Assembly (NCBI RefSeq): GCF_006715865.1
Contig: NZ_VFOA01000001.1
Location: 682,001 to 746,000 of the forward strand
Source: Cellulomonas sp. SLBN-39
GTDB lineage: Bacteria > Actinomycetota > Actinomycetes > Actinomycetales > Cellulomonadaceae
Length of the DNA stretch: 64,000 bases
Direction: 5' to 3'
Below are positions 1 to 64,000 of the stretch, one piece after another. Below the pieces are notes generated by a model. The model worked only from the letters and a program-made list of their open reading frames with translations, was not told where the DNA came from and did no database searches. Positions within the stretch are counted from its first letter, which is position 1; every line of letters begins with the position of its first letter. The position numbers and the translations under genes were made by a program.

Positions 1-2607
1 TCCGTCGGCGCCCAGGCCGGCAGGGCTCGATCCGTCGGTGCTCGATCCGTCGGCGCTGGACTCGTCCGCACGCAGGCCGTCCGCGGCGACGGCGGCCTCC
101 ACCACCGCGATCGCCGCGTCCCGGTGCACCACCGCGTCCCGCGCCCCCGCGGCGACGGCCTCCTCCAGCACCGCGAGCGCGTCGGCGGCCCGGCCGGCGG
201 CCAGCAGCCAGTCACCGAGCAGGCCCAGCGCCACCGGGTCCGGGGTGCCCGCGGCCCGGGCGGCGTCGACGGTCGCGACGAGGACGTCGTGGTCGTCCAG
301 GCCCGAGGGGAACGCCAGGGTGCGGTCCGCGCGCGCGGCCACGGCGCGGGCGTCCGCTGCGGCCACCGGGTCGCCGGCGCGGTCCGCGAGGCGGGCGTGC
401 AGCAGGTGCGCGACGGGGGCGGCGTTGCCGAACGGTGTCGGACCGGCCGCCGCCGCGCGGTCGGCCCACGCGAGCGCGCCGACCACGTCGCCCAGCGCGG
501 CGAGGTCGTGCGCCACCAGCAGCAGCGTGCGCGGGTCCGGGGTGCTCAGCGCACCGGCCAGGGCGGCGAGCAGCGGGTCGAGGGGGTCCTCGGCACGGCC
601 GTCCGCGAGCACCCGTGCCGCGGCGTCCTCGTCGCCGGTGCCCCGCAGCGCCACGACCAGGGCGGCCCGGGCGCCGGGGTGCGCGGGGTCGGCGGCGTGC
701 GCGGCCCGGGCGTGCCGCAGCCCGCCCGGGACGTCACCGAGCCGCAGCAGCGCCCGCGCGGCCCCGAGGTGCGCGGGCAGCGTGACGGTCCCGTCCCACG
801 CGGCCTTCGTGAACGCCTCGACCGCGTCGGCGTCGCGGCCCAGACGTGCCAGGGTCAGGCCGCGCTGGAGGGAGAGCTCGCCGCTGCGGGGGTGGAGGTT
901 GCGGTGCAGCAGACGGCCCGCGGCGCGGTCGAGGTGCGCGAGCGACTCCGCGTACCGGCCGCGGGCGCGCTCGCGGGCCGCCAGGGCGAGGTGGGCGTTC
1001 GAGTCGTCGGGGTCGATCGCCAGGACGCGGCGCAGGTACGGCTCGGGGTCGCGCGTGGGGTGGCGGTACTGCTGCAGGTGCGCGGCGGTGAGCAGGAGCT
1101 CGTCGACGGAGGTGAGGTCCGCGGCGTGCGGCGGCACGGTGGCGGTCGCGGGCTCCGCGCCGTCGCCGGGGTGGGCGTGCCAGACGACGACGGTGCGGCC
1201 GGTGGTGTCCTCGACGCGCACGACCACGTCGTCCCGCGAGGTGGCTCCGGGGGCGTCGGCGGTGACGACGCACGGCGCACCGGGGGCGACGGGGGCTGCC
1301 CAGTCGCCGAGCGCGACGCCGACCGGCACGGGCACGCCGGGCTCCGCGGCACCGTCGGGGTCGGCCGCCCAGGCCCGCACCCGCCACGCGGCGGCCCGCA
1401 CCCCGGCGACGGCGATCCGCAGGCGCCCGTCGGCCACGTCGACCGCGACCGCGGCCTCGTCGGTGGCCTGGTGCACGGGACCGGTGCCGTGCACGGGCCA
1501 CCAGCACTGCGTGAAGCGCCGCGTCTCGCCGGGCGCGAGGTGGCTGAAGTCCGGCTGGTTGTCGGTGAACACCCCGGCCATGAGCTCGGCGTACGGACCG
1601 TTCGTGTCGGTCAGGTGCCGGTCCCAGGCCCGGCCGGTGGCGCCCGAGCCCCACGTCCACAGCTTCTTGCCCGGGGCGATCTGCCGGTCGGCGTGGTGGA
1701 CGAGGCCGACGCCGGTGCGGTGGTCGTACGCGCCGAAGAACGCGTCGGCGGTGCCGGTGACCATGTACGACGTCGGCACGGGGATGCGCGTGGGCCGGTC
1801 GAGCCGGTCGGCACCGGGGGTGCGCGCGGCCAGGGCCGGGTAGTCGACCCCGTAGTACGGGCGGTCCGCGTGCGGGTACGCCACGACGGCGCGGCGGGCG
1901 TGGTCGGCGACGTGCGTGACGTCGGTGGGGAAGAACACCTCGACGTCGTCGTGCACCGCGACGGCGGCGTTGGCCCACCACAGGAACGTCTGCGGCTCGT
2001 CCGTGCGGTTGTGCAGGCGCACGTCGAGCTCGAGGCGCGCGACGTCGGGGCGCAGCCGCACCCCGTGGTCGCCGCGCATGCGCTGCAACGGGTCGACGTC
2101 GCCCTGCCAGACCGTCACCGCACCGTCGTCGGACCGCACGACGTGCGTGGACACCGGCAGGAACGTGCCGGGGCGGTGGTGCTGCGGCCAGTTGAGCTCG
2201 ATGCCACCGGACAGCCACGGCCCCGCGAGCCCCACGAGGGCGGGCTTGACCACGTCGTTGCGGTAGACGAGGTCGGTGCCGGTGACCTTGTCGAGCACGA
2301 CGTGGACGCGTCCGCCGACCTCCGGCAGCAGCACGACCCGCAGCCACCGGTTCTCCAGGTGGACGGCCCGCCACGCGCGGGTGCGCGGCTCGGCAGCGAT
2401 GCGGTCGACCAGCGGCAGCGGGTGCACGGCACCCGAGGAGCCCTGGTAGACGCGGCGGCGCAGGTGCTGCGGGAACGGGTCCGGGGCGGCGGGCTCGTAC
2501 GTGCGGATCAGCACGTCCTGCTCCCAGCACGCGACGCCGCCCGCGTCGAGCACCGCCTGCTGGTCGGGCGGTGCGGCGGGGAGCACGAGGCGAGCGTCGT
2601 CGGTCAC
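1..2607 (-). CDS. DUF5107 domain protein with C-terminal TPR repeats, partial
   Basis: At least 869 codons in one open frame; the 3' end lies beyond the window. It starts at a GTG (2607) giving VTDDARLVLPAAPP. The N-terminal ~350 residues have the DUF5107 look: a beta-rich, aldose-epimerase-like fold (GGRVHVVLDKVTGTDLVYRN, later GGIELNWPQHHRPGTF and LWTWGSG). The rest is alanine-rich helical repeats typical of tetratricopeptides (LRRVLAIDPDDSNAHLALAA). Such proteins sit in carbohydrate loci and may bind or process sugars; no catalytic role can be assigned from sequence. It is divergent from an AraC regulator 97 bp away, which may control it. Family call is confident; function is unknown. Confidence 0.8.
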   Translation of the reverse strand, partial: MTDDARLVLPAAPPDQQAVLDAGGVACWEQDVLIRTYEPAAPDPFPQHLRRRVYQGSSGAVHPLPLVDRIAAEPRTRAWRAVHLENRWLRVVLLPEVGGRVHVVLDKVTGTDLVYRNDVVKPALVGLAGPWLSGGIELNWPQHHRPGTFLPVSTHVVRSDDGAVTVWQGDVDPLQRMRGDHGVRLRPDVARLELDVRLHNRTDEPQTFLWWANAAVAVHDDVEVFFPTDVTHVADHARRAVVAYPHADRPYYGVDYPALAARTPGADRLDRPTRIPVPTSYMVTGTADAFFGAYDHRTGVGLVHHADRQIAPGKKLWTWGSGATGRAWDRHLTDTNGPYAELMAGVFTDNQPDFSHLAPGETRRFTQCWWPVHGTGPVHQATDEAAVAVDVADGRLRIAVAGVRAAAWRVRAWAADPDGAAEPGVPVPVGVALGDWAAPVAPGAPCVVTADAPGATSRDDVVVRVEDTTGRTVVVWHAHPGDGAEPATATVPPHAADLTSVDELLLTAAHLQQYRHPTRDPEPYLRRVLAIDPDDSNAHLALAARERARGRYAESLAHLDRAAGRLLHRNLHPRSGELSLQRGLTLARLGRDADAVEAFTKAAWDGTVTLPAHLGAARALLRLGDVPGGLRHARAAHAADPAHPGARAALVVALRGTGDEDAAARVLADGRAEDPLDPLLAALAGALSTPDPRTLLLVAHDLAALGDVVGALAWADRAAAAGPTPFGNAAPVAHLLHARLADRAGDPVAAADARAVAARADRTLAFPSGLDDHDVLVATVDAARAAGTPDPVALGLLGDWLLAAGRAADALAVLEEAVAAGARDAVVHRDAAIAVVEAAVAADGLRADESSADGSSTDGSSPAGLGADG

Positions 2608-2704
2608 GGCGTCGACGCTAGGCGCCGGCCACGGACGGGCATAGGGTCGCACCGCGCATCGGCATGGACGATCCGACGACGACGTCGAGACGAGGGGGCG
2701 GGCC

Positions 2705-3571
2705 GTGGGACGCGCCGACGGGTTCGCCGGCCAGCGGCTGTGCGTGGTGCCGCGGCCCCGGGTCGCCGCCGCGCTGACCCGCGCACCGACCCGCCGGCTG
2801 CTCGTCACCGACGCCGGCGTGTTCACCCGGGCCCGCGACCACCTGCGACGACGCCCCTCCGGCACCCCGGAGGCGGTGTGGCTGCTGTGCACCGCCGGCG
2901 CCGGCTGGGTCGACGTCGACGGCACGCGCACCGACGTCACCGCGGGCACGTGCGTCGTCCTGCCGCCGGGCGTGCCGCACGCGTACGGCGCCGACCGTGC
3001 CGACCCCTGGACGATCTGGTGGTGGCACACCCGCGGCTCCGACGTCGGCGACCTCGTGCGCGGCCTCGACGCGCCGCCCGGCCGGGCCGGGTCCGTCGCC
3101 GTGCGGACCCCCGAGCGGGCGGTGGCACTGGTGGACGAGATCGTCACCACCCTCGAGCGCGGGCAGCAGCCCGCGCACCTGGCGGCCGCCGCGGGGGTCG
3201 CGTGGCACCTGGCCACCTGGCTGGCCGCGCAGCGCACCGCCCCCGACCGCGGCACCCCCGTGGACCGGGCGCTGCGGCACCTCGACGAGCGCCTCGACCG
3301 CGACGTGGGGGTGGCCGAGCTCGCCGCGCTCGTCGGCGTCTCCCCCTCCCACCTGGGCGCGCTGGTGCGGGCCGCGACGGGCGGCGGCGTGCTCGCGTAC
3401 CGCACGGCGGCACGCATGGCCCGCGCCCGGCACCTGCTCGACACCACCGACGCCCCGGTCGCCGAGGTCGCGCGCGCGGTCGGGTACGACGACCCCCTGT
3501 ACTTCTCGCGCCGGTTCCGGCGCACGCACGGCACCAGCCCCACCGCGTACCGCGCGGAGCACAAGGGCTGA
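2705..3571 (+). CDS. AraC-family transcriptional regulator
   Basis: 288 aa, GTG start at 2705 preceded by a GAGGGGG ribosome-binding site. The N-terminal half is a cupin-like ligand-sensing domain (TAGAGWVDVDGTRTDVTAG, then VVLPPGVPHAYGA). The C-terminal ~100 residues are a double helix-turn-helix of the AraC/XylS type (VAELAALVGVSPSHLGALV and VAEVARAVGYDDPLYFSRRF, ending TSPTAYR). Members of this layout bind a sugar and activate a neighbouring operon. It is divergent from the DUF5107 gene, its most likely target; the 97-bp gap would hold the operators. The effector is unknown. Confidence 0.9.
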   Translation: MGRADGFAGQRLCVVPRPRVAAALTRAPTRRLLVTDAGVFTRARDHLRRRPSGTPEAVWLLCTAGAGWVDVDGTRTDVTAGTCVVLPPGVPHAYGADRADPWTIWWWHTRGSDVGDLVRGLDAPPGRAGSVAVRTPERAVALVDEIVTTLERGQQPAHLAAAAGVAWHLATWLAAQRTAPDRGTPVDRALRHLDERLDRDVGVAELAALVGVSPSHLGALVRAATGGGVLAYRTAARMARARHLLDTTDAPVAEVARAVGYDDPLYFSRRFRRTHGTSPTAYRAEHKG

Positions 3572-3641
3572 CGCCTCTCGCCGGCCGCCCGGTACCGCCC
3601 GCACGAGGGCGGCACCGGGCGGGCGCGCGCGCACGGGGCGC

Positions 3642-3800
3642 TCAGCGGATCGCCGACTTGCAGCAGGGCGACAGCACGACGACCGACCCCGCGGCAGGCA
3701 CGGCGGGGCCGGCGGCCGCGGCCGGAGCGGCCGCGGCGGGAACCGCGGCGCCGAGGACGGCGAGCGTGGCGACGGCGAGGGAGACGAGGGACTTGCGCAT
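3642..3800 (-). CDS. small secreted Pro-Cys-Cys-Lys peptide, copy 1 (last of four)
   Basis: 52 aa, ATG start (3800) with a strong GGAGG site. MRKSLVSLAVATLAVLGA is a Sec-type signal sequence, followed by an Ala/Pro linker and the tail LSPCCKSAIR. It is one of four tandem paralogues (3642-4577, all minus strand) that share the signal sequence, the untranslated leader and the tail, but vary in the linker. The two vicinal cysteines are the only ones in the protein. I know of no described family that matches. Possible roles are a processed signalling peptide or a metal/thiol-binding peptide. That it is a real gene is supported by paralogue conservation; the function is inference. Confidence 0.75.
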   Translation of the reverse strand: MRKSLVSLAVATLAVLGAAVPAAAAPAAAAGPAVPAAGSVVVLSPCCKSAIR

Positions 3801-3827
3801 GACGACCTCCGGAAGGGCGGGACGGGC

Positions 3828-3901
3828 GGGGACGGGGCGAGCGGCGAGGGGACGGGCGGGGACGGGACGGGCGCCGGCGGGACGGGCGCCGGCGGGACGG
3901 G
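3828..3901. repeat. GGACGGG-type low-complexity repeat, including an exact 15-bp tandem duplication
   Basis: The spacer between peptide genes 1 and 2 is built of overlapping GGACGGG units. It includes two exact copies of a 15-bp unit (3871-3885 and 3886-3900). A looser version of the same run occurs between copies 2 and 3 (about 4095-4130). It probably reflects duplication by slippage or recombination within the peptide array. Confidence 0.75.
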
Positions 3902-3919
3902 CGGTCGTGGGCACGACCG

Positions 3920-4081
3920 TCATCGGATCGCCTGCTTGCAGCACGGGGACGCGAGGACGACGCCCGTCACCGGTGCGACCACGGACGTCCCGGACGGGGC
4001 CGGCGCGGACGCGGCGGCGGGGGCGGCAGCACCCAGCACGGCGAGCGTGGCGACGGCGAGCGAGACGAGGGACTTGCGCAT
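3920..4081 (-). CDS. small secreted Pro-Cys-Cys-Lys peptide, copy 2
   Basis: 53 aa, ATG start (4081) with the same CGGAGGTCGTC leader as copies 1 and 3. The signal sequence MRKSLVSLAVATLAVLGA is identical to copy 1. A linker rich in Pro, Ala, Ser and Val is followed by the tail LASPCCKQAIR. Residues VLA just before SPCC fit a signal-peptidase -3/-1 rule, so a nonapeptide beginning SPCCKQ could in principle be released, although the hydrophobic core lies further upstream. Copies 2 and 3 are closest to each other in the linker (SVVAPVTG is shared). Function unknown. Confidence 0.75.
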   Translation of the reverse strand: MRKSLVSLAVATLAVLGAAAPAAASAPAPSGTSVVAPVTGVVLASPCCKQAIR

Positions 4082-4212
4082 GACGACCTCCGGAAGGACG
4101 GGACGAGCAGGGACGGGGCGAGCAAGGACGGGAGCGCCGTGGCGACCCGCGGGGGTGGGACGGGCTGTCGCGCGACGGGAGCCGGTGCGAGGTGCGCTCG
4201 TGGTCGCGACCG

Positions 4213-4380
4213 TCACCGGATCGCCTGCTTGCAGCACGGCGAGGCGAGGACGGCACCCGTGACCGGTGCGACCACGGACGGGCCGGACGCGGGCGCGGCG
4301 GGCGACGCCGCGGCGGCGGGAGCGCCGGCACCCAGGACGGCGAGAGCGACGACGGCGAACGAGACGAGGGACTTGCGCAT
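4213..4380 (-). CDS. small secreted Pro-Cys-Cys-Lys peptide, copy 3
   Basis: 55 aa, ATG start (4380) with a GGAGG site. The signal sequence is a slightly diverged MRKSLVSFAVVALAVLGA. The linker contains SVVAPVTG and the tail is LASPCCKQAIR, identical to copy 2. The coding ends of copies 2 and 3 are also nearly identical at the DNA level (the GGATCGCCTGCTTGCAGCAC block), showing recent duplication or gene conversion. It probably belongs to the transcript starting upstream of copy 4. Function unknown. Confidence 0.75.
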   Translation of the reverse strand: MRKSLVSFAVVALAVLGAGAPAAAASPAAPASGPSVVAPVTGAVLASPCCKQAIR

Positions 4381-4451
4381 GACGACCTCCGGGAGAACGG
4401 GACGAACCGGGACGGGACGGGCAGCGGCAGCGGTGCTGCGCGGGGCGGGGA

Positions 4452-4577
4452 TCACTGCCCGGCGGACTTGCAGCACGGGCTCGCCAGCACCTGCTCGGGG
4501 GCGTGCGAGACGACGCCCCCGGCGAGGCCGAGGGCGGTGACGGTGGCGACGAGCACGGCGACGACGGACGACTTCAT
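4452..4577 (-). CDS. small secreted Pro-Cys-Cys-Lys peptide, copy 4 (promoter-proximal)
   Basis: 41 aa, ATG start (4577) after GAAGGAGATCCCC, the best ribosome-binding site of the array. It is the most diverged copy: signal MKSSVVAVLVATVTALGLAG, no long linker, and tail LASPCCKSAGQ. Here signal-peptidase cleavage after VLA would give a signal of normal length (32 residues) and a nine-residue product SPCCKSAGQ, which supports the idea that the CC tail is the active part. It is first in the array and carries the promoter. The XRE/TPR regulator lies 338 bp upstream on the same strand. Function unknown. Confidence 0.75.
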   Translation of the reverse strand: MKSSVVAVLVATVTALGLAGGVVSHAPEQVLASPCCKSAGQ

Positions 4578-4620
4578 GGGGATCTCCTTCGGGCGGGCCG
4601 GACGTTCCGGCTCCTCCCGC

Positions 4621-4649
4621 ATGGTCCCCAGGGCATCTCATGGGTGCAA
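4621..4649 (-). promoter_or_regulatory. sigma-70-type promoter of the peptide array
   Basis: Read on the minus strand: TTGCAC (4649-4644), a 17-nt spacer, then GACCAT (4626-4621). The predicted start of transcription is near 4614, giving a ~37-nt leader with the GAAGGAG site before copy 4. It was found by eye. Confidence 0.5.
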
Positions 4650-4660
4650 TGACTGTGGCC

Positions 4661-4670
4661 AGAGGCCTCT
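4661..4670. promoter_or_regulatory. palindrome AGAGGCCTCT upstream of the peptide promoter
   Basis: A perfect 10-bp palindrome whose centre lies about 51 bp upstream of the predicted start of transcription, just beyond the -35 box. This is where activators usually bind. The adjacent XRE/TPR protein is the natural candidate to bind it. A weak relative (AGAGGGGCCT) occurs at 6289-6298 near the start of that regulator gene. Confidence 0.4.
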
Positions 4671-4760
4671 AGACATCACTCGGGCGCACCTGTGCAGGCG
4701 GACGACTGACCGCATCGTGGGCACGGGACGACCCCCGCCGCCCGGCCGCGGGCACGACGA

Positions 4761-4793
4761 CGCACCCGCCCGGGCATCGCCCGGACGGGTGCG
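4761..4793. terminator. hairpin in the 4578-4915 intergenic region
   Basis: CGCACCCG (4761-4768) pairs with CGGGTGCG (4786-4793), continued by CCGGGC/GCCCGG around an ATC loop, with one unpaired base on each side. It is a second candidate stop signal after the regulator gene. The 338-bp gap holds this hairpin, the stronger one at 4835, and the peptide promoter; no coding sequence was seen in it. Confidence 0.4.
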
Positions 4794-4834
4794 TGGAAGG
4801 GGGCACGTGCGTCCGCGTCGGCGGACGGCACGAC

Positions 4835-4872
4835 GCGGGGGCCCGCGCGCATCGGTGCGCGCGGGCCCCCGC
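4835..4872 (-). terminator. strong hairpin terminator after the XRE/TPR gene
   Basis: A perfect 16-bp stem (4835-4850 with 4857-4872) around a 6-nt loop, 44 bp downstream of the stop codon of the regulator gene. There is no U-tract, as is common in actinomycetes. It separates regulator transcription from the peptide array, which has its own promoter. Confidence 0.7.
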
Positions 4873-4915
4873 GGGACTGCTCAGCGCCGGGTCCGGCGCA
4901 CGGGTCGGCGCCGGG

Positions 4916-6277
4916 TCAGCGCACGGGGTGGAACGCGCTCACGGGCGTCGGGCCGAGCAGCGTCGGGCGCACCCCCACACGGGCCGCCGTCAGCGCCCGC
5001 CGGTACGCCAGCGCGACCTCCTGCGCGTCGTCGCCCGCCTCGCGCAGCGTGTCCCCGAGCCGGCGCCACAGCGCCGCCGCGGGCCGCCCCGTGGCCACCG
5101 TGTCGAGCAGGTCCGCCGAGACGCGCAGCGCCTTGATCGCCCCGGGCCCGTCACCGGACGCCGCCAGCGCGGCCCCGAGCGCCGCGTGCGCGGACGCCGC
5201 GTCCCGCCGCTGACCGCCGGCCAGCAGCTCCGCCGCGTCCTGCGCAGCCGTGACCGCCTCGTCGACGCGCCCCAGCGCGAGCAGCGCCCGCGAGCGCACC
5301 GTGGCCGCGCGGGCCAGCTCGACGCGGGACTCGTCCAGCTCCAGGGCGGCGCGGGACGCGTCGAGGTCGGCGAGCGCCGCCTCGGGGCGCGGCGGCTCGA
5401 CCGCGAGCAGCAGGTGCGCACGGTCCAGGCGCAGACGCGGCACGTCACGGTCGACCTCGTCGGCGCCCGAGAGCGCCAGGGCGGCGTCGATCTGCTCGAC
5501 GGCCTCCTGCGGGCGCCCCACGGCCTCCAGCACGAACGCGAGGTTCCAGCGCACGGACGACAGGCCGCGCGCCGACCCGTGGGCGGCGGCCCGCTCCAGC
5601 AGCGTCCGGGACCGCACGAGGGCGTAGGTGACGTCGCCACGGGTGACGTAGGCCCACACGAGCGTGGACTCCAGGCGCAGCAGGGCGTCGGTCGCGTCGG
5701 CACCGTCGGCGACGGCCGCCAGCAGCTCCTCCCCGCGCGCGACGGCCCGGTGCGGCTCCCCCGCCTCGGTGAGGGCCATGACCAGGCGCGTGGCGGCGTA
5801 CGCGGCGTCCGCGAACCGGCGGGCCGCGACGAGGTCGGCCGCGGTGCGCTCGAGCAGGCCGCACGACGCCTCGAGCTCGCCGGCCAGGTCGAGGGCCTCG
5901 GCGTGCGCGAGCCGCACGCGGGCGGCCGCGTCGACGTCCAGCGGGGCCAGGTCGACCTGCGCGAGCACCTGGGCGGCCGCGGCGGGCTGCCCGACGCGGT
6001 GCAGGCGACGGGCGTGGTCGAGGGCGGCGCGCACGACCCGGGCCGACGCGGACTCCTCGCCCTCGAGCAGGTGGTCGACGGTCACGCCGAGCGCACCGGC
6101 GACGCGGGACAGCGCGAGACGGCCCGGGGCTCGGGAGCCGCGCTCGAGGTGGGAGACGTAGCTGGCGTGCACGCCCGAGGCGCGGGCGAGCTCGGCCTGG
6201 CTCAGGCCCGCGCGCTCGCGGGCATCACGAAGTCGACGACTGACAGGGTGCACGAGCACACAGTAAGCAACACCCAT
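4916..6277 (-). CDS. XRE-type HTH regulator with a long TPR-like region
   Basis: 453 aa from the ATG at 6277. A GTG at 6253 lies 6 nt after TACTGT on the minus strand and would give a leaderless start 8 residues shorter. Residues ~12-70 are an XRE helix-turn-helix (LRDARERAGLSQAELARASG, then VHASYVSHLERGSRAPG). The remaining ~380 residues are amphipathic helical repeats (LAHAEALDLAGELEASCGLL, ALLALGRVDEAVTAAQDAAE). HTH plus TPR is the layout of RRNPP peptide-pheromone receptors in Firmicutes, but also of many uncharacterised actinobacterial regulators. Four small secreted peptides follow directly downstream, making a peptide-sensing role attractive. The family call is firm; the ligand is inference. 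Confidence 0.85.
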   Translation of the reverse strand: MGVAYCVLVHPVSRRLRDARERAGLSQAELARASGVHASYVSHLERGSRAPGRLALSRVAGALGVTVDHLLEGEESASARVVRAALDHARRLHRVGQPAAAAQVLAQVDLAPLDVDAAARVRLAHAEALDLAGELEASCGLLERTAADLVAARRFADAAYAATRLVMALTEAGEPHRAVARGEELLAAVADGADATDALLRLESTLVWAYVTRGDVTYALVRSRTLLERAAAHGSARGLSSVRWNLAFVLEAVGRPQEAVEQIDAALALSGADEVDRDVPRLRLDRAHLLLAVEPPRPEAALADLDASRAALELDESRVELARAATVRSRALLALGRVDEAVTAAQDAAELLAGGQRRDAASAHAALGAALAASGDGPGAIKALRVSADLLDTVATGRPAAALWRRLGDTLREAGDDAQEVALAYRRALTAARVGVRPTLLGPTPVSAFHPVR

Positions 6278-6416
6278 GTCACACGGAAAGAGGGGCCTGA
6301 CACCTCCACCCGTCCGCCGCCCGGTCTGCGCAGGTCCTCCCGGTCCCGGGCGCGGTCCCGCCGGACGGCCCGTGCTCGCCAGGACCGTGACGGACCGCCG
6401 TGCGAGGATCGGGCGC

Positions 6417-6926
6417 ATGACGACCGAGCACGAGACCGTCGCCCCCGCCGCTGCCGCCCCGGCCGGGGCCGACGCGCCCGCCGAGGCGGCCCCGGACCCC
6501 CTGGCCAACGCCGGTGACACGCTCCTGTGGCTCGAGCGGACGGGCACGCGCCGCTACACCGGGCGCTCGTCGCGCGGGGCCGAGGTGCTGATCGGGTCGG
6601 TCGGCGACGAGGGCGCGTTCAGCCCGGGCGAGCTGCTGAAGATCGCGCTGGGCGCGTGCACGGGTCTGTCGTCGGACGCGGCGCTGGCCCGTCGCCTCGG
6701 CGACGACGTGACCGTGACGATCCGCGTGGGCGGCCTGGCGCACCCCACCGAGGACCGGTACCCGGCGCTGACGGAGGAGCTCGAGGTCGACCTGTCCTCG
6801 CTCGAGCCCGACGCGCGCGAGCGGCTGCTGACGGTGGTGCACCGCGCGGTCGACCAGCACTGCACCGTGGGGCGCACGCTCGAGCACGGTGCGACCACCA
6901 CGCTCACGGTGACCGGGGAGCGCTGA
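6417..6926 (+). CDS. OsmC-family protein
   Basis: 169 aa from the ATG at 6417. The N-terminal ~35 residues are a low-complexity Ala/Pro/Glu stretch. The OsmC core follows, with the two cysteines expected for a thiol-dependent peroxidase: GACTG (about residue 80) and QHCTVG (about residue 150). Family members reduce organic hydroperoxides in the cytoplasm. The stop codon overlaps the next ATG (TGATG), so the two genes are likely cotranscribed. Confidence 0.85.
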   Translation: MTTEHETVAPAAAAPAGADAPAEAAPDPLANAGDTLLWLERTGTRRYTGRSSRGAEVLIGSVGDEGAFSPGELLKIALGACTGLSSDAALARRLGDDVTVTIRVGGLAHPTEDRYPALTEELEVDLSSLEPDARERLLTVVHRAVDQHCTVGRTLEHGATTTLTVTGER

Positions 6927-7636
6927 TGCCGGCCCTCGTGCAGCAGGCGCTCGACCGGGCCGTGCGCATCCCGTCGGCCACGATCCACGCCCACGTGGAG
7001 AGCGTGCGGCGCCGCAACCCCGAGGCCGACCCGGCGCGGATCGTGGCGCTGCTCGAGCGGGAGTACCTGCTCGTCGTCGCCGGTGCGGGCGGTGCGGTCG
7101 GCGCGGCCGCCGCGGCACCGGTGGTGGGCACGGGTGTGGCGACAGCGCTGACGATCGGGGACGTCGCGACGTTCTTCGGCGCGTCGGCGGCGTTCTCGCT
7201 CGCGGTGGCGTCGGTGCACGGGATCGACGTCGCGGACACCGAGCGCCGCAAGGCGCTGCTCCTGGCGACGCTGCTCGGGGAGTCCGGCGCCAAGGTCGTC
7301 GGCGACGCCGCGGAGATCTCGACGCTGCGCCTGGGGCGGGTGCTGCTCACGCGCATGCCGCGCTCGACGGTGAAGAAGGTCAACAACGCCCTGACGCGCA
7401 AGCTGCTGCGCACGCAGATGGTCCGGGTGGGCGGCCTGGCCGTCGGGCGGCTCGTGCCCTACGGGATCGGTGCCGCGGTCGGGTACGCGGGCGGGCGGGC
7501 GCTGGGCCAGACGGTCGTCAAGGGTGCACGGCTGGCGTTCGGCCCGCCGCCGGCGGGGTTCTCGGACGTGTTCGAGATCGCCCCGGCGGACGCCCCGGCA
7601 CGGACGATCGAGGCGCCGCCCGGCACGCGTCGCTGA
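6926..7636 (+). CDS. conserved hypothetical membrane protein
   Basis: 236 aa. The ATG overlaps the stop codon of the OsmC gene by one base. After a soluble N-terminus (DRAVRIPSATIHAHVES) come glycine/alanine-rich hydrophobic stretches (VVAGAGGAVGAAAAAPVVG, ATFFGASAAFSLAVASVHGI) and a later one (YGIGAAVGYAGGRALG), with a basic segment between (RMPRSTVKKVNN). It is probably membrane-associated. I do not recognise a characterised family. Translational coupling to OsmC suggests coexpression, possibly under stress. Confidence 0.7.
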   Translation: MPALVQQALDRAVRIPSATIHAHVESVRRRNPEADPARIVALLEREYLLVVAGAGGAVGAAAAAPVVGTGVATALTIGDVATFFGASAAFSLAVASVHGIDVADTERRKALLLATLLGESGAKVVGDAAEISTLRLGRVLLTRMPRSTVKKVNNALTRKLLRTQMVRVGGLAVGRLVPYGIGAAVGYAGGRALGQTVVKGARLAFGPPPAGFSDVFEIAPADAPARTIEAPPGTRR

Positions 7637-7666
7637 CGTCGGCCCGGCACGCGTCGCCGACGTCCG
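7619..7666. repeat. 24-bp imperfect tandem duplication at the 3' end of the membrane-protein gene
   Basis: Two units beginning CCCGGCACGCGTCGC (7619-7642 and 7643-7666) differ at two positions. The first contains the stop codon of the preceding gene, in the second that stop is lost by one substitution. It looks like a local slippage duplication. Confidence 0.7.
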
Positions 7667-7717
7667 CACCCCGAGGCTCGCCGCACCTCGCAGCACGCGG
7701 CGCCCCGGGAGCGGGTG

Positions 7718-8710
7718 TCACCAGCGGGCGTGCACGTGGGCGCGGATGCGCTGCTCGTAGACGTCGCGCAGCGCGGCGCGGGTCGCGTCGTCCAGCGGCG
7801 CCAGGTCGTCCGCGGCCGCGTTGCCGCGCGCCTGGTCGGGGGTGCGCGCCCCGGGGATGACCACCGAGACGCCGGGCTGGTCGACGACCCAGCGCAGCGC
7901 GAGCTGGGCGGTGGTGGCGCCCTCGGGCGTCAACGCGGCGACCTCGCGGGCCGCCTCGACGCCGACCTCGTAGGGCACGCCCGAGAACGTCTCGCCGACG
8001 TCGAACGCCTCGCCGTGCCGGTTGTAGGCGCGGTGGTCGTCGGCGGCGAACTGCGTGCTCGCGTCGTACCGGCCCGACAGCAGGCCGCTGGCCAGCGGGA
8101 CGCGGGCGATGATGCCCACGCCCGCGTCGACCGCGGCGGGCAGCACGCGCGCCAGGGGCTTGCGGCGGAAGACGTTGAGGATGATCTGGACCGTCGCGAC
8201 GTTCGGGCGCGCGATCGCCGCGAGCGCCTCCTCGACGGTCTCGACCGAGACGCCGTACGCCGCGGTGCGCCCGTCCTCGACGAGCCGGTCCAGGGCGTCG
8301 TACACGGAGCTGCGCGCGAACACCCCGGTGGGCGGGCAGTGCAGCTGGACGAGGTCGAGCGTGTCGGTGCCGAGGTTCTCGCGGGAACAGTCGGTCCAGC
8401 GGCGGAACGCGTCGTAGGTGTAGGCGTCGGCCACGTGCGGGTCGGCCCGGCGGCCCATCTTGGTGGCGACGGTGACCTTGCCCGCCAGCTCGGGGCGGTC
8501 CGCGAGGAACGCGCCGATGACGCGCTCGGAGCGTCCGTCCCCGTACACGTCCGCGGTGTCGAGGAAGGTGACCCCGGAGCCGACGGCCGCGTCGAGGACC
8601 TCGACCGCCGTCTCGTCCGACACCGTGCCCCAGTCGGCCCCGAGCTGCCAGCAGCCCAGACCCACGACCCCGACCTGGCGTCCCGTGCGCCCCAACGTCC
8701 TCGTCCGCAT
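7718..8710 (-). CDS. aldo/keto reductase
   Basis: 330 aa from the ATG at 8710. It has the aldo/keto reductase catalytic set: Asp and Tyr in FLDTADVYGDGRSE, Lys in VATKMGR and His in LVQLHCPP. A C-terminal NADP-binding pattern (VSVVIPGARTPDQARGN) is also present. These are cytoplasmic NADPH-dependent reductases of aldehydes, ketones or sugars; the substrate cannot be predicted. It is divergent from the SRPBCC gene. Confidence 0.9.
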   Translation of the reverse strand: MRTRTLGRTGRQVGVVGLGCWQLGADWGTVSDETAVEVLDAAVGSGVTFLDTADVYGDGRSERVIGAFLADRPELAGKVTVATKMGRRADPHVADAYTYDAFRRWTDCSRENLGTDTLDLVQLHCPPTGVFARSSVYDALDRLVEDGRTAAYGVSVETVEEALAAIARPNVATVQIILNVFRRKPLARVLPAAVDAGVGIIARVPLASGLLSGRYDASTQFAADDHRAYNRHGEAFDVGETFSGVPYEVGVEAAREVAALTPEGATTAQLALRWVVDQPGVSVVIPGARTPDQARGNAAADDLAPLDDATRAALRDVYEQRIRAHVHARW

Positions 8711-8743
8711 GCGCACGACCGTACCGCCCGTCAGCATGGTCCT

Positions 8744-9271
8744 GTGCCGACCCCGCCGAACGTGCCCGCCCCGCCCGCCGACGCCGCGCTGCCCTCGGGG
8801 CCCGGCACCGTGCTGCACACCCGCGAGATGTCCGTGGACGCCGCGACCGCGTGGGCGGCGCTGACGGACGCGCGCCGGCACGGCGCGTGGGTGCCGCTGA
8901 CCCGGGTGGAGACCGACGGCGACCCTGCGGTCGGCACGCGGGTCGTGGCGGTCTCGGGGCCCGGTGCCCGCGGCGGGGCGGGCGGGTTCGTCGACCGGAT
9001 GGTCGTGACCCGGCTCGACCCGCCCGGCGACGGCACGCCCGGGATCGCGGTGTTCGCCAAGCGCGGCCCGTGGCTGACGGGCAGCGCCGCGGTGGTGGTG
9101 ACGCCGACGGGCGCGGGCCGGTGCCGCGTGACGTGGTCGGAGCACGTGCCGCTGCTGGGGCCCCTGCCGCCGGCGCTCACGGCGCGCCTGACCGCGCTGC
9201 CGCTGCTCGTCATGCTCCGGGTGGTGCTGGCCCGCGCGGCCCGCGAGCTCGAGGGCCGCGCGGCGCGCTGA
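8744..9271 (+). CDS. SRPBCC-family (START/polyketide-cyclase-like) protein
   Basis: 175 aa, GTG start at 8744; no Shine-Dalgarno is evident. After a short Pro/Ala leader, the sequence (HTREMSVDAATAWAALTDAR, GAWVPLTRVETDG, later VTWSEHVPLLGPLPPAL) has the pattern of SRPBCC ligand-binding domains. These have a deep hydrophobic pocket for lipids or polyketides. Conserved actinobacterial proteins of this size are uncharacterised. It is divergent from the aldo/keto reductase with a 33-bp gap. Confidence 0.75.
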   Translation: MPTPPNVPAPPADAALPSGPGTVLHTREMSVDAATAWAALTDARRHGAWVPLTRVETDGDPAVGTRVVAVSGPGARGGAGGFVDRMVVTRLDPPGDGTPGIAVFAKRGPWLTGSAAVVVTPTGAGRCRVTWSEHVPLLGPLPPALTARLTALPLLVMLRVVLARAARELEGRAAR

Positions 9272-9357
9272 GACCGGCCGCACCCGGCCCGGCCGCCGCT
9301 ACGCAGGGCATCGGTGTTACGGGAGGGTTTCGACACAACAGATCGCCTGTCATCCCC

Positions 9358-9375
9358 GATCCGTCGCAACGGATC
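9358..9375. promoter_or_regulatory. perfect inverted repeat upstream of ddaH
   Basis: GATCCGT (9358-9364) and ACGGATC (9369-9375) flank CGCA, 91 bp before the ddaH start. It is a plausible operator for control of the ddaH-rocD operon; an Lrp/AsnC regulator is encoded at 12985. It could also fold as a small RNA hairpin. Confidence 0.45.
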
Positions 9376-9465
9376 GCCGCGGAGCCGCAACGCGACCGGT
9401 CGGGTCCTGCGTCGGCGCGCTCGTACGCTCGTGCCGACCCGCAACCCCGACCGACGAGGAGCACC

Positions 9466-10293
9466 GTGCCCGCCGTCCAGCGCCAGGCCACCGCCCGCCA
9501 CTACCTCATGTGCGAGCCCGTGCACTACACGGTCTCGTACGAGATCAACCCGTGGATGGACAAGACCCGGTACACCGACGTCGAGCTCGCGCTGCGCCAG
9601 TGGCGCACGCTGCGCGACACGTACCTCGAGCTCGGTCACACGGTCGACACCATCGACCCGCTGCCGGGCCTGCCCGACATGGTCTACGCGGCCAACGGTG
9701 CGACCGTCGTCGACGGCGTCGTCTACTCCGCCGCGTTCCGCCACCCGGAGCGCCAGCCCGAGGGCCCCGCGTACGAGAAGTGGTTCGCCGACCGCGGGTT
9801 CGTCACGCACACCGCCGAGCGCACCAACGAGGGCGAGGGCGACCTGCTGACGGTCGGCGACGTCGTCCTGGCCGGCACCGGGTTCCGCACCGAGCGGGCC
9901 GCGCACGCCGAGGCGCAGGAGCTCTTCGGCCGCCCCGTGGTCTCGCTGCACCTGGTGGACCCGCGGTACTACCACCTCGACACCGCGCTGGCCGTGCTCT
10001 CGTCCGACGCGGGCGACCCGCAGATCGCCTACTACCCGCCGGCGTTCTCGCCCGGCTCGCGCGCGGTGCTGCGCACGATGTTCCCCGACGCGGTCATCGC
10101 GACCGACACCGACGCCGCCGCCCTGGGGCTCAACGCGGTGTCGGACGGCAAGAACGTCGTCGTCGCCCCCGGGGCCACCGACCTGGCCGCGCAGCTGCGC
10201 GAGCGCGGCTGGGAGCCGATCCCCGTCGACACCAGCGAGCTCCTCAAGGGCGGCGGCGGCGCCAAGTGCTGCACCCTCGAGATCCGCCGATGA
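9466..10293 (+). CDS. ddaH: dimethylargininase / arginine deiminase-superfamily hydrolase
   Basis: 275 aa, GTG start at 9466 with GAGGAG 5 nt upstream. It shows the guanidino-group-modifying fold: PDMVYAANG near residue 70, catalytic His in DPRYYHLDTALAVL, and catalytic Cys close to the C-terminus (GGGAKCCTLE). The family hydrolyses N-omega-methylated arginines (or arginine) to citrulline. The stop codon overlaps the start of rocD (ATGA), so the pair probably channels arginine derivatives to ornithine and then glutamate semialdehyde. The precise substrate, methylarginine versus arginine, cannot be told from sequence. Confidence 0.85.
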   Translation: MPAVQRQATARHYLMCEPVHYTVSYEINPWMDKTRYTDVELALRQWRTLRDTYLELGHTVDTIDPLPGLPDMVYAANGATVVDGVVYSAAFRHPERQPEGPAYEKWFADRGFVTHTAERTNEGEGDLLTVGDVVLAGTGFRTERAAHAEAQELFGRPVVSLHLVDPRYYHLDTALAVLSSDAGDPQIAYYPPAFSPGSRAVLRTMFPDAVIATDTDAAALGLNAVSDGKNVVVAPGATDLAAQLRERGWEPIPVDTSELLKGGGGAKCCTLEIRR

Positions 10294-11513
10294 CCACCGC
10301 CGCGCACCCCGTCTCGGCCCTCGCGCCGAACTACCACCCGCTGCCGGTCACGGTCGCGCACGGCGAGGGGTCCTGGGTCACGGACACCGCGGGGCGGCGG
10401 TACCTCGACCTGCTCTCGGCGTACTCCGCCCTGAACTTCGGGCACCGGCACCCGGCGCTCGTCGCGGCCGCGCACGCCCAGCTCGACCGGCTCACGCTCA
10501 CCTCACGGGCGTTCGACCACGACCTGCTCGAGCCGTTCGCGAGCCGGCTGGCCGGCCTCGTGGGCCCGCTGCTGGCCGGGACGTCCCACCTGGTGCTGCC
10601 GATGAACACCGGCGCCGAGGCCGTCGAGACCGCGATCAAGGCCGCCCGCAAGTGGGGCTACGAGGTCAAGGGCGTGCCCGCCGACCGTGCGACCATCGTC
10701 GTCGCCGACGGCAACTTCCACGGCCGCACCACGACGATCGTCTCGTTCTCGACCGACCCGGACGCGCGCCGCGGCTTCGGCCCGTTCACCCCGGGGTTCG
10801 TCAGCGTGCCCTACGGCGACACGGACGCGCTGGCCGCCGCGATCGACGACACGGTCGTGGCGGTCCTGCTGGAGCCCGTGCAGGGCGAGCAGGGCGTCGT
10901 CGTCCCGCCCGACGACTACCTGCCCGCCGTGCGGGCCCTGTGCGACCGGGCGGACGTGCTCCTCGTCGCGGACGAGATCCAGTCGGGACTGGGCCGGACC
11001 GGCTCGACGCTCGCGTGCGAGCGCTGGGACGTGCGCCCCGACCTGGTCACCCTCGGCAAGGCGCTCGGCGGCGGGGTCGTGCCCGTCTCCGCGGTCGTGG
11101 GCCGGGCCGACGTGCTCGAGGTGCTGACCGCCGGCACGCACGGGTCGACCTTCGGCGGCAACCCCATGGCCTGCGCGGTCGGGCTCGCCGTGATCGACCT
11201 GCTGGCGCCCGGCACCCTGCAGGCCCGTGCCCGCACCCTCGGCGAGCGGATGGGCGAGCGGCTCGGCCCCCTCGTCGACGACGAGCGCCTGCGCGGGCTG
11301 CGCACCATCGGCCTGTGGGCCGGCCTGGACGTCGCCCCCTCCGCCCCGGGCGGACCCGCGACCGGGCGCGAGCTGTGCGAACGGCTGCTCGCCCGCGGCG
11401 TGCTGGCCAAGGACACGCACGGCGCCACGATCCGCCTCGCACCGCCCCTGACGATCGACGTCGAGGACCTCGACCAGGCCCTCGACCACGTCGTCGACGC
11501 CGTCCGCGGCTGA
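10290..11513 (+). CDS. rocD: ornithine--oxo-acid aminotransferase
   Basis: 407 aa; the ATG overlaps the ddaH stop codon. It is a class III PLP aminotransferase: NTGAEAVETAIKAARKWGY near the N-terminal third, the cofactor-contacting Asp in LLVADEIQSGLGRTG, and the PLP lysine in VTLGKALGGG. STFGGNPMACAV is also conserved. It transfers the delta-amino group of ornithine to 2-oxoglutarate, giving glutamate-5-semialdehyde. Coupling with ddaH marks it as the second catabolic step. Confidence 0.92.
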   Translation: MTTAAHPVSALAPNYHPLPVTVAHGEGSWVTDTAGRRYLDLLSAYSALNFGHRHPALVAAAHAQLDRLTLTSRAFDHDLLEPFASRLAGLVGPLLAGTSHLVLPMNTGAEAVETAIKAARKWGYEVKGVPADRATIVVADGNFHGRTTTIVSFSTDPDARRGFGPFTPGFVSVPYGDTDALAAAIDDTVVAVLLEPVQGEQGVVVPPDDYLPAVRALCDRADVLLVADEIQSGLGRTGSTLACERWDVRPDLVTLGKALGGGVVPVSAVVGRADVLEVLTAGTHGSTFGGNPMACAVGLAVIDLLAPGTLQARARTLGERMGERLGPLVDDERLRGLRTIGLWAGLDVAPSAPGGPATGRELCERLLARGVLAKDTHGATIRLAPPLTIDVEDLDQALDHVVDAVRG

Positions 11514-11535
11514 CGCCGGACGCACTCGCCCCGTC

Positions 11536-11558
11536 CCCCGGCCGTCACCGGTCCGGGG
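11536..11558. terminator. possible convergent hairpin between rocD and the CAP gene
   Basis: CCCCGG-CCG pairs with CGG-T-CCGGGG around a short loop, with one bulged base. It lies in the 63-bp gap between two convergent genes. It is weak; no U-tract. Confidence 0.35.
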
Positions 11559-11576
11559 CGGCGGGGCGGGAGCGTG

Positions 11577-12836
11577 TCAGCCGAACGTGATGGACGTGTA
11601 CAGCCAGCCGTCGTACGAGACGGCGCCGATGTACGCGACCGAGTAGCTGCCGCGCATCACGGCGTCGTGGCTGGGCGAGTTGGCGTAGGCGTTGATCATG
11701 CCGGAGTACGACAGCGGCAGGACGCGGCCGACGATCTCGGGCGTCGCCCCGGAGTGCCAGATGCTGTTCGACGCGGCCATCTGCCGCGCGTGGTCCACGC
11801 GGGCGCCCGACCGCACGATGCTCAGGGCCCCCAGGCCGCGGCTGGCCCGGTAGGCGTTGAGCGCCGCCCCGACCGACCCGGCGGAGGCCTCCGCACCGAC
11901 GACGGGCGCCGCCGCGGGCGCAGCGGCCGGCGCCGCCTGCCCGCCCGACGACCCCGACGACGCGGGCGCGGACCCGCCCCCGGGGGCGCGCCCCGTGCCG
12001 GCCGACGCGCGGGCCGCCGCGGCAGCCGCGGCGGCGGCCTGCTCGGCGGCGATGCGCTCCTGCTCGGCCCTCTGCCACTCCTGCTCGGCGACGGTGACCC
12101 GGCGGGTCGGCACCGCGACGGCGGCCGCGGCCGCGCGCAGCGCCACGGGGGACACGACCGCGGCGTCGGCGGCCTGCTCGGCCCCGGCGACCGCGTCGTC
12201 GAGGGCGCTCCGCAGCTCGGCGGAGGCGTGCGGCGAGGCGTCCAGGGCGTCCTGCCCCGTCTGCGCGGCCCGGGAGGCCGCGTCCGTGAGCTGCTCGCGC
12301 TGGGCGACGAGGACGGCCGCGCCCGCCGTCACCGCGCCGGTCCGCGCGGCCGACGCGTCGACCTGCGCCCCGAGCGAGGCGGCGGCCACACGGTCCTGCG
12401 CCTCCCGCACGGACCGGGCCTGCGCGGCGCGGTCCTGCCGGACGGCCCACCCCGCTCCCCCGGCCGCCACGAGCGCCACGGCGGCGACGACGGCGGCGAC
12501 CCGCATCCGCCGGGGGCGCGGGCGCACCGGTGGCACGGGCCCGGCGGCCGTGCGGGGCTGCGGGACGTGGTCCAGCCCGCCGACGCGACGGGAGGCGGGG
12601 TGCGACGGCGCCGGGAGCGGGTGCGCGACGGCCCGCGGCCCGGGGGCGACGTCCTCGCCCGACAGCGGCCCGGCCTGCTGCGGGAACCCCACCTGGTGCG
12701 GGTGCGCGGCCTGCGCGGGGAAGGGCGTCTGCGGCGGCAGCGGCGTCCCGGTGGGGGGCGTCAGCACGTCGGTGGCCGGCGCGTCGGCCCCGTCCTCGTC
12801 GTGCGCGGGCACGCGTGGGTCCTGCCGTTCGCTCAT
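11577..12836 (-). CDS. membrane-anchored CAP/SCP-domain protein
   Basis: 419 aa, ATG start at 12836. Residues 1-108 are a Pro-rich, probably cytoplasmic region. One transmembrane helix follows (~110-130, VAAVVAAVALVAAGGAGWAV). A long Ala-rich helical stalk, possibly coiled coil, runs to ~residue 300. The C-terminal ~95 residues form a CAP domain (NAYRASRGLGAL, NSIWHSG, INAYANSPSHDAVM). CAP proteins are extracytoplasmic with often unknown activity. The stalk would hold the domain away from the membrane. It is divergent from the Lrp/AsnC gene. Confidence 0.85.
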   Translation of the reverse strand: MSERQDPRVPAHDEDGADAPATDVLTPPTGTPLPPQTPFPAQAAHPHQVGFPQQAGPLSGEDVAPGPRAVAHPLPAPSHPASRRVGGLDHVPQPRTAAGPVPPVRPRPRRMRVAAVVAAVALVAAGGAGWAVRQDRAAQARSVREAQDRVAAASLGAQVDASAARTGAVTAGAAVLVAQREQLTDAASRAAQTGQDALDASPHASAELRSALDDAVAGAEQAADAAVVSPVALRAAAAAVAVPTRRVTVAEQEWQRAEQERIAAEQAAAAAAAAARASAGTGRAPGGGSAPASSGSSGGQAAPAAAPAAAPVVGAEASAGSVGAALNAYRASRGLGALSIVRSGARVDHARQMAASNSIWHSGATPEIVGRVLPLSYSGMINAYANSPSHDAVMRGSYSVAYIGAVSYDGWLYTSITFG

Positions 12837-12984
12837 CGGTTCCCCCCCGTTGGCGGCGTGGTCGGACGTCCGTCATGACCATCGGCAGGTGAAGCGTCCG
12901 ACGTGAGCGCTTCTGTCGCAAATCGGCGCACGGACGTGCGGGGCGGGTGAACCGACGTGCGCCCCGGACCGTCATGATGGGATC

Positions 12985-13458
12985 GTGGACGGCACCCCCC
13001 TCGACGACCTCGACACGGCGATCCTCGCGGCCCTCGCGGACGACGCCCGGGCCACGTTCGCGCAGATCGGGGCACGGGTCGCGCTGTCGGCGCCGGCCGT
13101 CAAGCGCCGCGTCGACCGGCTGCGCGAGCGCGGCGTCATCCGCGGGTACACGGTCCGGCTCGACCCCGCGGCGCTCGGCTGGACCACCGAGGCGTTCGTC
13201 GAGCTGTTCTGCCAGGGATCGACCAGCCCCACGACCATGCGCACCGCCGTGGAGCGCTACCCCGAGGTCGTCGCCGCGAGCACCGTCACGGGCGACGTCG
13301 ACGTCGTCGTCCAGGTGCGCGCCCGCGACATGCGGCACCTCGAGCAGGTCGTCGAGCGGCTCGCCGCCGAGCCCTTCGTGCACCGCACCCGCTCCACCGT
13401 CGTCCTCTCGGCGCTGGTCCGCCGCCCCGACGTCCCCGCGCTGCCCGGCGAGCCCTGA
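12985..13458 (+). CDS. Lrp/AsnC-family transcriptional regulator
   Basis: 157 aa, GTG start at 12985. The N-terminal helix-turn-helix (LDDLDTAILAALADDARATF, then IGARVALSAPAVKRRVDRLR) is followed by a RAM/ACT-like effector domain (VVAASTVTGDVDVVVQVRA). It typically binds amino acids and controls their metabolism. It lies 1.5 kb from ddaH-rocD, a reasonable regulon candidate. CATGAT ends 6 nt before the start codon, so the transcript may be leaderless. Confidence 0.9.
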   Translation: MDGTPLDDLDTAILAALADDARATFAQIGARVALSAPAVKRRVDRLRERGVIRGYTVRLDPAALGWTTEAFVELFCQGSTSPTTMRTAVERYPEVVAASTVTGDVDVVVQVRARDMRHLEQVVERLAAEPFVHRTRSTVVLSALVRRPDVPALPGEP

Positions 13459-13480
13459 CCCCTCGGCGGGGCCCCGCCCG

Positions 13481-14407
13481 TCAGGCCTCGACGTCGGCGC
13501 AGCGCTGGGTGACCACCATGACGGGGCACTGCGCGTGGTGCAGCACCGCCTGGCTCGTCGAGCCCAGCAGCAGCCCCGCGAAGCCGCCCCGGCCCCGGGA
13601 GCCGACCACCACGAGGTCCGACGCGGTCGAGAACTCCGTCAGCAGCTCGGCACCCGTGCCGTCGAGCGTGTGGCGCTTGACCACCGTGCCCGGGTGCGCG
13701 GCGACCGCCTGGTCGACGACGACGTCGAGCCCCTCCGCGACGTCACGCAGCACCTGCTCGTGGTCCACCGACGCCGGCAGCCAGGCCAGCACACCCGTCA
13801 TGGACCCCACCGGCACGCCCGCGACCGCGTGCACCTCCGCACCCCAGGCCTGCCCCTCCCGGATCGCGTGCGCCAGCGCCACGGCCGCCTGCGGCGACCC
13901 GTCCACGCCCACGACGATCCGCTGGACGGGGGTGACGGGAGGCAGCGGCTCCCCCTCGGGGAGCGGGTGCCCGTCGACGCGCAGCGGCACCACGACCGTC
14001 GGGCAGTGCGCGTGCGCGGGCAGCGCCGACGACACCGTGCCGAGCAGCCGGTCCGCGAACCCGCCGCGCCCGCGGGTCCCCACCACGGCGAGCTCGACCT
14101 CGCGCGACATGTCGACCAGCGCCGCGGCGGCGTCACCCGTGACGACCCGCCCCGAGACCGCCACCCGGTCGCCGACGCGCAGCAGCGCCTCGTCGAGCAC
14201 GGCCCGGGCACCGGCGCGGATGGTCTCGTCGTCGATCGCCGCGTAGCCGCCGTCGAGGGACGCCGCCGTGAACGACGGCAGCGAGTAGGCCACGACGAGC
14301 CGGAGCCCGAGGCCGCGCGCCAGCGCCTCCGCGACCGCCCAGTCGAGCGCGTGCAGGCTGGCCGCCGACCCGTCGACCCCCACGAGGACCTCGTGCTCGC
14401 GCGTCAT
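13481..14407 (-). CDS. universal stress protein, tandem Usp domains
   Basis: 308 aa, ATG start at 14407 with AGGAGG. Two Usp repeats, each with the ATP-binding signature: VVGTRGRGGFADRLLGTVSS in the first and VVGSRGRGGFAGLLLGSTSQ in the second. Each repeat begins with a VGVDGS motif. Tandem-Usp proteins in actinomycetes bind ATP and are induced in hypoxia or stationary phase. The gene stands alone. Confidence 0.92.
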   Translation of the reverse strand: MTREHEVLVGVDGSAASLHALDWAVAEALARGLGLRLVVAYSLPSFTAASLDGGYAAIDDETIRAGARAVLDEALLRVGDRVAVSGRVVTGDAAAALVDMSREVELAVVGTRGRGGFADRLLGTVSSALPAHAHCPTVVVPLRVDGHPLPEGEPLPPVTPVQRIVVGVDGSPQAAVALAHAIREGQAWGAEVHAVAGVPVGSMTGVLAWLPASVDHEQVLRDVAEGLDVVVDQAVAAHPGTVVKRHTLDGTGAELLTEFSTASDLVVVGSRGRGGFAGLLLGSTSQAVLHHAQCPVMVVTQRCADVEA

Positions 14408-14576
14408 GCCGTCCTCCTGGTGGTCCCGCGCGCCTCGTCGCGCACGGTGTCGGTGCCCCTGCACCACCCATGCTGGCACAGGCCCCGCGCACGACGAGGG
14501 CCGGAGGGCCCGGCCGGCCCGCCCGTGCGGACCGGCCGGCCGGCGTCGGACGCCCCCCGGGACCGAATGCCCGGTG

Positions 14577-15149
14577 TCAGGCGACCTCGGCGCGACCCTC
14601 CCCGAACCACTCCAGGTACGGCTCCCAGGCCGCCTCGTGCCGGTGGTGGCCCGAGGCGCCCAGCACCGTCGCCCGCGGCTGCGCGGGTGTGAACGCCAGC
14701 GTCCAGCCGAGCTCGGACAGCAGGTGGTCGGCCTTGCGGTGGTTGCACCGCCGGCACGCGGCCACGACGTTCTCCCACGCGTGCGGGCCGGACCGGCTCC
14801 GGGGCACCACGTGGTCGATCGTGTCGGCCCTGCCCGCGCAGTACGCGCAGCGCTCACGGTCGCGGTCGAGCACCGCCCGACGCGTGACGGGCACCCGGGA
14901 GCGGCGCGGGACGCGGACGTACCGGTGCAGGCGGACCACCGACGGGGCCTCGAGCACCAGGTGCTCGGAGTGCATGACGGCGTCCCAGGCCTCCTCGAGC
15001 ACCGCCTTGTCGAGGAGGAGCAGCAGCACCGCGCGACGTACCGGGACGATGCACAGGGGTTCGTACGAGGCGTTCAGCAGCAGCGTCCGCGACGGCGCGC
15101 TCGCAGCGCGGTCGGGACCGGTGGTGGCGGGCGGGGCGGTCGTCAGCAC
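14577..15149 (-). CDS. HNH endonuclease-family protein
   Basis: 190 aa from the GTG at 15149, chosen because AGGAG lies 5 nt upstream. The N-terminal part (RTLLLNASYEPLCIVPVRRA) is typical of a conserved actinobacterial HNH family. The nuclease motif is complete: CAYCAGRADTIDHVVPRSRS, then NVVAACRRCNHRKAD, with two CxxC zinc pairs. The biological role of this family is not established. It is not next to any restriction or phage gene here. Confidence 0.88.
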   Translation of the reverse strand: MLTTAPPATTGPDRAASAPSRTLLLNASYEPLCIVPVRRAVLLLLLDKAVLEEAWDAVMHSEHLVLEAPSVVRLHRYVRVPRRSRVPVTRRAVLDRDRERCAYCAGRADTIDHVVPRSRSGPHAWENVVAACRRCNHRKADHLLSELGWTLAFTPAQPRATVLGASGHHRHEAAWEPYLEWFGEGRAEVA

Positions 15150-15263
15150 GTGCACTCCTCGAGGTCGGACCGGCTGGCTGCCGGTCTGGGCGAAGAAGAT
15201 CAGCGTGGGTGCGGGACCAGGGTACGCGCACCCCCATTTCCTGCGGCGACGCCTGCAGACGCG

Positions 15264-15300
15264 ACGAGGCCCCGACGACGTGGTGTCGTCGGGGCCTCGT
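15264..15300 (-). terminator. hairpin terminator of the C40 peptidase gene
   Basis: A perfect 16-bp stem (15264-15279 with 15285-15300) and a 5-nt loop, ending 10 bp before the stop codon end of the C40 gene on the other side. It lies just downstream of that gene on the minus strand. Confidence 0.75.
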
Positions 15301-15310
15301 GGACATCTGC

Positions 15311-16093
15311 TCAGCCGATCCGGATGAAGACCGGGTTGCTCTGCCAGATCGTGCGGAACTGGACCGTCTTGCCGGGCCGCGGCGCGTCGATCATCTGGTT
15401 GCCGCCCGCGTAGATCGCGATGTGGCCGGGGCTCCACATGAGGTCGCCCGGCTGGGCCTCGGCCCGCGACACCACGGTGCCCGCGTAGCGCTGCGCCGAC
15501 GACGTGCGCGGCAGGGAGACGCCGAGCTGCGCGTAGACGTACGAGGTGAAGCCCGAGCAGTCGAAGCCGGCGGGCGTGGTGCCGCCGGAGACGTACGGGA
15601 CGCCGACCAGGCGGGCCGCGACCTCGAGGACCGCGTTGCCGGAGACCGACTGCGGGACCGCGGCGGCGGGGGCCGTCGAGACAGCCGCAGCGGTGTCGGT
15701 CGAGGTGGCGGCCTCGGCGCGCTCGGCGGTGCGCGAGGCGGCGACCGGGGTCTCCACGACCACGACGGGCGCGGGCTTCTCGGCCTTGACGACCGGGGCG
15801 TCGACCGTGAACTCCAGGTCGGCGGGGGCCGAGACCACGGGAGAGGTGTTCAGCACGGCACGGGCCGACGCGGTGAGCGCGGCGGTGTCGACCGAGGCGA
15901 GGGTCCCGGACGCCTGCGTGGCGGCGTTCGACGGGATGGCCATCATCGTGATCATCAGACCGGACGACGCGACGACGGCGGTGCGGCGACCCGCGGTGCC
16001 CATCTGCTCGGACGCCGCGTGGGCGAGGTCGGTGAGCGGCGTCGACGGGCGACGCGCCGAGCGGTGCCGCGCCTTCGTGATGCTGTCGGACAA
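15311..16093 (-). CDS. NlpC/P60 (C40) cell-wall endopeptidase
   Basis: 260 aa from a TTG start at 16093, chosen because AGGAGAGG lies 7 nt upstream and the riboswitch ends just before it. The N-terminus has a long basic region and a hydrophobic segment (VVASSGLMITMMAIPSNA) as in secreted proteins, then an Ala/Val/Pro linker. The C-terminal ~110 residues are the peptidase: catalytic Cys in GFDCSGFTSYVYAQ, His in WSPGHIAIYAG. It cleaves peptidoglycan stem peptides. It is controlled by the ydaO riboswitch, linking wall hydrolysis to c-di-AMP. Confidence 0.9.
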   Translation of the reverse strand: MSDSITKARHRSARRPSTPLTDLAHAASEQMGTAGRRTAVVASSGLMITMMAIPSNAATQASGTLASVDTAALTASARAVLNTSPVVSAPADLEFTVDAPVVKAEKPAPVVVVETPVAASRTAERAEAATSTDTAAAVSTAPAAAVPQSVSGNAVLEVAARLVGVPYVSGGTTPAGFDCSGFTSYVYAQLGVSLPRTSSAQRYAGTVVSRAEAQPGDLMWSPGHIAIYAGGNQMIDAPRPGKTVQFRTIWQSNPVFIRIG

Positions 16094-16104
16094 GAGCTGG
16101 CCTC

Positions 16105-16330
16105 TCCTGTCGCCTACGAGGTGAGCTGTCGGGTTCGGGTGGGAGAACACCCGGCCGCGTCGGCCGCCGTCACCGTCCTGCACGTGGGTCGTGCAGAGCG
16201 TCACGTCGTCCGCCGCGGCTTCACCCCAAGGGCACCGTCTCCGGTACCCACGATTTGGGTCCCCCGCCCCTGCCGGCGAGTCGTACGGACCTGCGAGCGG
16301 TGGCAGGGTTCGGCGTGCCGCTCGAGGGCT
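16105..16330 (-). ncRNA. ydaO/yuaA c-di-AMP riboswitch
   Basis: The leader of the C40 gene contains, in order on the minus strand, the conserved blocks of this riboswitch: GCCGAACCCTGCCACC (near 16320-16305), GGGGGACCCA (near 16265-16255), TTGGGGTGAAGCC (near 16230-16218), and the 3' block CCCGAACCCGACAGCTCACC followed by TCGTAGGCG (near 16140-16110). Ends are approximate. In actinomycetes this class precedes cell-wall hydrolase genes and turns expression off when c-di-AMP binds; the off-switch direction here is from the family, not from the sequence. Confidence 0.85.
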
Positions 16331-16362
16331 CCCCGGAGGAGGGTTCCGGTGAAGCAGGACCG

Positions 16363-16391
16363 AACGTACCGCCCCTCGCAGGCATTGTCAC
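16363..16391 (-). promoter_or_regulatory. promoter of the riboswitch-C40 transcript
   Basis: GTGACA (16391-16386), an exact 17-nt spacer and TACGTT (16368-16363) on the minus strand. Transcription would start near 16356, about 25 nt before the riboswitch. The remaining ~170 bp up to the DtxR-family stop codon (16565) shows nothing further. Confidence 0.6.
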
Positions 16392-16564
16392 GCTCCGGTC
16401 ACGAACATCTCGGGGAGGTCATGGACGGCCGTCCGGTGCGGGCGCGCGACACGCCGTGCCGACCTGCGCCGACACAGGGCACGGCCGAGCGGGTGACAGG
16501 GCGGGTGACTTTCCGCGCGACGCGCCGGGAGCCGGTCGCCCGGCGTCCCACGGTGGGCTAGGAG

Positions 16565-18506
<1,942 letters not shown>

Positions 18507-18523
18507 GCCCCCGCCCGCCGACA

Positions 18524-18563
18524 GCACGAGAGCCCGCGACCAGCAGGTCGCGGGCTCTCGTGC
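18524..18563. terminator. bidirectional hairpin terminator
   Basis: A perfect 18-bp stem (18524-18541 with 18546-18563) around AGCA, midway between the convergent serC and LAXTG-protein genes. It would serve both. Confidence 0.8.
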
Positions 18564-18582
18564 GTGCAGCGTGCCGTGCGGG

Positions 18583-19257
18583 TCAGGCGTCCTGACGACG
18601 GCGGCGGGCGACCAGGAGCGCGGCGGCACCCGCGGCGAGCAGGGCCGCACCGCCCGCGGCGAGCGGCAGGGCCTGCGACCCCGTCGCGGCCAGCACGTCG
18701 GACCGCGACGTCGACGTCGGGCCCGCGGCGAGCACGTCGCTGCCCGAGGGGCTGGTGGCGCACTGCGGGGTCGACGGCGGGTACGCCACGTCGACCGTCG
18801 CGGTCGGGTTCACCTCGAACTGCACGGTGACGGTCGGGCGGACCCAGTCGTACTCGTCGCCCTCGACCCACTCGCCGTCCACGAGGCTCCAGCCGGGCCA
18901 GTCGACGCCCACGCCGTCCTCCTCGACCGCACCGGGCCACAGGACCGTGCCGTTCAGGGGCTGGTCGGGGTAGACGACCGTCGGGACGCCGTCCTTGAGG
19001 AACGAGATCGTCACCGTGGTGTTCGGCGTGCCCACCGGGTCGACCGCGTACTGCAGCTTCGGCACGTCGTTGTCGCAGATCGGCGAGATGACCGTGAGCT
19101 CGAGCTCGCACGGCAGCGGGTCGCCGTACTCGTCGGTGCCGCCCTCGCACCCGGGAGCGGTGGGGTTCGGGGTGGCGGCGGACGCCACGGCGGGGACGCC
19201 GAGGGCGAGGAGAGGGGCGAGGGCCGCGACGGCGACGGCCCGACGGAAGGCGCGCAT
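18583..19257 (-). CDS. LAXTG-anchored surface protein
   Basis: 224 aa, ATG start at 19257. A signal peptide (MRAFRRAVAVAALAPLLALG, then VPAVASA) is followed by an extracellular beta-rich region with four cysteines. The C-terminus has DVLAATGSQ, a hydrophobic helix and a RRRR tail. LAATG fits the LAXTG signal of class E sortases of actinomycetes. The ligand or role is unknown. No sortase gene is in the window. Confidence 0.8.
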   Translation of the reverse strand: MRAFRRAVAVAALAPLLALGVPAVASAATPNPTAPGCEGGTDEYGDPLPCELELTVISPICDNDVPKLQYAVDPVGTPNTTVTISFLKDGVPTVVYPDQPLNGTVLWPGAVEEDGVGVDWPGWSLVDGEWVEGDEYDWVRPTVTVQFEVNPTATVDVAYPPSTPQCATSPSGSDVLAAGPTSTSRSDVLAATGSQALPLAAGGAALLAAGAAALLVARRRRQDA

Positions 19258-19359
19258 GGCAGGCTCCGCTCGGAGATTCGGACGATTCCCCCTTATCGTC
19301 CCGGACCGGACGCGCGGAACCAAGCCGCCGAGCGGGTGATACCTCCCCACATGTCCGTT

Positions 19360-21189
19360 TCACCCGCTCGCGCAGGCGAACGCGTGCTCGCCCGGGGACG
19401 TGAGCGTCGGGGTCGTGCGGACCGTGGCCGCGCCGTCGTGCAGCGGCACCTCGACGGTGACCCGCTGGTCCTGGCCGGGCGCCAGCACCGACGAGATCCG
19501 CTGCACCGTGCGGCCGTCCACCTCGTCCCGGTCGCCGCCGACGACCGTCCCGTCGCGCCGCAGGGTCGGCGCGGGGTCCCCGGACGCGGACCACACCGAG
19601 ACGACGGTCGCGAGCGACCCTGCCGGCACCCCGTCGGCGGTCCCCGTCACGACGAGCGGGAACGACGCCACGTCGGCCGGCGGGTCGTACGCGAGGTCCA
19701 GCACCACGGTCACGGCCGGCCGGTCGCCCGTGCACCGGGCGTCGGTGAACGTCACGTCCGTGGCGAGGTACGCCCCGACCTTGCCCTGCGTCGCGTCGTT
19801 GAGGAACACCCCGACCACGTCGTCGTGCGCCGGGTCGAGGAACGTGCCGCCGACGACGGTGCCCGCGAGCACCTCCTGCTCGGCCGGGCGCGCCGACCAC
19901 ACGCGCACGCGCCGCTCGTCGACCGTGCGCCGGACCGCGTCGAGCAGCGCGGGCGCGTCGCCGCGCCCGCTGGTGACGGCGTCGAGCACGGACGCGGCGA
20001 CGGTCGCGAAGTACGCGTCCGCCGCGACGCCGTCGGGGTGGGTCAGGTACGCCTCCCGCAGCAGAGCACCGACGAGCCCGTCGCCGGACAGCTCTCCCCC
20101 GTCGGGGTCGTCGACGCCGCCGAGCGCCCCGACGAGGGTGCCGACGGCCACCGGGTCGGTGGCCACGACGCCGTCGACGGCGCCGCCCACGTCCCGCGCC
20201 CAGCGGGCGGCGACGAGCTCGGCGGTGCGGGGGAACTCGGGGGTCGCGGTCGCGTTCTGGACCCAGCGGCCGAGCGCGTCCGTGTGCACGGCGACCTCCT
20301 GCTCCGTGAGCGGGAGGACCGGCTCGTCGAGCGGGGGCAGGTCGGCCGTGGACCGCTGCGCCACCACCTCGAGCGCCCCCGCGTCGGCCCGCACCGCGGT
20401 GACCGACCCCACGATGCCGCCGGCGGTGCGCAGCTCGGCGGTGTTCAGGGCGAGGACGAGGTACGTGCGCGGCTCGTCGGCGCCGAGCATCGGCGGCAGC
20501 AGCGCCAGGGCGCCGGCCGCGGGTGCCAGCCGCTCGTCGGCCTGCGCCAGCGTCGCCCCGACGTCGCCGACCGGCCCGGCCAGCGCCCCGACGAGCCCGT
20601 CCGGGTCGAGGGCGTCCACCTGCGCGCGGGCCCGCGCGGTCGTGGCGGCGGCGGCCCCGACCTCGTCGGCCGCGACCTGCAGCGCGTCGACGTCCACCTG
20701 GCCGTCCGGGGTGCGCAGCGCACCGTCGAGCAGCGTGCCCACGGCGTCGAGGGCGGGCAGGGCGTCGGTGGCGAGGTCGTCGACGGCCACGGCGACCACG
20801 CGGACCGCCTCGAGCTGGGCGCCGACCCACGGGACGTGCTCCGCGAGCGCCCACACCGGGTCGTCGGTCGCCGCCCGGGCACGGGCCGTGCGCTCGCGGA
20901 CCGCGACGAGGTCGGCGGACAGGTCGGTGGCGGCGGCGCCGGCGTCCGCCGGGTCGAGGTCGACGTCGGCCAGCAGGTCGCGCGCGTCCTGCAGCGCGGT
21001 GGCGGCCTGGTAGCCGCGCCAGGCCACCCAGCCGGCGAACGCGAGGAGCACGACGAGCAGGACCGCGACGACCACGCCGGCGCGGCGGGCGGTGCGGGCA
21101 CGGCGCGGCCCGGCCGGGGCACCGGGCGCCCGCTCGTCGTCCGCGCCGGTGCTCGCGGCCGTTGGCGCGGCGTCGTCGCGTGTGCTCAC
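19360..21189 (-). CDS. DUF4012 domain membrane protein
   Basis: 609 aa, GTG start at 21189. A short cytoplasmic Ala/Arg-rich N-terminus is followed by one transmembrane helix (~40-60, VVVAVLLVVLLAFAGWVAW). The large extracytoplasmic part contains the DUF4012 pattern (YLVLALNTAELRTAGGIVGS, then TEFPRTAELVAARW-like residues). DUF4012 proteins are common in actinomycetes, often near envelope or polysaccharide genes; the role is unknown. The only cysteines (DARCTGD and FACASG) are extracytoplasmic and may form a disulfide. Confidence 0.82.
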   Translation of the reverse strand: MSTRDDAAPTAASTGADDERAPGAPAGPRRARTARRAGVVVAVLLVVLLAFAGWVAWRGYQAATALQDARDLLADVDLDPADAGAAATDLSADLVAVRERTARARAATDDPVWALAEHVPWVGAQLEAVRVVAVAVDDLATDALPALDAVGTLLDGALRTPDGQVDVDALQVAADEVGAAAATTARARAQVDALDPDGLVGALAGPVGDVGATLAQADERLAPAAGALALLPPMLGADEPRTYLVLALNTAELRTAGGIVGSVTAVRADAGALEVVAQRSTADLPPLDEPVLPLTEQEVAVHTDALGRWVQNATATPEFPRTAELVAARWARDVGGAVDGVVATDPVAVGTLVGALGGVDDPDGGELSGDGLVGALLREAYLTHPDGVAADAYFATVAASVLDAVTSGRGDAPALLDAVRRTVDERRVRVWSARPAEQEVLAGTVVGGTFLDPAHDDVVGVFLNDATQGKVGAYLATDVTFTDARCTGDRPAVTVVLDLAYDPPADVASFPLVVTGTADGVPAGSLATVVSVWSASGDPAPTLRRDGTVVGGDRDEVDGRTVQRISSVLAPGQDQRVTVEVPLHDGAATVRTTPTLTSPGEHAFACASG

Positions 21190-21268
21190 CGGGCGATGGT
21201 CGCACGACGGACGAACCGGGCATCGGGCCCGGCGGCACATTCACCCGCGGGGGCGGCGGCGCGGACCG

Positions 21269-22633
21269 TCAGGCCGCGGACTGCGCGTCGGCGGCGTCCT
21301 GGGCCCCGACCCGGGCGGGGGCGGTGCGGGCGCGCTCGTTACCGGGGCGGGTGGGGTCGGGGCGGTGTGCGGCGTCGGCCAGGTGCACGACCTCCACGTG
21401 GGGGCGGCCGGCCACGTGGTAGCGCACCCGGACGTTCCAGTGGGTCCGGGCCCACCACGCGGCGCCGAGCGAGACCGCGAGGGCGCTGATCGAGCCGACG
21501 CCGATCGCCCAGCGGGCGCCGAACGTCTCCCCGATCCAGCCGACGACGGGTGAGCCCACGGGCGTGGCCCCGAGGAAGACCACCATGTAGAGGGACATGA
21601 CGCGCCCGCGCATGGCCGGGTCGGTGCTCATCTGGATCGCGGAGCTGGCGGCGGTCATCATCGTCAGCGAGGCGAGGCCGACGGGGATGCACGCGATCGC
21701 GAACGTCAGGTAGGTGGGCATGAGCGCGAGCACGCCCGTGGCGACGCCGAAGGCGAAGGCCGCGCCGATGACCAGCCGCACGCGGGGCCGGTCGCGGCGC
21801 GCGGCGAGCAGCGCACCGGTGAGCGAGCCGATCGCCAGCACGGACCCGAGCACGCCGTACTCCTGGGCGCCGCGGCCGAACTCGGTGCGGGCCATGAGGG
21901 CGCTGGTGAGCTGGAAGTTCAGGCCGAACGTGGAGACGACGCCGACGACGACCATGATGACGACGATGTCGGTGCGGCTGCGGACGTAGGCGACGCCCTC
22001 GCGGATCTGCCCCTTGGCGCGCGGCGCGGACGGCATCGGGTAGAGCTCCGCGCGGCGCATCGCGGTGATCGAGACGATCGTCGCGGCGAACGAGACGGCG
22101 TTGATCACGAACACCCAGCCGGTGCCGACGGCAGCGATGAGGAGCCCGGCGAGCCCGGGACCGACGAGGCGCGCGGCGTTGAACGACGCGCTGTTGAGAC
22201 CGACGGCGTTGGACAGCCGCCCCGCCGGCACGAGCTCGGCGACGAAGGTCTGGCGCACGGGCTGGTCGATGGCGGACACGCAGCCGAGCAGCCCGGCGAA
22301 GGCGTAGACCTGCCAGAGCTGGGCGTGGCCGGACAGCACGAGCACGCCGAGGCCCGCGGCGAGCAGGCCCTGCGCGACCTGGGTGGCGACGAGCAGCCGG
22401 CGCCGGTCGAACCGGTCGGCGAGCAGCCCGGCCCAGGCGGACAGGACGAGGGTGGGGCCGAACTGGAGCGCGGTGGTGATGCCGACGGCGACGCCGGAGT
22501 CGTCGGTCAGCTCGGTCAGGACGAGCCAGTCCTGCCCGACGCGCTGCATCCAGGTGCCGATGTTGGCGACGAGCGCGCCGGCGAACCAGAGCCGGTAGTT
22601 GCGGAAGGTCAGCGAGGAGAAGGTGGCGCTCAC
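21269..22633 (-). CDS. MFS transporter
   Basis: 454 aa, GTG start at 22633, overlapping the MarR stop codon by 4 bp. Twelve hydrophobic segments; the first (FRNYRLWFAGALVANIGTWM) and the loop WAGLLADRFDRRRLL are typical of EntS/MFS_3-type exporters. It likely pumps a small hydrophobic compound out of the cell. Coupling to the MarR gene suggests a repressor-regulated efflux pair. The C-terminal ~50 residues after WWARTHWNVRVRYHVAG are hydrophilic and variable. Confidence 0.9.
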   Translation of the reverse strand: MSATFSSLTFRNYRLWFAGALVANIGTWMQRVGQDWLVLTELTDDSGVAVGITTALQFGPTLVLSAWAGLLADRFDRRRLLVATQVAQGLLAAGLGVLVLSGHAQLWQVYAFAGLLGCVSAIDQPVRQTFVAELVPAGRLSNAVGLNSASFNAARLVGPGLAGLLIAAVGTGWVFVINAVSFAATIVSITAMRRAELYPMPSAPRAKGQIREGVAYVRSRTDIVVIMVVVGVVSTFGLNFQLTSALMARTEFGRGAQEYGVLGSVLAIGSLTGALLAARRDRPRVRLVIGAAFAFGVATGVLALMPTYLTFAIACIPVGLASLTMMTAASSAIQMSTDPAMRGRVMSLYMVVFLGATPVGSPVVGWIGETFGARWAIGVGSISALAVSLGAAWWARTHWNVRVRYHVAGRPHVEVVHLADAAHRPDPTRPGNERARTAPARVGAQDAADAQSAA

Positions 22634-23055
22634 GCGGTGGTGATCCTCCTGAGGAGCTCGGCGGCGTCCCGCAGCGTGCGGCGCTCGTCGTCGTCGAGCT
22701 CGTCGAGGCGGGCGGCGAGCCAGGCGTCGCGGCGGCGGCGGGTCTCGTGGACCTCGGCCTCGCCCTCGGGGGTGAGGCTGACGACGACCTGCCGGCCGTC
22801 GGTGGGGTGCTCGTCCTTGCGGACGAGGCCGCGGTCGGCGAGGCAGCTGACGGTCCGCGTCATGGCGGGGGGCTGGATGCGCTCGGCGTCGGCCAGCTGG
22901 CCGGGCGACATGGGTCCGTCGCGGTGCAGGATCGCGAGGACGTTGAACTGGGGGTCGGACAGGCCGGCGTCGCCGCGCTCGGCCTTGAGGCGGCGGGTGG
23001 CCCGGCCCAGGGAGACGCGCAGCTCGGCGGCGAGGGTGAGGGCGGTGGTCGGCAC
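22630..23055 (-). CDS. MarR-family transcriptional regulator
   Basis: 141 aa, GTG start at 23055. It has the MarR winged helix (GLSDPQFNVLAILHRDGPMS, then PPAMTRTVSCLADRGLV, then DGRQVVVSLTPEG). TAGGGT (minus strand, 23069-23064) ends 8 nt before the GTG, so the transcript is probably leaderless. Two TTACC half-sites at 23062 and 23075 overlap this promoter and may be the autoregulatory operator. It likely represses the downstream MFS gene. Confidence 0.9.
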   Translation of the reverse strand: MPTTALTLAAELRVSLGRATRRLKAERGDAGLSDPQFNVLAILHRDGPMSPGQLADAERIQPPAMTRTVSCLADRGLVRKDEHPTDGRQVVVSLTPEGEAEVHETRRRRDAWLAARLDELDDDERRTLRDAAELLRRITTA

Positions 23056-23117
23056 GTGTCGTTACCCTACATCATTACCTCGGTTCACGACATTCGGTCA
23101 CCCGGACGGCGCACGAC

Positions 23118-23155
23118 GACGGCCCGCCAACCCCGGCAGGGGCGGACGGGCCGTC
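23118..23155 (-). terminator. hairpin terminator after the UDP-glucose dehydrogenase gene
   Basis: GACGGCCCG (23118-23126) pairs with CGGGCCGTC (23147-23155), with further GC pairing inside. It lies 18 bp downstream of the ugd stop codon. Confidence 0.6.
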
Positions 23156-23172
23156 GAGGTCCGTACGGCGCG

Positions 23173-24498
23173 TCAGGGGCGGCCGAGCGCGCGGTACGTC
23201 CAGCCCGCCGCGCGCCACGACGCCGGGTCGAGCACGTTGCGGCCGTCGACCACGGCCTTCTGCGCCACCAGGGCGCCCACCGTCTGCGGGTCCAGCGCGC
23301 GGTACTGCTCCCACTCCGTGGCCAGCACCACGACGTCCGCACCGGCGACCGCGTCCTCGACCGTCGCGGCGTAGCGCAGGTCGGGCCACTTGGCGCGGGC
23401 GTTCGCCACGGCCTGCGGGTCCGTCACCGTGACGTGCGCACCCTGCAGCTGCATCTGCGCGGCCACCGACAGCGCCGGCGAGTCACGGATGTCGTCGGAC
23501 TCCGGCTTGAACGCGGCACCGAGCACCGCCACGCGCTTGCCCACGATCGAGCCGTTGCAGACCTCGCGCACCAGGTCGACCACGCGCACGCGGCGGCGCA
23601 TGTTGATCGAGTCGACCTCCTTGAGGAACGACAGCGCCTGGTCCACGCCGAGCTCGCCGGCCCGCGCCATGAACGCGCGGATGTCCTTGGGCAGGCAGCC
23701 GCCGCCGAAGCCCAGGCCCGCGTTGAGGAAGCGCCGCCCGATGCGCGCGTCGTAGCCGATCGCGTCGGCGAGGCGCGTGACGTCGGCCCCCGTGGCCTCG
23801 CACAGCTCGGCCATCGCGTTGATGAACGAGATCTTCGTCGCCAGGAACGAGTTGGCCGCGACCTTCACCAGCTGCGCGGTCGCGTAGTCCGTGACCACCA
23901 GCGGGGTGTCGTCGGCCAGCGGCGTCGCGTAGACCTCGTCGAGGACCTCGCGCGCCCGCACACCCTCGGCGGTCGGCTCGCCGTCGCCGTCCGTCGGCAG
24001 GCCGTAGACGAGGCGGTCGGGGTGCAGCGTGTCCTGCACGGCGAAGCCCTCGCGCAGGAACTCGGGGTTCCACACCAGCGTCGCACCCGTGCCCTCGAGG
24101 CGGGCCGCGAGGTCCTCGGCCGTGCCGACCGGCACGGTCGACTTGCCGACGACGAGGTCGCCCGGCTGCACGAACGGCAGCAGCGCCGTGAACGCGGCGT
24201 CGACGTACGACAGGTCGGCCCGGAACTCGCCGTGCTTCTGCGGGGTGCCCACGCACAGGAAGTGCACGCGGGCGCCGGCGGCCGCGGACATCTCCGTGCT
24301 GAAGGTCAGCCGGCCCGTGCCCTGGACGTCCGTGAGCAGCTCGGGCAGGCCCGGCTCGTAGAACGGTGCCGTCCCCGACGCGAGCTGCTCGACCTTGCGG
24401 GCGTCGACGTCGACACCCACGACCTCGTGCCCGAGGTGGGCCATGCTCGCGGCGTGGACGGCTCCGAGGTAGCCGCAGCCGATGACGGAGAGCCGCAC
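23173..24498 (-). CDS. ugd: UDP-glucose 6-dehydrogenase
   Basis: 441 aa, GTG start at 24498 with AGGAGG. The N-terminal NAD-binding motif is VIGCGYLGAVHAASMAHLGH. The catalytic segment is GLGFGGGCLPKDIRAF with its nucleophilic cysteine. The C-terminal domain (VLGAAFKPESDDIRDSPAL) is as expected. It oxidises UDP-glucose to UDP-glucuronate for extracellular polysaccharide. A UDP-mannuronate or other nucleotide-sugar dehydrogenase is possible but less likely. No glycosyltransferase neighbours are seen. Confidence 0.9.
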   Translation of the reverse strand: MRLSVIGCGYLGAVHAASMAHLGHEVVGVDVDARKVEQLASGTAPFYEPGLPELLTDVQGTGRLTFSTEMSAAAGARVHFLCVGTPQKHGEFRADLSYVDAAFTALLPFVQPGDLVVGKSTVPVGTAEDLAARLEGTGATLVWNPEFLREGFAVQDTLHPDRLVYGLPTDGDGEPTAEGVRAREVLDEVYATPLADDTPLVVTDYATAQLVKVAANSFLATKISFINAMAELCEATGADVTRLADAIGYDARIGRRFLNAGLGFGGGCLPKDIRAFMARAGELGVDQALSFLKEVDSINMRRRVRVVDLVREVCNGSIVGKRVAVLGAAFKPESDDIRDSPALSVAAQMQLQGAHVTVTDPQAVANARAKWPDLRYAATVEDAVAGADVVVLATEWEQYRALDPQTVGALVAQKAVVDGRNVLDPASWRAAGWTYRALGRP

Positions 24499-24698
24499 GT
24501 CGTCCTCCTAGGTATGACGGAACCAGCGCAGACTACCGGGCCCGGCACGGCCCCCGGTGCGCCGACGGTCCCGCGCGCGGCACGCCGACGACGTGCGTGG
24601 CCGCGGCCCTGACGCGGGGTGATCCTTGGGGCGTCCGGGTGAGCAGGCCTGGCGTGTCCCCCGCGCAGGCGGCAGAGTCAGGTCATGGGGGAGGACGA

Positions 24699-26024
24699 GT
24701 GACGAACGACGAGCACCGGCGCGACGGCCCGCCCGTGGACCTCCTGCAGGTCGAACGACGCCGCAGCGGCACGACGGACCCGGTCACGGGGCGACCCAAC
24801 CTGCCCGGGATCACCCCGTCGTGCACGGCCGGGATGGGCGAGGACCAGGTGCTCACCGTGGTCGCCGCCGCGACCGGGCCCCGCACGCTCGACGCCCTGC
24901 CGGGCCGCGGCGACGGCCTCGACGACGCCGAGCGGCTGCTCGCCGACCAGCTCGACGTGTGGGGCGACGGTCTGCCGGGCTCCGTGGTCAGCCCCGCGGA
25001 CGGCACGGCCGTGTACCTCGCGCGCACGACCCACGCCGAGGCCCGCACCCTGCGCGCGCACCTGCCGCTGCTCGTCGAGCAGCTCGACCGCGGCGCGGGC
25101 CGCTCGCCGCTGCTCGCCGAGGCCCAGGGCGCCGCCGCCGAGTCCCCCGCGGTCGTCACCCGGGCCCTGTCCCGCCTCGCTCTGCCGCAGGGCCGTCTGC
25201 CGCAGCCGCACACCGAGGCGACCACGGTCGCGCGGACCCCGCTCTTCGACGCGTGGACGGGCACCCGGGTCGCGTCCCAGGTGCGCCACCACCCCAGCAC
25301 CGTCGGCCCCCGGGACGCGCCCCGCGTGGAGCAGCTGCTGTCGATCACCCGACCCGCACCGTTCCTGGACACCGCGCGCGCCGTCATGGCGGCCACCGCC
25401 CGGTTCACCGACCCCCTGCGCGGTCACGGGCCGCTGCTGTGGGACGCGACCTGCGTGCTCGCGGCCGCCGGCCCCCAGCGCGCGCCCCTCGCCGAGCTGC
25501 TGGTCGAGCACTGCCCCGCGCACGTGTGGGTCGGCGTCGCGGCGTCGCTGCTCGACGGGCCGCCCGACGTGCTCGAGGCGCTCACGCTGCTGCGCGCCCG
25601 CGGGTCCACGATCGTGCTCACCGGGTACGGCTCGGGCCGCGAGACCCCCGAGGCGCTCGACGAGCTCCCCGTCGACGCGGTCGTCGTGGACCCGTGGCTC
25701 GAGCGCGGCGCGACCACCGCGTCCGGGGACCGCGCCGCCCACTGGGCGGTGCTCGAGCACGCGCGCCGGCACGGGGTCACCGCGCTGAGCCACACCCGCG
25801 CCACCGCGACCCTCATGCAGCAGGCCCCGGTCGACGCGCAGGACGTGCCGTGGCCGGTCGGCGGCGTCGACGTCGCCGCGCTCGCCCTCGTGTCCGACGC
25901 GCGCACCGCGGGCCTGTCCCTGCGCGAGACGACCGTGCTGGTCAACGGCGCCGGGCGCCGCACCCCCGCGGGGCGGCGCTGGTCGCGCTACGACGTCGCC
26001 CGCGTGTGGGCCTCGTTCGCGTGA
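24699..26024 (+). CDS. degenerate EAL-domain-like protein
   Basis: 441 aa, GTG start at 24699 with GGGGAGG upstream. Residues ~170-410 read like a decayed c-di-GMP phosphodiesterase: TPLFDAWTGTRVASQVRHHP stands where PIFDLATGRVVGVEALVRW is usual, and LRARGSTIVLTGYGSG plus LPVDAVVVDPWLE stand where LDDFGTGYS and LKIDRSFV are usual. The EAL Glu and the Asp-Asp pair are missing, so it should be inactive, perhaps a c-di-GMP sensor or a scaffold. This relation is by pattern only. The N-terminal ~165 residues match nothing I recognise. Confidence 0.55.
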   Translation: MTNDEHRRDGPPVDLLQVERRRSGTTDPVTGRPNLPGITPSCTAGMGEDQVLTVVAAATGPRTLDALPGRGDGLDDAERLLADQLDVWGDGLPGSVVSPADGTAVYLARTTHAEARTLRAHLPLLVEQLDRGAGRSPLLAEAQGAAAESPAVVTRALSRLALPQGRLPQPHTEATTVARTPLFDAWTGTRVASQVRHHPSTVGPRDAPRVEQLLSITRPAPFLDTARAVMAATARFTDPLRGHGPLLWDATCVLAAAGPQRAPLAELLVEHCPAHVWVGVAASLLDGPPDVLEALTLLRARGSTIVLTGYGSGRETPEALDELPVDAVVVDPWLERGATTASGDRAAHWAVLEHARRHGVTALSHTRATATLMQQAPVDAQDVPWPVGGVDVAALALVSDARTAGLSLRETTVLVNGAGRRTPAGRRWSRYDVARVWASFA

Positions 26025-26042
26025 CCCGCCCGCACCCGACCC

Positions 26043-26561
26043 GTGGCTGAGCGCCGGGCCCGGCCACGACCCGTGCGGGCCGTGCGCGTGCTGCTCGTCG
26101 TCTACCTCGGGGCCGTCGCCGCGGTCACGCTGGGGCCGGCACCCGCCGACGCCGGCACGCTCTCGCGCGTCGAGCAGCTCGTGGCGTGGCTCTCGGGCCA
26201 CGGCCTGCCCGTCACGTACCTCGGGGTCGAGGCGATCGCCAACGTCGTCATGTTCGTGCCGTTCGGCGTGCTCGTCAGCCTCGCCCTGCCGGCCGGCACC
26301 CGCGGGGGCGACCGGGTCGTGGTGCCGCTGGCCCTCGCCACGTCGGCGGGCATCGAGACCGTCCAGCGCTGGCTGCCGACCCGGGTGCCCACGCTGCAGG
26401 ACGTCGTGCTCAACACCCTCGGCGCCGCGCTGGGCCTCCTGGCGCTGCGGGTGCTGCTCGCCCGGCGCCGGCGCCACGACGGGGTCGCCGCCCGCGCGGC
26501 AGGCGACGACCCCGGACGTCAGACGCCCAGCGCCTCGCGGATCGGGCCGAGCGTGAAGTAG
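26043..26561 (+). CDS. VanZ-family membrane protein
   Basis: 172 aa, GTG start at 26043, 18 bp after the EAL-like gene. It has four likely transmembrane helices with the VanZ core (ANVVMFVPFGVLVSLALP, then SAGIETVQRWLPTRVPTLQD and VVLNTLGAALGLLAL). VanZ was first linked to teicoplanin resistance; most members have no known function. The last 14 codons overlap the 3' end of the convergent purine permease gene. Confidence 0.85.
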   Translation: MAERRARPRPVRAVRVLLVVYLGAVAAVTLGPAPADAGTLSRVEQLVAWLSGHGLPVTYLGVEAIANVVMFVPFGVLVSLALPAGTRGGDRVVVPLALATSAGIETVQRWLPTRVPTLQDVVLNTLGAALGLLALRVLLARRRRHDGVAARAAGDDPGRQTPSASRIGPSVK

Positions 26562-27994
26562 ACGACGAACGCCGCCGCCGCGACCCACATCAGCGGGTGC
26601 ACGGTGCGCGCCTTGCGCACGGCCACCTTGATGACGACGTAGGCGATGAAGCCCGCGCCGATCCCCGCGGTGATCGAGTAGGTGAACGGCATCAGCACCA
26701 TGGTGAGGAACACCGGCACGCCGACCTCGTACGAGCGCCAGTCGATGCCCGCGACCTGGACGACCATGAGGAAGCCTACGACGACCAGGACGGGCGCCGC
26801 GGCCTCGGACGGGACCATCGCGACCAGCGGGGACAGGAACGTGGCCAGCAGGAACGCCACGCCCGTGACGACCGAGGCCAGTCCCGTGCGCGCCCCGTCG
26901 CCGACCCCGGACGCCGACTCGATGTACGCCGTGTTCGACGAGACCGACCCCGCCCCGCCCGCGATCGCGCCGAGCGAGTCCACGACGAGGATGCGCTGCG
27001 CCCCGGGCGGGCTGCCCTCCGCGTCGAGGAGCTTGGCCTCGCCGCCGACCGCGACCATCGTGCCCATCGTGTCGAAGAAGTCCGCGAGCAGCAGGGAGAA
27101 CACCAGCAGCAGCACCGACAGGGCGCCGATCTTGGCGAACGAGCCGAGCAGCGAGAACTGGCCGAGCAGCGACAGGTCCGGCAGCTGCACGAGCTGGTCG
27201 GGCAGCGCCGGCACGTTCTGGTGCCACCCCGTCGGGTTGTCCGCGCCGCCGGCACCCACGCCCGTGAGGGCCTGCACGACCACCGCCAGGACGGTCGTGC
27301 CGACCACCGCGATGAGCAGCCCGCCGCGCACCTGACGGACCTGCAGCACGATCGCGACGAGCAGGCCGACGACGAACACCGCGATGGGCCAGCCGGCCAG
27401 CGACCCGCCCACGCCCAGCTCGAGCGGCGTGCCGGCGCCGGGGCGGACGAAGCCTGCGTTGACGAAGCCGATGAGCGCGATGAACAGGCCGATGCCCACG
27501 CTGATCGCGGTCTTCAGCTCCAGCGGGACCGCGCGGAACACCGCCGTCCGGAACCCCGTGAGCACCAGGACCAGGATGATCAGGCCCTCGAGGACGACGA
27601 CTCCCATCGCGTCGGCCCACGTCATGCCCGGCAGCGCCGCGATCGTGTACGCCACGACCGCGTTCAGGCCCAGCCCCGCGGCCAGCGCGATCGGGAAGTT
27701 CGCCACGACCCCCATGAGGATCGACAGGACACCCGCCACCAGCGCCGTCGCTGCCGCGATGGCCGGCAGGTTCGAGCCGTCGCCCGGGCCGCCGCCCAGG
27801 AACGCCCCCGTGCCGTCGGGCGCGAACCCGAGGATGAGCGGGTTGAGCACGACGATGTAGCTCATCGTGAAGAACGTGACGAGACCGCCACGGATCTCGG
27901 TGCCGACGGTCGAGCCGCGCTCGCTGATCTTGAAGAACCGGTCGACGGCGTTGCGGGGCGCCGTGCGCGTCTCCTCGTCCGAAGTGGTCGCCAT
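26519..27994 (-). CDS. AzgA-type NCS2 purine permease
   Basis: 491 aa, ATG start at 27994. Many hydrophobic segments; the first (GGLVTFFTMSYIVVLNPLIL), ALAAGLGLNAVVAYTI and the signature loop FFDTMGTMVAVGGEA are diagnostic of the AzgA branch, which imports adenine, guanine and hypoxanthine with protons. GSVSSNTAYIESASGV is also conserved. It is a single gene, divergent from the phosphatase gene. Confidence 0.9.
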   Translation of the reverse strand: MATTSDEETRTAPRNAVDRFFKISERGSTVGTEIRGGLVTFFTMSYIVVLNPLILGFAPDGTGAFLGGGPGDGSNLPAIAAATALVAGVLSILMGVVANFPIALAAGLGLNAVVAYTIAALPGMTWADAMGVVVLEGLIILVLVLTGFRTAVFRAVPLELKTAISVGIGLFIALIGFVNAGFVRPGAGTPLELGVGGSLAGWPIAVFVVGLLVAIVLQVRQVRGGLLIAVVGTTVLAVVVQALTGVGAGGADNPTGWHQNVPALPDQLVQLPDLSLLGQFSLLGSFAKIGALSVLLLVFSLLLADFFDTMGTMVAVGGEAKLLDAEGSPPGAQRILVVDSLGAIAGGAGSVSSNTAYIESASGVGDGARTGLASVVTGVAFLLATFLSPLVAMVPSEAAAPVLVVVGFLMVVQVAGIDWRSYEVGVPVFLTMVLMPFTYSITAGIGAGFIAYVVIKVAVRKARTVHPLMWVAAAAFVVYFTLGPIREALGV

Positions 27995-28078
27995 GGGCGG
28001 AAGTCTGGCAGAGGACACGCGCACCCCCGGACGACCGCCGTCCCGGCGCGGGGCGCGCCCGGGTGGGATCATGCGCCG

Positions 28079-28780
28079 ATGGACCCGCACCCCCGCCCCG
28101 TCACCGCGCCCGCACGGCGACCGGCGACGGTGCTGCTGGTGTGCACCGGCAACGTGTGCCGGTCCCCCGCGGCCGAGCGGGTGCTCGCCGCACGCCTGGC
28201 GGGCACGGGCGTGCGGGTCGTGTCCGCCGGGACCCGCGCGGTCGTCGGCGCCCCCGCGAGCGGGCCGATGGCCCCGCTCGTCGAGGCCGCCGGCGGGACG
28301 CTCGACGGGTTCGTCGCCCGGCAGCTGACCGCCGAGCTGGTCGACGCCGCGGACCTCGTGCTCACCATGACGCGCGAGCACCGCTCCGCGGTGAGCGTGC
28401 TCTCCCCCGCCGCCGTGCGGCGCACCACGACCCTGCGCGAGGCCGCGCACCTGCTGCGGGCGGCGGGCCGGGTGCCCGGCGGGTGGGTCGTCGACCGGGT
28501 GCGGGCCGTCCCGGACACGCTCGCGGCGACCCGCGGCCGCGTCGCGCCGCTCGAGCCCGACCCCTCGGGCTGGTGGCGCCGCGGCTCCGCGGCGCGCCGG
28601 GGCGCGGTGCACGCCGACGACGTGGTCGACCCCATCGGCGGCTCGGACGCGCTCTACCGGCGGTCGTTCGGGCAGATCCTGCCCGCCGTGGACGCGCTCG
28701 CCGCCGTGCTGCTGGCCCGGCCCGTGGGTGATCGTCCGGGCGGTCGGGCCCGCACCGGGCCGGCCGGGACGCCCGGCTGA
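28079..28780 (+). CDS. low-molecular-weight protein phosphatase-like
   Basis: 233 aa, ATG start at 28079. Near the N-terminus VLLVCTGNVCRSPAAERVLA contains the P-loop C-x5-R-S. The general-acid loop would be VVDPIGGSDALYRRSF near residue 190. The family is normally ~150 aa; the extra length is an Arg/Pro-rich insert around residues 150-180 and a 20-residue tail. Substrates are tyrosine- or arginine-phosphorylated proteins, often in capsule control. Confidence 0.85.
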   Translation: MDPHPRPVTAPARRPATVLLVCTGNVCRSPAAERVLAARLAGTGVRVVSAGTRAVVGAPASGPMAPLVEAAGGTLDGFVARQLTAELVDAADLVLTMTREHRSAVSVLSPAAVRRTTTLREAAHLLRAAGRVPGGWVVDRVRAVPDTLAATRGRVAPLEPDPSGWWRRGSAARRGAVHADDVVDPIGGSDALYRRSFGQILPAVDALAAVLLARPVGDRPGGRARTGPAGTPG

Positions 28781-28794
28781 CTAGGCTCCCCCTC

Positions 28795-29046
28795 GTGCGT
28801 TCGATCTTCGACACCCTGCTGCACCCGCGGCGTACCCCGCCGCCGCCGCTCGAGGTCGACCTGGCGCACGTCATGGGGGTCGGTACCGCGCTGTGGGTCC
28901 TGGGCCTCGTGGCGTCGGCCGTCGGCTGGCTCGTGGGACGCGACACGAGCATCGCGGTCGCCATCTGCGCCGCCGGTGCGGTCATCGGCGTCGGGGCCAC
29001 CACCTGGGCGCTGCGCCACGACGTGCGGGTGCCGCCGACCGACTGA
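28795..29046 (+). CDS. DUF2530-like small membrane protein
   Basis: 83 aa, GTG start at 28795. TAGGCT (28782-28787) ends 7 nt before the GTG, so the mRNA is probably leaderless. PPPPLEVDLAHVMGVGTALW opens the domain. Two transmembrane helices follow (VMGVGTALWVLGLVASAVGW and AVAICAAGAVIGVGATTWAL). The match to DUF2530 is from memory of the pattern. Function unknown. Confidence 0.7.
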   Translation: MRSIFDTLLHPRRTPPPPLEVDLAHVMGVGTALWVLGLVASAVGWLVGRDTSIAVAICAAGAVIGVGATTWALRHDVRVPPTD

Positions 29047-29073
29047 CCCGGGCGCCCCGCCCCGGGACGGGCC

Positions 29074-29874
29074 TCAGCCCAGGAAGACCTGCGCGCAGAG
29101 CATGCCGTTCGGACCCTCGGTGCAGCCGACGCCGATCTGCTGGAACGAGGACCGCAGGATGTTCTCGCGGTGGCCCTCGGAGTTCATCCAGCCCTCGACG
29201 GTCGACGCCGCGTCGGGGTAGCCGAGCGAGAGGTTCTCCCCGACGATCCCCGACCCGCACGCCGCGGTGATCGGGTCGAGCGGGTCGTGCTCGAAGCGAC
29301 CCTCGGCGACGAGGACGGCCGTGCGGGACACCGCCTGACCGGTGGCGCAGGACGAGACAGTGAACGCGGGCAGGCCCGCGGCGGTGCGCTCGGCGTTCGT
29401 CGCCTCGACGATCTGGTCGGCGAGCGACGCCTCGGCGCTGGTGGACGCGGCGAGCACCGCCTCCTCGGGTGCCGGTTCGGGCGCAGGCGCGGGCTCGGGG
29501 GCCGGCTCGGGCGCCGGCTCGGGCTCGGGCTCCGGCGTCGGCTCCGGGGTGGGCTCGGGCGTCGGCTCCGGCTCGGGCGAGGCGGCCGGGGTCGCGGTGG
29601 GGCTGGTGCTGGGCCCGCCGCCGGACGTCGTCGTCGCGGACGGCGTGCGGGTCGCGTTCCGGCTGGCCATCTCGAGCGTGCGGGTGACGAGGTCGGCCCC
29701 CGCGGCGACCTCCCCCGTCGGGGCCTGCGCACCCGGCGCGGCCCCGACGACGAAGGCGGCGGTGCCCGCGAGGACGACGACCGGTGCGACGACGCGGGCC
29801 ACGCGCAGGCCCACCCCCGGTCGCGCGCGCTCCTGGCGGCGGAGGTCGCGGCGGCTCGGCGTGGTGGACGACAT
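29074..29874 (-). CDS. secreted CAP/SCP-domain protein with a Pro-Glu/Pro-Ala linker
   Basis: 266 aa, ATG start at 29874. A signal or anchor segment (VARVVAPVVVLAGTAAFVVG) is followed by a linker of repeated PEPEPTPEP / APEPAPEP units (about 29460-29590), which would span the cell wall. The C-terminal ~120 residues are a CAP domain (VEATNAERTAAGLPAF, then WMNSEGHRENILRSSFQQIG). Two cysteine pairs are extracellular. It is the second CAP protein in the window; the two share only the domain. Confidence 0.88.
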   Translation of the reverse strand: MSSTTPSRRDLRRQERARPGVGLRVARVVAPVVVLAGTAAFVVGAAPGAQAPTGEVAAGADLVTRTLEMASRNATRTPSATTTSGGGPSTSPTATPAASPEPEPTPEPTPEPTPEPEPEPAPEPAPEPAPAPEPAPEEAVLAASTSAEASLADQIVEATNAERTAAGLPAFTVSSCATGQAVSRTAVLVAEGRFEHDPLDPITAACGSGIVGENLSLGYPDAASTVEGWMNSEGHRENILRSSFQQIGVGCTEGPNGMLCAQVFLG

Positions 29875-29987
29875 GCCGGGGACGTTACCTCTTCGTGACC
29901 TTTGTCCGGTCTGTGCGGGTCTGTCTCTCACCGACCTCTCACGGACCTCTCATGATGCCGCCGGGCACCGCACGCACCCGGACGACG

Positions 29988-32900
29988 TCAGCCGAGCGCG
30001 ACGTCCAGCACCGCGTCCGGTCCGCCGTCGCCCGCGAGCAGGGCCTCGAGGGCGGCCCGCAGGTGCCACCGCCCGGCGGCGACCGCGAGGCCGGCCGCGA
30101 GGCCCGCCACGTGCACGGCGTGCACCACCGCGCCCGGGCCCGAGCCCTCGACCCACCACTCGACCTCGACCCCGTCGACGCGCAGCTCGTCGTGCCGCCA
30201 CCACGTCGCCGGTGCGCCCGGCAGCAGGGCGGCGACGTCGTCGGGCACCGGCTCGACCTCGCCCTGCCCGTCGACGGCACCTGCGCACGCCGCCGACGCG
30301 AGCGGCAGGTCCAGACCCGCCGCCAGCCGCGCCGCCGCACCCGAGCCACCGGCACCGCCGGGGCCCGCCGGGGGCACCGGCACGACCGGCCCGAGGTCCG
30401 TGCGCTGCCACCACTGCGGACCGTCCGCGACCACCGCGTCCTCGGCGTCGACGACCACCGCACCGGCGCCCGCCAGCGCGACGACCGACGAGGGCGGGTC
30501 CGCGGGCAGCGCACCGGCCGCCCACGCGCGCCACAGCGCCGCCGCCACGTCCAGCGGGACGCGCGCCCCCGGCCGGCCGACGCGGTCGAGCACGTGCGGC
30601 CAGTCCGCCGGCGGGAGCTCGTCGAGGGAGCCGGCACCGCCGAGCGCCCGCAGCGCGCCGGCGTCGAGCCCGGCCAGGACCGCCGGGACGGGCGGCACGA
30701 GCTGCGCCGGCAGCCCCTCGGCCCCGGGCAGCGCGAACACCCCCGGCACGGGCAGCTCGGCGCGCGTGCGCACCCACCACGCCGTGTAGGACGGCGCCGT
30801 CGCCCCCGTCTGCTCGCCACGGACCGGGGTCAGCAGCGCGGACCGCAGGCGGGGGTCCGCGGCGACGTGCGCGAGGACGGCCGGCCACGCGTCCTCGTCG
30901 ACCGCGTCGAGGTCCGCGACCGCCACGAGGTCGCCGACGTACGTGCCGTCGCCGAGCAGGTCGGCGAGGTCGTCGAGGTACTCCGTCCAGCCGTCGAGCG
31001 ACGCGGCGGCCAGCGCCGCGGGGTCGTCCCCGTCGTCGTCGGGCCCCACGCCCGCGACGACGTCGGGCACCGGGGTGACGACGAGGTCGGCCCGGACGCC
31101 GACGGCCAGGAGCGCGCCCGGCCCCCACCGGTCGACCGCGGCCTCCGCGACGGGGGCGACGACGCGCGGGTCGAGCAGGTCCGCCGCGACGGACCCCGGG
31201 AGGACCAGCCCGTGCGCCGGGGTGGGCTCGCCGTCGGCGGCGGGCAGCGTGAGGAGCCCGAGCCACGAGGCCGCGTCCGCCGGCAGACCGGGCACCCCGT
31301 CCGGGCCGGTCGGCAGCCCCGCGACGAGGTCGAGGACGGTCGCGGTGACGTCCGCGGCCCGGTCGAGGTCGTCGTCGTCGGCCTGGCCCAGGACGGCCTG
31401 CCGCACCGCGGGGTGGGCGAGCAGGGCGGCGCCGTCGAGGGTCTGCGCGCCGAGCCGGCCCAGCAGCGGGTGCGCGGCCGCGGGGTCGACGACCCGCAGC
31501 CCCCACGCGCGCAGCGTGCCGAGGGTCTGCGGGTCGAGCGCCGCCACGAGCGCGCCGTCGAGCACGACCGTGCCGCGCGGCCCGCGGACCACCCGGCCGT
31601 CGAGCAGCGGCACCGGCAGGGCCGCGAGCTGCTCGCGCACGCGCGCGTCGTGCCCCACCGCGTCGAGCGCGCCGTACAGCCCCGCCCAGTCCAGGCCCGC
31701 GGTCGCCGGGAGCTCCTCGACGAGGTCGGCCAGGCCGCGCTCCTCCACACCCAGGGTCCGGGCCGCCGCCGCACCGCCCGGCGGCACCCGGACCATGCCG
31801 GCGACGAGCGCGCCGAGCACCGCGAGCGCGGCGTCGTCCGTCAGGTCGCGCACGGCCGTCGCGCGGGCCGGGGCGACGAGCTCGTCGCCGACCGCCGGCG
31901 CCAGCAGCGGCGTCCGGGCCATCGCCTCGACGGCCGCGGCCCGCAGCTCGCCGTCGAGCCACCCGTCGGCCAGGCCCGTGGGCACCAGCGCGAGCGCGTC
32001 GCCGCCGTCCGTCGCGACGTCGCGCGCCAGGGCGGCCCACGTGTCGGCCGCGGCGGCGAGGACGATGTCCGTCAGCGGCCCGCGCACGACGTGCCGGCGG
32101 GCCGGGTCGAGCGGCAGCGTGGCGACGAGCAGACCGGGCAGGGTGCACGGCTCGTCGGTGGGCGTCGGGGCGTGCACGACGGGCGACCACCGGCCCCCGG
32201 CCGGCCCCGGGCCGCCGACGGCGTCGACCGGCGCCCCGGGCCGGGGCAGCGCCCAGGTGACGCGCCAGGCGCGGGCGGCACGCTCCTCGACGGGCCGGTC
32301 GGCGACCGCGGCGAGCGGCACCTCTCCGTGCGCGGTGCGGACGCGCCAGCGCCGGCCGACGTCCGAGACGCGGCGCGACGGCGCGTCGACGTCCTCGACG
32401 ACCACCTCGACCAGGCCGGGCAGCGCCAGCAGCAGGGCGTCGCCGACCTCGGCGAGCAGGGCCCGGACCTCGTCGAGCGCGACCTCGTCGCGCAGCGTCA
32501 GCACCACGGCCGTGTCGTAGCCGCCGGGCGGGCGGCCCGTCGCAGGCCACGGCAGCCGCAGCGCCGGCAGGGAGCCGTCACGGCGGCGGACCTCCTCCGC
32601 GAGCGCGGGCACGTCCGCGGACGCCTGCTCGAGCGCGGCACGGGTGTCCGCGAGCGAGAACCGCACCGCGCCGGACGTCGAGCAGACGGCGACCTCGTCG
32701 GCGACGGCGCGGACCGCGGCGAACCCGACCCCGAACCGGCCGACGAGCCCCACGCCGTGCCCGTCCCGCTTGGCGGAGGCCCGCAGCGTCGCGAGCGAGG
32801 CGACGCCCGCGGCGTCGAGGGGCGCCCCGGTGTTCGCGGCGACGAGCACCGCGCCGCCGTCGGGGTCGCGGGCCACGCGCAGCAGCAGCCGGCCGGGCAC

Positions 32901-33104
32901 GCCGGCCCGGACGGCGGCGTCCGCGGCGTTCTGGGCGAGCTCGACGAGGACGCGGTCGCGGTAGTACCCGCGGGCGTGGTCCTCCTCGGCGTTGGCGTCC
33001 TCGCGCAGCCGCGCGGGGGACGCGCGCCACGCCCCGAGGACCGCGGCACGCAGCGCGGCCGTGCCGAAGTCGTCGTCGCCCGCCGCGCCCCAGCCGCCGG
33101 TCAC
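29988..33104 (-). CDS. sacsin/HSP90-like GHKL ATPase-domain protein
   Basis: 1038 aa, GTG start at 33104. The N-terminal ~200 residues form a Bergerat-fold ATP site: ELAQNAADAAVRAG (N box), VLVAANTGAPLD and LVGRFGVGFAAVRAVADEV. The remaining ~800 residues are Ala/Leu/Asp-rich with no motif I recognise. Such long actinobacterial proteins are annotated as sacsin N-terminal-like or HSP90-like and are poorly studied. It follows DUF3027 and the cold-shock gene on the same strand, 93 bp downstream, so it may share their transcript. Confidence 0.82.
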   Translation of the reverse strand: MTGGWGAAGDDDFGTAALRAAVLGAWRASPARLREDANAEEDHARGYYRDRVLVELAQNAADAAVRAGVPGRLLLRVARDPDGGAVLVAANTGAPLDAAGVASLATLRASAKRDGHGVGLVGRFGVGFAAVRAVADEVAVCSTSGAVRFSLADTRAALEQASADVPALAEEVRRRDGSLPALRLPWPATGRPPGGYDTAVVLTLRDEVALDEVRALLAEVGDALLLALPGLVEVVVEDVDAPSRRVSDVGRRWRVRTAHGEVPLAAVADRPVEERAARAWRVTWALPRPGAPVDAVGGPGPAGGRWSPVVHAPTPTDEPCTLPGLLVATLPLDPARRHVVRGPLTDIVLAAAADTWAALARDVATDGGDALALVPTGLADGWLDGELRAAAVEAMARTPLLAPAVGDELVAPARATAVRDLTDDAALAVLGALVAGMVRVPPGGAAAARTLGVEERGLADLVEELPATAGLDWAGLYGALDAVGHDARVREQLAALPVPLLDGRVVRGPRGTVVLDGALVAALDPQTLGTLRAWGLRVVDPAAAHPLLGRLGAQTLDGAALLAHPAVRQAVLGQADDDDLDRAADVTATVLDLVAGLPTGPDGVPGLPADAASWLGLLTLPAADGEPTPAHGLVLPGSVAADLLDPRVVAPVAEAAVDRWGPGALLAVGVRADLVVTPVPDVVAGVGPDDDGDDPAALAAASLDGWTEYLDDLADLLGDGTYVGDLVAVADLDAVDEDAWPAVLAHVAADPRLRSALLTPVRGEQTGATAPSYTAWWVRTRAELPVPGVFALPGAEGLPAQLVPPVPAVLAGLDAGALRALGGAGSLDELPPADWPHVLDRVGRPGARVPLDVAAALWRAWAAGALPADPPSSVVALAGAGAVVVDAEDAVVADGPQWWQRTDLGPVVPVPPAGPGGAGGSGAAARLAAGLDLPLASAACAGAVDGQGEVEPVPDDVAALLPGAPATWWRHDELRVDGVEVEWWVEGSGPGAVVHAVHVAGLAAGLAVAAGRWHLRAALEALLAGDGGPDAVLDVALG

Positions 33105-33197
33105 CGCGCCTCCCGCTCCCCCGCACCTGCCTCGCGGATCACCGTAGCGGTGGCGCGCCCCCGTGCACCCCGACGCACCGGGAGCGCGCGGACGGGG

Positions 33198-34175
33198 TCA
33201 GGCGGTGGGGTCGGACGCCTCGGTCACCTCGGGCTCGGACGCGACGTCCTCGGGCACGCCGGCCGCGGTGCCGGGCGCCGGCGCGACGTCCGCGAGCGGC
33301 GCCTCCTGCTCGGCGACGACCGTGCCGTCCGTCCCCGCGGCGACCTCCGCGGCGTCCCCGTCCACGGGCTCCTCGGCAGGCGCCGGGGCGACGTCCGTGC
33401 CGGCGGCCTCCGGCTCGGGCACCGGCGGCGTGCGGAGGGTGACGAGCTCGACGCTCGTCTCGTCGATGAGGGGGTCGGGTGCGGGCCAGTCCGTCGGCAC
33501 CGGGTCGACGTCGGTCTCGGAGTGCGCACCGCAGCCGTGGTCGAGGCTGACGACCTTGCCGTCGTCGGGCGACCACTCGTTGGCGCACACGCCGAAGACC
33601 GTGCCGAGCGAGCCCTGCAGCGGCACGAGGAACCCGCACGACCCGCACGCGGCGGCGGACGCGACGGCCCCGGGCGTCGTCGGCCCGCGGGACCCGCGGT
33701 ACCAGCGCTCGGCGGCCTCGTCGCGCCCCTGCGGCGCGAGCACCCGCACGCGGGCCAGGGCGAGCTCGTCGATGGCGACGGCGTCGAGCTCGGGGTCGCC
33801 GGACGGCGTCCACCCGGGCTCCAGGCGCGGGTCGTCGGCACGGAACGGCACGACGTCGCCGGGCCCGATGTCGCCGGGGCGCAGCCGCTCGGACCAGGGC
33901 ACCCACGGAGCACCCAGCACGGCGTCCTGGCCGGGCAGCAGCTCGGCCTCGCAGACCGTGGCGGTGCGCCCGCGCGGCACGCGGGCGACCGTGACGGTCC
34001 ACTCCCACCCGCGGTAGCCGCGCGCGGTGCACGCGAACCGGTGCGAGACCAGGCGCTCGCCCTCGTGCACGGCGCCGAGGTAGTCCCCGACGTCGGTGGG
34101 CTCGTGCGCGATCTCCAGCGCGACCTCGCGCGCGAGGTCCACGGCCCGGTCGAGGACGGCGTCCTTGGCGGCCAC
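33198..34175 (-). CDS. DUF3027 protein
   Basis: 325 aa, GTG start at 34175, 2 bp after the cold-shock gene stop codon. The N-terminal ~250 residues carry the conserved pattern AHEPTDVGDYLGAVHEGERL, then WEWTVTVARVPRGR. A zinc-ribbon-like set of cysteines follows (CGSCGFLVPLQGS, then GVCANEWSP and HGCGAHSE). The C-terminal ~70 residues are an acidic, Ala/Pro-rich tail with no predicted fold. DUF3027 is restricted to actinomycetes; function unknown. The fixed neighbourhood with a CSD protein suggests a nucleic-acid role. Confidence 0.85.
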   Translation of the reverse strand: MAAKDAVLDRAVDLAREVALEIAHEPTDVGDYLGAVHEGERLVSHRFACTARGYRGWEWTVTVARVPRGRTATVCEAELLPGQDAVLGAPWVPWSERLRPGDIGPGDVVPFRADDPRLEPGWTPSGDPELDAVAIDELALARVRVLAPQGRDEAAERWYRGSRGPTTPGAVASAAACGSCGFLVPLQGSLGTVFGVCANEWSPDDGKVVSLDHGCGAHSETDVDPVPTDWPAPDPLIDETSVELVTLRTPPVPEPEAAGTDVAPAPAEEPVDGDAAEVAAGTDGTVVAEQEAPLADVAPAPGTAAGVPEDVASEPEVTEASDPTA

Positions 34176-34177
34176 GC

Positions 34178-34561
34178 TCAGGCCTCGAGCTTGTCCGCGA
34201 CGGCCCGCAGCAGGCTCGCGTACTGGGTCGAGCGCGAGCCCTCGGGGTACCGCCCGCGGCGCAGGTCGTTGCCGATGTTGTCGAGCACCTTGATGAGGTC
34301 CTCCACGACGACGGCCATCTCGTCGGCCGGCGGCCGCTTGGCCTTGACCACGGACGGCACCGGGTCGAGGAACGTCACGGACAGGGCCTGCGGGCCGCGG
34401 CGGCCGTCAGCGACGCCGAAGTCCACCTTGGTGCCCGGCTTGGGCGCCGTGACCCCGGCGGGCAGCGCGGACGCGTGCAGGAAGACCTCGCCACCGTCGT
34501 CGGTGGCGATGAAGCCGAAGCCGCGCTCGCTGTCGAACCACTTGACCTTGCCGGTGGGCAC
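34178..34561 (-). CDS. cold-shock domain protein with a C-terminal extension
   Basis: 127 aa, GTG start at 34561 after AAGGGG. Residues 1-68 are a cold-shock domain with RNP1 (KWFDSERGFGFI) and RNP2 (VFLHASALP). About 60 extra residues follow (VKAKRPPADEMAVVVEDLIK, then a basic helical end), roughly doubling the size of a CspA. This longer form is conserved in actinomycetes next to DUF3027. It should bind single-stranded RNA or DNA. Confidence 0.9.
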   Translation of the reverse strand: MPTGKVKWFDSERGFGFIATDDGGEVFLHASALPAGVTAPKPGTKVDFGVADGRRGPQALSVTFLDPVPSVVKAKRPPADEMAVVVEDLIKVLDNIGNDLRRGRYPEGSRSTQYASLLRAVADKLEA

Positions 34562-34707
34562 GTCGGACCCCTTGCTGCTGTCGGGTGCTGCTGATGTCGG
34601 TGCTGCCAGTGCTGGCGGCCCCAGGCTACCGGGCCGGGCACGCGCATTCTCGCCCGGCCCCTGCGCCGCGCCGGGCGGCGCCGCCGGCCGCATGGTGGAC
34701 TGCCCGG

Positions 34708-35046
34708 GTGGAGGCCGACCGGGCACGCGCCCTGCTGCACGCGCTGCGCGCCGAGGTGCTCGACCGTCTCGACGGGCTCGGCGCGGCCCGGACGGACGTG
34801 GTCGAGGCCGCCCGCGGGGCCAACGTCGACGACGAGCACGACCCGGAGGGCACGACGATCGCGTTCGAGCGCGCCCAGCTGGAGGCGCTGGCCGCCGACG
34901 CCCGCCGACGCCTGGTCGAGGTCGACGCGGCCCTCGACCGGGTCGCGGCGGGTACCTGGGGGCGGTGCGAGGTCGACGGCGCGCCGATCGACGACGCCCG
35001 GCTGGCCGCACGCCCGACGGCGACGCGCTGCGTCCGGCACGCCTGA
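34708..35046 (+). CDS. TraR/DksA-like protein with incomplete zinc ligands
   Basis: 112 aa from the GTG at 34708; no clear ribosome-binding site, so the start is uncertain. A coiled-coil-like N-terminus (ALLHALRAEVLDRLDGLGAA) precedes the DksA-type end WGRCEVDGAPIDDARLAA, then TATRCVRHA. The usual C-x2-C ... C-x2-C finger has lost the second and fourth cysteines, so it may not hold zinc. Family members bind RNA polymerase or other partners. The distance from well-studied DksA is large. Confidence 0.75.
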   Translation: MEADRARALLHALRAEVLDRLDGLGAARTDVVEAARGANVDDEHDPEGTTIAFERAQLEALAADARRRLVEVDAALDRVAAGTWGRCEVDGAPIDDARLAARPTATRCVRHA

Positions 35047-35058
35047 GCCGGGCGGCGC

Positions 35059-36276
35059 TCAGCCCTCGGCGAGCCGGTCCAGCGCCAGCGCCGCGAGCAG
35101 CGCGGGCCCGACGGCGAGCGCGTCGTCGGTGAACCGCGCCTGCGGGCTGTGGTTGTACGGGGCCGTGGCCGGGTCCTCGCCCGCGGGCGTGGCGCCGACG
35201 AACACGAACGCGCCCGGCACCTCCTGCAGCACGTACGAGAAGTCCTCGGCGCCCGGCACCGGCTCGGCGGCGTCGACCCAGGCGTCGGCGCCGAACGTCG
35301 CGCGCGTCAGGGCCGCGGCGCGGGCGACCTCGTGCGCGTCGTTGGCCGTCACGGGGTAGCCGCGCTGGTAGTCGACGGTGGCGGTCAGCCCGTGCGCGGC
35401 GGCCACGTGGTGCGCGACGCGGGCGATCCGCTCGGGCACGGCCGCGTGGGTCGCCTCGCTGAAGGTCCGCACGGTCGCGTCGAGGTACGCGACCTCGGGG
35501 ATGATGTTGTCCTTCGTCCCTGCCTCGACGCGCCCGACGGTCACGACGACGGGGTCGAACACGTCGAGCTGGCGCGTGACCATCGTCTGCAGCGCCAGGA
35601 CGATCTCCGCGGCGACGGGCACGGGGTCGAGCGCGAGGTACGGCTTGGAGCCGTGCCCGCCGCGCCCGTGGACGGTGACGTGCACCGTGTCGGACGCCGC
35701 CATGAGCGTGCCGGGGCGGGACGCGACGACCCCCGCGGGCAGCGTGGAGGACATGACGTGCAGCCCGTAGGCGGCCACGACCCGGTCCCCCGCGGCGTCG
35801 AGCACGCCCTCCTCGATCATGAGGCGCGCACCCCCGAGCCCCTCCTCGCCGGGCTGGAACATCAGCACGACGGAGCCGGCGATCTCGTCGCGGCGCGCGG
35901 CCAGCAGCCGTGCCGCGGCGACGAGCCCGGCCACGTGCTGGTCGTGGCCGCACGCGTGCATGACGCCCTCGTGGCCGGACGTGAAGGGCTCGCCGGTGTC
36001 CTCGGTGACGGGCAGCGCGTCCATGTCCCCCCGCAGCAGCACCGCGGGTCCGGGCCGGGCGCCGCGCAGCACCGCGACGACGGACGACAGGGCGGTGCCG
36101 GTGCGGACCTCCAGGCCGAGCGGCTCGAGCGCGTCGAGCACGAGGCGCTGCGTGCGCGGCAGGTCCAGCCCGATCTCGGGCACCCGGTGCAGCGCGTGCC
36201 GCAGCGCGGCCGTCTCGTCGAGCATCGTCGCCGCGTCGGCGCGCAGCGCCTCCAGGACCTCGGCCGCCAGTGCCAC
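35059..36276 (-). CDS. M20-family amidohydrolase
   Basis: 405 aa, GTG start at 36276 with GGGAGGG 7 nt upstream. Metal-site motifs are present: GVMHACGHDQHVAGL, MFQPGEEGLGG, and the dimerisation loop VHGRGGHGSKPYLALDP. PGAEDFSYVLQEVPGAFVFVG ends the catalytic core. It belongs to the IAA-amino-acid hydrolase/hippurate-hydrolase branch, which releases amino acids from N-acyl conjugates. The acyl group cannot be predicted. Confidence 0.9.
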   Translation of the reverse strand: MALAAEVLEALRADAATMLDETAALRHALHRVPEIGLDLPRTQRLVLDALEPLGLEVRTGTALSSVVAVLRGARPGPAVLLRGDMDALPVTEDTGEPFTSGHEGVMHACGHDQHVAGLVAAARLLAARRDEIAGSVVLMFQPGEEGLGGARLMIEEGVLDAAGDRVVAAYGLHVMSSTLPAGVVASRPGTLMAASDTVHVTVHGRGGHGSKPYLALDPVPVAAEIVLALQTMVTRQLDVFDPVVVTVGRVEAGTKDNIIPEVAYLDATVRTFSEATHAAVPERIARVAHHVAAAHGLTATVDYQRGYPVTANDAHEVARAAALTRATFGADAWVDAAEPVPGAEDFSYVLQEVPGAFVFVGATPAGEDPATAPYNHSPQARFTDDALAVGPALLAALALDRLAEG

Positions 36277-36409
36277 GTCGTACCCTCCCGCTCCGCGACG
36301 GACCGGCCCGCCGCCCGACCACCCTGGCACAGGCGCACCGCGGCGCAGAAGGTCCCGCACGTCCCGGCGCCCGGGGCGGGTCCGGGCGGCCCTGCGTATC
36401 GTGAGGACG

Positions 36410-38818
36410 ATGCCCTCGTTCTCCGGCTGGTTGCGCGCGTGCGACGACGACGCGCTCGTCGCGCTGCTCGCCGCCCGCCCGGACCTGGCGTCGCCGTCGC
36501 CCGCGACGCTGGCGTCGCTGGCCGCGCGCGCCACGAGCCGTGCCAGCCTGGAGCGGGCGCTGGCCGGGCTGGACGCCCTGGTGCTGCAGGTCCTGGAGTC
36601 GGTCGTCGTGCTCGACGACGCACCCCCGACGCCCGACGACGTCGCCCGCGCTGTGGGCGCGGGGGCCGCGGACACCCCGACGGTCGCCGAGGCCGTGGGC
36701 ACCGCCGTGCGGCTGGCGCTGCTGCACCCCGACGAGGACGGGCGCCTGCACGCGGCCCCCGGCCTCGCGGACGTGCTCGGCCCCCACGTCGCCGGCCTCG
36801 CCCCGGCGGACCCGGCGTCCGACGCGGCGGTCCCGGCCGACCCGTCGGCGGTGCTGTCCGACGCGCCCGCAGGTGCTGCCCAGGTGCTCGACGCGCTGAC
36901 ATGGGGACCGCCCGTGGGGCGGGTGCCCCCGGCCGGGTCCCCTGGTGCGCAGGCCGTGCGGACCCTCGTCGACCAGGGCCTGCTGGTCCGCCCGGACGCC
37001 GAGCACGTGGTGCTGCCGCGGACGCTCGCGCTGCGCCTGCGCGACGGACGCACGCACCGCGCCCCCGCCACCGCGCCGGCCCCCGCCGCCCCCGTCCGCC
37101 CGGCGGCCACCGTGGCCGCGGAGTCCACCGCCGCCGCCGAGCGCACCGTGCGCCAGGTCCGGCGCCTGCTCCAGTCCTGGGAGGACGCCCCGCCGGCCGT
37201 GCTGCGCGCCGGCGGCCTCGGCGTGCGCGACCTGCGCCGCACCGCGCAGACCCTCGAGGTCGACGAGCCGCACGCGGCGTGGCTCGTCGAGCTCGCCGCC
37301 GCCGCGGGCCTGCTCGCCGACGACGGCGAGGAGCGGCCGACGTTCGTGCCCACCGTCGACGCGGACGTGTGGGCCGCGGGCGACGTGCCGCGACGGTGGG
37401 CGCTGCTCGCCCGGGCGTGGCTGGTGTCCCCCCGCACGCCGTGGCAGGTCGGCACGCGCGACGAGAAGGGCGGGGTGCGGGCCGCGCTCGACCCCGAGAC
37501 CGCCCGGCCGTGGGTGCCGCGGCTGCGCCGGGCCGTGCTGGACGTGCTCGCCGCCGGGGCGCAGCCCGGTGCCGCGCCCGACGCCGACGCGGTCCTCGAG
37601 GTCCTCGCGTGGCGCACCCCGCGCGCGGTGCCGCCGCGCGGCGCGGTGCAGGCGCTCGTCGCCGAGGCCGAGCGGCTCGGCGTCACCGGCGCCGGGGCGC
37701 TGTCCCGTGCCGGCCGCGCGCTGCTGGACGCGCCGGACGACGCCGGGCGCGACGACGCGGTCGCGGCCGCGCTCGCCGCCGACCTGCCCGCACCGGTCGA
37801 CGAGATCCTGCTGCAGGGCGACCTGACCGGGGTCGTGCCGGGGCGCCCCGGGGACGCCCTGGAGGAGCTGCTGGAGACCGCGGCGCAGGTCGAGTCGCGC
37901 GGCGGCGCGGTGACCGTGCGGTTCACGCCCGCGTCGGTGCTGGCCGCGCTCGACGGCGGGCTGGGCGCCGACGCGCTGCTCGACCGGCTCGCGGCCGTGG
38001 CCCGCGGCGGCGTGCCGCAGCCCCTGGAGTACCTGGTCCGGGACGTCGCCCGCCGCCACGGGCGCGTCCGCGCGGGGGCGGCGTCGGCGTACGTGCGGGC
38101 CGACGACCCCGCGCTGCTGGCCGGGCTGCCCGACGACCCGCGGCTGGCCGGGCTCGGGCTGCGGCTGCTCGCGCCCACGGTGCTCGTGGCGCAGGCCGGG
38201 CCCGCGGAGGTGCTCGACGCCCTCCGCCGGCACGGCCTGGCGCCGGTCGCGGAGGACGGCCACGGCGTCGTCGTGCCCACCGGCACCGCGCCGCGCCGGG
38301 TGCGCGGACGGGCGGCGACGCGGGCGCGGCGTCGCGTGCAGGACGGCACCGTGCGCGAGGCCGCCGCGGGCACGCGGGCCGTCGCGGTGGTCCGCGCCCT
38401 GCGCGACGCCGAGCAGCGCGCGGTGCGCGACGTCGAGCGGCGCGCGACGCACGACGCCGGGGCCCGCGGCACGGACGGCACGGGTCCCGCGCGCGGCGCC
38501 GCCCCGACGCCGGCCCGGCCCCGCCGGTCGGGCCGGTCCGACGGCGCGCCCCCGCCGGACGGGCCCGGGGCCGGGGGCGGAACACGCGAGCCCGCGGACG
38601 CGTTGGTGCTCCTGCGCGAGGCGGCCTCGTCCCGCACGGACGTGTGGGTCGAGATGGTCGGCCCCGACGGGCGGCCGACGCGCCGGCTCCTGCGGCCGCT
38701 GCGCGTCGAGGGCGGCCGGCTGCGGGCGCTCGACCCGCGCCGCGAGGCCGAGCTCACCGTGGCGGTGCACCGCATCGCGGGCGTCCACGCGGCCGGGCCG
38801 GCCGACGCCGGACCCTGA
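36410..38818 (+). CDS. helicase-associated protein, partner of the XPB-type helicase
   Basis: 802 aa, ATG start at 36410. TATCGT (36397-36402) ends 7 nt upstream, so a leaderless start is possible. The N-terminus (WLRACDDDALVALLAARPDL) and the C-terminal XPB/Ssl2-like segment (LQGDLTGVVPGRPGDALEEL, then LEYLVRDVARRHGRVR) match the conserved actinobacterial protein always found next to XPB. A long disordered Ala/Pro/Arg insert runs ~residues 620-725. It probably acts as regulatory or nuclease-like partner in repair; the helicase motifs are not in this protein. Confidence 0.85.
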   Translation: MPSFSGWLRACDDDALVALLAARPDLASPSPATLASLAARATSRASLERALAGLDALVLQVLESVVVLDDAPPTPDDVARAVGAGAADTPTVAEAVGTAVRLALLHPDEDGRLHAAPGLADVLGPHVAGLAPADPASDAAVPADPSAVLSDAPAGAAQVLDALTWGPPVGRVPPAGSPGAQAVRTLVDQGLLVRPDAEHVVLPRTLALRLRDGRTHRAPATAPAPAAPVRPAATVAAESTAAAERTVRQVRRLLQSWEDAPPAVLRAGGLGVRDLRRTAQTLEVDEPHAAWLVELAAAAGLLADDGEERPTFVPTVDADVWAAGDVPRRWALLARAWLVSPRTPWQVGTRDEKGGVRAALDPETARPWVPRLRRAVLDVLAAGAQPGAAPDADAVLEVLAWRTPRAVPPRGAVQALVAEAERLGVTGAGALSRAGRALLDAPDDAGRDDAVAAALAADLPAPVDEILLQGDLTGVVPGRPGDALEELLETAAQVESRGGAVTVRFTPASVLAALDGGLGADALLDRLAAVARGGVPQPLEYLVRDVARRHGRVRAGAASAYVRADDPALLAGLPDDPRLAGLGLRLLAPTVLVAQAGPAEVLDALRRHGLAPVAEDGHGVVVPTGTAPRRVRGRAATRARRRVQDGTVREAAAGTRAVAVVRALRDAEQRAVRDVERRATHDAGARGTDGTGPARGAAPTPARPRRSGRSDGAPPPDGPGAGGGTREPADALVLLREAASSRTDVWVEMVGPDGRPTRRLLRPLRVEGGRLRALDPRREAELTVAVHRIAGVHAAGPADAGP

Positions 38819-38876
38819 GGCACCACCCGCCCGGCACCACCTGATCTCCACCCGCACCCCACCCGAGGAGGGCGCC

Positions 38877-40526
38877 GTGCCCGACGGCCCGCTCATCGTC
38901 CAGAGCGACAAGACGCTGCTGCTCGAGGTCGACCACGACCAGGCGGCCGCGTGCCGCCGCGCCATCGCGCCGTTCGCCGAGCTCGAGCGGGCGCCCGAGC
39001 ACGTGCACACGTACCGGCTGACCCCGCTGGGCCTGTGGAACGCGCGCGCCGCGGGCCACGACGCCGAGCAGGTCGTCGACGTGCTGCTGCAGTACAGCCG
39101 GTACCCGGTGCCGCACGCGCTGCTGGTCGACGTCGCCGACACGATGTCCCGGTACGGGCGGCTGCAGCTCGTGCAGCACCCGGTGCACGGCCTGGTCCTG
39201 CACGCGCTCGACCCGGCGGTGCTGGCCGAGGTCGCCCGGTCGAAGAAGACGGCGGGGCTGCTGGGCGCGCGCATCGACGAGACCGACGTGGTCGTGCACC
39301 CGTCCGAGCGTGGGCACCTCAAGCAGGTGCTGGTCAAGCTGGGCTGGCCCGCGGAGGACCTCGCGGGGTACGTCGACGGCGAGGCCCACGCGATCGAGCT
39401 GGCGCAGGACGGCTGGACGCTGCGGCCCTACCAGGACCAGGCGGTCGAGGGGTTCTGGCACGGCGGCTCGGGCGTCGTGGTGCTGCCGTGCGGTGCGGGC
39501 AAGACGATCGTGGGCGCCGCGGCGATGGCGAAGAGCTCGACGACGACGCTCATCCTCGTGACCAACACCGTCAGCGCGCGGCAGTGGCGCGACGAGCTGG
39601 TGCGGCGCACCAGCCTCACCGAGGACGAGATCGGCGAGTACTCGGGCACCCGCAAGGAGGTCCGCCCGGTGACGATCGCGACGTACCAGGTGCTGACGAC
39701 GAAGCGGAAGGGCGTCTACACGCACCTCGAGCTGCTCGACGCCCGCGACTGGGGCCTGGTCGTCTACGACGAGGTGCACCTGCTGCCCGCGCCGATCTTC
39801 CGCATGACGGCCGACCTGCAGGCCCGCCGGCGCCTGGGTCTGACGGCCACGCTCGTGCGCGAGGACGGCCGCGAGGACGAGGTGTTCAGCCTCATCGGCC
39901 CCAAGCGGTTCGACGCGCCGTGGAAGGACATCGAGGCGCAGGGGTACATCGCGCCCGCGGACTGCACCGAGGTGCGCCTGACGCTGCCCGACGCGGACCG
40001 GATGGCGTACGCGACGTCGGAGCCGGAGGACCGGTACCGGCTGGCCGCGACCGCGTCGGGCAAGAACGCGGTGGTCGACGCCCTGGTGGCGCGGCACGCG
40101 GGCGAGCCGACGCTGATCATCGGCCAGTACCTGGACCAGCTGCACGAGATCGCCGAGCACGTGGGCGCGGACGTCATCACCGGCGAGACGCCGGTGCGCG
40201 AGCGGCAGCGGCTGTTCGACGCGTTCCGCACCGGGGAGATCAGCCGGCTCGTGGTGTCGAAGGTCGCGAACTTCTCGATCGACCTGCCGGAGGCGTCGGT
40301 GGCGATCCAGGTGTCGGGGTCGTTCGGCTCGCGGCAGGAGGAGGCGCAGCGCCTCGGGCGGATCATGCGGCCCAAGGCGTCGGGGAAGACCGCGCACTTC
40401 TACACGGTGGTCGCGCGCGACACGGTGGACCAGGAGTTCGCGGCGCACCGGCAGCGGTTCCTCGCCGAGCAGGGCTACGCGTACACGATCCTGGACGCCG
40501 AGGACCTGGACTCCCAGCCCGCCTGA
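38877..40526 (+). CDS. XPB-type DNA repair helicase
   Basis: 549 aa, GTG start at 38877 with GAGGAGG, 58 bp after its partner gene. Walker A is VLPCGAGKT, motif II is VVYDEVHLL (DEVH), motif III is RRLGLTATLVREDGRED, and motif VI is EAQRLGRIMRPK. The N-terminal ~180 residues form the damage-recognition-like domain. It is an ATP-dependent 3'-5' helicase of the ERCC3/XPB family, known from mycobacteria and archaea. It acts in nucleotide excision repair or transcription-linked repair by family inference. Confidence 0.93.
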   Translation: MPDGPLIVQSDKTLLLEVDHDQAAACRRAIAPFAELERAPEHVHTYRLTPLGLWNARAAGHDAEQVVDVLLQYSRYPVPHALLVDVADTMSRYGRLQLVQHPVHGLVLHALDPAVLAEVARSKKTAGLLGARIDETDVVVHPSERGHLKQVLVKLGWPAEDLAGYVDGEAHAIELAQDGWTLRPYQDQAVEGFWHGGSGVVVLPCGAGKTIVGAAAMAKSSTTTLILVTNTVSARQWRDELVRRTSLTEDEIGEYSGTRKEVRPVTIATYQVLTTKRKGVYTHLELLDARDWGLVVYDEVHLLPAPIFRMTADLQARRRLGLTATLVREDGREDEVFSLIGPKRFDAPWKDIEAQGYIAPADCTEVRLTLPDADRMAYATSEPEDRYRLAATASGKNAVVDALVARHAGEPTLIIGQYLDQLHEIAEHVGADVITGETPVRERQRLFDAFRTGEISRLVVSKVANFSIDLPEASVAIQVSGSFGSRQEEAQRLGRIMRPKASGKTAHFYTVVARDTVDQEFAAHRQRFLAEQGYAYTILDAEDLDSQPA

Positions 40527-40579
40527 CCCTCCGCCGCGGTCCCGTGCGTACGCGGGGCCGCGGAACCTGCGGGAGGGTT

Positions 40580-40627
40580 GGTCCGTTGCGACGGGTGCCG
40601 GTGCGCGCGCAGCGGTCCGTTGCGACG
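40580..40627 (+). repeat. 14-bp exact direct repeat upstream of the TPM gene
   Basis: GGTCCGTTGCGACG occurs at 40580-40593 and again at 40614-40627. The copies are 34 bp apart, about three helical turns, and end 28 bp before the TPM start codon. They could be a regulator binding pair. Confidence 0.5.
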
Positions 40628-40655
40628 CGCGCTGGCAGGGAGAGAGGATCGTCAG

Positions 40656-42680
40656 GTGCGTGCGGTGCGAGGTCGGGTCGTCGCCGGGGTGGTCGCGCTG
40701 GGCGCGTCCCTCGTGCTGCTGGGTGCTCCCGCGGCGTCGGCGGTGGAGCCACCGACGCTGGCGGGTGAGCTGACCGACTCCTCGGGGGTCCTGTCGTCCG
40801 GCGAGACGGCGGAGGTCGAGGCGGCGCTGGACGAGCTCGCGCAGGCGACCGACCACCAGCTCTACGTGGTCTACGTGCCGGAGTTCACCGACCCCGCCGA
40901 GGGCGTGGCGTGGGCGCAGGCCACCGCCGACGCCAGCGGGCTGGGCACCGACGACGTGGTCCTCGCCGTCGCGACCGAGGCGCGCCGCTTCGCGCTCGCG
41001 CCGCAGGAGACGACGTCGATCACGACCGACGAGATGCAGGCGCTGTCCGCGCAGGTCGAGGACCAGCTGCGCGACGACGCGTGGGCGGGTGCGGCCGTCA
41101 CGGCGGCCGAGGGCGTGCAGGCCGCGGCGACGGGCGACACCACGTCGTCCGGCGGCGGCGGGTTCGTCACCCTGCTGCTGGTCGGCCTCGTCGCCATCGG
41201 TGCGGTCTTCCTCGTCGTCACCCTGCGCCGCCGCAAGAACTCCCCGGCCGTCACCGCGGGCGCACCCGGCGCACCGCAGGCCGCCGCGGCCGACGAGTTC
41301 GCCGCCGTGCCGACCCCCGAGCTGGACCGGCGCTCCGCGCAGGCGCTCGTGCGCCTCGACGACGCGCTGCGCTCGTCCGAGGAGGAGCTGGGCTTCGCGC
41401 AGGCGCAGTTCGGGCCCGAGCGCACCCGCGAGTTCGAGACCGTGCTCGCCGGCGGCAAGGAGCGGCTCACCGAGGCGTTCCGGCTGCGCCAGACCCTCGA
41501 CGACGACATCCCCGACACCGAGCCGCAGGTCCGCGCGACGTCCGCGCAGATCCTGCGCCTGTGCCGCGACGTGGCCCTGCAGCTCGAGGCGCAGAAGGAG
41601 GCGTTCGACCGGCTCCGGGCCGTCGAGGAGCGCGTCGACGACGCCCTCGACGCGCACGAGCGGGAGGCCGCCGCGCTGCGCGACCGCCTCGACCCGGCCC
41701 GCGCCCAGCTCGCGACGCTCTCCGCCCGGTACCCCGCGACGGCCCTGGCGTCGGTCGCGGGCAACCCCGACCAGGCCGCGCTGCTCCTCGACGAGGCCAC
41801 CGACGCCGTGACGCAGGGGCGCGCCCGGGCCACCGCGGGCGACCGGTCGACCGCCGTCGGGTACGCGCGGGCCGCCGAGGAGGCCGTGGGGCAGGCCCGG
41901 CGCCTGCTCGACGCGGTCGACGGCGCCGGCGCCGACCTCGCAGCCGCGGGCGTGCGCCTGGAGGCCGCGATCGCGTCGATCACGAGCGACCTCGCGGACG
42001 CCGCCCGGCTCGCCGCGGGGAACCCGCAGGTCGCCCCGCGCGAGATCGAGGCGCGCGCCGCCGTGGAGGTCGCGCAGGCGGCCCGGCAGGGCACGGGCGA
42101 CCCGCTCGGGGCGCTGACCCGCATCGCCGCCGCCGAGGCCGCGATCGACGCGGCGCTGGCGCCGATGCGCGAGCAGGCCGAGCGCAGCCGTCGCGCGCAG
42201 GCGCTGCTCGACGAGAACCTCGGCCGGCTGGACTCCGCGGTGCGCGCGACCGCGGACTACGTGAGCACCCGCCGCGGCGCCGTCGGCCCGCAGGCCCGCA
42301 CGCGGCTCGCCGAGGCCGACCGGCTGCGCATGCGCGCGATCGACCAGCGGGCCACCGACCCCGAGGCCGCGCTGCGCACCGCCCAGGACGGCGAGCGCCT
42401 GGTCGGCGAGGCGCAGCGCCTCGCGCAGGCGGACGTCGACCACGCCGAGCAGCAGGCCGCGTACGGCGGCGGCTGGGGCGCCCCCGGGTACGGCGGGCAC
42501 CGCGGGCACCGCGGCTCGGACACCGCGTCGACGGTCGGCGGGATGGTGCTCGGCGGGATCCTGCTGGACTCGATCCTGCGCGGCGGCGGCGGGTTCGGCG
42601 GCGGCGACTGGGGCGGCGGCGACGGCGGCGGGTTCGACGGCGGGGGCTTCGGCGACGGCGGCTTCGGCGGTGGGTTCTGA
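40656..42680 (+). CDS. TPM-domain membrane protein
   Basis: 674 aa, GTG start at 40656. A signal peptide (VVAGVVALGASLVLLGAPAASA) precedes a TPM domain (DSSGVLSSGETAEVEAALDE, then DDVVLAVATEARRFAL). One transmembrane helix follows at ~165-187. The cytoplasmic ~450 residues are a long, Ala/Glu/Arg-rich coiled coil, and the last ~60 residues are glycine-rich (FGGGDWGGGDGGG). TPM proteins in bacteria are poorly understood; a photosystem-assembly relative acts in plants. PspA follows 89 bp downstream, so a membrane-stress role is likely. Confidence 0.88.
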   Translation: MRAVRGRVVAGVVALGASLVLLGAPAASAVEPPTLAGELTDSSGVLSSGETAEVEAALDELAQATDHQLYVVYVPEFTDPAEGVAWAQATADASGLGTDDVVLAVATEARRFALAPQETTSITTDEMQALSAQVEDQLRDDAWAGAAVTAAEGVQAAATGDTTSSGGGGFVTLLLVGLVAIGAVFLVVTLRRRKNSPAVTAGAPGAPQAAAADEFAAVPTPELDRRSAQALVRLDDALRSSEEELGFAQAQFGPERTREFETVLAGGKERLTEAFRLRQTLDDDIPDTEPQVRATSAQILRLCRDVALQLEAQKEAFDRLRAVEERVDDALDAHEREAAALRDRLDPARAQLATLSARYPATALASVAGNPDQAALLLDEATDAVTQGRARATAGDRSTAVGYARAAEEAVGQARRLLDAVDGAGADLAAAGVRLEAAIASITSDLADAARLAAGNPQVAPREIEARAAVEVAQAARQGTGDPLGALTRIAAAEAAIDAALAPMREQAERSRRAQALLDENLGRLDSAVRATADYVSTRRGAVGPQARTRLAEADRLRMRAIDQRATDPEAALRTAQDGERLVGEAQRLAQADVDHAEQQAAYGGGWGAPGYGGHRGHRGSDTASTVGGMVLGGILLDSILRGGGGFGGGDWGGGDGGGFDGGGFGDGGFGGGF

Positions 42681-42769
42681 GCGCGCTGCGGCGTCTGCTG
42701 GGCGGGCGCGGACGGGGCGGGGCAGGCAACGGTTTCCAGGCAGGCAGCGACACGAGAGGCACGAGTGCG

Positions 42770-43534
42770 ATGACCGAGAAGCAGTCGATCTTCGGACGGA
42801 TCGGGCAGCTGGCGCGGGCGAACATCAACGCCCTCATCGACCAGGCCGAGGACCCGCAGAAGATGCTGGACCAGCTGGTGCGGGACTACACGGGCTCGAT
42901 CGCCGACGCGGAGAAGGCGATCGCGCAGGCGATCGGCAACCTGCGCCTGGCCGAGCAGGACTACAACGAGGACGTGCGCGCCGCCCGCGAGTGGGGCCAG
43001 AAGGCCCTCGCCGCGTCGGCCCGGGCCGACCAGTACCGCCAGGCCGGCGACGGCGCGAACGCCGACAAGTTCGACGCCCTGGCCCGGGTGGCGATCGGCA
43101 AGCAGATCACCTCCGAGCAGGAGGTGCGCGACGCCGAGCCCGTGATCGCGTCGCAGCGCGAGACGGTCGAGAAGCTGAAGACCGGCCTCACCCAGATGAA
43201 GGACAAGCTGGGTCAGCTCAAGCAGCGCCGCGACACCCTGGTCGCCCGGCAGAAGTCGGCCGAGGCGCAGCGCCGCGTGCAGGAGGCCATCGGCTCGATC
43301 AACGTGCTGGACCCGACGAGCGAGATCGCGCGCTTCGAGGAGAAGGTCCGCCGCGAGGAGGCCATGGCGATGGGCCAGGCCGAGCTCGCCGCGTCGTCGT
43401 TCGACGCGCAGTTCGCCGAGCTGGAGTCGGCGGGCGCCCAGCTCGAGGTCGAGGCGCGCCTCGCCGCGCTCAAGCAGGGCTCGACGCCGCTGCAGCTCGA
43501 CGCGACCCCGGTGACGCCCGAGATCGAGCGCTGA
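42770..43534 (+). CDS. PspA/IM30 family protein
   Basis: 254 aa, ATG start at 42770 after GAGAGGC. It is almost wholly alpha-helical with the PspA pattern (FGRIGQLARANINALIDQAE, then DPQKMLDQLVRDYTGSIADA). An amphipathic N-terminal helix would bind stressed membranes. The C-terminal ~30 residues are less regular. It polymerises on the inner face of the membrane and protects against leakage. The neighbour with the TPM protein is conserved in actinomycetes, and the pair probably forms one transcript ending at the hairpin at 43544. Confidence 0.9.
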   Translation: MTEKQSIFGRIGQLARANINALIDQAEDPQKMLDQLVRDYTGSIADAEKAIAQAIGNLRLAEQDYNEDVRAAREWGQKALAASARADQYRQAGDGANADKFDALARVAIGKQITSEQEVRDAEPVIASQRETVEKLKTGLTQMKDKLGQLKQRRDTLVARQKSAEAQRRVQEAIGSINVLDPTSEIARFEEKVRREEAMAMGQAELAASSFDAQFAELESAGAQLEVEARLAALKQGSTPLQLDATPVTPEIER

Positions 43535-43543
43535 GCCGACGCG

Positions 43544-43580
43544 GCGACGCCCCCCGGTCGAGCGGACCGGGGGGCGTCGC
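43544..43580 (+). terminator. hairpin terminator after pspA
   Basis: A perfect 16-bp stem (43544-43559 with 43565-43580) and a 5-nt loop, 10 bp after the stop codon. Convergent with the amidotransferase gene, so it may serve both. Confidence 0.8.
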
Positions 43581-43632
43581 TGCGTGCGGGCACCCGGCCG
43601 TCGGCGGGACGGACGACCGGCGCCGCTGCGGG

Positions 43633-44415
43633 TCAGGCGACGGCGGGCGCCCCGGCGCGGGCCCGGACGCGGTCCGCGAAGGCGCGGGCGACGGCCTCGC
43701 CGGTGGCCGCGACCTCGGCGTCGTGCTCGTGCGCCGAGGCTGCGACCGCGTCGGCGTCGGTGTCGTCGTGCGTGCGCGCCCAGGCCACGAGGGTCTGCGG
43801 GCCGGCCTCGGGGTGGAACTGCACGCCCCACGCCGAGCCGATGCGGAACGCCTGGAACGGGTAGGTCGCGGACGACGCGAGCCACACGGCGCCGCGGGGC
43901 AGGTCCACGACCGCGTCGGCGTGCATCGCCGGCAGCCGGGAGCTGCGGCCGGCCCGGGCCACGACGGCGCCGAGCAGCGCGTCCTGCTCGGCCTCGGGCC
44001 GCCACCGGATCTCGACGACGCCGGCCTCGCGCCCGGGAGGGGCGTCGACCTCGACCCGGCCGCCGCGCGCGACCGCGAGCAGCTGCGCGCCGAGGCAGAT
44101 GCCGAGCGCCGGCACGTCCGTGGCGGAGACCACGGCGAGCAGGTCGCGCAGGCCCGGCAGCCAGGGGGCGGTGGCGTCGTCGTGCGCGGACATCTGCCCG
44201 CCGAGGACGACGAGGCCGTCGCCGACCTCGGTGGGGCCGGGCAGCGGCTCGCCCAGGTCGGCGCGCACGACGCGCACGTCCAGGTCGGCCAGCCAGCCGG
44301 CGAAGCGGTCGAGCCCGACGTCGGGCGAGCTCTGCACGACGGTCACCCGGGGGGTCCTGCCGGACCCCGCGAGGTCGTCGACGCGGTCGAGGATGTCAGC
44401 GCTCACACGTTCCAC
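43633..44415 (-). CDS. class I glutamine amidotransferase
   Basis: 260 aa from the GTG at 44415; a second GTG at 44406 (3 codons in) is an alternative. The triad is visible: nucleophilic Cys in ALGICLGAQLLA, and His-Glu in WGVQFHPEAG. GGQMSAHDD is also conserved. The family includes stand-alone gamma-glutamyl hydrolases and GMP-synthase-like amidotransferases. The partner or substrate cannot be named. Not part of an operon here. Confidence 0.85.
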   Translation of the reverse strand: MERVSADILDRVDDLAGSGRTPRVTVVQSSPDVGLDRFAGWLADLDVRVVRADLGEPLPGPTEVGDGLVVLGGQMSAHDDATAPWLPGLRDLLAVVSATDVPALGICLGAQLLAVARGGRVEVDAPPGREAGVVEIRWRPEAEQDALLGAVVARAGRSSRLPAMHADAVVDLPRGAVWLASSATYPFQAFRIGSAWGVQFHPEAGPQTLVAWARTHDDTDADAVAASAHEHDAEVAATGEAVARAFADRVRARAGAPAVA

Positions 44416-44558
44416 GGTAGCGGCGTGCGGCGCCGTTGCCGAAGGCGCTGGTCACATGTCCATCACGATCGTCCGGGCGCCCGGTTCGGCCCGCGGAGCC
44501 CGTTTTCCACCCGCCCCGCGCCCAGCGAACTCCCAGGGTCGGGGCGGATGATCGGACC

Positions 44559-45287
44559 ATGAGCACCGCGACCGGCACGCCCGAGGCCCGGCTCCTCGTC
44601 GTCGACGACGAGCCGAACATCCGCGAGCTGCTCGCGACGTCCCTGCGCTTCGCCGGGTTCGAGGTGCACGCCGCGGCCGACGGCGGGTCCGCGCTGCGCC
44701 TGGCCCGCGACACCGAGCCCGACCTCGTGGTGCTCGACGTCATGCTCCCCGACATGGACGGCTTCACCGTCACGCGCCGCCTGCGCGAGAAGGGGCAGCA
44801 CGTGCCCGTGCTGTTCCTCACGGCCCGCGACGACACGTCCGACAAGGTGCAGGGCCTGACCGTGGGCGGCGACGACTACGTCACCAAGCCGTTCAGCCTC
44901 GAGGAGGTCGTCGCGCGGATCCGGGCGATCCTGCGGCGCACGGCCCCCGACGACGGCGTGAGCTCGTCCGTGCTGACGTACGCGGACCTCGAGCTCGACG
45001 ACGACACGCACGAGGTGCGCCGGGCCGGGCAGCCCGTCGAGCTGTCCCCCACCGAGTTCAAGCTGCTGCGGTACCTCATGCTCAACCCGCACCGCGTGCT
45101 GTCCAAGGCGCAGATCCTCGACCACGTGTGGCAGTACGACTGGGGCGGCGACGCGAACATCGTCGAGTCCTACATCTCGTACCTGCGCCGCAAGATCGAC
45201 CAGCTCGACGACGGCGACGGGAACCGGCTGCCGCCGCTGATCCACACCAAGCGCGGCGTCGGGTACCTGCTGCGCGCGTCGACGTGA
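44559..45287 (+). CDS. OmpR-family response regulator
   Basis: 242 aa, ATG start at 44559. The receiver has DDE at 16-18, the phosphorylated Asp60 (VVLDVMLPDM) and Lys in VTKPFSLEE. The DNA-binding winged helix of OmpR type follows (LSPTEFKLLRYLMLNPHRVL, then YISYLRRKIDQ, then TKRGVGYLLR). Its stop codon overlaps the kinase start by 4 bp. It is close to actinobacterial TcrA/PrrA-like regulators; the stimulus is unknown. Confidence 0.93.
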   Translation: MSTATGTPEARLLVVDDEPNIRELLATSLRFAGFEVHAAADGGSALRLARDTEPDLVVLDVMLPDMDGFTVTRRLREKGQHVPVLFLTARDDTSDKVQGLTVGGDDYVTKPFSLEEVVARIRAILRRTAPDDGVSSSVLTYADLELDDDTHEVRRAGQPVELSPTEFKLLRYLMLNPHRVLSKAQILDHVWQYDWGGDANIVESYISYLRRKIDQLDDGDGNRLPPLIHTKRGVGYLLRAST

Positions 45288-46996
45288 GCACCGGCCCCGT
45301 CCCGCACGTGCGCGGCAGCCGCGCGGGCGACCCACGCACGTGGGGGCAGCCGACGGTGACGGACGAGCCGCCCGACGCGAGGGGTCCCGCCTGGTCGCCG
45401 GAGCCGCCCGACGCGGGCACCGGGCCCGGCCGGCCCGACGACGCACCGCGCCCGCGCGGGGCCCTGGCCGCGCGGTGGGACGCGGTGCCGCTGCGCGCGC
45501 GCCTCGTCGCCGTCATCGTCGTGCTGCTCGGTGCGGGCCTGACCCTGGCGGGCGCGACGAGCGCGACGCTGCTGGGGGACGTGCTGGTCCGGCAGATCGA
45601 CGACAAGCTGCTGAACGAGGGGGCCCAGCAGGTCAGCGCCTACCTCCGGGAGGCTCAGGAGGACTGGGAGGACTACACGAAGACCCCCCCGTCCGACTAC
45701 TACGCCGTCATCCGGAGCGCCGGCCGGCAGGACACCCCGCTCCTGGCCAACGAGTACACGCTGGCCGAGTACGGCACACCCGCGATCCCGACGCTGACGA
45801 TGGACGAGGTCCTCGAGCGCAGCACGGTGCCGTACACGATCGCCTCGGACCGGCACCGGTCGACGTGGCGCGCCGTGACGTTCCCCATGACGTACGGGGA
45901 GTCCGGACCGCTCGTCCAGGACGCCTACGTCACCGTGGCGCTGCCGCTGCGGGACAACGTCCAGGCGATCCGCGGGCTCGCGCTCACGCTGGTGAGCAGC
46001 GGTGCCGCGCTGGTGCTGCTCGGGGCGATCGTCGGCGGGTGGGCCGTGCAGCGGTCGCTGCGGCCGCTGCGCGAGATCGAGGGCACGGCCGCCGCGATCG
46101 CCGCCGGCGACCTGTCCCGCCGGGTGCCCGAGGCGCCCGAGCAGACCGAGGTGGGGCGGCTGGGCGCCGCGCTGAACGGCATGCTCGCCCAGATCGAGCA
46201 GGCGTTCGACGCGCGCACGGCGTCCGAGGCGCGGATGCGCCGGTTCGTCGCCGACGCGTCGCACGAGCTGCGCACGCCGCTGGCCGCGATCCGCGGGTAC
46301 GCCGAGCTGTACCGGATGGGTGCGCTGACCACCAAGGAGCAGGTCGACGACACGATCCGGCGGATCGAGGGATCGGCCACCCGGATGGGCTCGCTCGTCG
46401 AGGACCTGCTGGCCCTGGCCCGCCTGGACGAGGGCCGGCGCGGCGAGCGCGCACCCGTGGACCTGACGGTGCTGGCCGTCGACGCGCTCAACGACCTGCG
46501 CGCCCTGGACCCCACGCGGACGCTGCGGCTGGTGCGGCTCGACACCGGCGGCCCGTGCATCGTGCACGGCGACGACCGGCAGCTGCGGCAGGTGCTGGCC
46601 AACCTCGTCGGCAACGCCGCGCGGCACACCCCGGCCGGGTCCCCCGTCGAGGTCGCGGTGGGGCGCGCCGACGGCGAGGGCGGGCCGTGCGGCGTGGTGG
46701 AGGTCCGCGACCACGGGCCGGGCATCGACGCCGAGCACGTGGCGCGCGTGTTCGAGCGGTTCTACCGCGTGGACGCGTCCCGCACGCGCGACTCCGGCGG
46801 GTCCGGGCTGGGCATGGCGATCGTCGCGGCGATCGTCGACGCGCACGGCGGCACGGTGGGGATCGAGCAGACGCCCGGCGGTGGGGCGACGGTCCGCGTG
46901 CAGCTGCCGTGCGACCCGGCGGATCCGCTCGACGAGGACGCGCAGGACCCGGGCCCGGAGGACGAGGGTGCGACCGGGGACCACGGCGCGCGGTAG
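45284..46996 (+). CDS. HAMP-HisKA sensor histidine kinase
   Basis: 570 aa, GTG start at 45284 in the GTGA overlap. A ~70-residue disordered cytoplasmic leader is followed by helix 1 (~80-100), an extracytoplasmic sensor of ~145 residues, helix 2 (~240-260) and a HAMP domain. HisKA carries the phosphorylated His in DASHELRTPLAAIRGYAE. The ATPase has NLVGNAARHTPAG, VRDHGPGID and SGGSGLGMAIV. It phosphorylates the partner regulator upstream. The long N-terminal leader is unusual. Confidence 0.93.
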   Translation: MSTGPVPHVRGSRAGDPRTWGQPTVTDEPPDARGPAWSPEPPDAGTGPGRPDDAPRPRGALAARWDAVPLRARLVAVIVVLLGAGLTLAGATSATLLGDVLVRQIDDKLLNEGAQQVSAYLREAQEDWEDYTKTPPSDYYAVIRSAGRQDTPLLANEYTLAEYGTPAIPTLTMDEVLERSTVPYTIASDRHRSTWRAVTFPMTYGESGPLVQDAYVTVALPLRDNVQAIRGLALTLVSSGAALVLLGAIVGGWAVQRSLRPLREIEGTAAAIAAGDLSRRVPEAPEQTEVGRLGAALNGMLAQIEQAFDARTASEARMRRFVADASHELRTPLAAIRGYAELYRMGALTTKEQVDDTIRRIEGSATRMGSLVEDLLALARLDEGRRGERAPVDLTVLAVDALNDLRALDPTRTLRLVRLDTGGPCIVHGDDRQLRQVLANLVGNAARHTPAGSPVEVAVGRADGEGGPCGVVEVRDHGPGIDAEHVARVFERFYRVDASRTRDSGGSGLGMAIVAAIVDAHGGTVGIEQTPGGGATVRVQLPCDPADPLDEDAQDPGPEDEGATGDHGAR

Positions 46997-47090
46997 GCCG
47001 TCGGGACGAAGGTCCGGGAGACCGGTGCACGGGCGGGCCGGGACGTGGCTACGATGGCGCGTCCGTCGTCACCGTCGTGAGGCTTGATCC

Positions 47091-47813
47091 ATGGGCGTCC
47101 ATGACGCACCTGCCTGGCTGCTGCCGGCCTTCGTCCGTAGCGTCGCCGGAGCGGGCGGCACCGCCGCCCCCGACGACGTCCGTCGTACCGGGGAGGACCT
47201 CCTCGACCGCTGGACCCGTCCCGACCGGCACTTCCACAACCTCAAGCACCTCGTGGACGTGCTCGCCCGGGTCGACGAGCTCGACGAGGAGGCCCACGAG
47301 CCGGACCTCGTCCGGCTGGCCGCCTGGTACCACGGTGCGGTGTTCGACTCCGCGGAGCGCAAGGCGTACGCCAACAAGGGCGGCGAGGACGAGACGGCCT
47401 CCGCACGCCTGGCCGTCGAGCAGCTCGGTGCGCTCGGCGTGCCGGAGCAGCGCGCGCAGCGCGTGGGGGAGCTCGTGTCGGCGCTGGTGCGGCACGTGCC
47501 CGACCCGAACGACAGCGACTGCGCGGTGCTGTGCGACGCCGACCTGGCGATGCTCGCGACCGAGCCGCAGAAGTACAAGCAGTACGTGCTGGGGCTGCGT
47601 GCGGAGTACTCGCACCTGCCCGTCGAGGACTATGTGCGGGCCCGCGTGCGGATCCTGCGCAAGCTGCTGGCCCGCCCGTCGCTGTTCGTGAGCCCGCTCG
47701 CGCAGACGTGGGAGGAGCCGGCGCGGCAGAACGTCTCGGCCGAGCTGCAGCGGCTGGAGAAGGAGCTCGCGAAGATCGAGGCCGGTCAGGCCACGGGCAC
47801 GTCCTCGGCCTGA
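47091..47813 (+). CDS. HD-superfamily metal-dependent phosphohydrolase
   Basis: 240 aa, ATG start at 47091 after GTGAGG. Conserved residues: RHFHNLKHLVDVLARVDEL, WYHGAVFD, and a helix with LCDADLAMLATEPQKYKQY. The pattern is that of COG4339-type predicted HD hydrolases. Metal ligands are His47, His/Asp in YHGAVFD, and the later Asp. The substrate is unknown; members are conserved in many bacteria. The upstream TACGAT (47050-47055) may be the -10. Confidence 0.82.
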   Translation: MGVHDAPAWLLPAFVRSVAGAGGTAAPDDVRRTGEDLLDRWTRPDRHFHNLKHLVDVLARVDELDEEAHEPDLVRLAAWYHGAVFDSAERKAYANKGGEDETASARLAVEQLGALGVPEQRAQRVGELVSALVRHVPDPNDSDCAVLCDADLAMLATEPQKYKQYVLGLRAEYSHLPVEDYVRARVRILRKLLARPSLFVSPLAQTWEEPARQNVSAELQRLEKELAKIEAGQATGTSSA

Positions 47814-47961
47814 CCCACGAGCCGCCCACAGCCGGCGCCCTGCGGCGTCCGGTCCCGGGTCGGCGCTGTGGACCGACCCGGGCCCGGGCCGGGCTCGTAG
47901 CGTCCTCGTCACCCGCCGTCACGTGCCGCTCCCCCGCGGCCCGGCGGGCCGAGGGAGGGCC

Positions 47962-48252
47962 ATGAGCCGGTACGAGGTCGACAGCACCCAGCTCGACGGG
48001 TCGGCGTCCGCGGTGCTCGCGCGCGCGGCGACGATCCAGCAGGAGGTCGCGGCGATGCAGCGCCAGCTCGCGGACCTGCAGGCCGGCTGGCGCGGCGGTG
48101 CTGCGGGCGCGTTCGGCGCGGTGGTCGCCGAGTGGTCGGGCACGCAGGCGCGGGTCGAGCAGTCGCTCGCGCAGATCGCGGCCGCCATGCAGGCCGCCGC
48201 GCGCACCTACGCGGACGCCGAGCAGCACGCCTCCCGCCTGTTCACGTCCTGA
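47962..48252 (+). CDS. WXG100-family protein
   Basis: 96 aa, ATG start at 47962 with GAGGGAGGG. It has two helices joined by a WRG turn (LQAGWRGGAAGAFGAVVAEW) in place of the usual WxG. A C-terminal YxxxD/E-like element is not clear (RTYADAEQH is the nearest). WXG100 proteins are secreted by type VII (ESX) systems as dimers. No ESX core gene or partner is near, so it is an orphan. Its last 11 bp overlap the convergent VanZ gene. Confidence 0.82.
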   Translation: MSRYEVDSTQLDGSASAVLARAATIQQEVAAMQRQLADLQAGWRGGAAGAFGAVVAEWSGTQARVEQSLAQIAAAMQAAARTYADAEQHASRLFTS

Positions 48253-48844
48253 CGGGGTCCACCGGGGCCGGGTGCCGGACGGTGCGCGCGAGCGCCCGGC
48301 CGGCCCAGGCGCCCAGGGCGCCGCCGAGCACGCACAGGAGGACGTCGTCGAGCACCGCCGACCGGCCCCCGACGATCAGCTGCCACGTCTCGATGCCGAC
48401 GCCGACCGCCAGGAACGTCAGCACCGCGCGGCCCGCGCCCAGCCCGTGCCGGAGGCCGAGGAGCAGGCCGCCCGCCGCGAAGAGCACGAGGTTGCCGCCG
48501 ATCTGCACGAACGGCACCTCCCAGTGCACGGCGTCCGTGAGCAGGGGCACGAGGTCGCCGAACGGGACCAGCTCCACGCTCGGGCCCCGCCCCGCGGACG
48601 GGCTCGCCCCCGGGACGAGGGTGATCAGCGCGACCGCGACCCCCCACAGGGCGACCAGCCCGTCGAGGAGCGCCTGCCGCGCGGCGGGCCACGACCGCTC
48701 GTGGCCGGTCCGCGACCAGCTCAGGTACGCGGTGAGCAGCAGCGCACCCCCGCCGAGCACCGCGACCACGGGGATCACCCAGGAGAAGTTCCGCCAGAGC
48801 TGGACCACGACCGACCACCCGTCCCACCACGTCTGCCGCGGCAC
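48242..48844 (-). CDS. VanZ-family membrane protein
   Basis: 200 aa, GTG start at 48844. Helix 1 is VIPVVAVLGGGALLLTAYLS; the VanZ core is PFVQIGGNLVLFAAGGLLLG and FLAVGVGIETWQLIVGGRSA, followed by DDVLLCVLGGALGAWAG. Compared with the VanZ at 26043 it is longer by one N-terminal helix and is not closely related. Function unknown. Confidence 0.85.
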   Translation of the reverse strand: MPRQTWWDGWSVVVQLWRNFSWVIPVVAVLGGGALLLTAYLSWSRTGHERSWPAARQALLDGLVALWGVAVALITLVPGASPSAGRGPSVELVPFGDLVPLLTDAVHWEVPFVQIGGNLVLFAAGGLLLGLRHGLGAGRAVLTFLAVGVGIETWQLIVGGRSAVLDDVLLCVLGGALGAWAGRALARTVRHPAPVDPVRT

Positions 48845-49021
48845 CCCGCCGCGACATCCGTAGCCTGGACGACGGGCACCCGGCCACGGGCACGGTCCCG
48901 ACGGCAGACCCGGCCCGCTGCGTCACGCACGGCGTGTCGTCGGGCGAGTCGTCCGGCGGGACGCCCGCTCGAGCTCCCGCAGCGGGCCGTCCACGCACCG
49001 ACCCGGCCGTAGGCTCGGGGC

Positions 49022-49315
49022 GTGACCGTGCTCGTCGATCCTCCGCTGTGGCCGCGGCACGGCACCGTGTGGGGGCACCTCGTCAGCGACGCGTCGTACG
49101 AGGAGCTGCACGCGTTCGCGGAGCGCGCCGGGATCCCGCGGCGGGCGTTCGACCACGACCACTACGACGTGCCCGTCGAGCGGTGGGACGCGGTCGTGGC
49201 GCTGGGCGCCGAGCCGGTGGGCACGCGCGAGCTGGTCCGCCGGCTGCGCGCGTCGGGGCTGCGCGTCACGCACGAAGAGCGGCGAGCGCGGCCACCCAGC
49301 CGCCCGCGTCCGTGA
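49022..49315 (+). CDS. DUF4031 protein
   Basis: 97 aa, GTG start at 49022. TAGGCT (49010-49015) ends 6 nt upstream, so it is probably leaderless. TVLVDPPLWPRHGTVWGHLV and FDHDHYDVPVERW are the conserved motifs of this small actinobacterial family. The acidic and His residues suggest metal binding but no activity is known. Its 3' end overlaps the convergent allophanate hydrolase gene by 50 bp. Confidence 0.8.
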   Translation: MTVLVDPPLWPRHGTVWGHLVSDASYEELHAFAERAGIPRRAFDHDHYDVPVERWDAVVALGAEPVGTRELVRRLRASGLRVTHEERRARPPSRPRP

Positions 49316-51005
49316 GGTCGACCCCGCGCCCCGCGGCCTCGGCCGTGCAGCCGAAGCCCGTGACCCAGGTGCCGTCGCCCAGCTCGACGGGGCCGAGCTG
49401 CATGGGGGCGGGCAGGGCTGCGAGGAACCGGCCGAGGGCTCCCGTGGACAGCCGCCACACCTCCCCGACGATCGGCGCCCCGCCCCCCGGGCCGACCCGG
49501 ACGAGGCCCGGCTTGCGCGGCGTGGTGTCGAGGCCGACCAGGCGGTAGGCGTCCGACGTCGTCACCGTGCGCTCGAACCGGGCGCCGAGGTCGACGAGCT
49601 GGCCCTGCAGGGGCTGCCCGCGCAGGTGCGCGCCGACCACGAGCAGCTCGACGCCGCCGTCGACCAGCAGCGGGGGTGCCCCGGTGCCGCCGAGCAGGCG
49701 GTGCGCGAGGTCGACCGCGAGCTGGTCGTCGAACGCCCGGGCGACGAGCGTGACGCCGAACGGCCCGTCCGCGGCCTGCCCCGCGGGGACGGCGACGGCG
49801 GCGAGGTCGAGCAGGTTGACGAAGTTCGTGTACGTGCCGAGGCGGGCGTTGACCTCGACGGGCTCGGCCTGCACGGCGGCGACGGTCGGGTGCTCCGTGG
49901 TCGTCGGGAGCAGGAGCAGGTCGCACCCGTCGAGCACCGCGTCGGCGGCGGCGCGGGCCGCGAGCAGTCGCCCGCGGTCGAGCACGTAGTCCGCGGCGGC
50001 GACGTCCGCGCCGGCCAGGATGATCCCGGCCACCGTGGGGTCGGCGTCCGCGGGGCCCGTCGCCAGGAAGTCCCCCACGGCCGCGTACCGCTCGGCCACG
50101 ATCGCGCCGTCGTAGAGCAGACGCGCGGCGGCGAGCATGCCGGACACGTCGACCTCGACGACGCGCGCGCCCGTGCGGCGGACGGCGTCGACGGCCGTGT
50201 CGAACGCCGCCCGCCACCCCGGCTCCAGCGGTGCGAGGTCCGCGGCGCGCGGCACGGCCACGACGGGCTCCTCGCGCAGCGCGAGCCGGACCTCGGCGGG
50301 CCACGCCCGCGCCCGGGGGTCGTCCTGCCCGGCGCCGACCATGAGCCGCGTGGCCCGCACGCCCGTCGCCAGGTCGCGCGTGAACGTGGTCACGACGTCG
50401 TAGGACGGGCACGCGGGGACGACGCCGCCGGTGGGGACGAGGCCCACCGTCGTCTTGATCCCCACCAGGCCGTGGAAGGCGGCCGGCACCCGGCCGGAGC
50501 CGGCGGTGTCCGTGCCGACGCCGACGTCCGCGATCCCGAGCGCGACGGCCACCGCCGACCCGGACGAGGACCCGCCGGCCACGCGGCCGCGCAGCCACGC
50601 GTGCTCGACCGCGCCGTACGGGCTGCGGGTGCCGACCAGGCCGGTCGCGAACTGGTCGAGGTTGGTCTTGCCGAGCACGACCCCGCCCGCGTCGACGAGG
50701 GCCTGGACGGCGGGTGCCGTGGCCGTGGCGAGGCCTGGCCGGCCCGCCGGGTCGGTGGCGTACGACGGGCACGCCGCCGTGGTGGGCAGCCCGGCCACGT
50801 CGACGTTGTCCTTGACGGCCAGGGTCGTGCCGGCCAGGGGCAGGTCCTCCCCCGCGGCGAGCCGGGCGTCGACGGCGTCCGCGTCGGCCAGCGCCTGCTC
50901 GCGCGGGCGCAGGGTGATCCACACGTCGGGCCGGGCGACCTGGGCGATCCGGTCGTACGCGGCCTCGACGCGCGCGCGGGCCGCACCCGGCGCGACGGCG
51001 CTCAC
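49266..51005 (-). CDS. atzF: allophanate hydrolase
   Basis: 579 aa, GTG start at 51005, overlapping the urea carboxylase stop codon by 4 bp. The amidase-signature triad is seen: Lys in LAVKDNVD, the Ser in GGSSSGSAVAVALG, and the catalytic Ser in GTDTAGSGRVPAAF. The C-terminal domain of the AtzF type follows (LVVGAHLRGQPLQGQL, then YRLVGLDTTPRKPGLVRV). It hydrolyses allophanate to ammonia and CO2, the second step of urea breakdown here. It is last in the urea cluster. Confidence 0.93.
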   Translation of the reverse strand: MSAVAPGAARARVEAAYDRIAQVARPDVWITLRPREQALADADAVDARLAAGEDLPLAGTTLAVKDNVDVAGLPTTAACPSYATDPAGRPGLATATAPAVQALVDAGGVVLGKTNLDQFATGLVGTRSPYGAVEHAWLRGRVAGGSSSGSAVAVALGIADVGVGTDTAGSGRVPAAFHGLVGIKTTVGLVPTGGVVPACPSYDVVTTFTRDLATGVRATRLMVGAGQDDPRARAWPAEVRLALREEPVVAVPRAADLAPLEPGWRAAFDTAVDAVRRTGARVVEVDVSGMLAAARLLYDGAIVAERYAAVGDFLATGPADADPTVAGIILAGADVAAADYVLDRGRLLAARAAADAVLDGCDLLLLPTTTEHPTVAAVQAEPVEVNARLGTYTNFVNLLDLAAVAVPAGQAADGPFGVTLVARAFDDQLAVDLAHRLLGGTGAPPLLVDGGVELLVVGAHLRGQPLQGQLVDLGARFERTVTTSDAYRLVGLDTTPRKPGLVRVGPGGGAPIVGEVWRLSTGALGRFLAALPAPMQLGPVELGDGTWVTGFGCTAEAAGRGVDLTDAGGWVAALAALRA

Positions 51006-54000
51006 GCGTCCACCGCCAGCACGGCCAGGGGAGCACCGGGGCCGACGTGCTGGCCGGGCTCCACGAGCACGCGCACGACCCTGCCGTCGGCGGGGGCGGG
51101 CACCGCGAGCTCGAGCTTCATGGCCTCGAGCGCGACCAGCAGGTCGCCGGCGCGCACGTCGGCGCCCGCGAGCGCCTCGACGCGCCACACGGACCCGACC
51201 ATCGGCGCCTCGACGAGCACGTGGCCGTCGGCCAGCTCGACCTCGGCGCCCGCGGCGGCCGGGGGTGGGACGACCTCGTCCTCGGCCGCGTCGAGCTCGC
51301 CCGCGGCGGCCCACGCATCGCGCTCGAGCGCGAAGGCGGCGGCGCGGGCGGCACGGGTGGCCTCGATCTCGTCCGCGTGCTCGGCCAGGACGGCGAGGTG
51401 CTCGCGGTAGGAGAACGTGCCCTCCTCGACGGTGAGCGCGAGCCGGCCGGCGGCGAACGCGGCGCGCTGCGCGGTGAGCTCCTCGGGGTCGACGAGGTCC
51501 CAGACGATCCGGTCGAAGAAGCGCAGCAGCCAGGGCACCCCCGGCTCGAAGGCGCCGTGCTGGCGGTGGCCGGACCAGATGGGCACGGTGCGCCCGACGA
51601 GCTGGTAGCCGCCCGGGGAGTCCATGCCGTACACGCACAGGTACTGCCCGCCGAGGCCGACGGTGTCGGCGGCGGTCCAGGTGCGCGCGGGGTTGTACTT
51701 GGTGGTCAGGAGGCGGTGGCGGGGGTCGAGCGGCACGGCGAGCGGGGCGCCGAGGTACACGTCGCCGAGGCCGAGCACGAGGTACTCGGCCGCGGCCATG
51801 GTGGCGCGGACGTCGTCGGTGGACCCGAGCCCGTTGACGCGGCGCACGAACTCGGCGTTCGACGGCAGCCACGGCGCGCGGGGGCGCACGCCGACCTGGT
51901 ACCGCTCGACGGCCTCGGCGACGACGGGGTCGTCGAACGACAGCGGCAGGTGCACGCGGCGGGAGGGGACGACGAGGTCCTCGGTGGGCGGCAGGCCGTG
52001 CTCGAGGTCGACGAGCACGTCGACGAGCGCGCGGACCGGGAGGAGGGCGGGCTCGACGTGCACGTGCAGCGACCGGACGCCGGGGGTGATGTCGACGACG
52101 CCGGGCAGCGCGCGGGCACGCAGGGCCTCGCCGAGCGCGTGGACGCGCATGCGCAGGCCGAGGTCGAGCACCATCGGCCCGTACTCGACGAGCACGTTGT
52201 CGTCACCGCCGCGCAGGTAGACCACCTCGGGGCGGGTGACGGGGTCGCCCGGGTCGCCGGGGACGCGGGCCAGCACGCCGTCGTCGCCGTCGGGCCCGGT
52301 GGCCAGGCCGTCGAGGGCGCCGCGGGCCCGCGCCGGGGTCGAGGTGCGCAGGGTGTCGGCGGTGCCCTCCGGCACGGGGACGAGCCGCACGGTGTCGCCG
52401 GGGCGGATCTGCCCGAGCTTCCACCGGTGGCCGACCACGACGGTCACGGGGCACGCGAACCCGCCGAGGGACGGGCCGTCGGGGCCGAGCAGGATCGGGG
52501 TGTCGCCGGAGACGTTGAGGGCGCCGACGGAGTACGGGTTGTCGTGGAGGTTGGACGGGTGCAGCCCGGCCTCGCCGCCGTCGGGACGGGCCCAGCGCGG
52601 GCGCGGTCCGGCGAGGCGGATGCCGGTGCGGTTGGCGTGGGACTGCACCTGCCAGGTGGCGTCGTAGAGCATCGCCATGTCCTCGCGCGTGAAGTACGTG
52701 GGCGCGGGCTGCGGGCCCTCCTGCACGGCGAGCTCCCAGGCGTGCACGAGCGCGGGCCGGTGGTCGGCGGGGACGGGGGCCGGTGCCGGGGCGTCGTCGG
52801 GGACCGGCGCGGGCACGAGGGCGTCGCCGAGCGCGAGGGCGCGGCCGGTCTCGCCGCCGAAGCCGCCGAGGGAGAAGGTCGCGGCGGACCCGAGGTACTG
52901 CGGCACGTCGAGCCCGCCGCGGACGAGCACGTAGGTGCGCAGGCCGGGGCCGGGGGGCGCGCCGACGTCGAGGACGCCGCCGGCGGGGACGGCGACGGGC
53001 TCCCACTGCGGGACGGGTGCACCGTCGAGCGTCACGGGGGCCGCGGCGCCGGTGACGCAGACGACGGCGGGGTGGCTGAACCGCAGGCGCGGGCCGAGGA
53101 GCGTGCACTCGAGGCCGGGGGCGCCCTCGGGGTTGCCGAGCGCGACGTTGCCCGCCCGGAACGACAGGTCGTCCATGGGGCCGGAGGGGCTGATGCCGAC
53201 GTCCCAGTGCCCGAGCCGCCCGGGCCAGTCCTGGACGGTGGTCATGACGCCGGGTCGCAGCACCTCGACCCACGGCTCGTCGTCGACGACGCCCGCGAGC
53301 GTGGACGTCGTGTGCTCCGCGGCGAGCACGGCGTCGTCGGCGACGGCGGCGCGCAGCAGCGGCAGGTTGGTGCTGACGCCGTGCACGGCGGTCGCGGCGA
53401 GGGCGCGGGCCGCGGCGGCGAGGGCGTCGGCGCGGTCGTGGCCGTGCACGACGACCTTGGCGAGCATGGGGTCGTAGTGGCTGGTGACCTCCTGCCCGGT
53501 CTCGGCCCAGCCGTCGACGCGCACGTCGGGCGGCAGGACCACCTGGGTGAGGACGCCGGCGCTGGGGCGGTGCCCGCGGCGGGGGTCCTCGGCGTAGACG
53601 CGGGCCTCGACGGCGTGCCCGTGGCGGGGCGGCCCGTCGTCGGGCAGCGCGGCGAGCTCGGTGCGCAGGTCGGCGTCGCCGCGGGCCAGGCGCAGCATCC
53701 AGCCGACGAGGTCGACGCCGGTGATCTCCTCGGTGACGGGGTGCTCGACCTGGAGCCGGGTGTTGACCTCGAGGAACGACACCTCCTCGCGGTCGACGTC
53801 GTAGACGTACTCGACGGTGCCGGCGGAGCGGTAGCGGACCGAGGACGTCAGGGCGCGGGCGGAGGACGCGAGCTGCTCGCGCAGGGCGGGGGCGAGCCCG
53901 GGTGCGGGGGCCTCCTCGACGACCTTCTGGTGGCGGCGCTGCAGGGAGCAGTCGCGGTCGCCGAGGCTGACGACGCGCCCGTCGCCGTCGCCGAACACCT

Positions 54001-54631
54001 GCACCTCGAGGTGCCGGGCCCGGCGCACGTACCGCTCGAGGAACACCCCGCCGCTGGCGAAGCTCGCGGACGCGAGCCGCTGGACGCGGGCGTAGGCCTC
54101 GCGCAGCTCGTCGGGGTCGGCGCAGGCCTGCATGCCGATGCCGCCGCCGCCGGCGACGGCCTTGACCATCACGGGGTAGCCGACGGTCTCGGCGGCGGCG
54201 AGCGCGGCGTCGACGTCGTCGAGGAGGCCGGAGCCCGCGACGAGCGGGACCCCGGCCCGGGCGGCGGCCTCGCGGGCGCTGTGCTTGTCGCCGAAGACGG
54301 CCAGGTGCTCGGGCGTGGGCCCGACGAACGCGAGGCCGGCGTCCTCGACGGCGCGGGCGAACACGGCGTTCTCGGAGAGGAACCCGTACCCGGGGTGGAC
54401 GGCGCCCGCCCCGGTGGCCAGGGCGGCCTCGAGCACGGCGTCGTGGCGCAGGTACGACTCGACGGCCGGTGCGGGGCCGAGGCGGACGGCGACGTCGGCG
54501 AGGCGGACGTGCGGCGCGGCCGCGTCGGCGTCGGAGTGCACCGCGACGGTGCGCAGCCCGAGGGCGGCGGCGGAGCGGATGATGCGGACGGCGATCTCGC
54601 CGCGGTTGGCAACGAGCACGGTGTCGAACAC
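51002..54631 (-). CDS. uca: urea carboxylase
   Basis: 1209 aa, GTG start at 54631 after GAGGGG. Domains in order: biotin carboxylase (VLVANRGEIAVRIIRSAAAL, ATP-grasp MVKAVAGGGGIGMQ, then FLEVNTRLQVEHPVTEE), a KipA/UahA-like half (VMTTVQDWPGRLGHWDVG), a KipI-like half (VYLRGGDDNVLVEYGPM), and a biotinyl domain at the C-terminus (LVALEAMKLELAV, with the biotin lysine). It carboxylates urea to allophanate with ATP. The urea carboxylase-associated DUF1989 proteins often seen nearby are absent. A promoter with a GntR-type operator lies upstream. Confidence 0.94.
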   Translation of the reverse strand: MFDTVLVANRGEIAVRIIRSAAALGLRTVAVHSDADAAAPHVRLADVAVRLGPAPAVESYLRHDAVLEAALATGAGAVHPGYGFLSENAVFARAVEDAGLAFVGPTPEHLAVFGDKHSAREAAARAGVPLVAGSGLLDDVDAALAAAETVGYPVMVKAVAGGGGIGMQACADPDELREAYARVQRLASASFASGGVFLERYVRRARHLEVQVFGDGDGRVVSLGDRDCSLQRRHQKVVEEAPAPGLAPALREQLASSARALTSSVRYRSAGTVEYVYDVDREEVSFLEVNTRLQVEHPVTEEITGVDLVGWMLRLARGDADLRTELAALPDDGPPRHGHAVEARVYAEDPRRGHRPSAGVLTQVVLPPDVRVDGWAETGQEVTSHYDPMLAKVVVHGHDRADALAAAARALAATAVHGVSTNLPLLRAAVADDAVLAAEHTTSTLAGVVDDEPWVEVLRPGVMTTVQDWPGRLGHWDVGISPSGPMDDLSFRAGNVALGNPEGAPGLECTLLGPRLRFSHPAVVCVTGAAAPVTLDGAPVPQWEPVAVPAGGVLDVGAPPGPGLRTYVLVRGGLDVPQYLGSAATFSLGGFGGETGRALALGDALVPAPVPDDAPAPAPVPADHRPALVHAWELAVQEGPQPAPTYFTREDMAMLYDATWQVQSHANRTGIRLAGPRPRWARPDGGEAGLHPSNLHDNPYSVGALNVSGDTPILLGPDGPSLGGFACPVTVVVGHRWKLGQIRPGDTVRLVPVPEGTADTLRTSTPARARGALDGLATGPDGDDGVLARVPGDPGDPVTRPEVVYLRGGDDNVLVEYGPMVLDLGLRMRVHALGEALRARALPGVVDITPGVRSLHVHVEPALLPVRALVDVLVDLEHGLPPTEDLVVPSRRVHLPLSFDDPVVAEAVERYQVGVRPRAPWLPSNAEFVRRVNGLGSTDDVRATMAAAEYLVLGLGDVYLGAPLAVPLDPRHRLLTTKYNPARTWTAADTVGLGGQYLCVYGMDSPGGYQLVGRTVPIWSGHRQHGAFEPGVPWLLRFFDRIVWDLVDPEELTAQRAAFAAGRLALTVEEGTFSYREHLAVLAEHADEIEATRAARAAAFALERDAWAAAGELDAAEDEVVPPPAAAGAEVELADGHVLVEAPMVGSVWRVEALAGADVRAGDLLVALEAMKLELAVPAPADGRVVRVLVEPGQHVGPGAPLAVLAVDA

Positions 54632-54687
54632 GGCGGGCCCCTCGGTCGTCGGCCGACAGCGGCGTTCCGCCGGGCTGTCGACGGGGC

Positions 54688-54695
54688 TGTATACA
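54688..54695. promoter_or_regulatory. GntR-type operator TGTATACA ahead of urea carboxylase
   Basis: A perfect 8-bp palindrome 57 bp upstream of the uca start codon. Near-identical sites are in front of urtA (60641, 60708, 60728). CCGTG(TG)TTTCG at 54719-54732 also recurs in front of urtA (60682-60694). A GlnR-like GTAAA-n6-GTTAC pair at 54747-54762 overlaps the end of the promoter region. The 138-bp gap up to the gntR stop codon holds these sites and nothing else. Confidence 0.55.
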
Positions 54696-54769
54696 CCCCG
54701 GTATCCGGACCGTAGGAACCGTGTGTTTCGCCGCCGCCGCCGCGGGGTAAACCGTGCGTTACGCCCGGG

Positions 54770-55513
54770 TCAGCCGGCGACGGCCATCCGCGCCATGGCC
54801 GTCGAGGCCCGCTCCATGACGACCTCGAGGGACTCCCCCACGTGCTTGTGCAGGGCCGTCAGGGCGTCGGGCAGCTCGCGCGCGAGCACCAGGCCGAGGA
54901 TCGCCAGGTGCTCCTCGATCGTCGCGGTGATCCGCTCCTCCTCGACGAAGTCGTGCATGCGCACCGCGCGGATCTTCTGGTTCACCGTCACCAGGGCCCC
55001 GGTCAGCTGGCCGTTGCCCGACGCGCGCGACAGCGTCTGGTGGAAGCCCTCGTCGACCACGACGAAGCTCGCGTCCGGGACCGGCACGTCGTCGCGCAGC
55101 TCCTGCCAGCGCTCGAGCTCGGCGCGCAGCAGCACCTCGTCGTGCCGCACCTGCGGGTTCTCGATCGCGCGCGCGATGCCCCGCAGCTCGAGCGCGATGC
55201 GCAGCTCGTACAGGTCGCGCAGGTCCGCCAGGGACGGCACGACCACCGCGTACCCGAAGTCCGTGCGCTCGACGAGACCGTCCGAGAGCAGCCGCGACAG
55301 CGCCTCGCGCACCGGCGTGCGGGAGACCTCGAAGGCCTTCGACAGCTTGGGCTCGGTGAGCCGCTCGCGGGGCGAGACCCGGCCGTTGAGGATCTCGTCG
55401 CGCAGCCGGTGGTACACCACCTCGCGCAACGACCCACCACCTGCTGCGGCCCCGGTCGTCGACGTGTCGTTCGCGTCGACGACGCCGGCCTCCAGGCCAG
55501 TTCCCATGCTCAC
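54770..55513 (-). CDS. GntR-family (FCD) regulator of the urea cluster
   Basis: 247 aa from the GTG at 55513; the ATG two codons on (55507) is the alternative. GAGAGG lies 10 nt before the GTG but 16 nt before the ATG. The winged helix (LREVVYHRLRDEILNGRVSP, then VSRTPVREALSRLLSDGLV) is followed by an all-helical FCD domain with metal/ligand residues (LYELRIALELRGIARAIE, then EEHLAILGLVLARELPDA). It is placed between urtE and uca. TGTATACA sites at both target promoters fit a FadR-type protein. Effector may be urea or allophanate, which is inference. Confidence 0.88.
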   Translation of the reverse strand: MSMGTGLEAGVVDANDTSTTGAAAGGGSLREVVYHRLRDEILNGRVSPRERLTEPKLSKAFEVSRTPVREALSRLLSDGLVERTDFGYAVVVPSLADLRDLYELRIALELRGIARAIENPQVRHDEVLLRAELERWQELRDDVPVPDASFVVVDEGFHQTLSRASGNGQLTGALVTVNQKIRAVRMHDFVEEERITATIEEHLAILGLVLARELPDALTALHKHVGESLEVVMERASTAMARMAVAG

Positions 55514-55574
55514 GAAGCGTAGACCTCTCTGCTGGACGGGCCGTACGCCGGCCCGTGCGACCACCCGACCGGCG

Positions 55575-56267
55575 CTACAGGGCCATCGCCGCGCGCACCC
55601 GCCCCTCCTGCTCGGCACCGCCGGCGCCCGAGGCGCCCACCCGCCCCGACTCGAGCACCACGAACCGCACGCACGCGGCGAGCGCGAACCCCACGTGCTG
55701 CTCGACGAGCAGCACGCCGAGCCCGCCCGCGGCCAGCTGCACCACGGCGTCCTCGATCTCGGCGACCACCGACGGCTGGATGCCCTCGGTGGGCTCGTCC
55801 AGCACCATCACCCGCGGCCCGGTGACCAGCGCCCGCGCGATCGCGAGCTGCTGGCGCTGACCGCCGGAGAGCAGCCCGGCACGCCGGCCCAGCACCTCGC
55901 GCAGCGCCGGGAAGAGGTCCAGGGCCTCGGCCGTGCGCCGGGCGCCCTCGCGGCCCGCGACGTCGGCGACCAGCCGCAGGTTCTCGCGCGCCGTGAGCTG
56001 GCCGAACGCCTGCTGCCCCTGCGGCACGTACGCCAGCCCCCGGCGCACCCGCTGGTGCGGGCGGGTGCGGCTGACGTCCTGCCCGTCGAGCAGCACCTGC
56101 CCGGTGCGCAGCGGCAGCAGGCCGACGGCGGCCCGCAGCAGCGTGGTCTTGCCGGCCCCGTTGTGCCCGAGCACGGCGACGACCTCGCCCGCGCCGACCT
56201 CCAGGTCGACGCCGTGCACGACCGTCGTGCGCCCGTACCCGGCGTGCACGTCCTGCAGCCGCAGCAT
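55575..56267 (-). CDS. urtE: urea ABC transporter ATP-binding protein UrtE
   Basis: 230 aa, ATG start at 56267, sharing a base with the urtD stop codon (TGATG). Walker A is VLGHNGAGKTTLLRAAVGL, the signature is LLSGGQRQQLAIARAL, and Walker B is VMVLDEPTEGIQPS. The sequence LAYVPQGQQAFGQLTARENL is typical of the LivF/UrtE branch. It powers import with UrtD. Last gene of the urt run; the gntR gene follows after 61 bp. Confidence 0.92.
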   Translation of the reverse strand: MLRLQDVHAGYGRTTVVHGVDLEVGAGEVVAVLGHNGAGKTTLLRAAVGLLPLRTGQVLLDGQDVSRTRPHQRVRRGLAYVPQGQQAFGQLTARENLRLVADVAGREGARRTAEALDLFPALREVLGRRAGLLSGGQRQQLAIARALVTGPRVMVLDEPTEGIQPSVVAEIEDAVVQLAAGGLGVLLVEQHVGFALAACVRFVVLESGRVGASGAGGAEQEGRVRAAMAL

Positions 56268-57121
56268 CACTCCACCTCCGTCGACGTGGTGCGCGGGCCG
56301 CGCCCGTGCGCACCCGTGCCCAGGTACACCTCGACCACCCGCGGGTCCGCCTGGACCTGGGCCACGCTGCCCTCGGCGAGCACGCGGCCCTGGTGCAGCA
56401 CCGTCACCGACGAGGCGAAGGCCCGCAGGAACTCCATGTCGTGCTCGACGACGACGACGGTGCGCTGCTCGCCGATGCGCTGCAGCAGCAGCCCCGTCGC
56501 CTCGCGCTCGGCCTGGCTCATGCCGGCGACCGGCTCGTCCAGCAGCAGGAGACGGGCGTCCTGCACGAGCAGCATGCCGATCTCCAGCCACTGCTTCTGC
56601 CCGTGCGCCAGGACGCCGGCCGGCAGGTCGCGCGCACCGGTCAGCCCCACCGTCTCCAGGGCCGCCTCGACCTCCTCGGGCACCTCGCGCCGGGCGCGCA
56701 GCAGGCTCAGCGGCCGGCGGCGCGCACCGGCGGCGATGTCGAGGTTCTGCAGCACGCTCAGCTCGTCGAACACGCTCGCGGTCTGGAACGTGCGGCCCAC
56801 GCCCGCGCGGGCGACACGGTGCGAGGGCCGGCCGAGGAGCTCCGTCCCGCCGAACCGCACCGAGCCGCTCGCCGGCGCGAGGCCGGTGATCGCGTCGACG
56901 ACCGTCGTCTTGCCCGCACCGTTGGGGCCGATGAGGAAGCGCAGGTCGCCCTGCGTCACGGTGAGGTCGACGCCGTCGACGGCGACGAAGCCGTCGAAGA
57001 CCACCCGCAGGTCGCGCACCTCGAGGTAGTCGTGCCGGAACCGGGCCGCGGGGGCGGCGATGACCTGCTCGAGCGCCTGGGGGTCCAGGTGCGCGACCGG
57101 GTCGGGCTCGGACGTGCTCAT
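56267..57121 (-). CDS. urtD: urea ABC transporter ATP-binding protein UrtD
   Basis: 284 aa, ATG start at 57121, ATGA overlap with urtC. Walker A is FLIGPNGAGKTTVVDAITGL, Walker B is LLLLDEPVAGMSQAE. In place of LSGGQ it has VLAHGQKQWLEIGMLL, the LAHGQKQWLEI variant typical of UrtD. It is longer than UrtE by an N-terminal ~30 residues. Forms the ATPase dimer with UrtE on the inner face of the membrane. Confidence 0.93.
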   Translation of the reverse strand: MSTSEPDPVAHLDPQALEQVIAAPAARFRHDYLEVRDLRVVFDGFVAVDGVDLTVTQGDLRFLIGPNGAGKTTVVDAITGLAPASGSVRFGGTELLGRPSHRVARAGVGRTFQTASVFDELSVLQNLDIAAGARRRPLSLLRARREVPEEVEAALETVGLTGARDLPAGVLAHGQKQWLEIGMLLVQDARLLLLDEPVAGMSQAEREATGLLLQRIGEQRTVVVVEHDMEFLRAFASSVTVLHQGRVLAEGSVAQVQADPRVVEVYLGTGAHGRGPRTTSTEVE

Positions 57122-58317
57122 GCGGTCCTCCCAGCGGGGTCGGGGGCGCCGGCCGGGTGGGCGGCACCGGTCGCGGCCGGCTCGGGCGCGCCGGCTCCCG
57201 CGCCGTCCCGGGCGGGCGGCGCGGGGTCGCCGGCCGCTCCCCCGGGCCCGCCGCGGCGGCGTCGGCGACCGAGGGTCGCCAGGCCGTCGGGCAGGAACGC
57301 GACGACGAGGATGAACAGCGCACCCTGGAAGTAGGTCCAGAAGGACGGGAACTGCTCCGACAGCGACGTCTCGGCCCACGACACCGCGACCGAGCCGAGC
57401 ACGGGGCCGAGCAGCGTCGCGCGCCCGCCGATCGCGACGCCCACGAGCAGGCCGATGGACGGCACGACGCCCACGTCGGCCGGCGAGATGATGCCGACGA
57501 CCGGGGCGAACAGGGCCCCGCCGACCGCAGCGAACGCGGCCGCGACCGCGTACGCCACGACCTTGACGACCGCCGGGTCGTAGCCGAGGAACCGGACGCG
57601 GTTCTCCTGGTCGCGGACCGCGACGAGGAGCTCGCCGAACCGCGAGCGCATGAGCGCCCCGACGGCCACGACCATGGCGATGAGCACGCTCGCGGCGATG
57701 TAGTAGAGCATCCGCTTGTTCACGGGGTCGGCCAGGTCGTACCCGAAGAACGAGCGGAACCCGTTGAGGCCGTTGGTGCCGCCGGTGACCTTCTGCTGGC
57801 CGACGAGGAGGATCGCGAACGCGGCGGCCAGGGCCTGGGACAGGATCGCGAAGTACGCGCCGCGCACCCGCCGGCGGAACACCGCCAGGCCGAGGACGAC
57901 GGCCAGCCCGGCGGGCAGCAGGAGGATCGCGAGCACGGTGACGACCGGGGAGCGCAGCGGCTCCCACCACCCGGGGACGACGCCGTCGCCGTACAGGAGC
58001 ATGAAGTCGGGCACGCCGCCGGGGCCGGCGTCGGCGAGCTTCATGTGCATCGCCATGAGGTACCCGCCGAGGCCGAAGAACACGCCCTGGCCGAGCACGA
58101 GCATGCCGCCGCGGCCCCAGGCCAGGCCGATGCCGACGGCCACCATGGCCAGGCAGAGGAACTTGGCGAGCAGGTTGAGGCGGAAGTCCGACAGGACGGC
58201 GGGGGCGACGCCGAGCAGCAGGACCGCGGCCAGCGCGACCCCGCCCCAGGTGCGCGCGGCCGGGCGGCGCCACCAGACGGCGGCGGTCCCGGCGGCGGGT
58301 GCGGGTGGGGCGCTCAT
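57118..58317 (-). CDS. urtC: urea ABC transporter permease UrtC
   Basis: 399 aa, ATG start at 58317 (ATGA overlap with urtB). About ten hydrophobic helices of the LivM/UrtC type; GLAWGRGGMLVLGQGVFFGLGG and FRRRVRGAYFAILSQALAAA are characteristic, as is QQKVTGGTNGLNGF. The last ~55 residues are a Gly/Ala/Pro-rich cytoplasmic tail not seen in most family members. With UrtB it forms the urea channel. Confidence 0.93.
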   Translation of the reverse strand: MSAPPAPAAGTAAVWWRRPAARTWGGVALAAVLLLGVAPAVLSDFRLNLLAKFLCLAMVAVGIGLAWGRGGMLVLGQGVFFGLGGYLMAMHMKLADAGPGGVPDFMLLYGDGVVPGWWEPLRSPVVTVLAILLLPAGLAVVLGLAVFRRRVRGAYFAILSQALAAAFAILLVGQQKVTGGTNGLNGFRSFFGYDLADPVNKRMLYYIAASVLIAMVVAVGALMRSRFGELLVAVRDQENRVRFLGYDPAVVKVVAYAVAAAFAAVGGALFAPVVGIISPADVGVVPSIGLLVGVAIGGRATLLGPVLGSVAVSWAETSLSEQFPSFWTYFQGALFILVVAFLPDGLATLGRRRRRGGPGGAAGDPAPPARDGAGAGAPEPAATGAAHPAGAPDPAGRTA

Positions 58318-59198
58318 GCCAGGCTCCGCGTGCGGACGGCGACCAGGCCCTGCGGCCGCAGCTGCAGGAAGGCCACGACGACGACGAAGACCAGCACCTT
58401 GGCCAGGCTCGCGGTGGTCGAGTACTCGAACGTGGCCTGGATCAGCCCGAGCCCGAACGCGGCGATCACCGCGCCCTTGAGCTGGCCGATGCCGCCGACG
58501 ACGACGACGAGGAACGCGTCGACGACGTAGGCGGTGCCGAGCGTCGGCCCGATCGACCCGAGCAGGGTCAGCGCGACCCCCGCCACCCCGGCGATGCCGG
58601 AGCCGAGGAAGAACGTCAGCCGGTCGGTGGCGCGGGTGGAGACGCCGGACGTCTCGGCCAGGTCGCGGTGCTGCACGGTCGCGCGGATGCGCCGCCCGAG
58701 CGGGGTCAGCCGCAGCACGAGCGCGAGCGCGACGACCGCGAGCACGGCCAGGGCGAGGATGAACAGGCGCGTGCGCGGCAGGTCGAGGCCGAGCACGGGC
58801 ACGGCCCCCTGCAGCCAGGCGGGGGCGCGGACGTCGACGTTGGGGGCGCCGAACACGTCGCGCGCGAGCTGCTGGAGCACGAGCGCGACGCCGAAGGTGA
58901 CGAGGAGGGTGTCCAGGGGTCTGCGGTACATGCGCGAGAGCAGGGTGACCTCGAGCAGCAGGCCGAGCAGGCCGCCGACGAGGAACCCGAGCGGCAGGGA
59001 CACGAGCAGCGAGACCCCGGCGTCGGCGACGACCTGCTGCACGACGAACGCGGTGTACGCGCCGGCCATCATGAGCTCGCCGTGCGCCATGTTGATCACG
59101 CCCATCTGCCCGAAGGTCAGGGCGAGGCCGAGCGCGGCGAGCAGCAGGACCGAGCCGAGGCTCAGGCCGGCGAAGAGCTGGGAGAGCAGGGCGTCCAT
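58314..59198 (-). CDS. urtB: urea ABC transporter permease UrtB
   Basis: 294 aa, ATG start at 59198 after GGAAGG. A LivH/UrtB-type permease: FAGLSLGSVLLLAALGLALT, then FGQMGVINMAHGELMMAGAY, then GSGIAGVAGVALTLLGSIGP. VVGGIGQLKGAVIAAFGLGL is near the end. Shorter than cyanobacterial UrtB proteins, which have an extra N-terminal domain. It follows urtA by 87 bp. Confidence 0.93.
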   Translation of the reverse strand: MDALLSQLFAGLSLGSVLLLAALGLALTFGQMGVINMAHGELMMAGAYTAFVVQQVVADAGVSLLVSLPLGFLVGGLLGLLLEVTLLSRMYRRPLDTLLVTFGVALVLQQLARDVFGAPNVDVRAPAWLQGAVPVLGLDLPRTRLFILALAVLAVVALALVLRLTPLGRRIRATVQHRDLAETSGVSTRATDRLTFFLGSGIAGVAGVALTLLGSIGPTLGTAYVVDAFLVVVVGGIGQLKGAVIAAFGLGLIQATFEYSTTASLAKVLVFVVVVAFLQLRPQGLVAVRTRSLA

Positions 59199-59285
59199 GC
59201 GGCGCCGCCTTCCGTGGTCGGCGGCCGGCGCCGGGCCCGGTGCGCACACGCGGCGCGCACCGGGCCCGGCGGCCGGCCGGGCGGG

Positions 59286-60560
59286 TCAGGACAGGCCCTC
59301 GGCCCAGTCGTAGCCCTCGAGGAACGGGTCGGGCTCGATGGGGCCGTCGGACTCCCACACCGGGTAGATGAGGCCGTCCTCGGCGATCTCGCCGATGTAG
59401 GCGGTCTTGGCGATGTGGTGGTTCTCGCCGTTCACGGTCACGGTGCCCTCGGGGGCGTCGAAGGTGACCCCGCCGGCGGCCTCCTGGATCGCGGCGACGT
59501 CGAAGGACCCGGCCTTCTCGACCATGCCCTTCCACAGGTGCAGCGAGGTGTAGGCGGCCTCCATCGGGTCGGACGTGGGCCGGTCCTCGCCGTACCGCTC
59601 CTTGAACGCGGCGACGAACGCCTCGTTCTCGGGCGACTCGACGGTCTGGTAGTAGTTCCACGCGGTGAGCTGCCCGACGACGTTCTCGACGCCGATGCCG
59701 CCGACCTCCTCCTCGGCGATGGACACCGAGACGACCGGCACGTCCTGCGCGGTGAGGCCGACGTTCTTGTACTCCTTGAAGAACGCGACGTTGGAGTCGC
59801 CGTTGAGCGTGTTGAACACCGCGTCGGCGCCCGAGGCCTTGAGCTTGTTGACGATCGTCGCGAAGTCGGTGTGCCCGAGCGGGGCGTACTCCTCGCCGAC
59901 GATCTCGATGCCGTTCGCCTCGGCGTAGGCGTTGATGATCTTGTTCGCGGTCTGCGGGAAGACGTAGTCGGAGCCGACGAGGAAGACCTTGGTCTTGCCC
60001 TGCTCGGCGAGGTAGTCCATGCCGGGGATGATCTGCTGGTTCGTGGTGGCGCCGGTGTAGAAGATGTTCGGCGACGCCTCGAGGCCCTCGTACTGCACGG
60101 GGTAGAACAGCAGGGCGTCGCGCTGCTCGAAGACGGGCAGCATGGCCTTGCGGGACGAGGAGGTCCAGCCGCCGAAGACCGCGGCGACGCAGTCGGAGCT
60201 GATGAGCTTCTCGGCCTTCTCGGCGAACACGGTGGGCTCGGACGCGCCGTCCTCGCCGACGACCTCGAGCTGCTTGCCGAGCACGCCGCCGTCGGCGTTG
60301 ATCTCCTCGGCGGCCAGGTCGAGGGCGTCGCGGACGGTCTGCTCGGAGATGGCCATGGTGCCGGACAGGGAGTTGAGGAAGCCGATCTTCACGGTGTCGC
60401 CGGAGGTGTCGACGCAGGAGGAGGCGGCGGTGCCGGCGGCGGCCTCGCCGGTGGCCGAGGTGCGCGCGCCGCACGCGGTGAGCACGAGCGCGGCGGCGAG
60501 GGCGGCGGCGGGCAGGGCGACGGCCCGGGTCCTGGCCGCGCGGGTCGGGGCTGTGGTCAA
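59286..60560 (-). CDS. urtA: urea ABC transporter substrate-binding lipoprotein UrtA
   Basis: 424 aa from a TTG start at 60560; AAAGG lies 8 nt upstream and no better start exists. The signal peptide ends in a lipobox (LVLTACGAR), giving a membrane-anchored lipoprotein. The mature part is the FmdD/UrtA type: [59 protein letters not shown]. It captures urea outside the cell. It is first in the cluster and the divergent gap to alaA holds three TGTATACA-type sites. Confidence 0.94.
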
Positions 60561-60640
60561 CGGAGTGCCTTTCGCTGGGCGGTGCTGACGGGCGGTGCCG
60601 GACGCGGGCCGACCGCTGCGCCCCGGGCTGTGTCCCGCGG

Positions 60641-60735
60641 CGTATACAGGTCGCTTCCCATGGGCCGAGACGCTAGGGACGCCGTGTTTCGGCCGTCCGC
60701 CACCCGGTGTAAACACTCCGTTTCGCGTGTATACA
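60641..60735. promoter_or_regulatory. urtA/alaA divergent control region with three GntR-type sites
   Basis: CGTATACA (60641-60648), TGTAAACA (60708-60715) and TGTATACA (60728-60735, extended to GTGTATACAC) all match the site in front of uca. CCGTGTTTCGGCC (60682-60694) and CCGTTTCGCG (60718-60727) also echo the uca promoter. TAGGGT at 60789-60794 is a candidate -10 for alaA. The gap is 266 bp; no coding seen in it. Confidence 0.55.
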
Positions 60736-60826
60736 CACCTGGACACAGGCGCGCGCCACCGGTCGCCGGCGCAGGTCGGGGCCGTGGCTAGGGTGGAGGG
60801 GTCCGCCGCTCGACCCAGGAGCACCC

Positions 60827-62062
60827 ATGCCGCTGCGCCCGCTCGACCAGTCCGCCAAGCTCAAGGACGTCCTCTACGAGATCCGCGGCAAGGCGCTCGA
60901 CGCCGCCGCGCGCCTCGAGGCCGAGGGGCGCACCGTGCTCAAGCTCAACACCGGCAACCCGGCGGCGTTCGGGTTCGACGCGCCGCACCAGATCGTCGCC
61001 GACGTCATCGCCGCCGTGCCGCACGCGCACGGGTACACCGACTCGCGCGGGATCCTCTCGGCGCGGCGCGCCATCGTCACGAGGTACGAGACGGTGCCGG
61101 GGTTCCCGCTCTTCGACGTCGACGACGTGTACCTGGGCAACGGCGTGTCCGAGCTCATCACCATGGTGCTGCAGGCGCTGCTCGACGAGGGCGACGAGGT
61201 GCTCGTCCCGTCCCCCGACTACCCGCTGTGGACGGCCATGACCAGCCTCTCCGACGGGCGGCCCGTGCACTACCGGTGCGACGAGTCCGCCGGCTGGCAG
61301 CCCGACGTGGAGCACATCCGCTCGCTGATCACCCCGCGCACCAAGGCGATCGTCGTCATCAACCCGAACAACCCGACCGGCGCGGTCTACAGCCGCGAGG
61401 TGCTCGAGCAGATCGCCGCGGTCGCGCGCGAGCACAGCCTGCTGGTGCTCGCCGACGAGATCTACGACCGCATCCTCTTCGACGGTGCGCAGCACGTCCC
61501 CATGGCGAGCGTGGCCCCCGACCTGCTCTGCCTGACGTTCAACGGGCTGTCGAAGACGTACCGGGTGGCCGGGTTCCGCTCGGGCTGGGTCGTCGTCACC
61601 GGCCCCACCGACCACGCGCGCGGCTTCCTCGAGGGCATCACGCTGCTGGCGTCGACCCGCCTGTGCCCCAACGTGCCGGCGCAGCACGCCATCCAGGCGG
61701 CCCTCGGCGGCGTGCAGTCCATCGAGGCGCTCGTCGCGCCGGGCGGGCGGCTGCACGAGCAGCGGCAGGTCGCGTGGGAGGGGCTGACGTCGATCCCCGG
61801 GGTCACGTGCGTCAAGCCCGACGGCGCGCTCTACCTGTTCCCGCGGCTCGACCCGGAGGTGTTCGGCATCGTCGACGACGCCCAGCTCGTCTACGACCTG
61901 CTGGTCGCCGAGCAGATCCTGCTCGTGCAGGGCACGGGCTTCAACTGGCCGACGCCCGACCACCTGCGGGTCGTCACGCTGCCCGAGGCGCGGGTGCTGG
62001 CCGACGCGGTCGAGCGCATCGGCAACTTCCTGTCGTCGTACCGCCAGGTGCCCGTGGGCTGA
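60827..62062 (+). CDS. alaA: AlaA-like pyridoxal-phosphate aminotransferase
   Basis: 411 aa, ATG start at 60827 with AGGAG. Class I/II fold: [60 protein letters not shown], and the PLP lysine in [17 protein letters not shown]. The C-terminal [19 protein letters not shown] is characteristic of AlaA. It makes alanine from pyruvate with glutamate as donor. Divergent from the urea importer; nitrogen status could link them, but this is not proven. Confidence 0.9.
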
Positions 62063-62080
62063 GCCGGCGCACGACGCACG

Positions 62081-62121
62081 ACGCGTCCGCTGCTCTCCCC
62101 TCCGGCGAGCAGCGGACGCGT
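62081..62121. terminator. hairpin terminator between alaA and the chemotaxis operon
   Basis: A perfect 15-bp stem (62081-62095 with 62107-62121) and an 11-nt loop, 19 bp after the alaA stop codon. The convergent chemotaxis operon ends at 62174, so it may serve both. Confidence 0.7.
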
Positions 62122-62173
62122 GGCGTGACGCCCCGCGACGCCCGGGGCACGGGCGGCGCTGGGCGGGTCGGTG

Positions 62174-62668
62174 TCAGAGCACCAGCAGGGAGAAGCACCC
62201 CTTGCCGTACCCGGCGACCTCGATGGTGAGGTCCTGACGACGCACGTAGGACTTGACCCACGGCGCGACGTCCGCGGGCACGTCCTCGCGCGGGGAGTAC
62301 GCCCGGTCGAGCTTGACGTGCGGGACGTCCTCGGCGTTCATGAGCGACGCGAGCACGTTGAGCACCTCCCGCGCGTTCTCCTCCAGCGCCGGGTCGAGCA
62401 TGTCGCTCTCGACCGACTCCTTGGCGACGGGCGCCGGGATGAGGCCGATCGCCCCGCCCGCGTACGCCGCGAGGGGCAGGTCGAACAGGCAGATGGCCTT
62501 GAGCTTGAGGAAGGGGTCGACGTAGGTGCCGACGAGCGCACCCGCCGGCTCCGACGGGTCCACCATGATGCCGCCGGTGTGCACGACGACCTCACGGCCG
62601 AGGAGGCCCTCGAACAGGTCGCGGACGTCCTTGGCGGTGGGCAGCGGGTTCTCGGTCTGGACGCTCAT
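62174..62668 (-). CDS. chemotaxis-operon protein of unknown function, CheC/CheX-like
   Basis: 164 aa, ATG start at 62668, overlapping the cheY stop codon (ATGA). PTAKDVRDLFEGLLGREVVV opens it, and NAREVLNVLASLMNAEDVPH is a helix that loosely recalls the E-x2-N helix of CheC/CheX/FliM proteins (E and N are present). The match is too weak to claim phosphatase activity. Its translational coupling to CheY makes a role in CheY signalling likely. Confidence 0.7.
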   Translation of the reverse strand: MSVQTENPLPTAKDVRDLFEGLLGREVVVHTGGIMVDPSEPAGALVGTYVDPFLKLKAICLFDLPLAAYAGGAIGLIPAPVAKESVESDMLDPALEENAREVLNVLASLMNAEDVPHVKLDRAYSPREDVPADVAPWVKSYVRRQDLTIEVAGYGKGCFSLLVL

Positions 62669-63027
62669 GCGAGCACCGGCTCGATGACCTCGCGGAAGGA
62701 CTCCGCGGTGAACGGCTTGGCGATGAGGAACAGCGCACCGGCCTGCTCGGCCAGCTCGCGCATCTCGGGCGAGCCCTCGGACGTGACGAACCCGAACGGC
62801 GTCTCGTACCCCTCGGCACGCAGCCGACGGAGCAGGTCGATGCCGGTCATCTCGGGCATGTTCCAGTCGGACAGCACGACGTCCGGCTCGTCGGCGCGCA
62901 CGGCCTCCAGGGCCTGCGCCCCGTCGGCCGCCTCGCGGACGTCCCAGTCGTACCCCGCCTGACGCAGGGTGCGGATGACGATCTGCCGCATGACGCGGCT
63001 GTCGTCCGCGACAAGCACGCGGATCAT
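62665..63027 (-). CDS. cheY: CheY-type response regulator (distal)
   Basis: 120 aa, ATG start at 63027 with a GAGGAA leader. Single receiver domain: DD at 8-9, phosphorylation site Asp54 in VVLSDWNMPEM, Thr/Ser in GFVTSEGS and Lys in FLIAKPFTAES. No output domain. Likely acts on the flagellar switch or as a phosphate sink. The second CheY of the window (63535) is 50-60% different by eye, so the two probably have different jobs. Confidence 0.9.
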   Translation of the reverse strand: MIRVLVADDSRVMRQIVIRTLRQAGYDWDVREAADGAQALEAVRADEPDVVLSDWNMPEMTGIDLLRRLRAEGYETPFGFVTSEGSPEMRELAEQAGALFLIAKPFTAESFREVIEPVLA

Positions 63028-63085
63028 GGGTTCCTCCTCAGACGTGCGCCGTGGGTCGACGGCGCGGTTCGGTGGCAGGGGGTCG

Positions 63086-63538
63086 TCACGGCACGCCGTG
63101 GACGATGAGCGTGAGCGGCCGGCCCTTCCAGGACAGGCGCAGCTCGGCGACCTCGACCGCGCCGGCGAGGACCGGCTCGGAGTCGGCGACCTGGGGCAGG
63201 CTGAGCTTGCCCGTGGTCGGCAGCAGCGACTTGATGTTGCCGCCGACGACGTTGACGATCTCGCCGAACGCGTCGACGAGGTCCTCGTCCGAGACCGGCG
63301 AGCCCGAGGGCAGGCCGAGCAGCGCGCGCGCGAGGTCGTGCGCGGTCTCGGTCTCGGTGGTCAGGGCGGCACGGCCGTCCCAGTCGCCCGAGAGGTCGAC
63401 CCAGGCGACGAGCGGTGCGCCCCACGCGGGGACCTCGCCGTCCCACGGGAAGAGCGTGTCGGTCTCGCCGTCGATCATGGCGGAGAAGACGTCCTGGGCG
63501 ATGGCGTACACGTCCTCGCCCGCGATCGCGGTGGTCAT
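63086..63538 (-). CDS. cheX: CheX-type CheY-P phosphatase
   Basis: 150 aa, ATG start at 63538, ATGA overlap with the proximal cheY. The CheC/CheX active helix is seen once as DAFGEIVNVVGGNIKSLLP, matching E-x2-N plus GN, with ALTTETETAHDLARALLG before it. It would dephosphorylate CheY-P. Coupled in translation to the cheY directly upstream, its likely substrate. Confidence 0.85.
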   Translation of the reverse strand: MTTAIAGEDVYAIAQDVFSAMIDGETDTLFPWDGEVPAWGAPLVAWVDLSGDWDGRAALTTETETAHDLARALLGLPSGSPVSDEDLVDAFGEIVNVVGGNIKSLLPTTGKLSLPQVADSEPVLAGAVEVAELRLSWKGRPLTLIVHGVP

Positions 63539-63918
63539 GCCGGCTCCCCTACTGCGACGAGGCCGAGCAGGTCGAGCTTGTCGCGGATGGCGTCGGTGGT
63601 GAAGGGCTTGATCAGGTACTCGTGGGCCCCGGCCGCGAGCGCGCGCACGATCTGGTTGTGCTCGCTCTCCGTCGTGACCATCATGAGCGTCACGCCACGC
63701 CACGCGGGGTTCGCCCGGACGTTGGTGACGAAGGTCAGCCCGTCCATCACGGGCATGTTCCAGTCGATGCAGGCGAGGTCGGGGACGTCGCCGGACTCGA
63801 GGACGTCGAGGGCGGCCTGGCCGTCCTCGGCCTCGACGGTCTCGAACCCGAGGTCGCTCAGGGTGCGCGAGACGATCTTCCGCATGGTGCGGGAGTCGTC
63901 GATGACGAGTGCTCTCAC
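63535..63918 (-). CDS. cheY: CheY-type response regulator (proximal)
   Basis: 127 aa, GTG start at 63918. Receiver domain with DD at 7-8, Asp52 in LACIDWNMPVMD, Thr in MMVTTESEHN and Lys in YLIKPFTTDA. No output domain. It overlaps both neighbours by 4 bp (upstream stop codon and cheX start), so it is inside a tightly coupled chemotaxis operon that continues past the window edge. Confidence 0.92.
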   Translation of the reverse strand: MRALVIDDSRTMRKIVSRTLSDLGFETVEAEDGQAALDVLESGDVPDLACIDWNMPVMDGLTFVTNVRANPAWRGVTLMMVTTESEHNQIVRALAAGAHEYLIKPFTTDAIRDKLDLLGLVAVGEPA

Positions 63919-64000
63919 TTCAGACCAGCTCCTCGGGACAGGACGGGGGATGACAGCGCCGCCGGACGGACCGGGTGGCGCAACGACTCCACGGTGGACG
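63915..64000 (-). CDS. 3' end of an upstream chemotaxis-operon gene, partial
   Basis: An open frame enters from the right edge and ends at a TGA (63917-63915) that overlaps the GTG of cheY as GTGA, the same arrangement as elsewhere in this operon. The last residues read STVESLRHPVRPAALSSPVL, then SRGAGLK. This tail is too short to name. The overlap is the main evidence. Confidence 0.45.
   Translation of the reverse strand, partial: STVESLRHPVRPAALSSPVLSRGAGLK

Follow-up and report, generated by a model that had tools for sequence, protein, structure and literature searches.

The window, by which we mean the whole 64,000-nucleotide stretch of the Cellulomonas sp. SLBN-39 genome analysed here, probably encodes an actinobacterial RRNPP-type circuit based on a peptide autoinducer, for which there is no evidence of binding, export, maturation or import. 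The genes, their conserved pairing, the shared operator and the predicted fold are evident from the sequences, and there is good support for the RRNPP layout and fold. The export, mature form, import and binding of the peptides are inferred, as are the sign of the regulatory effect and further target genes, if there are any. That the peptides are ligands of the window regulator is likewise an inference, without binding data, which is far stronger than one drawn from a single genome.

In the circuit that we propose, propeptides of ~40-55 residues would be exported by Sec and cut by signal peptidase, and possibly other proteases, to a short C-terminal peptide containing a vicinal cysteine pair (here ...SPCCKxAxx). 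This peptide would be re-imported, probably via an oligopeptide ABC transporter; the seven SBP_bac_5 matches in the organism's own genome make this possible and are not evidence of use. It would then bind in the concave groove of the cytoplasmic TPR domain and alter the binding of the XRE domain to GTCAY-N7-RTGAC operators at the peptide promoter, here overlapping the presumed -35. Most class B loci and some class A loci carry such operators at the promoter of the regulator itself as well, class A denoting the regulators orthologous to that of the window and class B their paralogues of 37-43% identity. The outcome would be feedback on peptide production.

The locus and the predicted receptor fold

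The locus comprises the following features.

6254-6300, minus strand: regulator promoter inferred from comparison of 27 loci, with -35-like TTTCCG and -10-like TACTGT (6260-6265) directly before the GTG
4916-6253, minus strand: XRE-HTH and TPR regulator, putative peptide receptor, 445 aa, GTG start (profiles, 27 orthologues, AF2 model)
4834-4873, minus strand: perfect 18-bp inverted repeat with 4-nt loop, probable regulator terminator (inverted-repeat search; absent from the terminator scan output)
4760-4794, no strand assigned: second inverted repeat, 16 bp, 94%, between regulator and peptides (inverted-repeat search)
4670-4675, minus strand: TGTCTA element, upstream part of the conserved peptide-promoter block (alignment of class A loci)
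4637-4653, minus strand: operator-like GTCAT-N7-ATGAG, containing the GTCATTGC octamer and overlapping the presumed -35 (class A comparison)
4621-4629, minus strand: GGGGACCAT, presumed -10 region of the peptide promoter (class A comparison)
4578-4620, minus strand: 5' untranslated region, a hairpin covarying across the genus and then a ribosome-binding site (comparative analysis)
4452-4577, minus strand: propeptide gene 1, 41 aa, tail ...PEQVLASPCCKSAGQ (ORF; counterpart in genome G029)
4213-4380, minus strand: propeptide gene 2, 55 aa, tail ...VLASPCCKQAIR (ORF; counterpart in G029)
3920-4081, minus strand: propeptide gene 3, 53 aa, tail ...VLASPCCKQAIR (ORF; counterpart in G029)
3642-3800, minus strand: propeptide gene 4, 52 aa, tail ...VVLSPCCKSAIR (ORF; counterpart in G029)

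The earlier note had recognised an XRE/TPR regulator at 4916-6277. The HTH and TPR gene is upheld and the start probably is not: judged by alignment, translation is likely to begin at the GTG at 6253, because a GTG is kept at the aligned position (V[HNS]P[VL]S) in 27/27 orthologous loci. In-frame starts further upstream exist in many of these loci. A -10-like hexamer stands a few bases before the aligned GTG in the same comparison, so that a leaderless start appears likely.

The regulator matches Pfam HTH_3 (1.2e-14) and, weakly and under its cut-off, TPR_2 (1.2e-5); TPR matches are stronger in relatives (TPR_12 at 3.1e-16 in L172, TPR_2 at 7.3e-9 in L085). Its AF2 model (pLDDT 87.6, pTM 0.79) has about nine TPR hairpins after the HTH. 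Comparison of this model with known structures returned Rap-peptide 8rte (Z 22.6, rmsd 4.9, 324 aligned), Rap 4gyo (Z 21.9, rmsd 6.7, 344 aligned), NprR 5dbk (Z 20.1, rmsd 6.0, 311 aligned), NprR with NprX 4gpk (Z 18.8, rmsd 6.5, 302 aligned) and, with Foldseek, PlcR-PapR 3u3w (E 2.6e-6). The modelled TPR fold thus resembles Rap, NprR and PlcR, yet the resemblance is generic, as unrelated TPR proteins match too: eukaryotic LGN scores slightly above Rap (4wnd, Z 24.5, rmsd 5.1) and MalT equals it (1hz4, Z 21.9, rmsd 4.1). Residues of the presumed helix A, on the concave side, are better conserved than those of helix B (p 0.03).

The four tandem, same-strand paralogues with signal peptides and PCCK tails that had been described after the regulator are confirmed by their ORFs and tails. 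All have a basic N-terminus, a hydrophobic core and a ...S-P-C-C-K-x-A-x-x tail (PCCK and four residues) preceded by an Ala-rich region; the export features are read from sequence alone, without export data. A search of the complete 4,147,780-base genome with one peptide returned the three longer paralogues at the window locus, its other matches being weak (E 0.05 or worse), and a second peptide search returned all four, again at this locus. The dN/dS of 0.31 in the tail and 0.53 in the signal part (14 within-clade peptide pairs, pooled and non-independent), together with the conserved linkage, argues that the propeptides are not chance ORFs. We discarded a lipoprotein reading, as the residue immediately preceding the Cys is Pro, which the lipobox consensus does not accommodate. 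A sub-threshold LPAM_1 match was obtained for one class B peptide and covers no more than its first 16 residues.

The separate terminator and promoter that the earlier note had seen between regulator and peptides are supported by the 18-bp inverted repeat and by the peptide-promoter block, which is kept in 27/27 class A loci, with the GTCATTGC octamer at -76 to -84 in every one. A consensus promoter scan of the locus found no promoter, and the sole terminator-like site reported by the terminator scan lies elsewhere, at 6273-6287, with none at 4834-4873.

Conservation of the pairing and of the operator

Class A regulators occur in 27/81 Cellulomonas genomes, and one to five PCCK peptide genes lie downstream in 27/27 of these loci, the first of them at 101-395 nt, so the co-occurrence that had been proposed as a check is borne out. 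A scan of named genomes gave pairing in 16/16 Cellulomonas loci, mostly from the same genomes, and Cellulomonas telluris also has a peptide. Among class B copies, a cysteine-pair peptide lies upstream in 29/33, and in two tandem extra copies this peptide sits between both regulators; the notion that class B lacks a peptide came from viewing the downstream side only and was dropped.

The pairing reaches beyond tandem arrays and beyond Cellulomonas. For distant homologues from other families in the order and class, 49/61 loci under relaxed rules and 47/61 under strict ones contain a cysteine-pair peptide no more than 900 nt away, against an expectation from far regions of 0.003-0.007 per locus, and the pairing extends to Streptomyces goshikiensis, Streptomyces sp. 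ADI95-16 and Nonomuraea gerenzanensis. Cysteine-pair ORFs number 79 in 145 kb near regulators vs 1 in 535 kb elsewhere in the same loci. The linkage persists through changes of gene order (divergent, upstream, downstream). Regulator profile matches were obtained in 30/138 genera sampled in the class. A phage search gave one partial, unannotated record, MT836207.1.

Regulators conserved without any peptide would have told against the circuit. The 27/27 orthologues and most class B copies are paired, whereas no peptide was detected by the scan beside the diverged Cellulomonas homologues L138 and L139 or in 12/61 distant loci. Among these 12, L189 and L210 are cut short upstream and L175 has its cysteine pair 34 residues from the end. 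No peptide was detected at L185 and L187, or in 4/8 plasmid loci.

With up to one mismatch allowed, the operator GTCAY-N7-RTGAC is found in 26/29 class B regulator promoters (shuffled 0.0055), 29/29 class B peptide upstream regions (0.0205) and 15/27 class A peptide promoters (0.0072). In the class A count, and in the clustering of neighbouring ORFs, the window's own row (L000) was shifted by 500 nt; that of the near-identical L057 is right, and the window's promoter sequences were also read at their correct positions. At the same tolerance the operator is missing in 15/27 class A regulator promoters, the window's included, and it is missing in L170-L175.

A composite pattern of the class A promoter occurs once per genome in 22/27 class A genomes, its coordinates placing it at the peptide promoter, and in 0/5 further class A genomes and 0/3 genomes without class A; the search therefore revealed no further targets. 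The bare operator has at least 23-40 sites per genome in six genomes, the reversed control 1-4, and we infer no regulon because that control is unfair for a motif of common codons.

Other readings of the pairing

The same components might serve self-sensing and not quorum sensing, the re-imported peptide reporting export capacity, extracellular proteolysis or redox state (free thiols vs vicinal disulfide) in place of cell density. This proposal, which we regard as rather unlikely, shares the mechanism of the RRNPP-type circuit, and the odds for the two overlap. In its favour, the cysteine pair varies least of all tail features, and a single peptide gene stands beside its receptor in 18/27 class A loci; the tandem arrays with different tails (four genes in the window, five in L073) fit signalling diversity equally well, and there is no direct evidence either way.

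It is unlikely that the regulator senses a metabolite or stress and that the peptides are a secreted output (antimicrobial, metal- or thiol-binding, or envelope effector), the pairing being that of a regulator with its dedicated target. A shared operator at the peptide promoter is equally expected of such a pair, cysteine pairs would by inference suit metal or redox chemistry, and genomes G048 and G034 have a PCCK peptide without a class A or B receptor. Against this, one peptide class accompanies most of the homologous regulators across many families (29/33, 49/61), conservation within the tail is limited to the cysteine pair and a few residues next to it, and the TPR domain closely resembles those of peptide receptors. 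Peptide arrays occurring widely without the regulator, named at the outset as a possible refutation, were not seen among the profile hits read as DNA in 221 family genomes, full-length PCCK peptides away from class A being present in those two genomes only; matches without a fetched locus are left out of this count. The peptide profile has limited sensitivity: the peptides of G018, G077 and G033 escaped it, and in G036 it reached only E 0.016.

Short precursors, tandem copies and cysteines also recall the precursors of a ribosomally made, enzyme-modified natural product. We consider this very improbable, given a Sec-like signal instead of a typical leader, no match of the scanned peptides to Pfam or NCBIfam, precursor families included, above cut-off, and no modification enzyme recognised among neighbours common to several class A loci. 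The neighbours were mostly read by eye, and their ORF clusters include spurious antisense ORFs; no cluster is common to all 27 loci. The widest, in 22/27 at varying distance downstream, encodes a long protein whose C-terminal domain is nuclease-like (Pfam MTES_1575; PADLOC candidate PDC-S37). It was rejected as a target and read as background neighbourhood, because all 12 genomes tested have it, including 7 that lack a class A regulator. No class-A-specific third gene that would be the regulated behaviour was found.

Chance adjacency, a caveat of the earlier note, is in our view refuted by the 27/27 and 29/33 linkage, the density contrast of 79 vs 1 and the shared operator, even though XRE/TPR regulators are common in actinobacteria and two are listed in many of the genomes scanned.

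Relation to known systems and significance

Among actinobacterial regulators, the NsdA family (NF053720) of Streptomyces TPR-like regulators shows weak profile likeness to homologue L190 (32.4 bits, E 6.8e-8); L172 (21.6 bits) and L085 (14.7 bits) score lower, none reaches the 75-bit cut-off, and the window regulator has no match at E<=1. We know of no exported-peptide partner of NsdA. RamB (NF038139) shares the N-terminal XRE HTH, matching residues 13-125 of the window regulator at 24 bits, far under its 700-bit cut-off; to our knowledge, neither RamB nor other actinobacterial XRE regulators have a peptide partner.

The RRNPP(A) systems of Bacillota (PlcR-PapR, NprR-NprX, Rap-Phr, Rgg/ComR, PrgX, AimR) are alike in that the gene for a small propeptide with a signal peptide immediately adjoins that of a TPR receptor of 250-500 aa, which in the window also has an HTH, and the predicted TPR superhelix of the window regulator is close to Rap, NprR and PlcR. 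Criteria given in the part of one survey available to us (PMC10075063) are a propeptide of 10-100 aa, a receptor of about 250-500 aa, a C-terminal TPR, adjacency and export of the propeptide by Sec. Propeptides of 41-55 aa in the window and 38-55 aa in the 27 class A loci meet the first, and receptors of 445 aa and 430-445 aa, respectively, the second; in 12 loci of other families receptors span 442-505 aa, L184 (505) being just above the range. Adjacency is met in the 27/27 class A, 29/33 class B and 49/61 distant loci. The AF2 model and the fold matches satisfy the criterion of a C-terminal TPR, and Sec export is inferred from sequence features alone. The differences are tails with a vicinal cysteine pair, an HTH followed by about nine TPR hairpins, the varied gene orders of the homologues with a separate peptide transcription unit in the window, and the absence of any named RRNPP receptor from the best 60 of 69 profile matches to PDB sequences, which are mostly XRE-type HTH proteins and designed TPRs. 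The host phylum also differs: the window system is in Actinomycetota, and the survey papers, in the parts available, analyse Firmicutes (PMC10075063, PMC9765709).

The first of these, a survey of Firmicutes and viruses, describes Actinomycetota signals, in its accessible part, as typically small molecules (PMC10075063), and a 2016 review, likewise accessible in part, treats cyclic or modified peptides and gamma-butyrolactones in Actinobacteria, the word RRNPP being absent from that part (PMC4748050). Within the open-licence PMC literature, available only in part, no description was found of RRNPP-type peptide systems in actinobacteria or of cysteine-pair pheromones.

Overall, we think it reasonably likely that the window system belongs to a wide, undescribed family of Actinomycetota peptide pheromones, with XRE-TPR receptors and Sec-exported peptides that carry a vicinal cysteine pair at or near the C-terminus (PCCK, GCC[KR], ...MCC, ...WCC), ranging from Cellulomonas to Streptomyces and Nonomuraea and including genomes of 1.6-2.2 Mb (L232-L234). 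For many unstudied regulators, a compact regulator-peptide pair readable from the genome would supply both a ligand and an operator as predictions. A specific chemical question also arises, namely why two adjacent cysteines are retained in the tails; the pair may make the signal redox-switchable.

Regulator and peptide genes in Cellulomonas

The locus consists of a regulator gene and, beyond an inverted repeat, the peptide genes.

4916–6253, - strand: XRE-HTH/TPR-like regulator, 445 aa; HTH_3 match at 1.2e-14, C-terminal part TPR-like
4834–4873: perfect inverted repeat between the regulator and the peptide genes

The earlier note placed the regulator start at 6277; it is probably at 6253, because a GTG, right behind a -10-like hexamer, is aligned there in 27/27 orthologous loci. 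The four paralogous peptide genes, on the - strand, encode products of 41–55 aa with signal-peptide features and a tail of SPCCK plus four residues. Convergent with this array is a gene for an AraC-family regulator (2705–3571, + strand), which among the loci compared is linked only in this genome (G000) and in G029. An OsmC-like gene (6414–6926, + strand) is divergent from the receptor gene.

Orthologues of the regulator, termed class A, are present in 27 of 81 genomes of the genus, with identities of 57–62% and, in one case, 98%. The earlier note had proposed that co-occurrence of regulator and peptides be checked across relatives, and the pairing holds in every class A locus: PCCK peptides lie downstream of the regulator in 27/27, in an ORF scan that had no cysteine requirement. 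A single peptide gene is present at 18 loci; six loci have two, two have four and one has five, and the first gene lies 101–395 nt from the regulator stop. A scan of named genomes with the regulator gave 19 loci, three of which were weak matches to the HTH only and were not counted as regulators. The other 16 are all from Cellulomonas (including C. humilata, C. xylanilytica, C. terrae, C. iranensis, C. phragmiteti, C. massiliensis and C. telluris), and each has both the peptide and the promoter octamer GTCATTGC; 15 were already within the genus count, C. telluris being the sole addition.

No regulated behaviour was identified. The commonest neighbour of the class A peptide genes, downstream in 22/27 loci (L068:7330–11925 and 21 others), encodes a long protein with an MTES_1575 nuclease-like domain, the PADLOC candidate PDC-S37; it was rejected as a regulated target since it is found in genomes without class A as well.

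Paralogues and distant homologues

Paralogues of about 40% identity, termed class B, occur in most genomes of the genus and in three other genera of the family. The impression that they lack peptides came from a downstream view only and was rejected, the peptide gene being upstream. A scan in which cysteines were not required placed a signal-peptide gene immediately upstream of 29 of 33 regulator copies (31 fetched loci), the peptides ending in a cysteine pair, after which Lys or Arg is the usual next residue. For two tandem extra copies, that same peptide sits between the two regulators of the locus. The class B peptide of the Cellulomonas sp. SLBN-39 genome has the tail ...GGIGCCKNAL (L085, G000:C1:3145000-3157000), and two paralogous circuits may coexist there. 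No cysteine-pair peptide was found in L138 and L139, the loci of diverged Cellulomonas regulators (35–36%).

A regulator profile was run at E<=1e-40 against 396 genomes of the order, where 22 had a homologue and 11 of these belonged to other families, and at E<=1e-45 against 394 genomes of the class, where 65, from 30 of the 138 genera, had one. Sixty-one distant loci were scanned (12 of 14 order loci of other families and, leaving aside the own genome, 49 of the 89 matches in the class) for small signal-like ORFs with a cysteine pair within the last ~14 residues, strict settings also requiring a ribosome-binding site. Such a peptide lies within 900 nt of the regulator in 49 loci, or 47 under strict settings; in about a fifth of the distant loci no peptide was detected. 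Away from regulators, 515 kb of longer loci hold one such ORF under strict settings and two under relaxed ones, and 0.003–0.007 per locus would be expected from background regions; an earlier version of the scan gave 79 ORFs near regulators (145 kb) versus 1 far from them (535 kb). Among the 49, placement is divergent upstream in 38, opposite-strand downstream in 9 and same-strand upstream in 2. Scanned without the cysteine requirement, all 12 order loci have a cysteine-pair peptide. The pair is the exact C-terminal end in peptides of family f38 and lies 34 residues from the end in that of L175, a distant locus. No peptide was seen in L185 and L187, order loci left out of the 61-locus scan; contig G294:C158 carries four receptor-like matches in tandem, with a cysteine-pair peptide beside L174 and none in L185/L187.

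Cysteine-pair peptides also lie near regulators in a Streptomyces goshikiensis plasmid (WP_008741297.1, tail ...KDIPLCC), Streptomyces sp. ADI95-16 and Nonomuraea gerenzanensis (tail ...DAGCC). In Streptomyces sp. NBC_01707 the peptide is 1.9 kb away, and four of the eight plasmid-record loci fetched, from 16 matches in all, have none. After the S. goshikiensis peptide comes a second small secreted-looking protein without the cysteine pair (WP_008741296.1, L238 4381–4593), with a near-identical protein in ADI95-16. An unannotated phage record from human faecal samples (MT836207.1) contains a partial homologue of L172, a distant receptor homologue (31% over 62%).

Operator and leader signals

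With up to one mismatch, the inverted repeat GTCAY-N7-RTGAC lies just before the class B regulator start in 26/29 cases (shuffled 0.0055). The 300 nt ahead of the peptide contain it, at the same stringency, in 29/29 (shuffled 0.0205), often as two copies, near -50 and near -214. At class A loci (27/27) the octamer GTCATTGC occupies -76 to -84 relative to the first peptide gene, overlapping the presumed -35 of the promoter; it reads as the putative left half of a class B-type operator (GTCAT-TGCACCC-ATGAG in the window). By the scan's own count, the full operator is found at 15/27 class A peptide promoters with up to one mismatch (shuffled 0.0072) and at 25/27 with up to two (shuffled 0.11). 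Class A regulator promoters have it, with up to one mismatch, in 12/27 loci, the window's own not among them, and it was not found in six of ten distant loci tested (L170–L175). Its position over promoter elements suggests, by inference, repression.

The class A 5' UTR also contains a hairpin (window 4578–4620, - strand) that precedes the ribosome-binding site of the first peptide gene and shows compensatory changes across the genus. In 19 of the 27 sequences, 93.4% of cells are paired; 10 cells are changed on both sides versus 2.8 in shuffles (0/500 as high), and three pairs show both-side change (18/500 shuffles as high).

Predicted fold and likeness to RRNPP systems

The AlphaFold2 model of the regulator, from 17 input sequences, is confident (pLDDT 87.6, pTM 0.79), with the HTH helices confined to the N-terminal ~67 residues and, after them, about nine helical hairpins forming a superhelix. 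Foldseek and VIA-align group the TPR part with TPR superhelices.

Structural matches of the predicted TPR part
LGN, 4wnd: Z 24.5, rmsd 5.1, 313 aligned
Rap–peptide complex, 8rte: Z 22.6, rmsd 4.9, 324 aligned
Rap–peptide complex, 4gyo: Z 21.9, rmsd 6.7, 344 aligned
MalT, 1hz4: Z 21.9, rmsd 4.1, 312 aligned
NprR, 5dbk: Z 20.1, rmsd 6.0, 311 aligned
NprR, 4gpk: Z 18.8, rmsd 6.5, 302 aligned
PlcR–PapR, 3u3w: Foldseek match, 2.6e-6

The predicted fold supports peptide binding by the TPR part and is no proof of it, since TPR folds are common. In TPR proteins, helix-A residues line the concave groove. By our own assignment of helices, A residues are more conserved here than B residues (mean entropy 1.62 vs 1.83, p 0.03). 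Among the A helices, conservation is strongest in 189–205, 228–244 and 271–284, with 390–406 similar.

An RRNPP-like loop explains the data most simply. Sequence provides the genes, their pairing, the operator and the predicted fold; every biochemical step is inferred. The propeptide would be exported and trimmed to a tail bearing the cysteine pair; this would be taken up through an oligopeptide transporter (the own genome has seven SBP_bac_5 matches) and dock in the TPR groove, and the tail-bound regulator would then bind its operator differently, feeding back on the peptide gene. Counting against this reading, two Cellulomonas genomes, G048 (L083) and G034 (L084), have a PCCK peptide without a class A or B receptor; the GTCATTGC block is missing from both orphan loci. 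The orphan peptide of L083 adjoins HxlR-like and DoxX-like genes (labelled by reading, without a profile). Also against it stand the distant loci without a detected peptide, the six distant loci where the operator was not found, and the failure to identify a regulated behaviour. The main alternatives are that the peptides are a dedicated output while the regulator senses something else, and that the cell monitors its own export or redox state instead of its density.

The system fits the five RRNPP criteria computable from sequence that PMC10075063 lists, except that Sec export is suggested by sequence appearance alone. The RRNPP mechanism is defined by ligand binding and import, and both are only inferred for this system. 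The likeness is one of anatomy, and the cysteine-pair tail is the hallmark of the system; as far as anatomy tells, it works like RRNPP systems. Of the named TPR regulator families of actinobacteria in NCBIfam, NsdA is the nearest, and the regulators do not reach its cut-off. No RRNPP-type system in Actinomycetota was found described in the literature searched.
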